Below are positions 1-48,704 of a DNA stretch of 48,704 bases, in pieces; within the stretch, counting starts at the first letter, position 1; every line of letters begins with the position of its first letter. Made by a program: the position numbers and the translations under genes. The stretch lies in assembly GCA_944322855.1 (NCBI GenBank), contig CALUQG010000015.1:1-48704 (forward strand). The letters are read 5' to 3'. The notes below the pieces were generated by a model. The model ran no database searches and was not told where the DNA came from. It worked only from the letters and a program-made list of their open reading frames with translations. The DNA is from Candidatus Gastranaerophilales bacterium (GTDB lineage Bacteria > Cyanobacteriota > Vampirovibrionia > Gastranaerophilales > Gastranaerophilaceae).

Positions 1-173
1 TTCACACGCATTTCTAGGCACCAGTGTGCCAGAACTGCGGTTTACCTGCAGTTTGCGATGCAAACAGCCGGCATCCAAGGCTGTAGATTTTGGCAGAGCC
101 TCAATCACATCCATAGACAAGTCTGGCTCAGGGCACCATCCAACAGCTCCAACAATAGTTGGAGCTGTTTTTT
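1..173 (+). ncRNA. Candidate structured RNA, copy 1 of a tandem pair
   Basis: This copy begins at or before the window edge and closes with an intrinsic terminator. It contains several short potential stems: GGCAC/GTGCC near 18-31, AACTGC/GCAGTT near 33-53, GATGC/GCATC near 58-76, and GAGCC/GGCTC near 96-128 enclosing AGAC/GTCT. A second copy lies 192 bp downstream with differences that mostly keep the stems. It has no convincing ribosome binding site or coding signature, so a small RNA is the best reading. I do not recognise the family. Strand is inferred from the terminator, and it could instead be a leader or attenuator element. Confidence 0.6.
142..173 (+). terminator. Intrinsic terminator of RNA copy 1
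   Basis: A perfect 12-bp stem (142-153 with 158-169) with an AATA loop is followed by a run of T residues to 173. It ends copy 1 of the tandem element. Confidence 0.85.
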
Positions 174-192
174 ATATTGAGAAAAGCAGACT

Positions 193-363
193 TTCACACG
201 CATTTCTAGGCACCAGTGTGCCAGAACTGCGGTTTACCTGCAGTTTGCGATGCAAACAGCCGGCATCCATGGCTGTAGATTTCGGCAGAGCCTCAATCAC
301 ATCCATGGATATGTCTGGCTCAGAGCATTATCCGACAGATCCAACTGAAAGTTGGATCTGTTT
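193..363 (+). ncRNA. Candidate structured RNA, copy 2 of a tandem pair
   Basis: This copy is nearly identical to 1-173 over its first 110 bases and diverges more towards the 3' end. In the terminator stem a C-G pair of copy 1 is replaced by A-T, a two-sided change that keeps pairing. In the small hairpin near 307-317, A-T becomes G-T and C-G becomes T-G, so pairing also survives. This pattern argues for selection on RNA structure. Only 19 bp separate the two copies and I see no strong promoter there, so copy 2 may depend on read-through or on a weak promoter. Confidence 0.6.
335..363 (+). terminator. Intrinsic terminator of RNA copy 2
   Basis: An 11-bp stem (335-345 with 351-361) with a TGAAA loop is followed by a short T tract broken by A at 364. 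It is weaker in its T run than the copy 1 terminator. Confidence 0.7.
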
Positions 364-441
364 ATAATAACCCTTATTCATTGCAGTTTAATCCTCTATA
401 ATTAATAATCTGCTTTAAAGAAAAATTTTTTAATTAAAAAA

Positions 442-471
442 TGAACAAAATTTTTTTTATTTCGTTATACT
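442..471 (+). promoter_or_regulatory. Possible promoter of the ECF sigma operon
   Basis: TATACT at 466-471 is a good -10 candidate, with TGAACA 18 bp upstream as a weak -35. It would give a leader of only about 14 nt that still includes the AAGGA ribosome binding site at 478-482. If the operon is autoregulated by its ECF factor, the real promoter may look different. Confidence 0.35.
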
Positions 472-491
472 AGATGTAAGGAAAATTTATT

Positions 492-842
492 ATGAATGAA
501 GAAAAAAAATGTAACGGATATGAAGCTATGTTTACCTTTTTGAATGAAGATGATTTCAAAAAACATCTTCACGAGTGTGCAGAATGCAGAGCTGAACATG
601 AAAAAATGATGCGTGTATCTGCACTTATCCAGGAGGCTAAACCTTTTATTAAGGAAAAAAGAAAAAATTCTCAAATTCTAAAAGCAGCTTGTGCAGCATG
701 TTTTGTAGTTTTTGCATGTCTTAGTGTTCCTGTTTATACGCTAGGCACAAGTGTATACAACAATGTTGTTGCAAGTAATGCAATGACTGTAGAAGAGATG
801 GGGCTTCCTGTCGATGAATATGGTTTGTTATATATAAATTAA
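492..842 (+). CDS. Putative zinc-finger anti-sigma factor
   Basis: A 116-residue protein encoded 7 bp before an ECF sigma gene. Residues 25-32 contain H-x3-C-x2-C, the signature of zinc-binding anti-sigma (ZAS) domains, which hold a cognate ECF factor inactive. A hydrophobic stretch at about residues 66-86 should anchor it in the membrane with a short outer tail of about 30 residues. The AAGGA site supports the ATG. Placing the anti-sigma before the sigma is the less common order. The short outer tail suggests sensing by contact with a partner, possibly the Spy-like protein encoded two genes on. The family call rests on motif and context. Confidence 0.7.
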   Translation: MNEEKKCNGYEAMFTFLNEDDFKKHLHECAECRAEHEKMMRVSALIQEAKPFIKEKRKNSQILKAACAACFVVFACLSVPVYTLGTSVYNNVVASNAMTVEEMGLPVDEYGLLYIN

Positions 843-849
843 GGTCTAT

Positions 850-1347
850 ATGGATTTAAAAGAAATAATTTCAACTCATGGCGCAACCGTGAGAAATATC
901 ATAAAACGTATTACTAATGAACACAATGAGGATCTTGAACAGGAGGTCTACTGTAAAATATGGAAAAATTCGAATAAATATCAAGAAAAAGGGTTCTTAA
1001 ATGCCTGGATAAGGACAATTAGCGCCAATTTATCAAAGGATTATTTAAAATCATCACAAAAAAAACTTTCAGATAATTCAACTGCAGATGAAGATGTGCT
1101 TTCTTTAATAAGAAGCAAAAAAGATACACCTGAAGAACTCTTATTAAAAAGGGAAAGACAAAAAATTATTTCGGAAGCTATTAACACTCTTAAACCAAAA
1201 TTTAAAGAAGTTATTATGCTTTATGAAATAGAAAACAAATCGTACGAAGAAATTTCAGAAAAACTAAAATGTCCTATAGGTACTGTAAAATCACGAATAT
1301 ACAACGCAAAAAAAGATCTGGCAGAAATGCTTAAAGATCTATTGTAG
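850..1347 (+). CDS. ECF-type RNA polymerase sigma factor
   Basis: A 165-residue protein with the two-domain layout of ECF sigma factors. Region 2 covers about residues 8-72, with EDLEQEVYCKIWK followed by AWIRTISANLSKDYLK. Region 4 covers about 110-162, with YEEISEKLKCPIGTVKSRI forming the -35 recognising helix-turn-helix. It lies between a probable anti-sigma factor and a Spy-like periplasmic protein in one operon, so it likely directs an envelope or metal stress response. The start is preceded by AAGG. No extra C-terminal domain is present. Confidence 0.93.
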   Translation: MDLKEIISTHGATVRNIIKRITNEHNEDLEQEVYCKIWKNSNKYQEKGFLNAWIRTISANLSKDYLKSSQKKLSDNSTADEDVLSLIRSKKDTPEELLLKRERQKIISEAINTLKPKFKEVIMLYEIENKSYEEISEKLKCPIGTVKSRIYNAKKDLAEMLKDLL

Positions 1348-1360
1348 AAAGGATAAAACT

Positions 1361-1894
1361 ATGAAAAAACAATTAATTATCGCCGGTATATCTGCATTGA
1401 TGCTTTCAACAACTATGACATACGCAAATCCTGTGTCTGATAATGTTCAATCACAGCAAAAGCCTGCCTGCAAGTGCAAATGCAATAAACAACTTCCACC
1501 TAAAATGCAAAAACAAAAAAGAATTCCTCTTGATGAACAATTGAATTTGTCAGAAGAACAAAAAGCAAAGGCTCATGAAATCAGGATGGAAGGACGAGAA
1601 AAGATGAAGCCTGTTTTTGAAAAAATGAAGGCTAAACATCAAGAAATCAAAGAAGTTCAGCAAAGTAATCTTTCTCAGGAAGAAAAAACAAAAAAATTGA
1701 CTGCTTTGAAAAAAGATATGAAACAGCTTAAACGTGAAATCAGAAAAATCAGCAATGAAAACACACAGGAATTCGAAGCAATCTTAACTCCTGAGCAAAA
1801 AGCTAAATTTGAAAAAATTAAACAAGATGCCAGAGCCAGACATCAGCAAATGAAGAAAAACAGAGCAAATAGACCTGCACCTGATAAAAAATAA
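1361..1894 (+). CDS. Spy/CpxP-like periplasmic protein (LTXXQ family)
   Basis: A 177-residue protein with a signal peptide ending near YA-N at residue 22. Two LTXXQ-like motifs, LNLSEEQ near residue 61 and LTPEQ near 143, are typical of Spy/CpxP proteins, and the region between is highly charged and helical. Members are ATP-independent periplasmic chaperones or sensors of envelope and metal stress. C37-x-C39-x-C41 just after the signal sequence could bind metal or respond to redox state. It is third in the sigma operon, 13 bp after the ECF gene, and may be the sensor, the output or both. Confidence 0.8.
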   Translation: MKKQLIIAGISALMLSTTMTYANPVSDNVQSQQKPACKCKCNKQLPPKMQKQKRIPLDEQLNLSEEQKAKAHEIRMEGREKMKPVFEKMKAKHQEIKEVQQSNLSQEEKTKKLTALKKDMKQLKREIRKISNENTQEFEAILTPEQKAKFEKIKQDARARHQQMKKNRANRPAPDKK

Positions 1895-1914
1895 TTAAAC
1901 TATAAATTATTTTT

Positions 1915-1945
1915 AATGTCTCTGTATTTTGCAGAGACATTTTTA
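1915..1945 (+). terminator. Intrinsic terminator of the ECF sigma operon
   Basis: A 10-bp stem (1915-1924 with 1932-1941) has a 7-nt loop and is followed by T-rich sequence. Confidence 0.8.
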
Positions 1946-2049
1946 TTTATATTACGGTAATTTACATGTGTATTCAAATAGATAATTAATAAAAAAAATA
2001 TATTGTTTACATACGTGATTTAATTTTATTCATGATGTAGAATTTTATT

Positions 2050-3249
2050 ATGAAAAAGATATTCTTGTACATACTCCTTTTTTGTTTTGGATTTATACAC
2101 ACAGGCTTGATTGATGCAGCTAGTGCTGCTATTGAGCCAATTTCTGCTGCTGCAGAATCACAAACCAGTCCGGAAACTGCCGAAACTTTTAAAGGACGTG
2201 CTGAAATCAATGATAAGCTGGAAAAAGAAAACAAAAAACTTTTCACAGGTGAAATGGAGCAATTAGAGCCTAAAGATGTTATAAAAATGACGGTATCTCA
2301 AGTTTTGAGTTCAGGTTTTACAGAAGAAGGCGATGAATTTTTTGCAGAAATATCAACTGATGTTGAAGGTCAAAAAGGCGTAATACTTCCTGCCGGTACG
2401 ATTGCACACGGAAATGTACGAGAAATTGAAGAATCAAAAAGACTTGGCAGAGACGGCTGGATAGAAGTAAGTTTTGATTATTTAATTACTCCTGATGGAA
2501 GAGAAATTCCGATAGAAGGGCAAATGAGTACCAAGCTGAATCCTGTTGCTTCAACGGGTAAAATGGTAGCAAAAGGCGCCGGATACACTGCGGTAGGCGG
2601 TGTAGTCGGAGGTGTTCTTGCATTGAATATGTTTGGATTGCCTGCTGCTGTTGTAAGTCAGGGATATACTCTGGCCGGTGGCGCTGCTCTTGGCGGTGCT
2701 GTTGGTTTGGGAATGGCTCTTTATAAAAAAGGTAAAGATGTTTTAATCTCCCCAGGTGATGAAATACGTGTGAAAATTACAAAAGGAATAGACCTCCCTG
2801 TGTTCCGAAATGAAGCATTGAAGCAGGAAGAATTTAACTGTGACGGTTTAAATGTTAAAATTACAAATATTTCTTTTGAAAAAGATCCTTTTGGGGAATT
2901 AAATACCATTACTGTGGCTATTGTTATAACAAATCTCACGGACAAGTATTTTACAGGTTTTGATATATCTTTGCAAAACGATTTGAATGCATCATTTTAT
3001 CCGTCGGTTTTTGGTGATACAACTATACTGTTTTCAAAAATCAAACCAGGAGACAGGGTCGCAGGCCGAATTTCTTTTTCTGTTGATAATATTAAAAGAA
3101 AACACTGGCTCATATTCTATGACAGAGCGCAAAGAAAACAAGTTGCAAAACTCTCTATTGATAATGCCTTTAAAGAAATTCAAAATAAGAAAGAGAAGGG
3201 TAAAAAGCCTAAAAAAGGTATATTTCAAAGAGAATACGCAAAGGATTAA
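2050..3249 (+). CDS. Exported protein of unknown function
   Basis: A 399-residue protein with an N-terminal signal sequence (hydrophobic 4-25, Ala-rich after). Residues about 75-175 look beta-rich, with ILPAGTIAHGNV and VSFDYLITPDGREIPIEG. That pattern is loosely like the outer-membrane-facing domain of TrbI/VirB10 proteins, but the similarity is not enough for a call. Residues about 176-225 are a glycine-rich hydrophobic segment that may insert in membrane. The tail is Lys-rich. Its stop codon overlaps that of the convergent gene in a TTAA shared by both strands. Function unknown. Confidence 0.75.
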   Translation: MKKIFLYILLFCFGFIHTGLIDAASAAIEPISAAAESQTSPETAETFKGRAEINDKLEKENKKLFTGEMEQLEPKDVIKMTVSQVLSSGFTEEGDEFFAEISTDVEGQKGVILPAGTIAHGNVREIEESKRLGRDGWIEVSFDYLITPDGREIPIEGQMSTKLNPVASTGKMVAKGAGYTAVGGVVGGVLALNMFGLPAAVVSQGYTLAGGAALGGAVGLGMALYKKGKDVLISPGDEIRVKITKGIDLPVFRNEALKQEEFNCDGLNVKITNISFEKDPFGELNTITVAIVITNLTDKYFTGFDISLQNDLNASFYPSVFGDTTILFSKIKPGDRVAGRISFSVDNIKRKHWLIFYDRAQRKQVAKLSIDNAFKEIQNKKEKGKKPKKGIFQREYAKD

Positions 3250-3998
3250 TGGCTTACGCCGTATCCAAACATTGCAAAGTCATATTTTACAGGGTCTTCA
3301 CTGTCAAATTCTTTTAGCTTGGTTGTGAGTTCTACAACAGAAGTGTAGTCATTTTGCGCTCTGTTTAGCAGTCCGAGTTCACGTGAAATTTTTGCAACAT
3401 GTACATCAAGAGGAATTAGCAGTTCTGATTTCGGCATAAATTTCCATAACCCCAAATCAACGACACCGTCTCTTACCATCCATCTTAAAAACATATTTAG
3501 TCGTTTGCATGCACTATTTTTTTTAGGGTCGGGCAGCAAATGGTAAAAACCTTTTGTGACATTGAGTGTTACCCTTGAATAAAAATAATCAACAACAATC
3601 TGCAGCATTCCTTTTATTGATTTTGCTGTCTGCCAGCCGTAAGCAAACAGGGTTTCAAGTGTTTCTCCCGAGGAATATAAATGTTTTAATATAATAATTA
3701 GCTGTACAATATCTATACCCACAGAAAATCTATAATTAAAATTGTCGAGGCTGTGATTGTTCTCAGTAAATTTCATAACAAATTCATATGGTTTGTCGTT
3801 CATAATATCCATCAGTAAATTTAGCTTGGCTATAAATGCTTCACGTTTTCCGTAAGCAAAGATTGCTGCTAAAAATGCGGCTATTTCAATGTCATTTCTG
3901 TTTTTGAATCTATGAATAAATTGAACAGGATCATCTTTTATAAAGTCTGTTGATTCATATGTTTCGACAAGTTTGTCTAAATATTCTTTAGTATTCAT
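3246..3998 (-). CDS. TIGR02757 family protein
   Basis: A 250-residue protein matching what I remember of the TIGR02757 (DUF2400) family: an N-terminal DPVQFIHRFKNRNDIEIAAF segment, AFIAKL, a central LRWMVR and DLGLWKFMPKSEL, then PLDVHVAKISRELGLL. The LDVHV segment with preceding helices recalls helix-hairpin-helix DNA-repair glycosylase folds, but the biochemical role is not established. Its ATG overlaps the tadA stop (ATGA), so translation is likely coupled. An AGGATAAG site precedes the start. Confidence 0.8.
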   Translation of the reverse strand: MNTKEYLDKLVETYESTDFIKDDPVQFIHRFKNRNDIEIAAFLAAIFAYGKREAFIAKLNLLMDIMNDKPYEFVMKFTENNHSLDNFNYRFSVGIDIVQLIIILKHLYSSGETLETLFAYGWQTAKSIKGMLQIVVDYFYSRVTLNVTKGFYHLLPDPKKNSACKRLNMFLRWMVRDGVVDLGLWKFMPKSELLIPLDVHVAKISRELGLLNRAQNDYTSVVELTTKLKEFDSEDPVKYDFAMFGYGVSH

Positions 3999-4426
3999 CT
4001 TATCCTCGCAAAATAATCATCTAGCAATTTTGTACACTCTTTTTCCATTATGCCGCCTTTTATACAAAGTTTCGAATTGCTTTTTTGATATAAATCAGGA
4101 AATGCGCTGTAACCCCCGTAAACATTGTCATAAGCTCCGAAATAGAGATTGTCTATTCTGGAAGAAATGATAGCCCACAAACACATCGGACATGGCTCAA
4201 GTGTAACATATAAATCACATCCATTCAGACGCCAGTCAGAAAGCTTTTTGGCTGCGTCTTTCAATGTGAGAATTTCTGCATGGGCTGTTATATCATTTCT
4301 TATTTCTTTTTCATTGTGGAATTTTGAAATTATTTCATTATCTTTTACTATAACAGCACCGACAGGAATGTCATTACCTGATAATGCTGCTATTTCAAGG
4401 GCTTTTTGCATAAAATAATCATTCAT
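3995..4426 (-). CDS. tadA: tRNA-specific adenosine deaminase
   Basis: A 143-residue cytidine/deoxycytidylate deaminase-fold protein. The zinc site is visible as H49-A-E51 with the catalytic Glu, and P78-C79-x2-C82. TadA converts A34 to inosine in the wobble position of tRNA-Arg(ACG). Length is close to the usual 150-170. It is the first gene of a two-gene minus-strand unit. A guanine deaminase or other small deaminase cannot be fully excluded, but the motif context TLEPCPMC fits TadA. Confidence 0.88.
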   Translation of the reverse strand: MNDYFMQKALEIAALSGNDIPVGAVIVKDNEIISKFHNEKEIRNDITAHAEILTLKDAAKKLSDWRLNGCDLYVTLEPCPMCLWAIISSRIDNLYFGAYDNVYGGYSAFPDLYQKSNSKLCIKGGIMEKECTKLLDDYFARIR

Positions 4427-4440
4427 AATGATACAAATAT

Positions 4441-4497
4441 ATTACAAAATATTACAAAATATCATTTTTTTTTACTGTTTTTGTAATATTTCGTAAT
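4441..4497. promoter_or_regulatory. Long inverted repeat between divergent genes
   Basis: Arms at 4441-4459 and 4479-4497 match in 18 of 19 positions around a 19-nt T-rich centre. Each arm carries TTACAAAATATTAC or a near copy. It lies between tadA and the sigma factor gene, just upstream of the likely sigma promoter. It could be a regulator binding site or a DNA or RNA hairpin. Confidence 0.5.
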
Positions 4498-4504
4498 AAA
4501 AGAC

Positions 4505-4533
4505 TTGATTTTTGATATACTAAATGATATATT
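4505..4533 (+). promoter_or_regulatory. Likely promoter of the sigma-70 family gene
   Basis: TTGATT (4505-4510) and TATATT (4528-4533) are separated by 17 bp, close to the sigma-A consensus. It implies a leader of about 140 nt before the start codon. Confidence 0.55.
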
Positions 4534-4683
4534 AAGTATATACAAAAGTAATCAAGTTTCTCGTTTTGTCACCAGATTTATCCGCAAAAAGCAGCAGATA
4601 GATACTTCTATACTGTGCTATTTTAATGCGCAATTTTTAAAGCAGTAAATAAATTAGGATATTAATAAATTAGGAGTAAGTGT

Positions 4684-5595
4684 ATGTCTAAAAATCAAGT
4701 CTCTATCAATTCAACAAAGCCTTCTTCTCACAACGTAATGCCGCAAGTATGTGATGATACTTTGAACAATTACATTAGAAAAATTTCAAAAATCAGAGTT
4801 CTAAGTGCGGAAGAAGAAAAAGAAACAGCAAGATTAGCAAAAGAAGCTGACAAAGATATATCTCTTGCTGCAAAACAAAAATTAGTTCAGTCAAATTTAA
4901 AGCTTGTTGTTAACATTGCCAGAAAAACTGTTCAGGTTTCTAACTTACCGATGATTGATTTAATTCAAGAAGGAAATCTCGGACTTATGGTTGCGATAGA
5001 AAAATTTGACTACAAATTAGGTTATAGATTTTCAACTTACGCAGCGTGGTGGATAAAACAAGCTATTTTTAAAGCTATTTCAGAACAATCTCACTGTGTT
5101 AAAGTTCCTGTTTATATTCAAGAAACATTATCTAAATTTTCAAAAGTTAAAGCTACGCTTGAACAGAAATATAACACGCAGGTTAAAAACGAAGACGTGG
5201 CAAAAGAAATGAATATATCTCCGGACAAGATTGATGCATTTTTAAATGCTTATACGAAATCTGTTTCACTCGATGCGCAATATGAGCTTAATTCCGGTAG
5301 TGAAGTCACTCTATCTGACATTCTTGAAGATGCAAAAGCATCAGCTTATGCTAATGCTGAATATGAGGATTTGAAAAAAGACATCGAATACGTTGTTTCC
5401 ACACTCAAAGAGCGTGAACAAGCAGTTGTAAAAATGAGATTTGGTCTTGGTGAATGGAGTAGAAAAACTCTTGAAGAAATTGGTAAAATCTATGGTGTTA
5501 CAAAAGAATGCATAAGACAAACTGAAAATAGAGCAATTAGAAAACTTAAAGAATTCAATGATGTAAATAATATACTCACAGCATATGTGCAGTAA
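4684..5595 (+). CDS. RNA polymerase sigma factor, sigma-70 group 1/2
   Basis: A 303-residue sigma factor with regions 1.2 to 4.2. Region 2 includes DLIQEGNLGLMVAIEKFDY and FSTYAAWWIKQAI. Region 4.2 is near residues 255-290 with LEEIGKIYGVTKECIRQTENRAIRKLK. There is no acidic region 1.1. The 2.4/3.0 stretch reads SEQSHCVKVPVYIQE rather than the near-invariant primary-factor ARTIRIPVH, and 4.2 has RQTENRA in place of RQIEAKA. These changes suggest a cyanobacterial-type group 2 factor, not the main housekeeping one. A good TAGGAG site precedes the ATG. The gene stands alone, with its own promoter and terminator. Confidence 0.9.
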   Translation: MSKNQVSINSTKPSSHNVMPQVCDDTLNNYIRKISKIRVLSAEEEKETARLAKEADKDISLAAKQKLVQSNLKLVVNIARKTVQVSNLPMIDLIQEGNLGLMVAIEKFDYKLGYRFSTYAAWWIKQAIFKAISEQSHCVKVPVYIQETLSKFSKVKATLEQKYNTQVKNEDVAKEMNISPDKIDAFLNAYTKSVSLDAQYELNSGSEVTLSDILEDAKASAYANAEYEDLKKDIEYVVSTLKEREQAVVKMRFGLGEWSRKTLEEIGKIYGVTKECIRQTENRAIRKLKEFNDVNNILTAYVQ

Positions 5596-5605
5596 TTTTT
5601 TATGG

Positions 5606-5653
5606 GTGCCTCTGCTTAACTACAGCACATTAAAAAGCAGAGGCACTATTTTT
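5606..5653 (+). terminator. Intrinsic terminator after the sigma factor gene
   Basis: A perfect 12-bp stem (5606-5617 with 5635-5646) with a 17-nt loop is followed by T-rich sequence. It sits between convergent genes. Confidence 0.85.
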
Positions 5654-5654
5654 A

Positions 5655-5924
5655 TTAAGGACAGATACTTTCCCAGTCTATTCCGTCGTCGTCATCTTCT
5701 CCCGGTTCAGGAATTCGCTCGCCGTCTTCAATCATGATTTGAAGCATAAGCTTTAGTTGCTTTTTGTAGTTTGCAAGCGCAATTTCTCTTGTTTTTGCAC
5801 AGTAAGCAAAACTTGGAAATTCTTTGATTTCAATGTAATGATATGGGTTCCCGTTGAAGTCCAGATCTGTACCTTCAATTAATGTCCAATCCAAATTTAG
5901 GTAGTATTCTAAATCTTTATCCAT
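5655..5924 (-). CDS. HicB-like protein, no HicA partner
   Basis: An 89-residue protein resembling the HicB partial RNase-H-like fold: a short beta hairpin, EFPSFAYCAKTREIALANY in the position of the HicB ELPG-x-TREEAL motif, and EDGERIPEP near the end. HicB proteins are usually antitoxins to HicA. No small dsRBD-like HicA gene is adjacent, and the usual C-terminal DNA-binding domain is absent, replaced by an acidic tail. It overlaps the upstream GerMN gene by 8 bp, so the two are probably co-translated. Confidence 0.6.
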   Translation of the reverse strand: MDKDLEYYLNLDWTLIEGTDLDFNGNPYHYIEIKEFPSFAYCAKTREIALANYKKQLKLMLQIMIEDGERIPEPGEDDDDGIDWESICP

Positions 5925-6534
5925 CTAACGAATTCTCACTTAATGGCTGTGAAATCATTATACCTTCTCCACCGAGAACTTCTGCTTGTTTCCCGTTAAT
6001 ATAGAGGTAAATCGGTTTTCCTGAAGAGTTGGCAAGAGCGGTTTTTATAAGCTGTTTTATCCTGCTGTAAAGGCTGTCAGCCCCTCCGCCGTTTTGAATA
6101 TTTGAACTTACATCGATGATAATTTTATTTTGACTTTCAACAACTCCTAATATTTTGACATTTGCTGGAATTTCAGAAAATACTCCAACTTTTTTCTCAT
6201 ATGCCGAAGGGCCTGCTGTGAGTTGATTTAGTGCATAACTCAATTTTGATTTGCCTTCGGGCAATTCTCTTTTGACTTTTTTAAATACTCCGGCGTCATT
6301 TTTGTCCATTCCGAGAAAGTAAACTGTTACATAAGTTTTCGGTTCTTTTTTTTCTGCTTTCTTTTCAGTTTTAACAGCGGCAGACGATTCTGTTTTTACA
6401 GGTTCTGCAACCTGTTCTTCGACAACAAGTTTCTTTTCTACTTTCGCATGCGGTACATCAAAAAAATTGACCTTAACATAAAAGAAAGCAAGTGCTGCTA
6501 ATGCTAAAATAACTAACTTTGACCAAAAACCCAT
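5917..6534 (-). CDS. Membrane-anchored GerMN-domain protein
   Basis: A 205-residue protein with one N-terminal membrane segment (about 6-22), a Lys/Glu/Ala-rich linker to about residue 68, and a C-terminal GerMN domain. The domain shows the usual order: TVYFLGMD, LSYALNQLTAGPS, FSEIPANVKILGV, KIIIDVSSNI, a helix, and a final PIYLYINGK. GerMN domains occur in spore germination and cell-envelope proteins and their ligand is unclear. Here no sporulation genes are seen. An AAGGA site precedes the ATG. Confidence 0.75.
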   Translation of the reverse strand: MGFWSKLVILALAALAFFYVKVNFFDVPHAKVEKKLVVEEQVAEPVKTESSAAVKTEKKAEKKEPKTYVTVYFLGMDKNDAGVFKKVKRELPEGKSKLSYALNQLTAGPSAYEKKVGVFSEIPANVKILGVVESQNKIIIDVSSNIQNGGGADSLYSRIKQLIKTALANSSGKPIYLYINGKQAEVLGGEGIMISQPLSENSLDG

Positions 6535-6566
6535 ATATATTTCCTTTTAATTTATTGAACAATCTT

Positions 6567-7445
6567 TTAATTATTATAATAGTTTTTTGGTACAATAACC
6601 AGTCCTTTGACTATAATTTTGTCATTTATTATATTAACATCTTTTATTTTTATTATACTTTTGGGGTTATTCAAAATGTTACTTTTGAATGTAAGCGGAT
6701 TAAGCTTGTTAAGTATAGGAAGCAAGGTATTTAGGTTTGCATTTGCAATTGATGGACTTGTTTGAACATCTGTAAATAGTATTTTGCCGTTTTCTACAGA
6801 CATTCCCATTGATGAAGTAATCATCTTTGGTTCACCTAACGTGAGCGGTGAAACTATATTCATTGAAAACACCAGTCTGTCACCTTTTATTTGTGCTTTA
6901 GGTGAAAATATTTTGAACATTGAAACTCCGGCAAAGCTTACATTCAGCGAGTTCATTAGTTTTATGTATTCTGGTGTGTTTACAACTTTTTGCAGGTCAT
7001 TTGAAGTTATCTCAGCGCTAAACCCAAGCAGAAAATCTTCATTTGTGTATACTTGTCCGTCTTTGTATACAAAATGATTGTAGCTGCAAAGAGATTCTGC
7101 ATTTATATTTGAAATATATAGCCCATCAATATAGGCACTGTCGGCATGAGCTGTAATTTTTTTGAATTTACCCTGCATCATTGTTCTGGCACCAAACGGT
7201 TCAATATTGACTTTGAAGTCAGCCAGCAGTGCTTTGTCCATTTGTTTTTTTACTTGTGACTCAATTGTTTTAGAAACTATAAAGTTCATTCCTGATATTT
7301 TGCTCAATGTAGATGCAATCGGGCCTGAGACTACGTTTGTCTGGGGGCATATTGATGTTTCTGAACATTCTTCTTCAACTGCATTCACAGGTGTTGTAAT
7401 AAATAGAAAAAATAAAATCCCTAAAATTATACTCAGCTTTTTCAT
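6567..7445 (-). CDS. DUF2993 (LmeA-like) exported lipid-binding protein
   Basis: A 292-residue protein with a signal peptide cleaved near VNA-VEE (residue 22). The rest fits the DUF2993/LmeA family, common in cyanobacteria and actinobacteria: a long helix with VKKQMDKAL, then repeated strands such as GKFKKITAHADSAYIDGLYI and FSAEITSNDLQKVV. LmeA binds phospholipid and acts in the periplasm of mycobacteria. The ATG overlaps the truB stop (ATGA), placing it at the end of the translation-gene operon. Confidence 0.7.
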   Translation of the reverse strand: MKKLSIILGILFFLFITTPVNAVEEECSETSICPQTNVVSGPIASTLSKISGMNFIVSKTIESQVKKQMDKALLADFKVNIEPFGARTMMQGKFKKITAHADSAYIDGLYISNINAESLCSYNHFVYKDGQVYTNEDFLLGFSAEITSNDLQKVVNTPEYIKLMNSLNVSFAGVSMFKIFSPKAQIKGDRLVFSMNIVSPLTLGEPKMITSSMGMSVENGKILFTDVQTSPSIANANLNTLLPILNKLNPLTFKSNILNNPKSIIKIKDVNIINDKIIVKGLVIVPKNYYNN

Positions 7446-8311
7446 GATATAAAAACCTTTTTTGTTATTAACCTATTGTTTGTTTTTTGAGAAATCGCAC
7501 ATAATTTATTTTTATAAGTTAAACATACCATCTCACCGTTGCTAAATTCTTTTGTAGAAAGTGATTGACCGTGTTCTACTTTTTGTAGTTCGATTTCTGA
7601 TAACGCATAACATTTATATGATAAAACATCAATAGGATTAATCAAATAATTTTCAATATCTTTTATTGTTTTTATTTCATCCAGCTTTACTGAATTTTCT
7701 ATTTTAAAAATGCCGGATGCAGTTCTTGTCAATGCGGTCATAACTCCGCCGCATTTTAACATTATTCCCAAATCATTAACGATAGATCTTATGTACGTTC
7801 CTTTTGAACAGGCAATGTCAATTTTACATTTTTGTTTTTCGTAATCAAATTCTATAAGTTCACATTTGGAAATATAAACTTTTCTTTTTGGAATGTCGTC
7901 AGGAATTATACCTTTTCTTGCAAGTTCATAGAGCCTTTTTCCTTTATAGTGAACTGCAGAATGAGCAGGCGGAATTTGTTCTATTTCTCCTAAAAATTTT
8001 TCGAGGCAGTTTTTTATCTGAGCCTTGTCAACTTTTTCTGTAGAATATTCGGTAATTTTTCCTTCTGTATCATATGTATCAGAAATTTTTCCAAACTGTA
8101 TTTCTGCAGCATATTCTTTGTTATTTTCATTTAAATATTCTATTAGTCGTGAAGCTTTGCCAATAGCAACAGGTAGAACACCCTGCGCCATCGGATCCAG
8201 AGTCCCTGTGTGCCCGATTTGTTTAATGCTTGAAACACGTCTTAATACAGAAATTACATCATGTGATGTCATTCCTGCCGGTTTATTTACATTCAAAAAG
8301 CCAAATAACAT
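7442..8311 (-). CDS. truB: tRNA pseudouridine(55) synthase
   Basis: A 289-residue TruB. The N-terminus LNVNKPAGMTSHDVI and the catalytic motif GHTGTLDPMAQGVLP with Asp39 are diagnostic. Further family motifs are IPPAHSAVHYKGKRLYELARKG and CSKGTYIRSIVNDLG. It makes pseudouridine 55 in the T loop of tRNAs. It lies 23 bp after rbfA, in the conserved infB-rbfA-truB order. The ribosome binding site is weak. Confidence 0.96.
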   Translation of the reverse strand: MLFGFLNVNKPAGMTSHDVISVLRRVSSIKQIGHTGTLDPMAQGVLPVAIGKASRLIEYLNENNKEYAAEIQFGKISDTYDTEGKITEYSTEKVDKAQIKNCLEKFLGEIEQIPPAHSAVHYKGKRLYELARKGIIPDDIPKRKVYISKCELIEFDYEKQKCKIDIACSKGTYIRSIVNDLGIMLKCGGVMTALTRTASGIFKIENSVKLDEIKTIKDIENYLINPIDVLSYKCYALSEIELQKVEHGQSLSTKEFSNGEMVCLTYKNKLCAISQKTNNRLITKKVFIS

Positions 8312-8334
8312 ATCCCGGGCAATCCGTCTAAAAC

Positions 8335-8688
8335 TTAAAGCTCGCCTTTTGACACTTTGTCAATGAGATCCATTACTCTTGTGCCTCGTTCAAGAGAGTT
8401 GTCAGGTATAAATCTGAGTTCAGGAGTGAGTCTAAGTCTTATTCTTTTGCCTACTTCATAACGGATTTTTGATACATTGTCTTCAAGAGCGTCAATAGTT
8501 TGTTGTTTTGCTTCTTCATCGGTTGCAAAAACTGAAAAATAAACCTTTGCAAATGAATTATCGTGAGCTAGTTCTATGTCCGTAATCGAAACTACACCGT
8601 TGATACGTGGATCTTTGATATCTTTTTGAATAATATCAGCGATTTCTTTCATTAAAGTTTTTCTGACTCTTTCATTTCTCAAAGACAT
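8335..8688 (-). CDS. rbfA: 30S ribosome-binding factor A
   Basis: A 117-residue KH-like protein. RNERVRKTLMKEIADIIQKDIKDPR, followed by VSITDIELAHDNSFAKVYFSVF and LRLTPELRFIPDNS, is typical of RbfA, which matures the 16S 5' end and helps cold adaptation. A GAGGA site precedes the ATG. It lies 18 bp after infB. Confidence 0.95.
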   Translation of the reverse strand: MSLRNERVRKTLMKEIADIIQKDIKDPRINGVVSITDIELAHDNSFAKVYFSVFATDEEAKQQTIDALEDNVSKIRYEVGKRIRLRLTPELRFIPDNSLERGTRVMDLIDKVSKGEL

Positions 8689-8706
8689 TTTTTTATCCTC
8701 ATAAAA

Positions 8707-11202
8707 CTATACAAGCGCTTGTCTTTCGACTTCTTCTGTTGTCGAAACTTCAATTATATCGCCTTCTTGGATATCATTGAATTTTGCAAAGGAAACACCG
8801 CACTCAAAACCTGTTGCGACTTCCTTAACATCGTCTTTAAATCTTTTGAGTTGATCAATATTCCCCGTATATATAGTCTCTCCGTTACGTATAACTTTTG
8901 CAGTTTTTCCTCTGAATATTTTTCCTTCGAGAACATAACATCCTGCAATTTTTCCGGTTTTACCTACGTTGAATACCTGTCTAACTTCTGCTTTTCCTAA
9001 TTCAACTTCTTTGATTTCAGGCTGCAGCAGGTTGAGCATTGTTTTTTCCAAATCCTCCAGTATCTGGTAGATAATTTCGTATTTTTTGATTGTAACATTT
9101 TCTCTTGCTGCTGCTATTTCAGCATTGTTATCTTCTTTTACCGAAAATCCTAAAATAATAGCATTGCTGGCGGCTGCGAGCATAACATCAGCTTCTGAAA
9201 TATCTCCGACACCAACGTGTATGAGTTTTATTATAATTTCATTTGATTTAAATTGACCAATAGCCTGAGAAAGAGCTTCTGCAGAACCGTTTGTATTAGC
9301 TTTTATAATGAGATTCAAGTGCTGGAATCCGTCTTCACCTTCTCCGACAACTTCATTTCTGATATGAGCAGGCAGCATTGCCTCAAGGCGTGATGTTCTT
9401 TCTTTTTCTTTTCTTTCAGAAACTATAGCACGCATTGTTTTTTCATTTTCTACAACTTCGAATTTGTCTCCGGCCTGCGGTACTTCTGTCAAGCCTAAAA
9501 TTTCTACAGGAGTAGAAGGACCTGCTTTTTTTACTCTTTCGCCGGAATCTGAAAGGAGAGCTCTTACTTTGCCGCATACATTACCAACAACGACACAATT
9601 TCCTGTTTTCAAGGTCCCGTTTTGAACAAGCAATGTAGCTACAGGGCCTTTGCCTTTGTCAAGATTTGCTTCAATAACAACACCGCTTGCAGGGGCATCA
9701 GGATTTGCTTTCAAGTCCATAACTTCTGCCATAAGAAGAATGTATTCAAGAAGTTCATCAATACCTGTACCTTGAAGAGCACTAACTTTTACGCATACAG
9801 TGTCACCGCCCCATTCTTCAGGAACAAGTCCATGTTCTGTTAACTGTTGCAATATTTTATCTGGATTTGCATCAGGTTTGTCTATTTTGTTTACAGCTAC
9901 AATTATAGGCACTTCTGCTGCTCTTGCATGGTTTATTGCTTCAATTGTCTGAGGCATAATTCCGTCATCGGCCGCAACTACAAGGATTGCTATATCAGTT
10001 GATTTTGCTCCTCTTGCACGCATTTCTGTAAATGCTTCGTGACCCGGTGTATCAATAAATACAATCTTTTTATTGTTCAAATAGACTGTATATGCACCGA
10101 TTGATTGAGTAATACCGCCGACTTCTGTTGATACAATTTTGTGTTTTGAAGCTCTTATCGAGTCAAGAAGAGTTGTTTTCCCGTGATCAACGTGACCCAT
10201 AATGCTTATTACGGGAGCTCTTCTTTTCAAAAGCTTCGGATCAACTGAAGCAAGTTCCTTTGCTTCTTCTTCTTTTTGCATTTCTTCTTCTATGTATGCT
10301 TCAAGGTCTTCTTCTTGAACTTCAATTTCGAAATTTTCGCAAACTTTTTTTGCTGTAGCTACATCAATAACCTGATTTACTGTAGCTAAAATGCCTTGCA
10401 TCATTAAGAATTTAACAATTTCTGCCGCAGGTTTGTTGATTTTTTCGGCAAGTTCACCAACTGTCAACGGCTGATTTATTACAACACTTTTTACTTCTTC
10501 AACAACTTCCTGAGCGTGTGTTCTTTTTTTATGTTTTTGAGCATTTGCTTTTTCTAAGCTAATTCTTTCTTGCTCTTCTTCTTTTGAGTTATAGCCTTTT
10601 TCTTTCTTTTTAGAGCCTTTTTTTCTTGAATTTCCTTTAGATTCATATATTTCTTGAGGAATTATATGTCTTTGTATCGGTTTTTTATCAATTTTTTGTT
10701 GTTCTTTTGGAGAAGATGTTGATTTAGATTCAGTTGCAGAATTTTTAGGATTATCGCTGTTTTTTTGTATATCAGCTTTAGCGATATTGTTTACAGGTTT
10801 TTCTTGTTTTTTGTTTGCAGGCTTTGTGGATAATTTTGAAACTGCCGGTTTAGCCGGTTCAACTTTGCCTAATTTAAGTCTTTCAGATGGCTCAATTTTC
10901 CCCAATTTTATTTTTTCGGCAGGTTTTTGTTCTTTCTTTTCGGCAGACACTGTTTCTTCGATTTTAGGCTGTTCTTCTGTTTTAACTTTTGCTTTTTTTA
11001 CAATAAAAGCCTTTGGCTTTTTTACTTGTTCAGCCTTGGGCTCTGATAGCATTTCTTTTAACTTTTTGGCTTGATCTGTAGTAATTACACTGGAATGTGA
11101 TTTTACTTTTATACCCAATTTACTTTCCAATTTCTCTATTACCTCTTTATTGGAAAGGTTCAATTCTTTTGCTAAGTCATATATTCTTACTGTGTCTGTC
11201 AT
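8707..11202 (-). CDS. infB: Translation initiation factor IF-2
   Basis: An 831-residue IF-2. It has an N-terminal IF2N motif (VRIYDLAKELNLSNKEV), a Lys/Glu/Pro-rich linker of about 180 residues, a second IF2N-like domain near 240-290, then the GTPase core with GHVDHGKT from residue 336, DTPGHEAF, and NKIDKPDA. The C-terminal domains bind initiator tRNA. It positions fMet-tRNA on the 30S subunit. A GGAGA site precedes the start. The linker is lineage-variable. Confidence 0.97.
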   Translation of the reverse strand: MTDTVRIYDLAKELNLSNKEVIEKLESKLGIKVKSHSSVITTDQAKKLKEMLSEPKAEQVKKPKAFIVKKAKVKTEEQPKIEETVSAEKKEQKPAEKIKLGKIEPSERLKLGKVEPAKPAVSKLSTKPANKKQEKPVNNIAKADIQKNSDNPKNSATESKSTSSPKEQQKIDKKPIQRHIIPQEIYESKGNSRKKGSKKKEKGYNSKEEEQERISLEKANAQKHKKRTHAQEVVEEVKSVVINQPLTVGELAEKINKPAAEIVKFLMMQGILATVNQVIDVATAKKVCENFEIEVQEEDLEAYIEEEMQKEEEAKELASVDPKLLKRRAPVISIMGHVDHGKTTLLDSIRASKHKIVSTEVGGITQSIGAYTVYLNNKKIVFIDTPGHEAFTEMRARGAKSTDIAILVVAADDGIMPQTIEAINHARAAEVPIIVAVNKIDKPDANPDKILQQLTEHGLVPEEWGGDTVCVKVSALQGTGIDELLEYILLMAEVMDLKANPDAPASGVVIEANLDKGKGPVATLLVQNGTLKTGNCVVVGNVCGKVRALLSDSGERVKKAGPSTPVEILGLTEVPQAGDKFEVVENEKTMRAIVSERKEKERTSRLEAMLPAHIRNEVVGEGEDGFQHLNLIIKANTNGSAEALSQAIGQFKSNEIIIKLIHVGVGDISEADVMLAAASNAIILGFSVKEDNNAEIAAARENVTIKKYEIIYQILEDLEKTMLNLLQPEIKEVELGKAEVRQVFNVGKTGKIAGCYVLEGKIFRGKTAKVIRNGETIYTGNIDQLKRFKDDVKEVATGFECGVSFAKFNDIQEGDIIEVSTTEEVERQALV

Positions 11203-11250
11203 TATATATTTTTTTCTCCAAATTCTGCCTAATTATATTATTAGCACAAT

Positions 11251-11514
11251 CTAATTCTCAAGTACAGCCCTGATTTTTTCTTTAAAAGTTTCGTCCGGCT
11301 TAATTTTTAGAATTTTGTATATACGTCCTTTTTTGAATGCTGTATCTATGCAAGAAAAATTTTTGCAGATATATAAAGAGCGTCCTACAAAATTTGATGA
11401 TGGAGATATTCTTAATTCTTTTGTAGCTTTATTTATGGTAATTTTTATAAGTTCTGTTCTTGGTTTTATGCAATTGCAAGAAATGCATTTTCTGTAAATC
11501 TTTGTTTCATCCAT
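11251..11514 (-). CDS. YlxR (DUF448) RNA-binding protein
   Basis: An 87-residue protein with RKCISCNCIKPRTELIKI and a GRSLYICKN-like segment, matching the YlxR family. In Bacillus the homologue (RnpM) binds RNase P RNA. It normally sits between nusA and infB. Here infB follows as expected, but purD takes the upstream place and no nusA is present. It starts one base after the purD stop codon. Confidence 0.88.
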   Translation of the reverse strand: MDETKIYRKCISCNCIKPRTELIKITINKATKELRISPSSNFVGRSLYICKNFSCIDTAFKKGRIYKILKIKPDETFKEKIRAVLEN

Positions 11515-11515
11515 A

Positions 11516-12784
11516 TCAACAGCCTAAAAATACGGTTTTTCCAATATCCTTTCTGTATTTTTTACCTTCAAAAGAAATATCATTAATACTTTCATATACT
11601 CGGTTTGCTGCTTTTTCAAGAGTTGATGCTGCAGAGGTTATAACAAGTGTCCTTCCGCCTGCTGTAATAAAGTTGTCTGCATCATCTTTTAGTGTATTAA
11701 AGTGCGATATTTCTGCATTTTCCGAAGCTTCCTCCAAACCTGTAATAACAGAGCCGAACTTTCCTTCACCTGGATAGTTGCCTGCATTCAGGACTACAGA
11801 AGCAGAAAATCCTGGCTGCATTGGTATTTCATTAAACTCGTCAACAAGCGAGCCTGTTACAGTATCTCTCATAACATGCATTATATTAGTATCAAGAAGC
11901 TCAAATATGCACTGTGCATCAGGCTCTTTGAAAAACGGATTAAATTCAATAACATTGATGTTTCCGCTTCGATCCAGTATCATATCTGCTCCCAATATTC
12001 CTACATATTGATTTCCATTTTTTCCTAGTTCATCAAGTGCAGGATAAATAACATCTTTAAAAATCTTTGCTTCGAGTACTCTATCAACCATATAAAACGG
12101 CGCATATGCCCCCAATCCGGAAGTAACAGCGCCGCCGTTTCCTTCGAGAACATATTTGTACGGAACCACTGCGCCAATAGGCATTGCATTGTATCCATCG
12201 CTAACTACGTAGTATGAAAATTCCTGCCCTTGAATGTAATCTTCAATGATTACTTTTTTGTTTTGGGCATCGAATAAATCGCTTATAATTCTTTTTGCAA
12301 TAACGAAAGTGTCGCATATATAAACATTTTCTCCGTGCTGGTGAGCATCAGTTTTGACAACAATCGGATATTTTGAAGATTTACGGGCAAAATCAATTGC
12401 CATATTTTCTCTGTCGAAAATTCCAAAACGAGGTGTAGGGATTTTTGTTTTGTACATGAATTTTTTTGCTGCAGCTTTGCTGGAAGTTATTCTCGCAGCT
12501 TCTGCGACCGGAGCAAAAATCATGAGTCCTGCTTCATTAAATTTGTCTGCAATTCCTGCAAAAATAGATTTTTCTGAGCAGGCAACAGTCAGGTCAATAT
12601 TATTTATTCTTGCAAAGTCCACTAAACCCTCGATGTCATCTGCTTTTATATCAATACAGTTTGCAAAATCCGAGATAGCTTGATTTCCTGGCGCTACAAA
12701 TACAAGTTCTGTATCTTCATAGCTTGATACTAATTTTGCAAGAGAATATTCTTTTGCACCTGAACCTACAATTAATATTTTCAT
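11516..12784 (-). CDS. purD: Phosphoribosylamine-glycine ligase
   Basis: A 422-residue ATP-grasp enzyme of purine synthesis. The N-terminus ILIVGSGAKEYSLAKLV is a variant of the usual GSGGREHALA. The ATP-grasp core shows SSKAAAKKFMYKTKIPTP, VVKTDAHQHGENVYI, IIEDYIQGQEFSYYVVSDG and the metal-binding NVIEFNPFF. Compared with classical PurD, several glycine-rich motifs are altered (for example DAHQHGENV for DGLAAGKGV), so substrate specificity could differ. AAGGA lies before the start, and a TATAAT is seen about 40 bp upstream. Confidence 0.82.
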   Translation of the reverse strand: MKILIVGSGAKEYSLAKLVSSYEDTELVFVAPGNQAISDFANCIDIKADDIEGLVDFARINNIDLTVACSEKSIFAGIADKFNEAGLMIFAPVAEAARITSSKAAAKKFMYKTKIPTPRFGIFDRENMAIDFARKSSKYPIVVKTDAHQHGENVYICDTFVIAKRIISDLFDAQNKKVIIEDYIQGQEFSYYVVSDGYNAMPIGAVVPYKYVLEGNGGAVTSGLGAYAPFYMVDRVLEAKIFKDVIYPALDELGKNGNQYVGILGADMILDRSGNINVIEFNPFFKEPDAQCIFELLDTNIMHVMRDTVTGSLVDEFNEIPMQPGFSASVVLNAGNYPGEGKFGSVITGLEEASENAEISHFNTLKDDADNFITAGGRTLVITSAASTLEKAANRVYESINDISFEGKKYRKDIGKTVFLGC

Positions 12785-12840
12785 ATATATCCTTACTTTA
12801 TCTTAATAGTATTTATTATAATACATTATTTGCCGGTATA

Positions 12841-12878
12841 AAAAAAGCTCTTACTTAGATATAAGTAAAAGCTTTTTT
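12841..12878 (-). terminator. Intrinsic terminator after the glycine-zipper gene
   Basis: Arms 12841-12856 and 12863-12878 pair with one mismatch around an AGATAT loop, flanked by A and T runs. The symmetry would let it work in both directions, but only the minus strand has a gene ending nearby (12920). Confidence 0.8.
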
Positions 12879-12919
12879 AGTTAGGTTGGATAATATATGT
12901 TGGTAAGATTGTTAGCTGA

Positions 12920-13804
12920 TTAGCAAAGAGAACCGATAATACCTGCTACACAGCCGACACCAGCACCGATTACAGCTCCGACAGGGCCTCCGATTGCGCC
13001 TATTGCCATACCTGTTGCTGTTGTTGCTGCTACACCGCCGATTTTTCCGACCACTTTTCTTGTTTTTTCTGATCTTGGCGGCTGGCTGCCTTCCATTTTT
13101 GCAGTAATTTCTTCTGCTGAATATGTTTGAGAATTTCCGAATGTAACTGTATTCCAGAATGCATTTGCAATAGAACCGTCGCAGTGTTGTTGTATCATTG
13201 CTTTGAGATCCTGACCTGTTACAGCGTGGAATTGTTCTCTTGCGCAGTTTCTCAATGTTTTTTCAAGAGCTACAGGGTCATCTTTGAATTCAGCCTGTAA
13301 TCTGTCATATAACGGTGAACGTCTGAGCATATCTATCAGATTTTCAAAATGAGTTACAATTTGATCTGATTCACCTTCAATTATAACTGTTTGCAATGTG
13401 TTGCAGGCTTCTCTGATTGAACCTGTCAATCCGTCAGCTGCACTTGCATAATTCTTTGCTGCTTTACCTTCTTGATAGTAATTTTCTCTTGCAAGGTTTC
13501 TTAATTCAAGGTCATATGCGAGGCGGTCTTTGTAATCCATGTTCATGTATTTGAGGTATTGCTGTGAATATCCATAAGGACAAGTCATTCCACCCATACC
13601 CGGCATACCGATTACTCCTGGAGCACCAGCCATTCCTACATTATAACCCATATTTACATTAAGAGGTAAATTATAAACTGGTGGGATATTTAACCCGAAG
13701 TCTCTTGCAAAATCAGCATTCAAGTTTGCGAGCCCTGCACCGGCAGGATTTGCTATTACTTGAAATTGACTTGGATAACCATTGTATCCGCTTATTCCGT
13801 ACAT
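12920..13804 (-). CDS. Unknown protein with C-terminal glycine zipper
   Basis: The ATG at 13804 is chosen because GGAGG lies just before it, giving 294 residues (MYGISGYNGY...). Residues 1-90 are rich in Gly, Pro, Tyr, Met and Asn. About 95-240 are predicted helical (DRLAYDLELRNLAREN, LYDRLQAEFKDDPVALEKTL, TGQDLKAMIQQHCDG), loosely recalling annexin-like repeats, though this is weak. The last 45 residues form a glycine zipper (GMAIGAIGGPVGAVIGAGVG) able to insert in a membrane. No signal peptide is seen. It shares a 32-nt upstream block with the gene at 48021. Not a family I recognise. Confidence 0.8.
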   Translation of the reverse strand: MYGISGYNGYPSQFQVIANPAGAGLANLNADFARDFGLNIPPVYNLPLNVNMGYNVGMAGAPGVIGMPGMGGMTCPYGYSQQYLKYMNMDYKDRLAYDLELRNLARENYYQEGKAAKNYASAADGLTGSIREACNTLQTVIIEGESDQIVTHFENLIDMLRRSPLYDRLQAEFKDDPVALEKTLRNCAREQFHAVTGQDLKAMIQQHCDGSIANAFWNTVTFGNSQTYSAEEITAKMEGSQPPRSEKTRKVVGKIGGVAATTATGMAIGAIGGPVGAVIGAGVGCVAGIIGSLC

Positions 13805-13845
13805 AACCAACCTCCAATTTTTTCTCTTTTCAGAGATAACCTTTA

Positions 13846-13877
13846 AATCTAACCTTACTCTTATATAAAAACAATTT
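13846..13877 (-). promoter_or_regulatory. Shared 32-nt promoter-like block, copy A
   Basis: Read on the minus strand this is identical over 32 nt to 47964-47995. It can be read as TTGTTT, a 17-bp spacer, then TAGATT, a plausible -35/-10 pair. It lies 41 nt before the start codon of the glycine-zipper gene. A conserved flanking CAATTA-x-GA is found a few bases upstream in both copies. Confidence 0.6.
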
Positions 13878-14090
13878 TTTTTTCGTAATTGCCTTAAATG
13901 AAAAATTTGCTTAACATTTGTTAACAAAAAATATTATAATTAACTGAAATATTAATTATATTGCTGCTTTACAATTGCTTAATAATATAGCGGCACACTA
14001 GCAACATTAATTTTTTTTACATTTTAAAAAACAAATAAGAAATTTGTGTTCTTTTATTCTAATATATTTATTATTGAATAGGGTTAAGTC

Positions 14091-14942
14091 ATGCAGCTAA
14101 TTAAAGAAAATGCCAATAGTACAATGGATCAGACTTCTACATTTCCTATAGTCGTAAAAATAGTGGAAAGCATAAAGAAAATTCTTGAAGAAGACAAGAA
14201 ACAAAAAAATCCGCTTTTCATTAATGTGAAAGAGTCTGTTATTTTTAACATAGCAAGACGAGCATTAAATGATCCAGGTTCAAGGTTTCTTATTGGTATA
14301 GCCGGTGAATCAGCATCAGGAAAAACTACTTTTGTCCAAAATGCTATTCGCTCTTGTATTGCCGAAGAAAGAACTGATTTGTATACTATAGTTTGCTGTG
14401 ATGATTATTATTATGACTGGTCAAAAGAACTAAAAGATGCCGGCAGTTACGAAGCTTTTTTTGCTAAGGGATACAGTTTTGATACACCAAAAGCTATTAA
14501 TCTTAAGTTGATGAAAGAACATCTTGTTTCTTTAAAAAACGGCTCTGCTGTAAGAAGCCCTGATTATAATTTTACAACATGTGAAAGTTTTCCCCATGGT
14601 GTTTTAAAAAGACCTACCAAAATAATAGTTAATGAAGGTTTGTATGTCTTAAATGAAGATATCAGAGATATCATGGATGTTAAAGTCTATGTGTTTACAC
14701 CATTTGAAATAATAAAAGACAGATGGTACAGACGTGCCGAATCCAGAGGAAAAACCGGACTCGCCGCAGATATGCAATTTGAAAATGTTAACACTACAGC
14801 ACAAACATATATTCGTCCGGCTATGCAATGCGCAGATATTGTTATGAATGGCGTTGTTTCAAGTGAATATATACAGGAAATGACAGAAAAAATATTTAGG
14901 ACGATGGATAACATTGCAAAAGGCAAAGAGCCTGTATTATAG
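14091..14942 (+). CDS. Uridine kinase/phosphoribulokinase-family P-loop kinase
   Basis: A 283-residue protein with a Walker A motif GESASGKT at residues 72-79. Also seen are CCDDYYYDW in the position of the uridine kinase DSFY segment, SPDYNF, VNEGLYVL in place of the usual EGI-x-L, and DRWYRRAESRGKT as the lid with Arg residues. It resembles uridine kinase most, which phosphorylates uridine and cytidine. The 60-residue N-terminal extension and spacing leave room for another small substrate. It is monocistronic with a strong terminator. The ribosome binding site is weak (AGGG). Confidence 0.75.
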   Translation: MQLIKENANSTMDQTSTFPIVVKIVESIKKILEEDKKQKNPLFINVKESVIFNIARRALNDPGSRFLIGIAGESASGKTTFVQNAIRSCIAEERTDLYTIVCCDDYYYDWSKELKDAGSYEAFFAKGYSFDTPKAINLKLMKEHLVSLKNGSAVRSPDYNFTTCESFPHGVLKRPTKIIVNEGLYVLNEDIRDIMDVKVYVFTPFEIIKDRWYRRAESRGKTGLAADMQFENVNTTAQTYIRPAMQCADIVMNGVVSSEYIQEMTEKIFRTMDNIAKGKEPVL

Positions 14943-14968
14943 TTAAACAAAAATTAATTTTAAAACTT

Positions 14969-15003
14969 AAAAGCCCTTCAAATCACTTTGAAGGGCTTTT
15001 AAA
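14969..15003 (+). terminator. Bidirectional intrinsic terminator
   Basis: A perfect 14-bp stem (14969-14982 with 14987-15000) with a TCAC loop has A residues on one side and T residues on the other. It can serve both the kinase gene and the convergent rpsU. Confidence 0.9.
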
Positions 15004-15026
15004 CTTATATTCTAATGCTGTTCTTT

Positions 15027-15200
15027 CTATACTCTTCTTTTACGAGCAGCTTCAGATTTACGTTTTCTTTTTATGCTTGGTTTTTCGTATGTTTCACGTC
15101 TTTTGATTTCAGACAAAATACCTGCTTTTTGTATTTTTTTCTTAAATCTTTTTAAAGCGCTTTCAATACTTTCGTTTTCACCGACTTTAACTTCTGGCAT
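15027..15200 (-). CDS. rpsU: 30S ribosomal protein S21
   Basis: With ATG at 15200 the product is 57 residues, [19 protein letters not shown] and so on, with a very basic C-terminus ([14 protein letters not shown]). This start fits the family's N-terminus and has AAGGTGG about 11 nt before it. An in-frame GTG at 15215 is possible but overlaps that binding site. S21 acts on the 30S subunit near the anti-Shine-Dalgarno region. Confidence 0.95.
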
Positions 15201-15394
15201 TCGTTTTTTCACCACCTTCGCATAAGTTTAATAGCTCTATGTTGTCATCCTAACACGCTTCATGTCATATTTCAAGGGTGTTATCAAGAATTTTATTAAA
15301 ACTTGTAAATAATATTTTAAAAATAAATGATAATTAGGCAATTTTAAACTTTCATAGTTCTATAAAATATAGTGAATTTTATTGGATTTTTTTT

Positions 15395-16102
15395 ATGGAA
15401 TTAACCACTAGTACAAATAATTTTAATAATGCTAAATATGAAACATACAAAAATGTTTCCAATACATCTTTTAAAGGGATACCTGTTTCAAAAATCAAGT
15501 TAAAAGATATGCCTGTTTCAGATGAAATAGTTATATTCAAAGTCGGAGCTGATGATATCCCTTTTTTGGAAAATATGTTGGAAAAACTTAATCTGTCTGA
15601 TCTGTATCCAAATGCTCCTCAAACCGGGTTTAGTGAATGGAAAAATATCATAGAAGGAGCAATATTAAATATTAAAAACAAAACAACAGGTCTGCTCGGT
15701 ATAATGAATAAGAAGCCCTGTGCAATTGCTTCGTATTCTCAGACTAACGGGAATTCTCAAATTTATATTGATCATATAGCTGCATGGCCCTCATCTCCAG
15801 GTGCAGGAACAAAGGGGGCAGGTACTGCTTTAATGAGGCAAATTTTTGATACTGCCCAAATTACAGGGGCAAACAAAGTGTTTCTTGTTCCGGATGAATT
15901 TGTTGCCAGAGGCAAAAAATGCAGTGATTTTTACGATAAAGTCGGCTTTTCTACTGATAGTTCCGGATATATAAAAGAAATAAAAACAAACAGTAATCCT
16001 AATGTATTTTCAAAATTAAACGACAAAATTGATGAAGATTTTCAATTTGTCAAAATTGATGAAAAAAATGATGTTTCGCTTGATACAGTTGCTGAAATAT
16101 AA
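15395..16102 (+). CDS. GNAT-like acetyltransferase with SFKG N-terminal segment
   Basis: A 235-residue protein. Residues about 60-190 look like a GNAT fold: CAIASYSQ, then IYIDHIAAWPSSPGAGTKGAGTALMRQI with the acetyl-CoA-binding loop, and FYDKVGF near the end of the domain. The N-terminal 35 residues are Asn/Thr/Lys-rich and end in NTSFKGIPV. I recall similar FKG or FxG segments in many proteins of this lineage, with unknown purpose. The ribosome binding site is poor. The substrate is unknown. The C-terminal 40 residues are acidic and outside the fold. Confidence 0.65.
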   Translation: MELTTSTNNFNNAKYETYKNVSNTSFKGIPVSKIKLKDMPVSDEIVIFKVGADDIPFLENMLEKLNLSDLYPNAPQTGFSEWKNIIEGAILNIKNKTTGLLGIMNKKPCAIASYSQTNGNSQIYIDHIAAWPSSPGAGTKGAGTALMRQIFDTAQITGANKVFLVPDEFVARGKKCSDFYDKVGFSTDSSGYIKEIKTNSNPNVFSKLNDKIDEDFQFVKIDEKNDVSLDTVAEI

Positions 16103-16202
16103 ATTATATTTTATCAATAACTGTTACTTTATTATTGATTAGTTATTAATATGTGCTAAAATTGTCTGAGTATAAATGAAGGAGTTTAAGAAGGAGAGAA
16201 AT

Positions 16203-17231
16203 ATGACACATGAATTAAAAGTCTATATGGATAGCGATACAGATAAAAGTAAAATTCTTGATAAAAAAGTGGCTGTAATTGGTTATGGCTCACAAGGATA
16301 CGGACAATCAACATGTTTAAAAGACAGTGGTGTTGATGTTGTAATTGGTGCCAGACTCGGCGGAAACTCTGCCAAAAAAGCAGAAGCAGAAGGCCTCAAA
16401 GTTATGAGTATTGAAGATGCTGTAAAATGGGCTGATTTGATACAGATACTTATTCCTGATGAAGTGCAATCTAAAGTTTATGAAGAACAAATTAAACCGA
16501 ATATGCGTCCCGGACAGTATTTGATGTTTGCACATGGTTTCAATATTCATTTCAAAAAAATTGTGCCTCCTGCAGATGTTAATGTCCTGATGGTTGCACC
16601 AAAAGGCCCCGGTCATACAGTAAGAAGCGAATATCTTGCCGGAAAAGGTGTTCCTTCATTAATTGCCGTATATCAAGACCCATCTGGAGATTCTAAAGAG
16701 GTTGCACTTGCTTACGCTTCTGCAATTGGTGCAGGCCGTGCAGGTATTTATCAAACAAGTTTTAAAGAAGAAACCGAAACTGATTTATTTGGTGAACAAG
16801 CTGTACTTTGCGGCGGACTTTCAGCTTTAATTACTGCCGGTTTTGAAACTCTTGTTGAAGCAGGATATTCTCCTTATATGGCTTATTTTGAATGTCTGCA
16901 TGAGATGAAACTTATTGTTGACCTTGTAAACCAGGGCGGTATCTCTGATATGAGATATTCAATTTCCAATACCGCAGAATGGGGCGATTTGACAATTGGA
17001 CCAAGAATTATTACACCTGCTGTTAAGGATGAAATGAAAAAAGTTCTTAAAGAAATTCAAGACGGCACTTTTGCTAATGAATGGATGGCAGAATACAATT
17101 CAGGCATGAAAAAGTTCAAAGAACTTGAGAAAAAAGGTGAAGAGCATCTTATTGAAAAAGTTGGTCAGGAACTTCGCTCAAAATTTGCCTGGAAAGATGC
17201 TGATAAAATTATTAACAGAGATAAAAATTAG
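16203..17231 (+). CDS. ilvC: Ketol-acid reductoisomerase (NADP+)
   Basis: ATG at 16203 is preferred because AAGGAG lies just before it, giving 342 residues, a class I enzyme. An earlier in-frame ATG at 16176 would place this site inside the gene. The Rossmann motif is [10 protein letters not shown], with cofactor-loop Arg in [14 protein letters not shown], the metal-binding [14 protein letters not shown], and a [12 protein letters not shown] helix mark the KARI core. It converts acetolactate to dihydroxy-isovalerate in branched-chain amino acid synthesis. ilvBN and ilvD are not in the window. Confidence 0.97.
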
Positions 17232-17252
17232 TTTATAATAAACTTGTTTATC

Positions 17253-17284
17253 AAAAAAGCTGCAGATTTCTGCAGCTTTTTTGT
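17253..17284 (+). terminator. Intrinsic terminator after ilvC
   Basis: A perfect 13-bp stem (17253-17265 with 17270-17282) with an ATTT loop and a T run. Confidence 0.9.
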
Positions 17285-17493
17285 TGCTTTTATTTGATTT
17301 ATTTTCAAAAAACATTAAATATAAGCAGGCAGGTTAAGATAGCTCAAATAGCAATATAATTGGAAATTTGGAATTATGATTACAATAATTGTAAACAATT
17401 TGTAATATTTCAAAGCCAAATACTAAAGTTAGAATTAAATCTTGCCGATAAGTAAAACAGATATGCAAATGAACTAAAGGAGTATAAAAAGCT

Positions 17494-18579
17494 ATGGGAA
17501 TGGCAGCTTCACAGGCCAGATATTTAAGTTTAACGGCAAGAAAAACAAACACTGAATATGAAGGTCAGCAGGTAAACCAACAGAGAACTGCTCTTGCTAA
17601 TCAAAGCGCCGGTTTATTCAACCAGATGCTTGCGTTAGAAGTTCCAACTCCTCCTATGGCTACTGATTACTCAAAAACTGAGTATACTTTTGTAGATACT
17701 TCAAGTTCAGAAAATATTAGTCTTGACAGTATTTATATGAATCCTAAAGCTCCAGGAGATACTCAGGATACTTATACAGTTTCAGGTTACAGAAAAGAAG
17801 CATCTGTTATTTCTAATATCAATAATATCATCCCCGGTGGTGAAGGAAATAACAGCTATCATATAAGCTTGAAAGATGATAACAAATCATATCAAATCAG
17901 TGTAAACGGCGGTACAAATATGACAATAAGCGGTCCAAACCAGTATGATGGATTGACTCAATATTTTGCAGATGCCGAAAAAGCAGGCGGCAACACTGAT
18001 GAAAGCACTTATCCTCAGCTTGGTGATTACTATTTCAAATATACTAATCCTCAGACTCAGGTTGAGTATTATATTCCTGCTGAAAAAGATATGACAGTCG
18101 AAGAACTTATCACAAAAGGCAACGAAGAAGGCTTTTTAAAAACATATTCAGCTCAAAGCTATACAAAAGAAGAGTTCTTCCATATTGATGATGCAATTTT
18201 AACAAAAGCAACTGATGGAACAGGAAGATATGACTATATTTCTTTCTATCCTGATGATCAATATGTAAACGGTGATCCTTCAACAGGTCAATTGATAGAA
18301 GGAGCAAAAAGAATTACCTGCAAATTGACACAGCAGACTGTTCAAGATGATGACGCTTACAATGCAGCAATGGAAACATATACTGCTAAGAAAGCACTTT
18401 ATGACAAAACTGTTGCAGAAATTGATGCTCAAACAACAATGATACAACAACAGGATAAAACATTAGAATTGCATCTTGACCAGCTTGATACAGAACAGCA
18501 GGCAATTCAAACAGAATTAGACGCAGTTAAGAAGGTAATTGATAAGAACATAGAAGAAACATTTAAAACATTTGCATAA
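17494..18579 (+). CDS. MGMAASQAR-family protein, paralogue A
   Basis: A 361-residue protein in three parts. The first 50 residues (MGMAASQARYLSLTARKT..., VNQQRTALANQSAGLF) are nearly the same as in the gene at 18826. The middle, about 55-275, is Ser/Thr/Asp/Tyr-rich and likely beta. The last 75 residues are helical and heptad-like (TLELHLDQLDTEQQAIQTEL, VKKVIDKN), ending in FKTFA. Conserved helical ends with a variable middle recall axial filament proteins, but homology is not shown. No signal peptide is present. AAAGGAG precedes the ATG. I recall the family only as hypothetical proteins of Gastranaerophilales. Confidence 0.85.
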   Translation: MGMAASQARYLSLTARKTNTEYEGQQVNQQRTALANQSAGLFNQMLALEVPTPPMATDYSKTEYTFVDTSSSENISLDSIYMNPKAPGDTQDTYTVSGYRKEASVISNINNIIPGGEGNNSYHISLKDDNKSYQISVNGGTNMTISGPNQYDGLTQYFADAEKAGGNTDESTYPQLGDYYFKYTNPQTQVEYYIPAEKDMTVEELITKGNEEGFLKTYSAQSYTKEEFFHIDDAILTKATDGTGRYDYISFYPDDQYVNGDPSTGQLIEGAKRITCKLTQQTVQDDDAYNAAMETYTAKKALYDKTVAEIDAQTTMIQQQDKTLELHLDQLDTEQQAIQTELDAVKKVIDKNIEETFKTFA

Positions 18580-18592
18580 TACTCCAATTTAT

Positions 18593-18656
18593 GGCCGGCT
18601 TTTTAACTTTTAAAAAGCATATCTAAATTACAAAATAAAAAGCCGGTCTTTATTTT
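18593..18656 (+). terminator. Intrinsic terminator after paralogue A
   Basis: Arms 18593-18605 and 18636-18648 pair over 13 bp (one G-T) with a 30-nt loop, followed by a T-rich tract. It separates paralogue A from paralogue B. Confidence 0.75.
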
Positions 18657-18716
18657 AAAAGAGTATACATTAAATGTATGATTTTTAGCGAAGCAGGCTT
18701 TAAAATGTGAGCTAAA

Positions 18717-18736
18717 AGACCTTATAATAAAGGTAA
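18717..18736 (+). promoter_or_regulatory. Possible promoter of paralogue B with overlapping inverted repeat
   Basis: TATAAT (18723-18728) lies inside ACCTT-ATAATA-AAGGT, a small inverted repeat around the -10. TTTTAGC/GCTAAAA arms (18683-18689 with 18711-18717) lie just upstream. No clear -35 is seen. The leader to the start codon would be about 90 nt. Confidence 0.35.
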
Positions 18737-18825
18737 TAAAACTTAATATAAAATAAGAAAATTGTGACAAATCAGAAAAAATAATTAAATTTAAAAGGTT
18801 AGTAAGTTAAGAATGGAGACAGCAT

Positions 18826-19803
18826 ATGGGTATGGCAGCTTCACAGGCCAGATATTTAGGTATTACGGCCAGAAAAATAAATGTTGAATTTGAAGGACAA
18901 CAGGTTAACCAACAGAGAACAGCTCTTGCAAATGAAAGCGCAGGTCTGTTTAGAAGGTTGTTAAGTCTTGAGGTTCCTACAGCTCCTTCTCAATCTGATT
19001 TTTATACAGATGAATATACTTTCGATGATCCGACAAGTGCTGATGGAAAAGCTACTGTTTCTGGTATTACTGAAAATCAGGGGTCTGATCCGAGAACTTA
19101 TACAGTTCAGATTACAAATAAAGAAACAGTTCAACAATACGGTTCTACAAAAAATCAAAATGTATCTGTTGTTCCGTCAGGGACTGAATCAGGTAAATAT
19201 GAAATTTATCTTGAAAATGGCAATCATTATGAACTGTCTTCTCCTATAAATAATATATCAGAAGATATGGCAAAGCAGTTTAATGAAATTGGCGGTGTCT
19301 CTTATAATGATCCTTCTGATACGTATTACAGATTTTCAATCGGTGATGTAACTTATTACATAAATTCTACTGAATCCGGTTTTAATACTACATTGGAAAC
19401 CCAGCAAAATGTTGACTTTTTCAGTGTATCGAATGTACAGCAGGATGTAATAAAAACTGTTGAAAATGCCACTTTAGGTACATCTTCAAATGGTTTATAC
19501 AACCAGATTAGCTGGACTGATGAAAACGGATACTCTTATTCATATAGCATGGTTCAATCTCAAACATATGATGAACAGGGCTACAATGATGCAATGAATG
19601 AGTATAACTACAATAAAGAACTTTATCAAAAAGAAATTGAAGACATAAATGCAAAAACAGAACAGCTTCAAGAAACAGACAGAACACTTGAATTAAGACT
19701 AAAACAGCTTGATACGGAGCAAGAAGCTTTGCAAACTGAACTTGATTCTGTCAAAAAAGTCATAGATAAAAACGTTGAAGCTGTATTTAAAACATTTCAA
19801 TAA
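18826..19803 (+). CDS. MGMAASQAR-family protein, paralogue B
   Basis: A 325-residue paralogue of the 17494 gene. The N-terminal 50 residues and the C-terminal helical 75 residues (TLELRLKQLDTEQEALQTEL, VKKVIDKN, FKTFQ) are closely similar, while the middle differs in sequence and length and is again Ser/Thr/Tyr-rich. Similarity extends to the DNA of the first about 120 bases, which suggests recent duplication or gene conversion. TGGAGA lies before the ATG. The next gene starts 29 bp downstream, so it probably heads an operon running to 21620. Confidence 0.85.
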   Translation: MGMAASQARYLGITARKINVEFEGQQVNQQRTALANESAGLFRRLLSLEVPTAPSQSDFYTDEYTFDDPTSADGKATVSGITENQGSDPRTYTVQITNKETVQQYGSTKNQNVSVVPSGTESGKYEIYLENGNHYELSSPINNISEDMAKQFNEIGGVSYNDPSDTYYRFSIGDVTYYINSTESGFNTTLETQQNVDFFSVSNVQQDVIKTVENATLGTSSNGLYNQISWTDENGYSYSYSMVQSQTYDEQGYNDAMNEYNYNKELYQKEIEDINAKTEQLQETDRTLELRLKQLDTEQEALQTELDSVKKVIDKNVEAVFKTFQ

Positions 19804-19831
19804 TTAGTAAGTAATAAAATGCGAGGAACCA

Positions 19832-20659
19832 ATGTCATATAAGAATGATGGATATTTAGTTATAGCAAACAAATTCAGTAAAGCCAGTTCTGATGCAAAA
19901 GCACAGCTTTTTGAAACCTATGACCGATTAAGAGACATAACAGTCAGCGGCTCATCGCTTGACGGCGCAGGTTTTGGTACTGCAGGAAGCTTTTTGTGGC
20001 AGATTGCAAGATTAATCTCTCCGAGTGCTTTTATGCCCGTACTTGGCGGTAACACAACAATGAATATCCCGGGGACTTCTTACTGGTCACCGATAAGTGG
20101 GGGAAACTCAATTCTTGACAGCGGTTCTGCTGCATTTGGTATTACCGGTCTTGGTAATTACCCAGGATTTCCAAGCGGTGCTGCACCTGTTGCATGGGGA
20201 TTTGGTATGGATACAAGCTATGGAGACGGAACTATAACTGGTGGTGCTTCGAGTTTGTATAGTGCGACAAACATTGGAGGTTCTGTTGGTCTCAATGCGG
20301 CTGCATATGGTGCCGGTGTTGCAACAGGCTTTGGTGTACCCGGTACAAGCTGGTTGCTTCCTGCTGCCGGTGTAGTTTCGGGTTTTGCAGGTGTTGTACA
20401 GGCTATGGCTCCGTATATGGGTGGTTTTGGTCTTGGTGCTACTGTTTTGGGTAACTTACTACAGGGTACAACTTCAGCAGGATTGGCAGCTTATCAAAAT
20501 ATTTCTGGTAACATACTTTCAAATGCAGATACAGTTCTTTCTAACAAAGTCAGAAACATTGAAACTGTAGTAAAAATGCTCGATACTCAAGGAGATATTG
20601 TTAAAAAGATGCTTAAAGATGATATCGAAAGCAACAGTAAACAGGTTCAAAATATGTAG
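19832..20659 (+). CDS. Glycine-rich protein of unknown function
   Basis: A 275-residue protein with a helical start (SKASSDAKAQLFETYDRLRDI), a long Gly/Ala/Ser/aromatic-rich middle (about 45-225) with hydrophobic stretches such as GVVSGFAGVVQAMAPYMGGFG, and a charged helical tail (VRNIETVVKMLD, VKKMLKDDIESN). No signal peptide is seen. The composition suggests a structural or membrane-associated protein. The GCGAGG site before the ATG is adequate. It lies 29 bp after paralogue B, so it is likely co-expressed. I do not recognise the family. Confidence 0.75.
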   Translation: MSYKNDGYLVIANKFSKASSDAKAQLFETYDRLRDITVSGSSLDGAGFGTAGSFLWQIARLISPSAFMPVLGGNTTMNIPGTSYWSPISGGNSILDSGSAAFGITGLGNYPGFPSGAAPVAWGFGMDTSYGDGTITGGASSLYSATNIGGSVGLNAAAYGAGVATGFGVPGTSWLLPAAGVVSGFAGVVQAMAPYMGGFGLGATVLGNLLQGTTSAGLAAYQNISGNILSNADTVLSNKVRNIETVVKMLDTQGDIVKKMLKDDIESNSKQVQNM

Positions 20660-20679
20660 TTTACTTTTTTAGGAGAATA

Positions 20680-20904
20680 ATGAGTAATATAACTTATTTA
20701 AGAAAATTTAATACAACTTTTGTTGATAAAATCTTTTTATTTTCTCTCATTAAGAAAATTGTAACTTTTTATTACGACACATTCATTTTTCACCAAAATA
20801 TATTTAAGAAATACGAAAATATGTCGATTAATAATTTAGAACACAAAAATTGTCTGGCCTTTTTAAAGGCGGCAAAAGACTCTAGTATAAATTATATATA
20901 TTAA
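20680..20904 (+). CDS. Small hypothetical protein
   Basis: A 74-residue basic, aromatic-rich protein (many Phe, Tyr, Lys, Asn). A clear TTAGGAG site lies just before the ATG and only 20 bp separate it from the preceding gene, which supports translation. The first 30 residues may form an amphipathic helix. No recognisable domain. Confidence 0.5.
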   Translation: MSNITYLRKFNTTFVDKIFLFSLIKKIVTFYYDTFIFHQNIFKKYENMSINNLEHKNCLAFLKAAKDSSINYIY

Positions 20905-20997
20905 GAAATATTAATATTCTTTAGATATAAAGCAATAAAGTCAGGTGTTCTGTTTTTATAGTTATGTAGGTCCTGGTAAGTGGACAAGGAGTCAACA

Positions 20998-21270
20998 TTG
21001 TTTTTCGATGTATTACAAACTAATTTACAAAAAATGCTGAACTTCTTCGGATACTTGCGTTCGTACTTAATAAGGCATAATCCGTTCCAGATATTTCTGA
21101 ATCAAATTATGACTATGGTAAAAGACTATTTGACTATGAACAGAAAGCTGAAAATGGCAAAATACAGAGTCAATTATCAGATGTACAAATTGAATCAGAT
21201 GGAACAGTTGATTGCCGAAAATAATGAGCACGTTTTTCTTAGAGGAAACAGGCTCAACCTTCAAAGATAA
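20998..21270 (+). CDS. Small helical protein with TTG start
   Basis: AAGGAG at 20986-20991 stands 6 nt before TTG at 20998, giving a 90-residue product. An in-frame GTG at 20980 lies before the binding site and is less likely. The sequence is basic and predicted all-helical, with YLIRHNPFQIFLNQIMTMVKDYL in front of a coiled-coil-like tail rich in Lys, Tyr, Asn and Gln. It lies between the glycine-rich protein and the third MGMA(A/T)SQ protein. Function unknown. Confidence 0.6.
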   Translation: MFFDVLQTNLQKMLNFFGYLRSYLIRHNPFQIFLNQIMTMVKDYLTMNRKLKMAKYRVNYQMYKLNQMEQLIAENNEHVFLRGNRLNLQR

Positions 21271-21296
21271 AAACTAGAATAGGGTAGGTGTCCATT

Positions 21297-21620
21297 ATGG
21301 GAATGGCAACGTCACAACTGAGACTTATGTATTTGCATGCTTACAGGCTTGACCTTGAGTATAAAATACAACTGATTACAGAAGCGAAAATGAATCTATC
21401 AAAGACTTGTACTGATTTGTTAAATGTTGGTACTGATTTAGATTCTGATGACCCTATGGTAAAAATGCTTGAGGCACGTAAAGAGCGTTTAAATATTATG
21501 GAGAAAAAACTGGATATGCAAATGCAGCAGTATCAGAAAAAGCTTGAAATGATAAACGCTGAATACGACTCTTGTGAAAAAATGCTTTCTGACAACATCA
21601 GCAGATCATTTAAGTATTAA
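21297..21620 (+). CDS. Short MGMATSQ-family protein
   Basis: ATG at 21297 (TAGGTG 6 nt upstream) gives 107 residues. An in-frame GTG at 21288 overlaps the site. The start MGMATSQLRLMYLHAYRLD matches the pattern of the two larger paralogues (small Met-rich start, SQ-x-R, then a helix with conserved Glu-Tyr), and the rest is one long coiled coil (KERLNIMEKKLDMQMQQYQ) ending in FKY, similar to their FKTF. It lacks the variable middle, so it may be a minimal member or partner. Its stop lies 2 bp from the convergent protease gene. Confidence 0.75.
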   Translation: MGMATSQLRLMYLHAYRLDLEYKIQLITEAKMNLSKTCTDLLNVGTDLDSDDPMVKMLEARKERLNIMEKKLDMQMQQYQKKLEMINAEYDSCEKMLSDNISRSFKY

Positions 21621-21622
21621 AT

Positions 21623-22333
21623 CTAGTTAGTTTCTGATTTTAAGTCTTTTGAGTTAGACATAGACAGTTTTATAAAGTTTTTTGCTTCATTTATCGGCAC
21701 AGCGAATCCTATGCCGATATTTGATATATTGTTATCAGGATTATAAATTGACTGGCTTATTCCTATAACTTCTCCATGAATATTAATAATAGGTCCTCCT
21801 GAATTACCGGGATTTATTGCTGCATCAGTTTGAATTTTATTTTTGCTGTAGTCTATTCTTGAAACTATACCGGTTGTCAGTGTTCCGTTAAAACCAAAGG
21901 GATTACCTATAGCAAGAACTTTTTGACCGACTTTTACTTTTTCAGAATCACCGAGTTCAATTGTAGGCAATACTTTTTTCGCATTTATTTTAATCAATGC
22001 CAGATCATTATCTTTGCCCATAACAGAAACTGTTTTACCTTTAAATACTTCGCCTGTTGATATTGTCACCTGAACGGAATTTGAATCGGAAACAACATGT
22101 GAACTTGTTAGTATTATGCCTGATGGATCTATAATACATCCGGTTCCGCTCGATAGTCCGTCTTTTGTGTCTGCTTCAATGAGTACAATTGACGGTGTCA
22201 TTTTTTCATAAATCTTTGTTATAGTTGTGTCTTCGTCATATGATGAATTATTCAATATACCGCAATTTGCCTGCGGTGCAGAAAAAAACATTACAATAGA
22301 CAAAGTGGCTACCGATATTAAATGTTTTTGCAT
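21623..22333 (-). CDS. HtrA/DegP-like trypsin-type serine protease without PDZ
   Basis: ATG at 22333 has GAGGAG upstream, giving 236 residues. A signal peptide covers about residues 1-23. The triad is visible: H79 in SSHVV, D110 in DNDLALI, S178 in GNSGGP. The fold follows DegP/DegS proteases, which degrade or sense misfolded periplasmic protein. The protein stops soon after the protease domain (PINEAKNFI), so the PDZ domains of classical HtrA are absent. It could be a truncated or specialised member. Confidence 0.88.
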   Translation of the reverse strand: MQKHLISVATLSIVMFFSAPQANCGILNNSSYDEDTTITKIYEKMTPSIVLIEADTKDGLSSGTGCIIDPSGIILTSSHVVSDSNSVQVTISTGEVFKGKTVSVMGKDNDLALIKINAKKVLPTIELGDSEKVKVGQKVLAIGNPFGFNGTLTTGIVSRIDYSKNKIQTDAAINPGNSGGPIINIHGEVIGISQSIYNPDNNISNIGIGFAVPINEAKNFIKLSMSNSKDLKSETN

Positions 22334-22575
22334 AAATACTCTCCTCAAATTTGTTCTTCGCTTTTAGTATGCATTTGTATTTGATATTGAGTAATGCTAT
22401 ACCGGTGAATGTTTATTACAATTCAATTTATATTAATAATCAGTATTCTTTTTTAATTTTACATTACAAAAAATAATATAAAAGCTGTTTTGATTTTACT
22501 TTAAAACCTCTCTGTTATATCATCATAGTAGGGTAATTTAAAAATAACATTAATAACAAAGAAACAGGTGTGAAT

Positions 22576-24363
22576 ATGGAAAGTTCAAAATTAAGAAATA
22601 TAGCTATAATAGCTCACGTTGACCATGGTAAAACAACTCTGGTTGACTGTATGTTAAAACAGTGTGGTGTCTTTCGCCAAAATGAAGTTGTACAGGAAAG
22701 AGTACTCGACAGTAATGATTTAGAAAGAGAAAGGGGCATAACTATTCTTGCCAAGAATGTTTCTGTGCATTATAAAGGCTATAAAATAAATATTGTAGAC
22801 ACTCCGGGCCACGCTGATTTTGGCGGTGAGGTTGAGCGTGTACTTGGTATGGTTGATGGCGCACTTTTAATTGTTGATGCTGCAGAAGGTCCTATGCCTC
22901 AAACACGTTTTGTTTTGCAAAAAGCACTTGAACTTGGTATTCGAGTTATTGTTGTTATAAATAAGATTGACAAGCCTGCGGCTGATCCGGATGAAACACT
23001 TAACAAAGTCTTTGATTTGTTTACAGAACTCACAGATGATGAATATTTAATTGATTTCCCTGTAATTTATGCAAGCAGCTTGCATGGTTTTGCTAAAAAA
23101 GAACTCACGGATGTTTCGAAAGATATTATCCCGTTGCTTGATTGTATAATCGAAAATGTCAAACCTCCTATTGCAGATGCATCACAGGACTTGCAGTTTC
23201 ATGTGACTACACTTGATTACAATGAATATGTCGGAAGAATTGCGATAGGGCGAATTGTTAACGGTTCTATGAAATCTCAAGAGCAAGTCAGCCATATTCA
23301 CACTGATGGAACCATAACAAAAGGTAAAATCATTAAACTTTTCGGTTTTGAAGATTTAGGACGTGTTGAAATAAAAGAAGCGCATGCCGGTGATATCGTC
23401 GGAATAGCCGGTTTTCCTGATATTCAAATCGGAGAAACAATAGCAAGCCTTGAAAATCCAAAAGCTTTGCCGTTGATTAAAATCGATGAACCTACTTTGC
23501 AAATGAATTTTTCGGTAAATAACAGTCCGTTTGCCGGGCAGGAAGGAAAGTTTGTTACATCAAGACAATTGAGAAAAAGGTTGTATCAAGAATTGGAAAA
23601 AAATGTTTCTTTGCGTGTTGAAGATACTGATTCTACTGATGTTTTTAAAGTTTCCGGCAGAGGCGAACTCCATTTGAGTATTTTGATTGAGACAATGAGA
23701 AGAGAAGGCTATGAATTTCAGGTGTCTAAACCGGAAGTTATTTACAAAACAATTAATGATGAGTTGTTTGAACCTTTTGAAGATCTTTTGATAGATGTTC
23801 CCGAAGAAGCAGCCGGCAGCTGTATTGAAAAACTTGCAGGCAGAAAAGGCGAAATGCTTGAGATGCAGACTGTAGGAACACGAACAAAAATGAGATTTAT
23901 TATTCCTGCAAGAGGACTTATTGGTTTCAGAGGCGAGTTTATTCGTATGACAAGAGGCGAAGGTATAATGAATCATACATTTGCTGAATATAAACCTTAT
24001 GCCGGAGATATTAGCAGACAGAGAATGGGTTCATTGATTGCGCATGAAGACGGTGAAGCCGTGCCGTATGCTCTTGCTCAGTTTGAGGATAGAGGTGTTT
24101 TCTTTATTGTTCCGAAAACTAAAGTTTACAGAGGCATGATAGTCGGTGAATGCAATCGTTCACAAGATATACCGGTCAATGTTTGTAAAACAAAAAAACT
24201 GACCAATATGAGAACAGCTACTGCTGATGTTATGGTTACTCTGCAGGCAGCAAGATTGCTTACGCTGGAAGAGTGTCTTGAATATATAGCTGATGATGAG
24301 CTTGTTGAAGTCACTCCTAAAAATATCAGAATGAGAAAATATGATCTTGTAAAATTGAGGTAA
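22576..24363 (+). CDS. typA: Ribosome-associated GTPase TypA/BipA
   Basis: ATG at 22576 gives 595 residues, the normal length. Motifs are [10 protein letters not shown] (P-loop), ERERGITI (switch I), [24 protein letters not shown] and a C-terminal domain with [10 protein letters not shown] and an Arg/Lys-rich end. TypA binds ribosomes and aids 50S assembly and stress adaptation. An in-frame GTG at 22570 is an alternative. The ribosome binding site is modest. Confidence 0.97.
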
Positions 24364-24418
24364 TTTTACAGACTATACTGCTGTTTTAAAATATATTATA
24401 ATTCCAGTGGAGAATGGT

Positions 24419-25831
24419 ATGCTTACACAGAATAAACAGGAATATAAAGAATATAGCAAAAATTTTCTTGATTATCTGGGTGGAATTGTCGGTAAAGACA
24501 ATGTAATTTCAGATTTGGAAGGGGTCTATGCTTATTCTTTTGACTGTGCACATATCCCTTTTTCAAAAAAATACCCGAGAGTAGTTGTATTTCCTGAAAA
24601 TACCATGCAGGTAAGCGAAATATTAAAATATGCTAATAAAAAAAGAGTTCCCGTGATACCAAGAGGTGCTGGAACAAACCATGCAGGTGGCTGTAATCCT
24701 GTAAGAGGCGGTATTATCATTCATTTTTCCAGAATGAATAAAATTTTTGAAATCAATAATCAAAATTTAACCTGTAAAGTCCAACCAGGTGTTGTTGTTG
24801 CAGATTTACAAAAGGCCGTGCAAGCTTCAGGTCTGTTTTTTCCGCCGGACCCGTCAAATTTGGCAGTTTCTACTGTTGGAGGAGGAATTGCATTAAGTTC
24901 TGGCGGCCCCAGAGCTTTTAAGTACGGTACATTTAAAGATTATGTACTTGACCTTGAGGTTGTTATGGCTGATGGTACTGTTATAAGAACCGGTGCCCAA
25001 ACTGCGAAAAATGTCACCGGATATAATCTTACACAACTCATAGTCGGCTCTGAGGGAACTCTCGGAATTGTAACCGAGGCAACATTAAAGCTTATACCTT
25101 CTGCTGAATATACTAACGTAATGCTGGCTTATTTTGACAGTATTGAAAAAGCTGTAGATGCAGTGAGTGCAATTATTAATAACCACCTAGTTCCTTCGGT
25201 GATTGACTTACTTGATAAAAAAACTTTGCAGACAATTGAAGATTTCTATCCTACCGGTTTGCAAACGGATAAAGAAGCAGTACTTTTGATAGAAACTGAT
25301 GGTGATAAGACTTCTGTTGAGCATCAACAGCAAAAAATTATTCAATTGTGTAAAGAATATGGCTCATCTTTTATTGATTGTGCAAAAGACGAACAGCACA
25401 GAGTAAAAATTTGGACAGCCAGACGGTCTGCATTCGGTGCTTGTGCGAGATTGGCACCGAACGTTATAACAGAAGATGTTGTTGTGCCCCGTTCAAAAAT
25501 AGCTGAGCTTTCTGACGGAATTATTCAAATCAGCCGTAAGTATAATCTAATTACAATGGTTATGGGGCATATTGGAGATGGGAATATTCATCCTAATTTT
25601 GCATTAGACTTGAGGGATAATTCTCAACGAGAAAATTTTGAAAAGGCAAAGGCTGAATTATTCAGGTTAGCTGTAAACCTTGGAGGAACACTTTCAGGCG
25701 AACATGGGATTGGCTGCCAGAAAGCAAATTATCTTCCTATTGCTCTTGACAAAACTACTCTTAACCTTATGATTCAAATAAAAAAAGTTTTTGATCCGAA
25801 TTATATACTCAATCCTGAAAAAATGTTATAG
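24419..25831 (+). CDS. FAD-linked oxidase, GlcD-like
   Basis: ATG at 24419 (GGAG 6 nt upstream) gives 470 residues. The FAD-binding type 4 domain covers about 40-215 (VIPRGAGTNHAGGCNP, PPDPSN, TVGGGIALSSGGPRAFKYGT, GSEGTLGI). The FAD oxidase C domain follows, with MGHIGDGNIHPNF and SGEHGIGCQK. The closest family is GlcD (glycolate oxidase subunit), but D-lactate dehydrogenases and 2-hydroxyacid oxidases are alike. No glcE or glcF partner is adjacent. A TATAAT at 24397-24402 would give a very short leader. Confidence 0.85.
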   Translation: MLTQNKQEYKEYSKNFLDYLGGIVGKDNVISDLEGVYAYSFDCAHIPFSKKYPRVVVFPENTMQVSEILKYANKKRVPVIPRGAGTNHAGGCNPVRGGIIIHFSRMNKIFEINNQNLTCKVQPGVVVADLQKAVQASGLFFPPDPSNLAVSTVGGGIALSSGGPRAFKYGTFKDYVLDLEVVMADGTVIRTGAQTAKNVTGYNLTQLIVGSEGTLGIVTEATLKLIPSAEYTNVMLAYFDSIEKAVDAVSAIINNHLVPSVIDLLDKKTLQTIEDFYPTGLQTDKEAVLLIETDGDKTSVEHQQQKIIQLCKEYGSSFIDCAKDEQHRVKIWTARRSAFGACARLAPNVITEDVVVPRSKIAELSDGIIQISRKYNLITMVMGHIGDGNIHPNFALDLRDNSQRENFEKAKAELFRLAVNLGGTLSGEHGIGCQKANYLPIALDKTTLNLMIQIKKVFDPNYILNPEKML

Positions 25832-25858
25832 TTATAGTGGAGTATAGAGGAGATTTCT

Positions 25859-26173
25859 GTGAAAAATTGTGTAATTTATTGTACTGTACCTAATGAATTT
25901 AATGCAAATTTGATTGCGACTACACTGGTTGAGGATAACCTTGCTGCTTGTGTGAATATCCTTCCTTCCGTTACCTCCGTTTATAAGTGGGAGGGGATTG
26001 TTCAGAATGATAATGAGTTGCTTTTGATTATAAAGACACAAGAAGATAAATTTTCAGAAATAGAAAACAAAATAAAAGAGCTACATGAGTACTCAGTTCC
26101 TGAAATTATTGCTTTGCCCATAATAAAAGGTAATGATGATTATCAAAACTGGATTGTTAAAGAAACTACTTAA
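25859..26173 (+). CDS. cutA: CutA1-like divalent ion tolerance protein
   Basis: A 104-residue protein beginning at GTG with GAGGAG upstream. The family signatures are YCTVPNE, LVEDNLAACVNILPSVTSVYKWEG and the closing ELHEYSVPEIIALPI. CutA1 forms ferredoxin-like trimers and has been linked to copper tolerance, though its exact role is uncertain. It lies 27 bp after the oxidase and 2 bp before the next gene. Confidence 0.92.
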   Translation: MKNCVIYCTVPNEFNANLIATTLVEDNLAACVNILPSVTSVYKWEGIVQNDNELLLIIKTQEDKFSEIENKIKELHEYSVPEIIALPIIKGNDDYQNWIVKETT

Positions 26174-26175
26174 AA

Positions 26176-27009
26176 ATGCAGACTTCTATTGAAAATGATT
26201 TAGAATATAAGCAAAAATTTTTGCAGATGGCTGAATTTGTCCGTAACCTTGGAATAACTGTGAACACAAATACCAGAGCTAGAGGTCATCAAGGCTTTTT
26301 TCTTAAAAACAGAATTGATATTTCTACAGACATTACTTTTGAAAGAAAAATAGAAGTTCTGATACATGAATTTACTCATTACATACATTACAAAATTGAT
26401 GCTTCTGTTCATAAAACAGGAGGTCGTTTAGAAATTTTATTTCCCAATTCTGACCTAAAAGTAATTGAACAGGAACTTTTTGAAGTTACAAAATTTGTCG
26501 ATAAAAATAAATCTTTGAATATTTTGAATTCACATAGAAATAAAATTCTGACAGAAATTAAGCTACTCGATAATAAAATCAAGTCTTTATATCCTGACTT
26601 TAAACGATCAAGCAGATACTCAAAATTTGAAAAGGAAATAAAAAAAACTGATGCAAAATATCTGCTTAAATATGACAGAGTCAAAGTAAAAACAATGTTT
26701 TTAAGAAATACAAAATTGTATACAATAAGCTCTCTTGATGATGATTTTCCAGAGTTGGATGAACAAACAAGAAATTACATAAAACTCAAATCAAAGCAAA
26801 GAACATTGTCACGTATTTCATCCAGAATAAGGCGTCTCAAAAAGTATTACAAAAGGCCTGCAGAATTATTTGCGAGATTTGTTGAAGCACTTTTCATTGA
26901 TACTGCCGCAGTTGCAAGCCTTGCTCCTGTTTCGTACGATATTTTTTGCAAAGAGCTTGCGAACAATAGATATTTTGAACTTGCAGATTTGATAAATAAC
27001 TTTTTTTAA
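26176..27009 (+). CDS. Putative zinc metallopeptidase (HExxH)
   Basis: A 277-residue protein. HEFTHYIH near residue 64 supplies the HExxH motif. A second conserved-looking segment, KRPAELFARFVEALF, near residue 235 has a Glu that could be the third zinc ligand, as in gluzincin-like families. The middle is highly basic and helical with a coiled-coil character (KILTEIKLLDNKIKSL, KSKQRTLSRISSRIRRLKK). No signal peptide, so cytoplasmic action or attachment to nucleic acid is possible. Family not identified. Confidence 0.65.
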   Translation: MQTSIENDLEYKQKFLQMAEFVRNLGITVNTNTRARGHQGFFLKNRIDISTDITFERKIEVLIHEFTHYIHYKIDASVHKTGGRLEILFPNSDLKVIEQELFEVTKFVDKNKSLNILNSHRNKILTEIKLLDNKIKSLYPDFKRSSRYSKFEKEIKKTDAKYLLKYDRVKVKTMFLRNTKLYTISSLDDDFPELDEQTRNYIKLKSKQRTLSRISSRIRRLKKYYKRPAELFARFVEALFIDTAAVASLAPVSYDIFCKELANNRYFELADLINNFF

Positions 27010-27013
27010 TTAT

Positions 27014-27042
27014 TTAAACAAATTTGCTAAATATTGTATAAT
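27014..27042 (+). promoter_or_regulatory. Possible promoter giving a leaderless mlaD-like transcript
   Basis: TTAAAC (27014-27019), a 17-bp spacer and TATAAT (27037-27042) end 7 nt before the ATG at 27050. A start of transcription at the usual distance would fall at or next to the A of the ATG, and no Shine-Dalgarno is seen. Co-transcription from upstream is also possible. Confidence 0.4.
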
Positions 27043-27049
27043 CAATTTT

Positions 27050-27643
27050 ATGAAGAAACATTTATTATGGATTACTGAACTAGTTGTATGGATATTAATT
27101 ATATTTACAACAATTTTTGTAAGTTTGTATATATACAATAAAAATATCAGAGAAAAAAATACGTATAACGTGTTTTTTCAAGATGTTGACGGCTTGATTA
27201 AAGGTTCGCCTGTAAAAATCCAGGGGTATCAAATAGGTTATGTTTCAAATATTTCTATTGTGAATGATGAAGCTTTTGTTACTTTTGTTGTTACAGATAA
27301 CAAAATAACAATGCCTTCAAATTTTACAGCCAGCGTTGCTTTTACAGGCATGGGCGGTTCTAAATCTCTGGAATTGTTTGTTCCTGAATCCGGTACAAAA
27401 ACAAAAAACTATATAACGACAAAAGAACCAAGGCGAATAAATGACTTTTATGTTTACCAGAATCAAATTGCACAAAATATTGTTACTATGACCTCAGATT
27501 TTATGAGAATGTTTAATGATAAAGTTACGGGCAAAATGATTAACTTTATAAGAAACCCTTATATTTTTGGTGAAATACATGGGGTGCTTGATTCAATTCA
27601 AGATAGTGAAAGTCAGTTTATGAATAAGATGGAGAAAAAATGA
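27050..27643 (+). CDS. MCE-domain protein, MlaD-like
   Basis: A 197-residue protein with one N-terminal membrane segment (about 7-29) and one MCE domain (about 37-115): YNVFFQDVDGLIKGSPVKIQGYQIGYV, then strands to ELFVPES. MlaD forms a hexameric ring that passes phospholipid between membranes with the MlaFEB transporter. No mlaE or mlaF gene is in the window. The C-terminal helical tail of about 70 residues fits the MlaD type. Its stop overlaps the upp ATG by 4 bp, so translation may be coupled. Confidence 0.88.
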   Translation: MKKHLLWITELVVWILIIFTTIFVSLYIYNKNIREKNTYNVFFQDVDGLIKGSPVKIQGYQIGYVSNISIVNDEAFVTFVVTDNKITMPSNFTASVAFTGMGGSKSLELFVPESGTKTKNYITTKEPRRINDFYVYQNQIAQNIVTMTSDFMRMFNDKVTGKMINFIRNPYIFGEIHGVLDSIQDSESQFMNKMEKK

Positions 27644-28308
27644 CAACGTTGAATAATAAAAATGTCACTGTAGTAAATCATCCTTTGTGCGAACATAATT
27701 TGAGCGTAATAAGAGATAAAAATATTAATTCTGACGGTTTTAAAAATTCAATGAAAAGATTGGCGACAATTCTGGTACTTGAGGCTACCAGAAATTTGCC
27801 TCTCAAAGAATTTACCGTGCAAACACCTATTACAACCTGCAAAACCAATAAGATTAGCGATGAGTATAAAATTATCTTTGCTCCGATACTCAGAGCCGGT
27901 CTTGCCATTTCTGATGTTGCGAGTGAAATAATTCCTGATGCAAGTATACAGCATGTCGGAATGTATCGTGATGAACAAACTCTTGAGCCTGTGTGGTATT
28001 ATGACAAAACTCCTGTTAAATATAACGATCCTGAGCATATAAAAGTATTTATACTAGATCCGATGCTTGCTACCGGTAATTCTGCTCATGCTGCAGTGTC
28101 GTTATTTTTGAAAAAAGGTATTCTTATAGAGAACCTTGTTTTTATTTCTATATTGAGCGCCCCAAACGGTATTGAGCTTTTGACAAAAGATTTCCCCTAT
28201 TTAAAAATAATTACGGCAAAAATTGATGAAGCTCTCAATTCAAGGGGCTACATTGTTCCGGGACTTGGTGATGCAGGAGACAGGCTGTTTAATACTTTTG
28301 AGAAATAA
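27640..28308 (+). CDS. upp: Uracil phosphoribosyltransferase
   Basis: A 222-residue type I phosphoribosyltransferase. The signatures are VVNHPLCEHNLSVIRDK, FAPILRAGLAI, the PRPP-binding DPMLATGNSA loop, and the uracil-contacting GYIVPGLGDAGDRLF at the C-terminus. It makes UMP from uracil and PRPP. It starts within the end of the mlaD-like gene (ATGA) and is 3 bp before pgeF. Confidence 0.96.
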   Translation: MTTLNNKNVTVVNHPLCEHNLSVIRDKNINSDGFKNSMKRLATILVLEATRNLPLKEFTVQTPITTCKTNKISDEYKIIFAPILRAGLAISDVASEIIPDASIQHVGMYRDEQTLEPVWYYDKTPVKYNDPEHIKVFILDPMLATGNSAHAAVSLFLKKGILIENLVFISILSAPNGIELLTKDFPYLKIITAKIDEALNSRGYIVPGLGDAGDRLFNTFEK

Positions 28309-28311
28309 AAT

Positions 28312-29067
28312 ATGTTTTTATTTGATGAAATTAATAACAAAAAAATTCTTAAATCAACTCTGCTGGATGACAAACCTGTAAAACATCTTTTTACAACACG
28401 TGAAACGGTTATAACGCCGAAAGATTTGCCAGAATTAGCTGAATTGGCACAGAATAATTTAAAAATTATTGCAGATTATCTTGATGTTGATAAAGATAAC
28501 ATAATAATTCCAGTGCAGACCCATTCTGCAAATATTAAAACAGCTAAAAAAGGTCAATTTTATCCTGACACAGACGCTCTTGTTGTAGAGGATTCTGATA
28601 TAGCTGTACTTTTAAATTTTGCAGATTGCACACCTGTTATTTTGTATGATGAAATTCAAAATATCGGAGCTGTCATTCATGCCGGATGGAGAGGTACTGC
28701 AGCTTCGATTGCAGCAAAAACTGTTGAGTTTATGAATAACAGGTATAAATCTAATCCGGACGATATTACTGCTGTTATAGGGCCGGCTATTTCGATGAAA
28801 AATTATCAAGTAGATGAAAATGTGTTTAAACAGTTGAGAATAACATTGCAGGGTGAGTATAGTGATTATTTCTCTTTTGATGATATTCAAAATAAATATA
28901 ATGTTGATTTAAAAACTATAAATTTTCACCAGCTTAGAGAACTAGGCATAAAGAGAATTGACAAATGCGGTTATTGTACTTACGATGCGGTTGATGTATT
29001 CTTTTCTTACAGGAGAGAACACGGAAAAACTGCAAGACACAGTGCTGTTTTAAAATTGAATAATTAA
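28312..29067 (+). CDS. pgeF: Purine nucleoside phosphorylase-type PgeF/YfiH protein
   Basis: A 251-residue multicopper-oxidase-like (Cu-oxidase_4) protein. The zinc and active-site residues are in [21 protein letters not shown] and IGPAIS, with a C-terminal CGYCTYD. Family members act on purine nucleosides (adenosine deaminase and nucleoside phosphorylase activity, as in human FAMIN), and E. coli YfiH is linked to peptidoglycan editing. Placement next to upp fits nucleotide salvage. Confidence 0.9.
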
Positions 29068-29084
29068 TAAGGGGAGTTAATACA

Positions 29085-30398
29085 ATGTCAGTTATAGACA
29101 AATTATCATCAATAAGCGATACACTCAGTGAAATATTCAAATATGCCTCTGAAAATCAGGAAATAAAAGAGGATTTTGAAGAATATATAAAAACTATTGG
29201 GCTTTATAATGCGCCGGCTTCTCAGATTAATTCTGTTTTAGTTACATATGTATTTGAGAGAGTTTTTCACAAAGGCGCAGATACTATTTTTTCAATGTTT
29301 TTAAAAGATAAAACTGATATTGATGACCGGACAAAAAATGTTGTATTAGCTTTGCAAAAGTCTATAGATTCTATTTTTGAAGTTAAAACTGTTCATAAAA
29401 ACGGATTTGATTTAAACAGCCTTGTCAATGAAAAAAAATACTTTGCAATGCCTCTTGTAAAAATGAGCCACCTTCGCGGTATATACAAAGGCTCATATAT
29501 ACTGGCAAGAATTTTCCCTTTTGAAAACGAATATTACATTGTTGAAATTCGAGAAACTTTTTCGTCTATTGATAAGGATAAGGTCTTGAAATTTGCAGTG
29601 GCAAAGATTATTGAACAGCCTGAAAATCTTTACAAAGATAATGAAGACAAGCTTGTTGAAATTGAAAAAGAAATTGAAAAATTCAATCAAAAATTTATAG
29701 AGTGTTTTGGTTCTGATGAAATTGTCACGACAAATGAATTTGTTGATCAGCTAATAAGTGATTTCAATGATTATTATTTTGATACGGATGCAAAAACGAA
29801 AGAAGAAATTAATACTTTAATAAAACCTGTTGAAAATTATGCATTTTTTAAAGTGCCTGAATTTAACAGCGGATATGACAATTTCATAGAGACATCACTT
29901 GCAGGATATTCCAGTCATAGTAAAAAATATGATGTCGGAGTGATTTTTGACAGTGAGTTAGGAATGTATATAATTCCTTTCTACGGTACACTTTGCCATA
30001 TATTAGAAGTTGATGATTACAAGCAAATTGAAGGCTGGGACGAGTGTATCAAGTCGTTTATGGAAAATGACAAAATTCCTGCAAAACTTGTTAAAAGATT
30101 GGCTGATAAATACCCTGATTTTGTTAACCGTCTCAATGAAGTTTATTCTTCATCAATGACTCTTGAAGAATATCTTGAAAAATATAAAATAGACTTTTTG
30201 AAAAATAAAATCTATTCTCCGACAAGTGTGTTGTATTCGTCAAAGGCCTTTGGCGATTTGATGGGATTTATTCCCGATGAAAAACAATTAAAAGCAAAAG
30301 AAATTCAAGCTCAAAATGCTGCAACTGTGGGAAGAAACGATCCTTGCCCTTGTGGCAGCGGAAAGAAATATAAAAAATGCTGCGGAGCTATGGTATAA
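29085..30398 (+). CDS. SEC-C motif protein of unknown function
   Basis: A 437-residue acidic protein whose last 22 residues form a SEC-C zinc motif ([18 protein letters not shown]). That motif binds SecB or the ribosome in SecA and also occurs in many unrelated proteins. The first 410 residues have mixed helices and strands and no domain I recognise. No signal or membrane segment. GGGGAG precedes the ATG. Possible roles include a ribosome or chaperone-linked factor, but this is inference. Confidence 0.75.
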
Positions 30399-30435
30399 TA
30401 ATATAGTAATATTGTAGTTATCCAATGAGGTCTTG

Positions 30436-31074
30436 ATGAAACATCTGCTCGTTGATGTCAAATGTTCTGATGCTGTGATTAAAGAAAAGGCACTGAAGGA
30501 ATTAAGAAATGTATGCTGTCAGTGTAAAGCTTGTGAGTTACATAAAACAAGAACATCAGCCGTATTTTCTGACGGTAATCCAGATGCTCCTATTATGTTA
30601 ATAGGTGAAGCCCCGGGTGCAGATGAAGACGCAACAGGAAAACCTTTTGTCGGCAGAGCCGGTCAGCTATTAAATACTTTTTTAGAAGAAGCAGGCATTG
30701 ACAGGCAGAGAGATTTATATATTTGCAACACTATAAAATGCAGGCCTCCTCAAAATAGAGTGCCGTCAAATGAGGAAAAACTTGCCTGTCAGGGATATTT
30801 GATAGGCCAAATTTCAATAGTACGACCCAAAATAATTTTGCTTTGCGGTTCTACTGCTGCTAATTCTTTTATTGATGAAGATTTTAAAATCTCACAAATT
30901 CGCGGCAAATGGCTTAACCTTTTCGATGATATTGATGTTATGGCTATATTCCATCCTTCGTACCTGCTTAGAAACCACTCTCTTGAAACAGGGAGCCCGA
31001 GATGGCTTATGAAAAGGGATTTATTAAATATTAAAGCCAAACTTGATGAAATTAGAACTCAAACTGACAACTAG
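30436..31074 (+). CDS. Family 4 uracil-DNA glycosylase (Fe-S)
   Basis: ATG at 30436 gives 212 residues. Cys27, Cys30 and Cys33 stand in the N-terminal cluster region and Cys residues in YICNTIKCRPP complete the likely 4Fe-4S site. The catalytic motif is GEAPGADEDATGKPFVGRAG, with FHPSYLLR towards the C-terminus. It removes uracil from DNA. Its stop codon shares a CTAG palindrome with the convergent MATE gene. TGAGGT lies upstream. An in-frame TTG precedes the ATG directly. Confidence 0.93.
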   Translation: MKHLLVDVKCSDAVIKEKALKELRNVCCQCKACELHKTRTSAVFSDGNPDAPIMLIGEAPGADEDATGKPFVGRAGQLLNTFLEEAGIDRQRDLYICNTIKCRPPQNRVPSNEEKLACQGYLIGQISIVRPKIILLCGSTAANSFIDEDFKISQIRGKWLNLFDDIDVMAIFHPSYLLRNHSLETGSPRWLMKRDLLNIKAKLDEIRTQTDN

Positions 31075-32405
31075 TTTTGATATATTTTTTTCAGATATTT
31101 GAATTTTTTGTAGATTACAAACAAAAATAGCGTACACATCGCTAAGAAAGAAACAGCAAGTCCAATCCAGAAACCGTTTAAAGACATTTTGTAATGATAT
31201 GCAAGCATATAACCAAACGGCAGACCAAAGAGCCAATATCCGGCAATTAGTGTTACTGATGCTATTTTTGTCATCTTTAATCCTTTTAATATACCGCTCA
31301 AGCTTACTTGAAGTCCATCAAACATTAGATAATATGCAGCGATATGAAGAATTGGCATTCCAAGAGCAAGCATTTGTTTGTTATCTGTAAATATTTCAAA
31401 AATTTGTCTTGGCATTGTAACTAAAAGAATTGAACAAGCAGCCATAAATAAGACAGCCATCAAAGTTCCTGACAGAGCATATCTTTTGATTTCGCTCAGA
31501 ATTTTTGCACCGTTATAATATCCGACTTTTATTGCTATTGCAGCTGATATGGACATCGGAATCATGTAAGCACTTGATGTAATAGTAACAGCTATATTGT
31601 GTGTTGCTGCCAGTATTCCTGCTTCTCTTCCAACGAGAATTGTTATAAGATTAAATCCTAAGAACTCAAGAAGCATCGCTATTCCGATGGGATAACCTAC
31701 TTTTAGAAGCTGTTTTATTAAATTTTTGTCAAAAGGATTTTTGAGCCGCAGCATTCCAAGACAATATCCAAGCAATATAAGTCCCATCAAAGTCCTGACA
31801 ATAAAAGCTGCAAGCGCAAGTCCTATTACTCCGAGTCCGGGTATCGGTCCTATGCCGAATACCAGAGAATATGCCAGAACAAAATTTAATACAAGTGCTG
31901 CTACTAAAATTAGATTAGGAAAGTTTACAATTTCATATGCCAGAAGAAATTCTTTTAAGCACTGGTACAAATACATCCCGAAAAGAGAAAATGCACATAT
32001 AAATACATATTCTTTTATCATTGGAACAAGCTCCGATTCAAATCCCATTTTGGAAATTAATGGAACCATTAAAAGACATATTGTACAAAAAATGACGGCA
32101 AGAAGCATTGAGTAATTCAAGATGGTCATCAAAAATTTTTTAGTCGGCTTTCTGTTGCCTCTGTAATTTGATATAACGATTGATATTGCTGACATTAAAC
32201 CAATTCCGACAACCAGTACGCAAAAAATAATAGAGTTGGCAATACTGATTGCCGCCAGAGTATTTGTTGAGTGTTTAGCCGCAATAAAAACATCTGTTGC
32301 ACCAATCATAACCTGCCCGAGATTTCCTACTATCAGCGGCAGGGATAATGATATAATTTCAGTAAAATAATTTTTATATTTGTTTAATGTTTCAACAAGC
32401 TGCAT
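31071..32405 (-). CDS. MATE family efflux transporter
   Basis: A 444-residue integral membrane protein with about twelve hydrophobic helices in two similar halves. The start (SLSLPLIVGNLGQVMIGATDVFIAAKHSTNTLAAISIANSI) has the typical MATE helix 1 signature, and the second half begins near FLGFNLITILVGREAGILAATHNIAV. Members export drugs, dyes or metabolites using Na+ or H+. The substrate is not predictable. It stands alone, divergent from rfbC. No Shine-Dalgarno was seen. Confidence 0.9.
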   Translation of the reverse strand: MQLVETLNKYKNYFTEIISLSLPLIVGNLGQVMIGATDVFIAAKHSTNTLAAISIANSIIFCVLVVGIGLMSAISIVISNYRGNRKPTKKFLMTILNYSMLLAVIFCTICLLMVPLISKMGFESELVPMIKEYVFICAFSLFGMYLYQCLKEFLLAYEIVNFPNLILVAALVLNFVLAYSLVFGIGPIPGLGVIGLALAAFIVRTLMGLILLGYCLGMLRLKNPFDKNLIKQLLKVGYPIGIAMLLEFLGFNLITILVGREAGILAATHNIAVTITSSAYMIPMSISAAIAIKVGYYNGAKILSEIKRYALSGTLMAVLFMAACSILLVTMPRQIFEIFTDNKQMLALGMPILHIAAYYLMFDGLQVSLSGILKGLKMTKIASVTLIAGYWLFGLPFGYMLAYHYKMSLNGFWIGLAVSFLAMCTLFLFVIYKKFKYLKKIYQN

Positions 32406-32507
32406 AATGACTAATTTACCATATCAAAAATATTAAGCAAATTTATACAAATTGTACAAAATGTATGAAAAACAAATATCTTGTAATATAATTTTATAGA
32501 GAGATTT

Positions 32508-33077
32508 ATGCGAGGGGTTATGCCGTTTGAATTTAAAAAATTGGATTTAGCTGGTGTTGTATTAATAAAACCAAAGGTATTCGGGGATTCTCGCGGATAT
32601 TTCATGGAAGCTTATCAAAAGTCTGTATTCGAAAAAAACGGTATTGATGCTGATTTCTGTCAGGATAACCATTCAATGTCTACAAAGGGGGTTTTAAGAG
32701 GTTTACACTATCAAAAAAATCCTAAATCACAGGCAAAGCTTGTCAGATGTATTAAAGGCAGTATTTTGGATGTTGCTGTTGATTTAAGAAAAAATTCGCC
32801 AACTTTCGGAAAATGGATAGGTGAGATTTTATCTGACGAAAATAGAAATATGCTTTATATTCCTTCAGGGTTTGCACACGGCTTTCTTGTTTTGAGTGAT
32901 AAAGCAGAATTGCTGTACAAAGCCACAAATGAATATTCTCCTGAGCATGATAGAGGTATTAGGTGGAATGACCCTGATATAAATGTTGATTGGAAAATTG
33001 ATTATATACCAATAATAAGCGATAAAGATGCTAAACAGCCATTTTTTAAAGAAGTAAGTAAGGAGGATTTATTTTGA
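32508..33077 (+). CDS. rfbC: dTDP-4-dehydrorhamnose 3,5-epimerase
   Basis: A 189-residue cupin-fold epimerase. FGDSRGYFMEAYQKS, RGLHYQ with the catalytic His, VAVDLRKNSPTFG, and GFAHGFLVLSDKAEL are RfbC hallmarks. It is the first gene of rfbCBDA. A TATAAT at 32487-32492 is 15 nt before this ATG. A second in-frame ATG at 32520 fits the family N-terminus and has GAGG nearby, so the true start is uncertain. Confidence 0.95.
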   Translation: MRGVMPFEFKKLDLAGVVLIKPKVFGDSRGYFMEAYQKSVFEKNGIDADFCQDNHSMSTKGVLRGLHYQKNPKSQAKLVRCIKGSILDVAVDLRKNSPTFGKWIGEILSDENRNMLYIPSGFAHGFLVLSDKAELLYKATNEYSPEHDRGIRWNDPDINVDWKIDYIPIISDKDAKQPFFKEVSKEDLF

Positions 33078-34054
33078 AGATATTAGTCACAGGCGGTGCA
33101 GGTTTTATCGGCAGTTGTTTTGTAAGACATATTCTTGAAAAGTATAGCGATTACAAAGTTATAAACCTTGATGCTCTTACATATGCCGGAAATATTGAAA
33201 ACCTTGATGATGTTAAAAATAATCCGAATTACAAATTTGTTCATGGAAATATTTGCGATAAAAAACTTGTTTATGAGTTAATGAGTGAAGTGGATACAGT
33301 AGTCAACTTTGCTGCTGAAAGCCATGTTGATCGTTCTATAACAGGGCCTGAAATATTTATAGAGACAAATGTTAAAGGAACATTGAATCTGCTTCAGGCA
33401 GCCAAGGAAGCGAAAGTGGAAAGATTTTTACAGGTGTCAACTGATGAAGTATACGGTACACTAGGAAAAGACGGCTATTTCTATGAGACTACTCCTTTGG
33501 CTCCGAATTCTCCTTATTCAGCCTCAAAAGCGTCTGCAGATTTATTAGTAAGGGCTTATTTTGAAACATATAAGATGCCTGTGCTAAACACCAGATGCTC
33601 AAACAATTACGGGCCGTATCAGTATCCTGAAAAGCTAATACCGTTTTTTATTTCACAGCTGCTTAAAGGTGAAAAAGTGCCTGTGTATGGTGACGGGCTA
33701 AATGTTAGAGACTGGCTTTATGTATATGATCATTGCAGTGCAATTGATACTGTTCTGCACAAAGGCAGAGTTGGGGAAGTGTATAATATCGGCGGTCATA
33801 ACGAAAAAACAAACCTGGAAATAACAAAAATTATACTGGAGGCAATGGGAAAGGACGAAAACTCTATAAAATATGTAGAGGACAGATTAGGCCATGACAG
33901 AAGATATGCTATTGATAATCACAAAATTCAGTCTGAACTTGGTTGGGAACCGTCTTTGACTTTTGAAGAAGGTATAAAAATTACAATAAATTGGTATCTT
34001 GAAAATCAAGATTGGATAAAGTCAATTGAAGCTAAGAAAGCGAGTTTTGTTTAA
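33074..34054 (+). CDS. rfbB: dTDP-glucose 4,6-dehydratase
   Basis: A 326-residue short-chain dehydrogenase-type enzyme starting at TTG, with AGGAGG 7 nt upstream. TGGAGFIGS binds NAD, VSTDEVYG supplies catalytic Thr-Asp-Glu, and the YSASKAS motif has the Tyr and Lys. The start overlaps the rfbC stop by 4 bp. It makes dTDP-4-keto-6-deoxyglucose, second step of the rhamnose pathway. Confidence 0.97.
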   Translation: MKILVTGGAGFIGSCFVRHILEKYSDYKVINLDALTYAGNIENLDDVKNNPNYKFVHGNICDKKLVYELMSEVDTVVNFAAESHVDRSITGPEIFIETNVKGTLNLLQAAKEAKVERFLQVSTDEVYGTLGKDGYFYETTPLAPNSPYSASKASADLLVRAYFETYKMPVLNTRCSNNYGPYQYPEKLIPFFISQLLKGEKVPVYGDGLNVRDWLYVYDHCSAIDTVLHKGRVGEVYNIGGHNEKTNLEITKIILEAMGKDENSIKYVEDRLGHDRRYAIDNHKIQSELGWEPSLTFEEGIKITINWYLENQDWIKSIEAKKASFV

Positions 34055-34905
34055 TGTCTGAAACAAGTAATAAACAAAGAACAGTTCTCGTTACCGGTGC
34101 TTCAGGTATGCTCGGGCAGGATTTGTGCCCACTTTTTGAAGATGCCGGTTGGAATGTTATAGAAACAACAAGACAAAATCTGGATATTACAAATGAAACT
34201 CAAGTTCTAAAAGTTATCGACGAACACAAACCTGATGTCGTAGTTCACTGTGCTGCTTATACAAATGTTGACGGAGCAGAAGACGATTTTCATACTGCAG
34301 AACTTGTTAACTCAAAAGGTACTGAATATATTGCAAAATGCTGCGCATTAAAAAATATTACCCTTGTTTATATATCTACGGATTATGTGTTTGATGGAAC
34401 AAAAAATACACCGTATGAGCCATCTGATATAACTAATCCTATTAACAAATACGGATTAACAAAATTACAAGGTGAACAGGCTGTACAAAAGTATTGTTCC
34501 AAATATTATATAGTTAGAACAAGCTGGCTTTACGGTCATCATGGTAAAAACTTTGTAGAAACAATGCTTTCTCTTGCTGTTTCTCATAACGAACTAAAAG
34601 TTGTAGATGACCAGATAGGCTGTCCGACATGGACTGTTGATTTAGCTGACGGAATTTTGTCAATTCTTGACAATTCAAATGAGTACGGAATTTATCACAT
34701 TTGTGGTAGTGAATGTACAAGCTGGTTTGAATTTGCAAAAGAAATATTTAGACTTGCAAAACTTAATGTGAATTTAGTTCCTTGTACTACGAATGAATTC
34801 CCGAGACCGGCAAAGAGACCGAAATATAGTGTGATGGATAATGCCGGAATTTTGAGAAATTGGAAAAAGGCACTTAAAGAATATATAGAATTGAGGGTTG
34901 AATAA
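34054..34905 (+). CDS. rfbD: dTDP-4-dehydrorhamnose reductase
   Basis: A 283-residue Rossmann protein. GASGMLGQD is the cofactor motif, [12 protein letters not shown] and [10 protein letters not shown] are typical RfbD segments, and YGLTKLQGE has the catalytic Tyr and Lys. It makes dTDP-L-rhamnose, the last step. Its ATG overlaps the rfbB stop by one base (TAATG). Confidence 0.96.
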
Positions 34906-35783
34906 TGAAAGGTATAGTTCTCGCAGGCGGAGCAGGTACAAGACTTTATCCGAGTACAATGGTCGTTTCAAAACAGCTTTTGCCTATTTATGATAAACCA
35001 ATGATTTATCACCCGGTATCGGTACTTATGTTGGCAGGTATAAGAGATATACTTATAATTTCCACTCCTCAGGATCTTCCTAATTTTAAAAAATTACTGG
35101 GGGATGGCAGTATGTTTGGCGTTAATTTCAACTATGTTGAACAGCCTTCTCCTGACGGTCTTGCTCAAGCTTTTATTTTAGGTGAAGATTTTATTGGCAA
35201 TGACTGTGCTGCTTTAATTCTCGGTGATAACATCTTTTATGGCCCTGGATTTTCCGGTACTTTGAGAAAAGTTGTTCAAAGAACTCAAACTGCAGGCGGT
35301 GCTACAGTTTTTGGATATCAGGTTAAAGACCCTGAAAGATTTGGTGTCGTTTCTTTCAATAGTTCGGGTAAAGCCGAAACTATTGAAGAAAAACCTAAAT
35401 ATCCAAAGTCTAATTATGCAGTTACCGGTCTGTATTTTTATGATAACAATGTTGTAAATTATGCTAAAAATCTTAAACCTTCTGAAAGGGGCGAACTTGA
35501 GATTACTGATTTAAACAGAATATATCTTGATAAAGAAAATTTGGATGTCGAGATTTTGGGCAGAGGTTTTGCCTGGCTCGATACAGGTACACATCATTCA
35601 TTGCTTCAGGCAAGTCAATATGTACAAACTATTGAGGAAAATCAGGGTATCAAAATCGCCTGCCTTGAAGAAGTTGCTTTTAGGATGGGATTTTTGGATA
35701 AGAAGCAGCTTGAAATACAGTCTGAAAAATATAAAGACAACGAATATTTTAATTACATAAAAAGGATTATAAAACAGGCATGA
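34905..35783 (+). CDS. rfbA: Glucose-1-phosphate thymidylyltransferase
   Basis: A 292-residue nucleotidyltransferase. [11 protein letters not shown] is the nucleotide-binding loop, [16 protein letters not shown] follows, LGDNIFYG carries the metal-binding Asp, and [20 protein letters not shown] contacts the sugar. It makes dTDP-glucose, first step of the pathway. It overlaps rfbD by one base and the next glycosyltransferase by four. Confidence 0.97.
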
Positions 35784-36655
35784 AAGATGTTTCTATAATT
35801 CTTGTAAATTACAATACCTGTGAAATGACTGTAGATTGTATTGAATCAATACTTGAAAAAACAAAAGATATTGATTTTGATATATGGGTTGTTGACAATG
35901 CTTCCTCTGACAGCAGTGTTGAAACCATAAAACAAAAATTTCCGTTTGTAAATTTGATTGAAAGTGAGTCAAATCTTGGTTTTGGTGCAGGAAACAACCT
36001 TGCATTAAAAAAGTGCGATGCAAAGTATGTTTTCTGTCTTAATACAGACACTATTTTAATGAACAATGCAATAAAAACTTTGTATGATTTTATGGAAAAT
36101 GATGCAGGCATCGGGGTTTGCGGCGGTAATTTGTATGAGGCTGACGGTGTTACGCATAATGAGTCTTTCGGTAATTTGGAAACATTAAAAGAGCTGGTGC
36201 TTTTAACTTTTAAACTAGATAGATTATTTAATTGCCGCTTGGAAAAAATTGACCGCACCAATAAAGATAATGAAACAAAAGAGGTCGGATATATTTGCGG
36301 CGCAGATATGATGATTAGAAAAGAGGCTTTGGATAAGGCCGGGCTTTTTGATGAGGACTTTTTCTTTTACTATGAGGAATCTGAATTGCAAGCAAGAATT
36401 AAGGATTGTGGGTATAAAATCTTTATAAATCCTGATGCAAGAATTATTCATCTAAGCAATGCTTCATCCTGTAAAAACAAAAGCTATAGAAAGATGCTTG
36501 CGTTCAAGAGCCAGTATACGTATTACAAAAAGAGGTATAAATTAAAAAAAATAAGTTTTGAAAGTTTGTTTTTTACTGTAAAATTGTTCTGGAGATTATT
36601 TTCACATCCAATAGATGTTATAAATATATGGAAACATATCTGGAGCAGTAAATAG
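35780..36655 (+). CDS. Family 2 glycosyltransferase, rhamnosyltransferase-like
   Basis: A 291-residue GT-A protein. [54 protein letters not shown] (the DXD-type NTD) and [28 protein letters not shown] fit the GT2 rhamnosyltransferase-like group. The end is basic and mildly hydrophobic, which suits membrane attachment. It follows rfbA with a 4-bp overlap, so dTDP-rhamnose is a likely donor, though the acceptor is unknown. Confidence 0.88.
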
Positions 36656-36657
36656 AA

Positions 36658-37638
36658 ATGCATAATATACTTGTAAATTTTATATCGGGGATTAATAGTT
36701 TAAATAATTTTGTTTTTTCTCCGATTGATAGTTTGATTGAAAAACTTCCGGCTTCTGATTGGCTTATTGACGCAATAATAGACAGCATACATATGCTGCC
36801 GTTTCTTTTCGCTATTTTTGTTGTTATTGAAGTTGTTGAATATTTTTATTCGGAAAAAATAAATAAACTTGCTCAATATTCAGAAAAGCTCGGGCCTTTA
36901 GCAGGCAGTCTGGCTGCGTCTTTCCCACAATGCGGTTTTTCCGTAATAGCAAGTACACTTTATACAAAAAAAATGATAACAAAAGGCACATTGCTTGCTG
37001 TTTATCTTTCTACTTCTGATGAAGCAATTCCTGTTATTCTTGCAGAACCCTCAAAGATTGGTCTTGTTGTGCCACTTTTGATTACTAAAATAATAATTGC
37101 TATTGTTGCAGGTTATGCAATCGATTTTATAATGGATAAATCGGTTAGTCTTAAAAATCCTGAAGTTAAAAAAAATATTGATAACGATGCCATGCATGAC
37201 GGCTGCTGCCATCACCATTTGCATGAGCCGAGATTAAAGGATTTAATTCTTCACCCTGTTGCACACACATTGAATGTATTTATTTTTATTCTTATAGTTA
37301 CTGTCGGTTTGAACTTTTTAATTTTTAAAGCCGGCGGAGAAGAGAATATTGGACAGTATTTTTTGCATAACTCTGTATTCCAGCCTGTAATTACTGCTAT
37401 TGCAGGACTTATACCCAATTGTGCAATTTCTGTTGCTATTACTTTAATGTATCTTAAAGGCGCTATAAGCTTTGGTTCTGTTATTTCCGGATTGTGTTCA
37501 AGCGCAGGGCTTGGGTTACTCGTATTATTTAAAAGAAATGAAAGTATTAAAGATACTTTAAAAATCATAGTTATTTTATTGTTTATAAGTATATTTTCAG
37601 GAATATTAATCCAGTTTGCATACAGTCCGGCAATGTAG
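36658..37638 (+). CDS. ArsP_2-like putative heavy-metal or manganese exporter
   Basis: A 326-residue membrane protein with about nine to ten hydrophobic helices in two repeats. LAASFPQCGFSVIASTLYTKKMITKGTLLAVYLSTSDEA in the first half mirrors LIPNCAISVAITLMYLKGAISFGSVISGLCSSAG in the second. A cytoplasmic loop (about 180-190) reads HDGCCHHHLHE, a probable metal-binding site. This is the pattern of the ArsP_2/permease family. The transported ion is not known. It lies 2 bp after the glycosyltransferase, probably by chance of packing. Confidence 0.75.
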   Translation: MHNILVNFISGINSLNNFVFSPIDSLIEKLPASDWLIDAIIDSIHMLPFLFAIFVVIEVVEYFYSEKINKLAQYSEKLGPLAGSLAASFPQCGFSVIASTLYTKKMITKGTLLAVYLSTSDEAIPVILAEPSKIGLVVPLLITKIIIAIVAGYAIDFIMDKSVSLKNPEVKKNIDNDAMHDGCCHHHLHEPRLKDLILHPVAHTLNVFIFILIVTVGLNFLIFKAGGEENIGQYFLHNSVFQPVITAIAGLIPNCAISVAITLMYLKGAISFGSVISGLCSSAGLGLLVLFKRNESIKDTLKIIVILLFISIFSGILIQFAYSPAM

Positions 37639-37681
37639 TCGGATTTAATTAATTATAATATGAATAGCAAAAGGAGTATTT

Positions 37682-38011
37682 ATGATTTTAATAGTAAAGT
37701 GGATAGTTTATGCTCTTGCAATAATTTTTACAGCCTGGCTTATACCGGGGATATCTGTTGCAAATTTTTGGAGTGCAATGCTTGCTTGTGTAGTCATTGC
37801 CATTATCAATGTATTCGTCAAGCCTGTAATAAAATTTATTTCGCTGCCGATAAATATTTTGACAGTCGGGCTATTTAGTCTAGTTATAAATGCATTACTT
37901 TTAATGCTTGCCGGATGGATTACTCCTGGGTTGCATGTTGATGGCTTTTTAAGTGCATTATTAGGTTCTTTAATTCTTTCAGTTTGCAGTGTTATTGTAA
38001 GCAAACTTTAA
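37682..38011 (+). CDS. YvlD/phage holin superfamily IV-like membrane protein
   Basis: A 109-residue protein with four membrane segments: about 5-24, 29-47, 60-80 and 86-107. KPVIKFISLPINILTVGLFSLVINALLLMLAGW is the typical core of the YvlD/PF04020 family. The family is widespread in bacterial genomes and often called holin-like, without evidence of lysis. AAAGGAG precedes the ATG. Its stop is directly next to that of the convergent gene. Confidence 0.85.
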   Translation: MILIVKWIVYALAIIFTAWLIPGISVANFWSAMLACVVIAIINVFVKPVIKFISLPINILTVGLFSLVINALLLMLAGWITPGLHVDGFLSALLGSLILSVCSVIVSKL

Positions 38012-38479
38012 TTATCTGCCTTTAAAATTTTTGTAGGTATTCAGGTGGTTTCCATCCATGTCATACTTTTTTATCAAACCGTCGGAATCCACTTTGAAAT
38101 ATCCTAAGGCATTACCTTCTTTGTCATAGAGCATGGTTCTGTATTTTGATGTAGCCTGAAAATATCCGATTACGTGATTGTATTTGTCATATAAATATGT
38201 TCTTCCGGCTTGTCCTGATTTGTATTTTGACAAAATATTCCCGTTCTTGTCATATTTTGTTGTATATCCAAAACCATCTTCAATATAGTATCCGCTTTCA
38301 GAACCATAAGTATCATATTCAATTACACTAATATTTGATTGGGTATTGTATGCACCTACGCGCATTCTTGTGAGGTTTGGCTTTTTGACCTCAGAACCTA
38401 TTCCGCCTGCGTATGTAATTTGCATTGTTGAAATCAATACTGCTAATGCAATTGATGATATTAGACGTATTTTATTCAT
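38012..38479 (-). CDS. Secreted protein with YD-like repeats
   Basis: ATG at 38479 (GAGGA upstream) gives 155 residues with a signal peptide cleaved near TYA-GG (residue 24). The remainder has about four YDK/YDxxGN units (YDKNGNILSKYK, YDKYNHVIGYFQ, YDKEGNALGYFK, YDMDGNHLNTYK) spaced by about 20-24 residues. This looks like a small RHS/YD-type beta repeat or a toxin-associated carrier relative, but it is far too short for a full Rhs shell. Function unknown. Confidence 0.75.
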   Translation of the reverse strand: MNKIRLISSIALAVLISTMQITYAGGIGSEVKKPNLTRMRVGAYNTQSNISVIEYDTYGSESGYYIEDGFGYTTKYDKNGNILSKYKSGQAGRTYLYDKYNHVIGYFQATSKYRTMLYDKEGNALGYFKVDSDGLIKKYDMDGNHLNTYKNFKGR

Positions 38480-38695
38480 AGTATTCCTCTTTTTATAATA
38501 TTTTAGTATTATTTTTTTGCAAAAGAAAATTTTCAATCAATCTTAACAACTTTTTGTATAAATTTTGTAAATATAAATTTTGTTTCATATTTTTGAATTT
38601 TTAATCAAATAATTTATCATATAATAAGAGGAAGAATGTCATGGAAAATATTGCTTACATGATAGTAAGAGCAATGTAAATAAAAAGGGATTTGT

Positions 38696-39313
38696 ATGAC
38701 GGGTTACAGTTTTGAGATAATCACAGGACCTATGAGCTGCGGAAAGACAGAAGAACTTTTGCGCAGAGTAAAAAGATGCATTATTGCGCAAAAAAAAGTA
38801 AGAGTTATTTCTCCGGCACTCGATACCCGTGCCAAAGGGGATTATATTGAATCAAGAAACGGTCTTTGGCTTGATGCTGTAACAGTAAAAAATGCACATG
38901 ATATTCTTTCGGCTATAAACCATGATGATGAGGTTGTTGCTATAGATGAAATTCAATTTTTTGATGAAGAAATAGTCAGTGTTGTAAAAAAATTAATTGA
39001 ACACGGTAAAAGAGTCATTGCATCAGGTCTTGATCTCGATTTTAAAGGTGAGCCTTTTGGCTCTATGCCCGAATTGCTGTGTCTTGCAGATAGAGTTGAT
39101 AAACTTACTGCTGTTTGTATGAAATGCGGTTCTGACCATGCAACCCGGACTCAAAGGCTAATAAATGGCTTTCCTGCTGATAAATCTTCTCCTCTTATAA
39201 TGATAGGCGGAGATGAAACTTATGAAGCCAGATGTATTAATTGCTATGAATTGCCCGATAGACAAGCAGAAGAGAAGAAAAAATCTTTTAAATTGTTGAA
39301 TTTTACAAAATAA
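38696..39313 (+). CDS. tdk: Thymidine kinase
   Basis: A 205-residue type II thymidine kinase. GPMSCGKTEELLRRVKRC is the P-loop (with Cys where GPMFSGKS is usual), DEIQFFDEEIV is the Walker B region, and GLDLDFKGEPFG follows. Paired Cys in VCMKCGSDH and ARCINCY form the zinc site. It phosphorylates thymidine for dTTP salvage, which also feeds dTDP-sugar synthesis. Its stop is 2 bp from the convergent gene. Confidence 0.96.
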   Translation: MTGYSFEIITGPMSCGKTEELLRRVKRCIIAQKKVRVISPALDTRAKGDYIESRNGLWLDAVTVKNAHDILSAINHDDEVVAIDEIQFFDEEIVSVVKKLIEHGKRVIASGLDLDFKGEPFGSMPELLCLADRVDKLTAVCMKCGSDHATRTQRLINGFPADKSSPLIMIGGDETYEARCINCYELPDRQAEEKKKSFKLLNFTK

Positions 39314-39315
39314 TT

Positions 39316-39567
39316 CTATGATTTAAAGTAATCGCAAATCAATTTTTCGTTTTTGTGTGTAAATTTTTTTAAAAACTTTTGTATTGCTGAACATCTGGTA
39401 TCATCCAGTATTTTTTTACAAATAGCTTTTTCTACCAGAATTTTGTTATATCTGATATTAGCTTCTTCGGAAGTTTCGAGCAGACCACTGTCTTTTATTT
39501 GTTCAAGCTTTGTATTTGCTTTCAATATTGTTTGACGGAGCTTGAGTTGTTTTTTGCTGCTGCTCAT
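39316..39567 (-). CDS. Small hypothetical protein
   Basis: An 83-residue basic, helical protein (KKQLKLRQTILKANTKLEQI) with two Cys. AAGGAATAAAT precedes the ATG. No family recognised. It lies tail-to-tail with tdk. Confidence 0.7.
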   Translation of the reverse strand: MSSSKKQLKLRQTILKANTKLEQIKDSGLLETSEEANIRYNKILVEKAICKKILDDTRCSAIQKFLKKFTHKNEKLICDYFKS

Positions 39568-39790
39568 ATTTATTCCTTTTTTTCTATGGGGTACTAATAA
39601 CTATTTATATTAAACAAAAATTCGTAAATTAATTTATGACGATTTTCAACTATCTAATAATAATCAATTTGTTTTAATTTTGACTCCACCAAAAAATGTA
39701 AATACCCGTGAAACTATATTAAATAGTGTAAAACTTTTGTATGGTTTATTTTTTTTATTTTATTGAAACTGTTATCTTTGTTTGTTAGAA

Positions 39791-39799
39791 TGTTATAAT
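39791..39799 (+). promoter_or_regulatory. Extended -10 promoter of the heptosyltransferase gene
   Basis: TGTTATAAT is a perfect TGnTATAAT extended -10. It lies 6 nt before the likely start codon at 39806, so transcription would begin at about the A of the ATG. No -35 of good quality was found. Confidence 0.6.
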
Positions 39800-39805
39800 T
39801 TTCTT

Positions 39806-40897
39806 ATGAAAAATATACATAATTCTAATAAATTCAATAAAATACTTATATTAAGACTCAGTGCTCTTGGTGATACAATTCATACTCTGCCTTTGGCATA
39901 TGCAATAAAAAAAACTTATCCGGACTGTAAATTGGGATGGGTTGTTGAAGATAAGGCTCAGCTTTTTATCAAAGATAATCCGCTAATTGATAATTGTTAT
40001 GTTGTACCGATGAAACAATGGAAAAAAAGAGGTTTATTATCTTTTCAAAATTTTAGAGAATTTCAAACACTTATCGATAATATAAATAAGGAAAATTACG
40101 ATATTGTTCTTGATACACAGCAGCTTTTTAAAAGTGCAATGTTTCTGCCTTTTTTAAATATTAAAAGAAAAATTACATTGACAGGAGGCAGGGAGTTTTC
40201 ATATATATTTTCTAATGAAATATATCCTGAAACACACAAATTGTTTGATTCTTCGTATCATATAGTAAAAAGAAATCTGGAATTTGGCGAACATATCGGT
40301 GCTGATACTTCTGAAATCAGATTTATGTTGAAAGCCCCTTCTGATACTACAAGCAAGAAAGTTAATGATTTATTGTCAGGTATTGATAATTCTAAAAAGA
40401 CAGTAGTATGCGCACCGTCAACTACCTGGGAAAACAAACACTGGAAAGAGACATACTGGAGCAAAGTTTTAGATTTTTTGAAGGATAAAGTTAATATTGT
40501 ATTTACCGGTATGGAAAACGATATTTCTTTGATTACAAGAATTCTTGATAATTCAGTATTATCTCCAAATGATGTTACAATACTAGCCGGCAAAACAAAT
40601 CTGGAAGAACTTGCAGAAGTTTTTAGAAGAGCTGATGTAGTGGTTTCTCCTGATTCAGGCAGTGCGCATATCGCATGGGCTGTATCAAAGCCTGCTGTTA
40701 TTACATTATTCAGCGCTACGGCAGAAAAAAGAAGCGCTCCGTTTGGTGATAACTGTTATGTTCTTGCTCCTGAATTGAGCTGCCGACCTTGTTTGAAAAA
40801 GAATTGCAGGTTGAAAAATAATAAGAATATTTGTTGTGAACTTGTCAAACCGCAGCAACTTATAAACTTGCTCACGGATATTTTACATTTGACCTAA
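39806..40897 (+). CDS. Glycosyltransferase family 9 heptosyltransferase
   Basis: ATG at 39806 gives 363 residues. KILILRLSALGDTIHTLPLAYAIKKTYPDCKLGWVVEDKA is the GT9 signature, with PDSGSAHIAWAVSKPAVITLF in the donor domain and late Cys residues (CRPCLKKNCRLKN). It resembles WaaC, which adds heptose to the LPS inner core, and implies an outer membrane with heptose LPS. No Shine-Dalgarno precedes the ATG, and its promoter is only 6 nt away, so the mRNA may be leaderless. Confidence 0.88.
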   Translation: MKNIHNSNKFNKILILRLSALGDTIHTLPLAYAIKKTYPDCKLGWVVEDKAQLFIKDNPLIDNCYVVPMKQWKKRGLLSFQNFREFQTLIDNINKENYDIVLDTQQLFKSAMFLPFLNIKRKITLTGGREFSYIFSNEIYPETHKLFDSSYHIVKRNLEFGEHIGADTSEIRFMLKAPSDTTSKKVNDLLSGIDNSKKTVVCAPSTTWENKHWKETYWSKVLDFLKDKVNIVFTGMENDISLITRILDNSVLSPNDVTILAGKTNLEELAEVFRRADVVVSPDSGSAHIAWAVSKPAVITLFSATAEKRSAPFGDNCYVLAPELSCRPCLKKNCRLKNNKNICCELVKPQQLINLLTDILHLT

Positions 40898-40911
40898 AAA
40901 AGTTGTATAAT
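40882..40911 (+). promoter_or_regulatory. Likely promoter of the GGDEF gene
   Basis: TTTACA (40882-40887), 18 bp, TATAAT (40906-40911) is close to consensus. The -35 lies inside the end of the heptosyltransferase gene, and the leader would be about 30 nt. Confidence 0.55.
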
Positions 40912-40948
40912 AACCTTATTGTTATTTAGTTTAATAGATCTGGTCACT

Positions 40949-42865
40949 ATGGATTTCTTAAAAAAAATCAAAGATTACGCAAATAAAGTTAATGAAATAG
41001 AATATAGCATTTCAAATAATAAAAAAGAATTCATTGAAATATATGAAAGAAATCTTGCGTTGGAAAAAGAAATAGTTCAACGAACACAGGAACTGGATCA
41101 AGCAAACAAGGCGTTTCTTACTCTAAAGCATGTTTGGGAGCTGATGAATTCATCAGAACCGTTGTCTACTGTTTTGCAAAAGCTTGTTAATTCTCTTCAT
41201 GGTGAAATGGGGTATATAAACAGCACAATTCTGCAGCTTTGTAATGATGAGAAGGGAAAATATTTTAAGGTTAAAGCTTTTTCGGAAAGTCCTATTTTTA
41301 ACAAGTTAAAAGAATTTCTTTCAGAAAAAAATATTGATATTCATGAATACCATCTGAAATATGATCCAAAGATGATTATAACCAAAGCTATGGAAGAAAA
41401 AAGTATTCTCTCCAGCCGTGAATATCTCGAGACAATTAACACCCTTTTGTATGATTTCAAAGATGAACAAAAAGAGATTATCAATAAGCTCGGTGTTAGT
41501 AAAAATATTATAGCAATACCTCTTTATCCATCAAATAATCCGTTTGGTGTCATGATGGTGTTTTCCCCCAGGGAAGATGTTACTGACAAAGAACTCAACT
41601 TTTTGAGTCTGTTCGCAAATCAGGTTGAAATGGCCATAACTATAGCTAATTTGTTTGAAAATCTGAAAAAAGAAGCTGTCACAGATTCGCTGACGGAATT
41701 ATATAACAGAAGATATTTTAATCAAGCTTTGCAAAAAGAAGCTGAGCGTGCACAGCGATTACATCAGCCGTTTTCAATTATTAGCCTTGACCTTGATTAT
41801 CTTAAAAAGATTAATGATACCTACGGACATTTCTTTGGTGATCTTGCAATCAGAACTATAGCTGATATATTGAAAAAAAATGCACGTTCAATCGATATTC
41901 CTGCAAGATTGGGCGGTGAAGAATTTTCTGTACTTTTGCCGGGTGTTGATTCTTCCGGCGCTATGATTGCAGCAGAAAGAATACGTGCTGCTATCGAAGC
42001 TCAAGAACTTGACACAATAGGTCATATTACAGCCAGCGTCGGAGTGGGTACATTTCCTGAACATTCTATTAAGCTTGATGAATTGCTTGATATGACTGAT
42101 CAGGCTATGTATAAATCAAAAATTAACGGCAGAAACAGAGTCACTCTTGCGAAAGCTGTTGATGATGAAACAGAATGGCATGAAGTTGCTTTTGGCGCAT
42201 TTATGGATATTCTTACAAAACAAAAAATTCCTATACCTGATCAAATTGCAAAAGAAATTACTTCTAAGTTAAAATCGATAAATACATCTGAAACTAAATC
42301 AACGCTCTTTTCAGTTGCTGATACTCTTGCTCAAACTTACAATATGCATTACAAGCGCGGATTAACCAAAGCTAAAGTTTCAATGGCAATTGATCTGGCA
42401 AGAAAGATGGAGCTTTCAAAAGAAGATATTGATAAGCTTAAAATTGCAATGATGCTTTACGATATCGGTAAGCTTATGATTCCTGAAGAAATTCTTAACA
42501 AAAAAGAACCGCTTACAGATGAAGAAAAGCAAAAAATTAAAGAACATCCTCTGATTGCCGCAAGAACTATTTTGCAACCAATTTCCGCAGTTTCTGATAT
42601 TGTGCCGATAATTGAAGCTCATCACGAAAACTGGGATGGAACAGGCTATCCGAACAAGCTTAGCGGAGATAATATTCCGATATCGTCTCAAATTATCCTT
42701 CTCATTGATTCATATTTTGCTTTAACTCAGTCTAGACCATATAGAGTTGCACGCTCAAAAGACGAGGCTCTTGAGATTATCAAACTTGAGTCAGGTAAAA
42801 AGTGGAATGAAAAACTGGTAGAAAAATTTGTGGATACTATTAATGAGTCTAAACAAGAATCTTGA
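40949..42865 (+). CDS. GGDEF diguanylate cyclase fused to degenerate HD-GYP domain
   Basis: ATG at 40949 gives 638 residues (an in-frame TTG at 40919 would add 10). The order is a helical N-terminus (to about 60), a GAF-like domain (to about 245), GGDEF (about 247-400), and an HD-GYP-type domain (about 470-625). The cyclase site reads GGEEF at 322-326 and has an RxxD product-inhibition site (R313-S-I-D316), so it looks active. In the HD-GYP part HHENWDGTGYP is intact at about 558-568, but the HD pair has become Y504-D505. The metal site is therefore altered and phosphodiesterase activity is doubtful. No signal or membrane segment. Confidence 0.88.
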   Translation: MDFLKKIKDYANKVNEIEYSISNNKKEFIEIYERNLALEKEIVQRTQELDQANKAFLTLKHVWELMNSSEPLSTVLQKLVNSLHGEMGYINSTILQLCNDEKGKYFKVKAFSESPIFNKLKEFLSEKNIDIHEYHLKYDPKMIITKAMEEKSILSSREYLETINTLLYDFKDEQKEIINKLGVSKNIIAIPLYPSNNPFGVMMVFSPREDVTDKELNFLSLFANQVEMAITIANLFENLKKEAVTDSLTELYNRRYFNQALQKEAERAQRLHQPFSIISLDLDYLKKINDTYGHFFGDLAIRTIADILKKNARSIDIPARLGGEEFSVLLPGVDSSGAMIAAERIRAAIEAQELDTIGHITASVGVGTFPEHSIKLDELLDMTDQAMYKSKINGRNRVTLAKAVDDETEWHEVAFGAFMDILTKQKIPIPDQIAKEITSKLKSINTSETKSTLFSVADTLAQTYNMHYKRGLTKAKVSMAIDLARKMELSKEDIDKLKIAMMLYDIGKLMIPEEILNKKEPLTDEEKQKIKEHPLIAARTILQPISAVSDIVPIIEAHHENWDGTGYPNKLSGDNIPISSQIILLIDSYFALTQSRPYRVARSKDEALEIIKLESGKKWNEKLVEKFVDTINESKQES

Positions 42866-43196
42866 AACCATTATTACCAGATTATACCAATGGTGTACAA
42901 CATACAAAGACCAACCGGTAATTAAAGATACAAGCAGGCTTAAAAATACTCGTTTTGACTGCTTTGTAGACAGCAATTTGACTACACCACTGTCTTTTAC
43001 TGTTTTTGAACTTTCAGATAAAGGAGAACTGATTATTGACAACCAACAGCGTTTATTAGAAAGTCAGGCTGCTTTCTTTTTGTTTGTAAATCCCAAAACA
43101 GGTTGGATTTTTTCTGTAAAAAATACGCTCTCAAATCAGAAAAAACTTCTGAGCGGAGAGCCTATTCAAAATTTTAAAATAAAAATTATTGATTAA
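42843..43196 (+). CDS. Small hypothetical protein
   Basis: ATG at 42843 gives 117 residues, inside the end of the GGDEF gene (overlap of 23 bp). An in-frame GTG at 42828 is possible. The sequence is mixed alpha/beta, with LSFTVFELSDKGELIIDNQ and ESQAAFFLFVNPKTGWIFSV. No family recognised. The overlap suggests co-translation with the cyclase. It ends 1 bp from the convergent gene. Confidence 0.65.
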   Translation: MSLNKNLETIITRLYQWCTTYKDQPVIKDTSRLKNTRFDCFVDSNLTTPLSFTVFELSDKGELIIDNQQRLLESQAAFFLFVNPKTGWIFSVKNTLSNQKKLLSGEPIQNFKIKIID

Positions 43197-43197
43197 T

Positions 43198-43452
43198 CTA
43201 TTCGTCTATATCGTAGCTAATACCTTCATCGTCTTTTGCGGCCATTTCAATAAGAATATATGTCATATATGCGCCCAGAGCAACGGCTTTCGGGTCTAAA
43301 TCCGTATTGTTTGCTGCTTCAATAATAGCACTATTAATTTCAGGGTTTTCGTCCTTGATATAGTGTATCATTTTTTTTCTCCATCCGTGGACATCTTGAA
43401 ATATTTCAGCAAATGCAAGTGATGCGTGCTCTTCCGTAACTATTGGTAACAT
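43198..43452 (-). CDS. Small acidic hypothetical protein
   Basis: An 84-residue protein with AAGGAGAAAAG before the ATG. It is helical and acidic, with LAFAEIFQDVHGWRKKMIHYI and a C-terminal DDEGISYDIDE. No family recognised. Confidence 0.7.
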   Translation of the reverse strand: MLPIVTEEHASLAFAEIFQDVHGWRKKMIHYIKDENPEINSAIIEAANNTDLDPKAVALGAYMTYILIEMAAKDDEGISYDIDE

Positions 43453-43656
43453 CTTTTCTCCTTATATCCTTTCATGATATGTTCAATTATATATTATTAT
43501 TTTAATTGTATATATCCTCTATTTCAAGTAATTGCAATAGTTTTAATGATTTGCGTATATAAATAGTATATATTTCTTAACAATTTGATAAATTTTAGGC
43601 AATTTTTTTATAACAATTTACTTTATAGAAATATAGAGTCATAGAGGAATGTACTT

Positions 43657-43860
43657 ATGAAAGAACATGAATTGAATACTATAATGGGTGTTGTATCCGA
43701 TCCGATAAATAATGTTTATGATATTTCTTCAAGAAAAAACTTGCAGGAAATACAAAGAATTATTCGTATATTTAAAATTAATGAAGAGCAAAAAAACAAA
43801 AACAAAATGTTTGCAATAAAAAATCTTGCAACATTCAAACTGGTTTTGAGCAACAACTAA
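43657..43860 (+). CDS. Small hypothetical protein
   Basis: A 67-residue protein with GAGGA 8 nt before the ATG. It is basic at the C-terminus (EEQKNKNKMFAIKNLATFK). It shares an upstream motif, TTAGGCAATTTT, with the GNAT-like gene. No family recognised. Its stop codon adjoins that of the next, convergent gene. Confidence 0.6.
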   Translation: MKEHELNTIMGVVSDPINNVYDISSRKNLQEIQRIIRIFKINEEQKNKNKMFAIKNLATFKLVLSNN

Positions 43861-46251
43861 TTATTCTTCATCATCCATATCGAATTCATCATTGTCTTCA
43901 TCTTCGTCGATGTATTCTGTTATTATCGATATGTTCTTTTCTATCTTTTTAAGTTGTTTTTCCATGCTTGCAATTTTTTGAGCAAGTTTATCATTTTCAA
44001 CTATTTTTTCGTTTGTAACACTGACCTGTGAAGCAACATATTCAACAAGAGACTTAAGTTCTTTTGCTTCATTTTGCTGTGAAATAATTTTATTCAGCTT
44101 TTCTTCAAGTGCATCAATTTTATTGTTCTGTTCATCAATCTTTTTATTTAATGCATTTATACCTGTCTCTATTCTGTCAGAAAAACTTTCATCTTCTGAG
44201 AGAATGTTTTTCTTTATCTTTGTTAAATCGAGTTTTAATTCGTCAAATGTATCACTGGCTGTATCAATCCACTCAGCAAGGTACATAAACGCTTCATTTA
44301 AAACCTTTTCAGACTGAACAAGCGATGAAGCAGTGTTATAAATATTATCAATTTTTATATCGAGATTATTAACAAAAGCCGAGTTGTAGAACTCTCTGCT
44401 CTGTTTTTCAAAATTATTGATTAATAGAGAAAACTGTTCTATATTTGCTTTTAATGTCTTGCTTACTTCATCAGATGACAGAATAAGCTTGTTTGTTCTC
44501 TTGCTTATACTTGAGACATCTTCATTTAACGATGTAAATAAAAACTTCACATCTGCAATTTCATTAACAAGAGGGCTGTCTTGAATTTTGTCGACAGCTT
44601 CTTTCATTTTTGCAAGCTTATCAGCAAGCTCGCCGTCTTTCTCAATTGAGTCTTTTGATGCTTCGTCTATAGCTTTTTGAACATTATTTAAATCGAGTCT
44701 TATCTTTGATAAATCCGATTCTATATCCGGCAGTGTGTATACATAATCTTTGTCTTCTTTAAGACCGCTTGTCAAAAGCTTAAAGCCGGAAATAAGAGTT
44801 TTTAAATCTCTGTTTATATCGGATTGTACAGCATTTTCTATTTTATCAAGAATGCCTATGATACTGTCATTAGATGTTCCTGAAATGTTTTTCAACATAT
44901 TTATTTCGTCTTTTATGTCAGAAATATCAGTTGAAATTTTTTCTTTCAATTCGTCTGTACAATCAAATAAATTTTGATTTATTTCTTCTGATTCTTCAAT
45001 AAATGAAATATTTTCAGCAATTTGTACCAGTTGTGAAATAAATTTGTTTTGAAGATTATTCAAAGCTGTGACAATTTGTTCATTTTGTTCATTGAGTATT
45101 ATGTCAGAAATATCATTTCTCAGATTTTCAATTGTAGAAGAAATTTCTGTAATCTGGTTTGCTGTTGCAATACTTTCTGTAGAAAGAGAATCTGTAATGT
45201 CTTCAGTGATTTTGGCTTGAAGTTCTTTGATCTTTTCATCAAAAGACTGCTTTGTTACAGAATTTTTCTGTACATCTGAAACGGTATCTTTGATTTCCCA
45301 GATTTCATCTTTAAGGACTTCTGTTCCCTGATAGAACATTTTTTCTGCGTAATCTTTGATGTCATTTAATTCACTGAAATCAAGTTTTTCTACAATTTTC
45401 TGTTCTAAGTCAGAAATTAGTTCCTGAGTATATTTTTTTATTTCTTCTTTGTTTTTTGATGAATTTTCAAGCAGCTCTTCTTTTGTTGCCAGTTCTTTTA
45501 AAGTTTCGCTTAAGAATGCTGTTTTAGTTAAAATATCAGCTATATCAGACTGTAAATCCTGGAATTCTTCGTCTTCAAATATGTTTCCGACAACTTGAAC
45601 CAGTGTTGTCAAATTATTGTTCAAAACATCAATGAAAGAATCGGTTTCATGAATTTTGGTTATAACACTGTCAACCTTTTCCGTAACAAAATCTTTTATA
45701 TCACTAACATCGTCATTTAATGAGTCTTCGAACTCTTTCAGTGAGTATATGATAGTGCTGAGGTCTTCAAGAGCTCTTTTGTTGTTTTCTTGAGTTTCTT
45801 CGTTTAATTTTGACAGAAGAGAACGAAAATCTGCGTCATTGCTTTGAATTGAGTTAATAGCAGATGCAAAAGCAGCTTTTTGTGCTTCATGTTCTTCCGT
45901 GAAATAGTGAATTTGATTTTGAATTTTGTTAAAAGCCGCAAGAAGCTCCGGAGTTTTTAGAGAGTTTATTAATATATCGTTCAGATTGTCAAATTCTGCT
46001 TTTATTGCATTAAATTTTGAGTCGACAACTTCTTGCCTGTCTTTAATCATGTTTCTAATCTCAATAGAGATAAGACCGATTTTTTCAAAATTTTCACCGC
46101 TTGAAAAGACATCCATTTTGGTGTTTATTTTTTCAAGTATCTGGGCATAGGTTATACGAAAATTCTCATCCGAATTTTCTTTTTGAATAATTTTGTCGAC
46201 TAATGCGTCCAGTTTATTTTGTATTATTTCCAAATAATTTATTTCTGACAT
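43861..46251 (-). CDS. Large acidic coiled-coil protein
   Basis: A 796-residue protein almost entirely of predicted coiled coil, with heptad-like runs of Ile, Leu, Glu, Lys and Asp (for example LNALDKIDEQNNKIDAL-type spacing near residue 690 and IASMEKQLKKIEKNISI near 765). The last 15 residues are nearly all Asp and Glu. No signal peptide, membrane segment or enzymatic motif is seen. It may act as a scaffold or filament in the cytoplasm, but this is only from composition. The start has no strong ribosome binding site (GAGAG far upstream). It is followed upstream by pgi on the same strand, 123 bp apart. Confidence 0.8.
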   Translation of the reverse strand: MSEINYLEIIQNKLDALVDKIIQKENSDENFRITYAQILEKINTKMDVFSSGENFEKIGLISIEIRNMIKDRQEVVDSKFNAIKAEFDNLNDILINSLKTPELLAAFNKIQNQIHYFTEEHEAQKAAFASAINSIQSNDADFRSLLSKLNEETQENNKRALEDLSTIIYSLKEFEDSLNDDVSDIKDFVTEKVDSVITKIHETDSFIDVLNNNLTTLVQVVGNIFEDEEFQDLQSDIADILTKTAFLSETLKELATKEELLENSSKNKEEIKKYTQELISDLEQKIVEKLDFSELNDIKDYAEKMFYQGTEVLKDEIWEIKDTVSDVQKNSVTKQSFDEKIKELQAKITEDITDSLSTESIATANQITEISSTIENLRNDISDIILNEQNEQIVTALNNLQNKFISQLVQIAENISFIEESEEINQNLFDCTDELKEKISTDISDIKDEINMLKNISGTSNDSIIGILDKIENAVQSDINRDLKTLISGFKLLTSGLKEDKDYVYTLPDIESDLSKIRLDLNNVQKAIDEASKDSIEKDGELADKLAKMKEAVDKIQDSPLVNEIADVKFLFTSLNEDVSSISKRTNKLILSSDEVSKTLKANIEQFSLLINNFEKQSREFYNSAFVNNLDIKIDNIYNTASSLVQSEKVLNEAFMYLAEWIDTASDTFDELKLDLTKIKKNILSEDESFSDRIETGINALNKKIDEQNNKIDALEEKLNKIISQQNEAKELKSLVEYVASQVSVTNEKIVENDKLAQKIASMEKQLKKIEKNISIITEYIDEDEDNDEFDMDDEE

Positions 46252-46336
46252 GAAGGTTACTCTCTAACTAAAAAAGCTTCAGCATTATTTTAACAAATAC
46301 ATAGCTGCATGTATATTATGTAACTTTATGTAACAT

Positions 46337-46376
46337 CAAAACGCTCATAAATCAATGTTTTGTTATAAGCGGTTTT
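46337..46376 (-). terminator. Weak intrinsic terminator after pgi
   Basis: On the minus strand CGCTTAT pairs with ATGAGCG (one G-T), and AAAA pairs with TTTT after a one-base bulge. A short T run follows. It is a weaker structure than the others. Confidence 0.4.
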
Positions 46377-47757
46377 AATGCATTTTTGCTTGCAAATCTT
46401 GAGCTGACTCTTCATAGCCTGCTCTTCCCATAAGTGCATAGGTATAGTTTTTTGCCTGTTCTACACCCGGTTGATTAAATGTATTAATATTATATAATTC
46501 ACCGGCAATGGCTGTTTGAACTTCCAGCATGTAAAGAAGCTGTCCAATGTTGTACGGGTTAATTTTTTCAAGAGTTATTGTTACGTTTGGTCTTTGATAA
46601 TCTGCAAGCGCAACGCGAGTAGCGTCTGCTTCTGCATTTAATAAGCTGTTGATCGTTTTACCGCCGAGATATCCTATGCCGGTGTATTCAAATATTTTGG
46701 GTATATCAAGAGTAGTATCAAATTCCTTTACTCTGATAAAATTAATAATTTTGTTGTTTGGACCTTCATTGTACAACTGAATTTGTGAGTGCTGGTCTGT
46801 TGCTCCGAGTGCTTTTATCGGTGTAGGACCAATATTCACTTTTTCTCCGTTACGGTTGTATTCTTTTCCGAGACTTTCTGCCCATAGCTGAACAAACCAG
46901 TCTGAAATGTATTTTAAACGGCTTGAATACGGCATCATAACAGTCATATTTTTACCTTTTTGACTGTCCATCAAGTAATGTATCAGCGCATTTTGTGCTG
47001 CAATATTATGTCTTATATCAGTATTTTTTAGCGCAAGATCCATGTCTTTTATGCCCTGCATCAACTCTTCGATGTTTATCCCGACAAGTGCAAACGGGAG
47101 TAATCCGACTGCTGAAAAGACAGAAAAACGTCCGCCTACGTCGTCGGGAATAACAAAAGTTTTGTAGCCTTCTTCGTTTGAAATCTGGCGCAATATCCCT
47201 GAATTCTGGTCAGTTGTTGCAACGATGTTTCTTGTGTAATTATCGCCTATTTCTTCTTGCAGTCTGTTTTTTATAATCATAAACTGCGACATTGTTTCAG
47301 CAGTTGAGCCTGATTTTGTTATTACGTTTACCAGTGTTTTTTTCAAATCGAGGATATCCAGAAGAGAATTTATTTGGTCAGGGTCTATATTGTCGAGGAA
47401 AAAGATTCTGGGTAAGTTATTTCTTTGTTCGGGAGTCAAAAGATTCCAGTAAGGTTTTAATAGTGCTTCACATACAGCATATCCGCCGAGAGCGGAACCT
47501 CCTATGCCGAGAACAAGTATGTTATCAAATCTGCCGTTTATCATAGCGGCATATTCTTTCACGAGCCATACAGTTTCTTCGCTGTATCCGAGGTTCATCC
47601 ACTGGAGCCACTGACCCGGTTTGTCTTTTTTCGAGTTTAATTCGTTGATGATACGGGCTATTCTGTCATTGTAGTTGTTAAATTCTTCCTCGATATTTAA
47701 TCCGTTTTCTTCACCAAGAATTTCGGCACTGACATTCCTGTAGTCAAATTCTATCAT
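46375..47757 (-). CDS. pgi: Glucose-6-phosphate isomerase
   Basis: A 460-residue sugar isomerase (SIS fold). Motifs are LGIGGSALGGYAVCEALL, VITKSGSTAETMSQFM, DVGGRFSVFSAVGLLPFAL, ALGATDQHSQIQLY and the C-terminal EVQTAIAGELYNINTFNQPGVEQAK. It interconverts glucose-6-phosphate and fructose-6-phosphate in glycolysis. Length fits the bacterial short form. AGAGGAGA precedes the ATG. Confidence 0.97.
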   Translation of the reverse strand: MIEFDYRNVSAEILGEENGLNIEEEFNNYNDRIARIINELNSKKDKPGQWLQWMNLGYSEETVWLVKEYAAMINGRFDNILVLGIGGSALGGYAVCEALLKPYWNLLTPEQRNNLPRIFFLDNIDPDQINSLLDILDLKKTLVNVITKSGSTAETMSQFMIIKNRLQEEIGDNYTRNIVATTDQNSGILRQISNEEGYKTFVIPDDVGGRFSVFSAVGLLPFALVGINIEELMQGIKDMDLALKNTDIRHNIAAQNALIHYLMDSQKGKNMTVMMPYSSRLKYISDWFVQLWAESLGKEYNRNGEKVNIGPTPIKALGATDQHSQIQLYNEGPNNKIINFIRVKEFDTTLDIPKIFEYTGIGYLGGKTINSLLNAEADATRVALADYQRPNVTITLEKINPYNIGQLLYMLEVQTAIAGELYNINTFNQPGVEQAKNYTYALMGRAGYEESAQDLQAKMH

Positions 47758-47963
47758 CTGTGTCTCCTCTAGTTAAATAAAATTATATATATAATTTATA
47801 CCCTATGTCTATTGTACTTGCTGACACTAAAAATAATAGTCTTTATATAAGAAATATTAACTTAACTTTACCCTATTTGCTAACCGGTGATTTTGGGCTG
47901 TAAAATTCTTTAGTTTGTAATATTTCTTAATATTAAATAAACATTTAGTCAATTATGATTTTC

Positions 47964-47995
47964 AAATTGTTTTTATATAAGAGTAAGGTTAGATT
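47964..47995 (+). promoter_or_regulatory. Shared 32-nt promoter-like block, copy B
   Basis: Identical on the plus strand to the minus-strand block at 13846-13877. TTGTTT (47967-47972), 17 bp, TAGATT (47990-47995). It lies 25 nt before the start codon. A TTTGTAATATTTC motif at 47914-47926 is upstream. Confidence 0.6.
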
Positions 47996-48020
47996 AAATT
48001 TATAGTTTGGAGATTAGGTT

Positions 48021-48704
48021 ATGTACGATGATTACAGCACAAGTTTTCAAAGCTTATACAGCCCAATGTATAACTTGCAAACAAGCTATTCAATGATGAA
48101 TAATGCTGGTGCAGGTTATGGTATGGGTGCAGGATATGGTATAGGCGCTGGATACGGTATGGGTATGTATCCAATGGGCGGAATTTATAATGGTTCATTG
48201 ACAAATGTTGCTGTCGGTCAATTCGGCGCTGACCAGTTAATAAAAAATGATTCCCAGCTTAATAATTATTATGCAAGACCTATTGCAACACATAAAAAAG
48301 AAGACGAACTGCCTACAATACTCGGTATTTTAGGTACTGCTCTCGGTACTGCAGCTATGCTTTTGGCTTTAAGAAAAGGTAAAAAGGCTCCAAAAGTAAA
48401 ACCTGTAACTACTCAAAAACCAACTCAGGCGCCGGCACCAACTCAAGCTCCTGCGCCAACTCAAGCTCCGGCTCCAACTCAAGCTCCGGCACCAACTCAA
48501 GCTCCGGCACCAACTCAGGCTCCGGCTCCAACTCAGGCTCCGGCACCAACTCAGGCTCCGGCACCAACTCAGGCAAATGTTCCTCTTGTAGATCCAAATA
48601 AGCTTCCTGCATTGGCTTCGAGACAAACTGTTCAGTTGAAACCAATTCAAGAATATCTCCCGAAAGCTGACAATGTATTTACTCAATTGCCTGTATCAGG
48701 AGTA
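48021..48704 (+). CDS. Glycine-rich, PTQAPA-repeat protein, truncated by the window end
   Basis: At least 228 residues without a stop, running off the right edge. TTTGGAG lies before the ATG. The start (MYDDYSTSFQ...) is Tyr/Gly/Met-rich with repeated GYGMGAGYGIGAGYG, like the MYGISGY start of the 12920 gene. A hydrophobic helix (about 98-116, ILGILGTALGTAAMLLAL) and KKAPK follow. Residues 134-185 are eight PTQAPA units plus a last PTQA. No signal peptide is clear, so topology is uncertain. The PTQ repeat may be a flexible spacer or a glycan/peptidoglycan-spanning arm. Family not recognised. Confidence 0.8.
   Translation, partial: MYDDYSTSFQSLYSPMYNLQTSYSMMNNAGAGYGMGAGYGIGAGYGMGMYPMGGIYNGSLTNVAVGQFGADQLIKNDSQLNNYYARPIATHKKEDELPTILGILGTALGTAAMLLALRKGKKAPKVKPVTTQKPTQAPAPTQAPAPTQAPAPTQAPAPTQAPAPTQAPAPTQAPAPTQAPAPTQANVPLVDPNKLPALASRQTVQLKPIQEYLPKADNVFTQLPVSGV
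48420..48575 (+). repeat. 18-bp tandem repeat coding for PTQAPA
   Basis: Eight full 18-bp units (48420-48563) and a last 12-bp partial one lie in frame. Units differ mainly at third positions (Gln CAA/CAG, Ala and Pro GCT/GCA, CCG/CCT), so the repeat keeps the amino acid sequence. Such arrays tend to vary in copy number by slippage. Confidence 0.9.

What the first reader, a model, noticed from the sequence alone, without database searches (positions are those of the whole stretch)
17494..21620. Cluster built around MGMA(A/T)SQ proteins with axial-protein-like architecture
Three proteins share an MGMA(A/T)SQ-x-R start and a coiled-coil end with FK-(T)F/Y. Two have variable beta-rich middles between conserved ends, the third has no middle. 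Between them lie a glycine-rich protein and small helical proteins. Conserved helical ends with a variable middle is the layout of filament proteins such as flagellins and hooks. The shared start may be a targeting or export signal. I recall these only as hypotheticals in the lineage, so this could be an undescribed surface or secretion system.
Basis: partly seen in the sequence, partly recalled or inferred. Interest (0 to 1): 0.75.

Follow-up and report, generated by a model that had tools for sequence, protein, structure and literature searches.

The report
Filament-like proteins for hookless flagellar secretion
Gut relatives of cyanobacteria carry a large unnamed protein family, shaped like flagellar filament proteins and preceded by flagellar-type promoters, next to a second, hookless flagellum-like export machine that was earlier taken for the remains of a flagellum.

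Summary
In detail: three homologous MGMA(A/T)SQ proteins (A, B, C) share both ends; A and B have hypervariable beta-rich middles, C has none. The cluster is syntenic across Gastranaerophilales, and every genome of the order tested has the family, up to a few dozen paralogues. No Pfam, NCBIfam or PHROG family matches.

Four lines tie it to flagellar-type export. (1) AlphaFold gives B helical ends around a beta domain (pLDDT 90); 25 of the 27 best structural matches are flagellar axial proteins. (2) Sigma-28-type promoters lie 50-80 nt upstream of 62/137 family genes against 27/1735 others; gene A's is perfect. (3) The order carries a divergent second flagellar-type system (F2: FlgB/C, two FlgF/G, transglycosylase, FliE, FliF, FliH, FliI, FlhA, FliMN; no hook or flagellin). 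Family and F2 persist in about 119 of 170 genomes lacking the flagellar FlhA. (4) The cluster lies near F2 genes in at least 17 genomes.

Best reading: late, surface-exposed axial substrates of F2. Secretion and polymerisation are inferred; no sequence homology to flagellins was found.

The parts
17424..17451 (+). Sigma-28 (FliA)-type promoter of gene A: TAAAGTTA-n12-GCCGATAA, 70 nt before the start codon
   Evidence: Only match in the window; 0.04 expected by shuffling; 12/12 score
17494..18579 (+). Gene A, 361 aa: MGMAASQ protein with variable beta-rich middle
18826..19803 (+). Gene B, 325 aa: MGMAASQ protein; modelled (N helix 2-47, beta domain 60-248, C helix 250-324, pLDDT 90)
19832..20659 (+). 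Glycine-rich 275-aa protein, the most conserved gene of the cluster; helical ends predicted, middle not modelled (pLDDT 38)
20680..20904 (+). Small 74-aa protein, conserved in the genus
20980..21270 (+). Small basic helical protein, 90-96 aa (start may be 20998), conserved across families of the order
21297..21620 (+). Gene C, 107 aa: same two ends with no middle (helical hairpin type, the likely ancestral form)

Best explanation
The MGMA(A/T)SQ proteins are late, sigma-28-controlled substrates of a second, hookless flagellar-type export system (F2) that is conserved in Gastranaerophilales alongside, or instead of, the flagellum. Their helical N and C ends pack into a coiled coil like the D0/D1 core of flagellar axial proteins and probably polymerise on, or anchor to, the F2 rod. 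The beta-rich middle faces outward and diversifies. The 109-aa hairpin (type C, and the only type found in the other order) is the minimal subunit; A, B and the larger paralogues have domains inserted at its turn. The glycine-rich and 96-aa proteins are conserved partners, perhaps cap, translocon-like or chaperone. Shown: homology of the three proteins, conserved-end/variable-middle layout, predicted fold, promoter motifs, F2 gene content, persistence without flagella, linkage. Inferred: export by F2, polymerisation, surface location and partner roles.
For: AF2 model pLDDT 90, helix-beta-helix. 25 of the 27 top VIA-align rows are flagellin, FlgL, hook, rod or cap (Z 6.3-9.4; FlgL 5yti 120 residues, rmsd 2.5, 18% identity), and the Foldseek top hit is a flagellar filament (E 1.5e-3). 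Sigma-28 motif at 50-80 nt in 62/137 family upstreams against 27/1735 other genes (Fisher p 1e-55); shuffles mean 1.5, max 4; the unscored fifth base is G in 61/62, matching the published consensus (PMC2859248). Motif also present in flagellin-free genomes, one of which carries a FliA/WhiG sigma factor about 4 kb from F2 rod genes. F2 genes identified. The family is in all 170 Gastranaerophilaceae sampled, of which 166 have FlhA2 and about 51 have FlhA1. The cluster lies 8-15 kb from FlhA2, same strand, in 17 genomes, and B-Gly lies about 210 bp from FliI2 in another arrangement (L149). Cys 0.32% against 1.22% in other window proteins.
Against: No sequence homology to flagellin, FlgL, FlgK or FlgG (HH probability under 2%). 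Z 8-9 can arise from a common helical arrangement. The sister order f8 has F2-type genes without the family. Four genomes keep the family but lack a full FlhA2 hit. Over half of the family upstreams, B's included, lack a clear sigma-28 motif. Paralogues of up to 1041 aa are large for axial subunits. How F2 would cross the outer membrane is unknown.
Confidence: 0.6

Rival explanations
1. They are soluble effectors or released cargo of F2: the conserved ends are export signals, the variable middles carry the activity, and they do not polymerise.
For: Up to a few dozen dispersed paralogues per genome with middles from none to about 900 aa; same promoter, export and linkage evidence as the best explanation.
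Against: Both ends are conserved (a secretion signal usually needs one); the ends model as long helices like axial cores; no enzymatic domain in nine large members; the minimal form has no cargo.
Confidence: 0.22
2. They are intracellular coiled-coil scaffold or regulatory proteins that happen to belong to a sigma-28 regulon.
For: No export signal can be recognised by sequence alone; secretion is untested (searches give no family).
Against: Hypervariable, T/N/Q/Y-rich, Cys-poor middles fit surface exposure; recurrent neighbourhood with F2 genes.
Confidence: 0.1
3. They are accessory parts of the ordinary flagellum (F1), such as a sheath or decoration.
For: Sigma-28 promoters; this genus is flagellated.
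Against: Kept, with more paralogues in several cases, in genomes with no flagellin and no FlhA1.
Confidence: 0.04
4. F2 is a decaying flagellum, as published readings of the incomplete flagellar gene sets imply, and the family is unrelated.
For: Soo 2014 (PMC4040986) and Di Rienzi 2013 (PMC3787301) read the incomplete sets as flagellum loss.
Against: F2 coexists with a complete flagellum in flagellated genomes with its own diverged FlhA, rod, FliF, FliI and FliMN. The FlhA2 matches listed within the family are 79-96% identical, so it is under strong selection.
Confidence: 0.04

Closest known systems
Flagellar axial proteins (flagellin FliC, FlgL/HAP3, FlgE hook, FlgG rod)
   Same: Helical conserved ends, beta-rich variable middle, low Cys, sigma-28-type promoters, flagellar-type export genes nearby, predicted fold
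   Different: No detectable sequence homology; no-middle forms of about 109 aa; many dispersed paralogues
Flagellar type III export apparatus and basal body (for F2)
   Same: FlgB, FlgC, FlgF/G, FliE, FliF, FliH, FliI, FlhA and FliMN homologues
   Different: No hook, filament or recognisable FliG with F2; F2 proteins score below the NCBIfam equivalog cut-offs for FlhA, FliI, FliF, FlgB and FlgC
Non-flagellar T3SS (injectisome)
   Same: A secretion-only variant of the flagellar export machine with a single FliMN/SctQ-like protein
   Different: Keeps flagellar rod proteins; FlhA2 is closer to FlhA than to SctV (699 against 592 bits)
T3SS needle protein SctF (compared from memory)
   Same: The 109-aa hairpin is a short two-helix protein without a signal peptide
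   Different: No sequence match found in the libraries searched; hairpin fold not modelled here

Membership tests
Flagellar axial protein | Helical N and C ends around a variable middle | tested here: met
Flagellar axial protein | Sequence homology to flagellin/FlgL/FlgK/FlgG | tested here: not met
   Pfam none; hhalign probability under 2%
Flagellar axial protein | Structural similarity to solved axial proteins | tested here: inconclusive
   Z 6.3-9.4, 25 of the top 27 rows flagellar, but in the range a common helical arrangement can reach
Flagellar axial protein | Sigma-28-dependent late expression | tested here: inconclusive
   Promoter motif strongly enriched at a fixed distance; transcription itself not testable here
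Flagellar axial protein | Export through FlhA/FliI without Sec signal, then polymerisation | not testable with these tools
   Inferred from linkage and co-occurrence
Flagellum (for F2) | Hook and filament proteins | tested here: not met
   Flagellin absent in 13 of the 14 order genomes tested that lack FlhA1 (G202 keeps one) and in all sister-order f8 genomes tested; only FlgC- and FlgF/G-sized rod proteins remain in the former
Flagellum (for F2) | Equivalog-level FlhA, FliI, FliF | tested here: not met
   699 of 772, 558 of 630 and 110 of 130 bits; FlhA1 passes at 845
Injectisome (NF-T3SS) | SctV equivalog | tested here: not met
   592 of 692 bits
Injectisome (NF-T3SS) | Secretin and needle/tip/translocon | not tested
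   No search made for a secretin
Phage structural protein | Match to phage families or phage genomes | tested here: not met
   PHROGs none significant; the single 'phage' record hit looks like a bacterial contig

The most novel reading that the evidence does not exclude
Gastranaerophilales run a flagellum-derived secretion nanomachine that kept rod and sigma-28 logic but replaced hook and filament by an unrelated, rapidly diversifying axial protein family, giving gut bacteria a variable surface appendage independent of both flagella and injectisomes.
Probability: 0.45. Interest if true: 0.9.

Novelty: new variant of a known kind. Interest (0 to 1): 0.8.

Why it matters
It would turn what the literature reads as flagellum loss in a widespread gut lineage into a conserved, separate export machine, name its candidate substrates, and give a third outcome of flagellar type III export beside flagella and injectisomes. 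It makes concrete tests possible: promoter, secretion and filament assays on named genes.

Tried and rejected
Pfam, NCBIfam and PHROGs on all cluster genes: nothing above cut-off. PDB sequence search with the family profile: only chance hits. AF2 of the glycine-rich protein: pLDDT 38, not used for fold search. Pfam on nine large paralogues: nothing. The hit to 'Microcystis phage MaAM05' was followed up and looks like bacterial DNA. Homology to lineage flagellin, FlgL, FlgK and FlgG: none. FlgF/G genes near the family in L108 turned out to be the ordinary flagellar ones (22-30% identity to F2's). The protein between FliF and FliH was at first labelled FliG by position; it has no Pfam FliG match, so that name is not claimed. 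Literature searches for type III secretion together with Melainabacteria or Gastranaerophilales found no description of F2; this covers only the open-access library.

Full report
OBSERVATION. The three MGMA(A/T)SQ genes and the ORFs between them are at the stated coordinates. They are the only exact start-motif matches in the 2.0-Mb genome, but a wider paralogous family exists: further members on contigs C3, C12, C17 and C21. Profiles of the A/B ends hit C at both ends with E about 1e-6 and no hit under 1e-3 in reversed or shuffled controls. The ends are conserved and the middle is hypervariable (0.81 / 0.34 / 0.70).

DISTRIBUTION. The cluster is syntenic through the genus and, as B-Gly-96-C, in another family of the order. 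In a phylum-wide sample the family is in 174 of 386 genomes: all 170 of family f1, three others of the order, and one genome (G366) of another order. A broader end profile also finds it in G039 and the other families of the order tested, but not credibly in the sister order f8 (one E = 0.001 hit), in f10 or in the other phylum members tested. In G366 the members read out are the 109-aa form with no middle, one of them next to a homologue of the glycine-rich protein. The same hairpin, glycine-rich and 96-aa genes in the same order occur on a record labelled Microcystis phage MaAM05 that carries smc, scpA/B, secDF and glyS and so looks like bacterial DNA. The no-middle hairpin is thus the likely ancestral form and the middles are insertions at its turn (inference).

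STRUCTURE. B models with pLDDT 90 as N helix 2-47, beta domain 60-248 and C helix 250-324. The best Foldseek hit is a flagellar filament (E 1.5e-3). Of the 27 best rows by VIA-align, 25 are flagellin, FlgL, hook, rod or cap chains. The Z values (6-9) are within the range a common helical arrangement can reach, so this alone is not proof. Profile-profile comparison with flagellins, FlgL, FlgK and FlgG from the same lineage gives no sequence homology. The family therefore looks like axial proteins but is not shown to be related to them.

A SECOND EXPORT SYSTEM. Most of the 40 nearest genomes encode two full-length FlhA proteins plus a shorter FlhA-C-like ORF. FlhA1 passes the NCBIfam FlhA cut-off. 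FlhA2 falls below both the FlhA and SctV cut-offs, as its FliI and FliF partners fall below theirs. FlhA2 lies in an operon: two FlgF/G-like rod proteins, FlgB, FlgC, an SLT transglycosylase, FliE, FliF, an unnamed protein, FliH, FlhA2, FliI (G030 L161, G290 L173). In G029 (L162) FliI is elsewhere, and in the own genome the genes are split between contigs C6 and C4. A FliMN-type protein of about 400 aa accompanies it in all genomes tested. I call this F2. Flagellin is absent in many genomes that keep F2, and only two or three rod-type Flg_bbr_C proteins remain there. Reading the tables, FlhA2 is present at full strength in 166 of 170 f1 genomes, and FlhA1 in about 51. Published work took the incomplete flagellar sets as loss of a functional flagellum (PMC4040986, PMC3787301). 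Coexistence with a complete flagellum and high conservation argue that F2 is a separate machine.

LINK BETWEEN FAMILY AND F2. First, the family persists where FlhA1 and flagellin are gone. Second, in 17 genomes a family gene lies about 8-15 kb upstream of FlhA2 on the same strand (positions). In the nine of these that were read out (L152-L160), B-Gly-96-C precedes FliE-FliF-x-FliH-FlhA2 by a few genes. These genomes are related, so this is one conserved arrangement. Separate arrangements place B-Gly about 210 bp from FliI2 (L149), and family members 2.6 kb (L064) and 5 kb (L120) from FliI2. Third, sigma-28 promoters: gene A has a perfect TAAA-n16-GCCGATAA, the only one in the window against 0.04 expected. 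Across non-redundant family upstreams, 62 of 137 carry at least 10 of 12 matches at 50-80 nt, against 27 of 1735 other genes and 1.5 in shuffles. The fifth base, not scored, is G in 61 of 62, as in the published consensus TAAAGTTT-n11-GCCGATAA. The motif is also seen in flagellin-free genomes, one of which carries a FliA/WhiG sigma factor about 4 kb from F2 rod genes.

MECHANISM. Most likely: F2 builds a rod through the inner membrane and peptidoglycan (the SLT enzyme clears the wall) and then exports family proteins as sigma-28-controlled late substrates. Their helical ends assemble distally, and the middles face outward and diversify. Rod, ring and export genes, promoter motifs, predicted fold and linkage are shown. 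Export, assembly and exposure are inferred. The outer-membrane passage is unknown.

LIMITS. Most genomes are metagenome-assembled drafts; four lack full FlhA2 hits yet keep the family. f8 has F2-like genes without the family. About half of family genes lack a clear sigma-28 motif. Counts of genomes with FlhA1 were read by eye, and the 17-genome linkage count was read by eye. Genomes are not phylogenetically independent, so the co-occurrence is not given a p-value, and the Fisher p for the promoters treats related genes as independent.

Noticed in passing
L067:8299-9756 (G000:C24:22298-23755): A 485-aa ORF matching only the FlhA cytoplasmic region (PF00771 positions 309-653), found in nearly all genomes of the order searched: a soluble FlhA-C-like protein.
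   Followed up: partly
L206 (MW495066.1:120602-144925): Record 'Microcystis phage MaAM05' carries glyS, secDF, smc, scpA/B and acpS: it looks like a mislabelled bacterial contig.
   Followed up: partly
L152:12159-12812, L097:10757-11323, L110:10748-11428: A conserved ORF with the motif GVGKKIVEAL lies beside gene C on the opposite strand in relatives; not in the window.
   Followed up: no
window 15395-16102: ORF with an SFKG motif near its start and a weak GNAT match; a similar FKG motif occurs in other orphan proteins of the genome (e.g. L044).
   Followed up: no
window 26-367 and 48369-48686: Both window ends carry short internal repeats (PELRFTCSLRCKQPAS..., SLSWCRSLSW...).
   Followed up: no
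rows, e.g. G318:C3, G295:C19, G196:C3: Several FlhA2 matches contain a single in-frame TAA or TAG; could be alignment past the stop or real.
   Followed up: no
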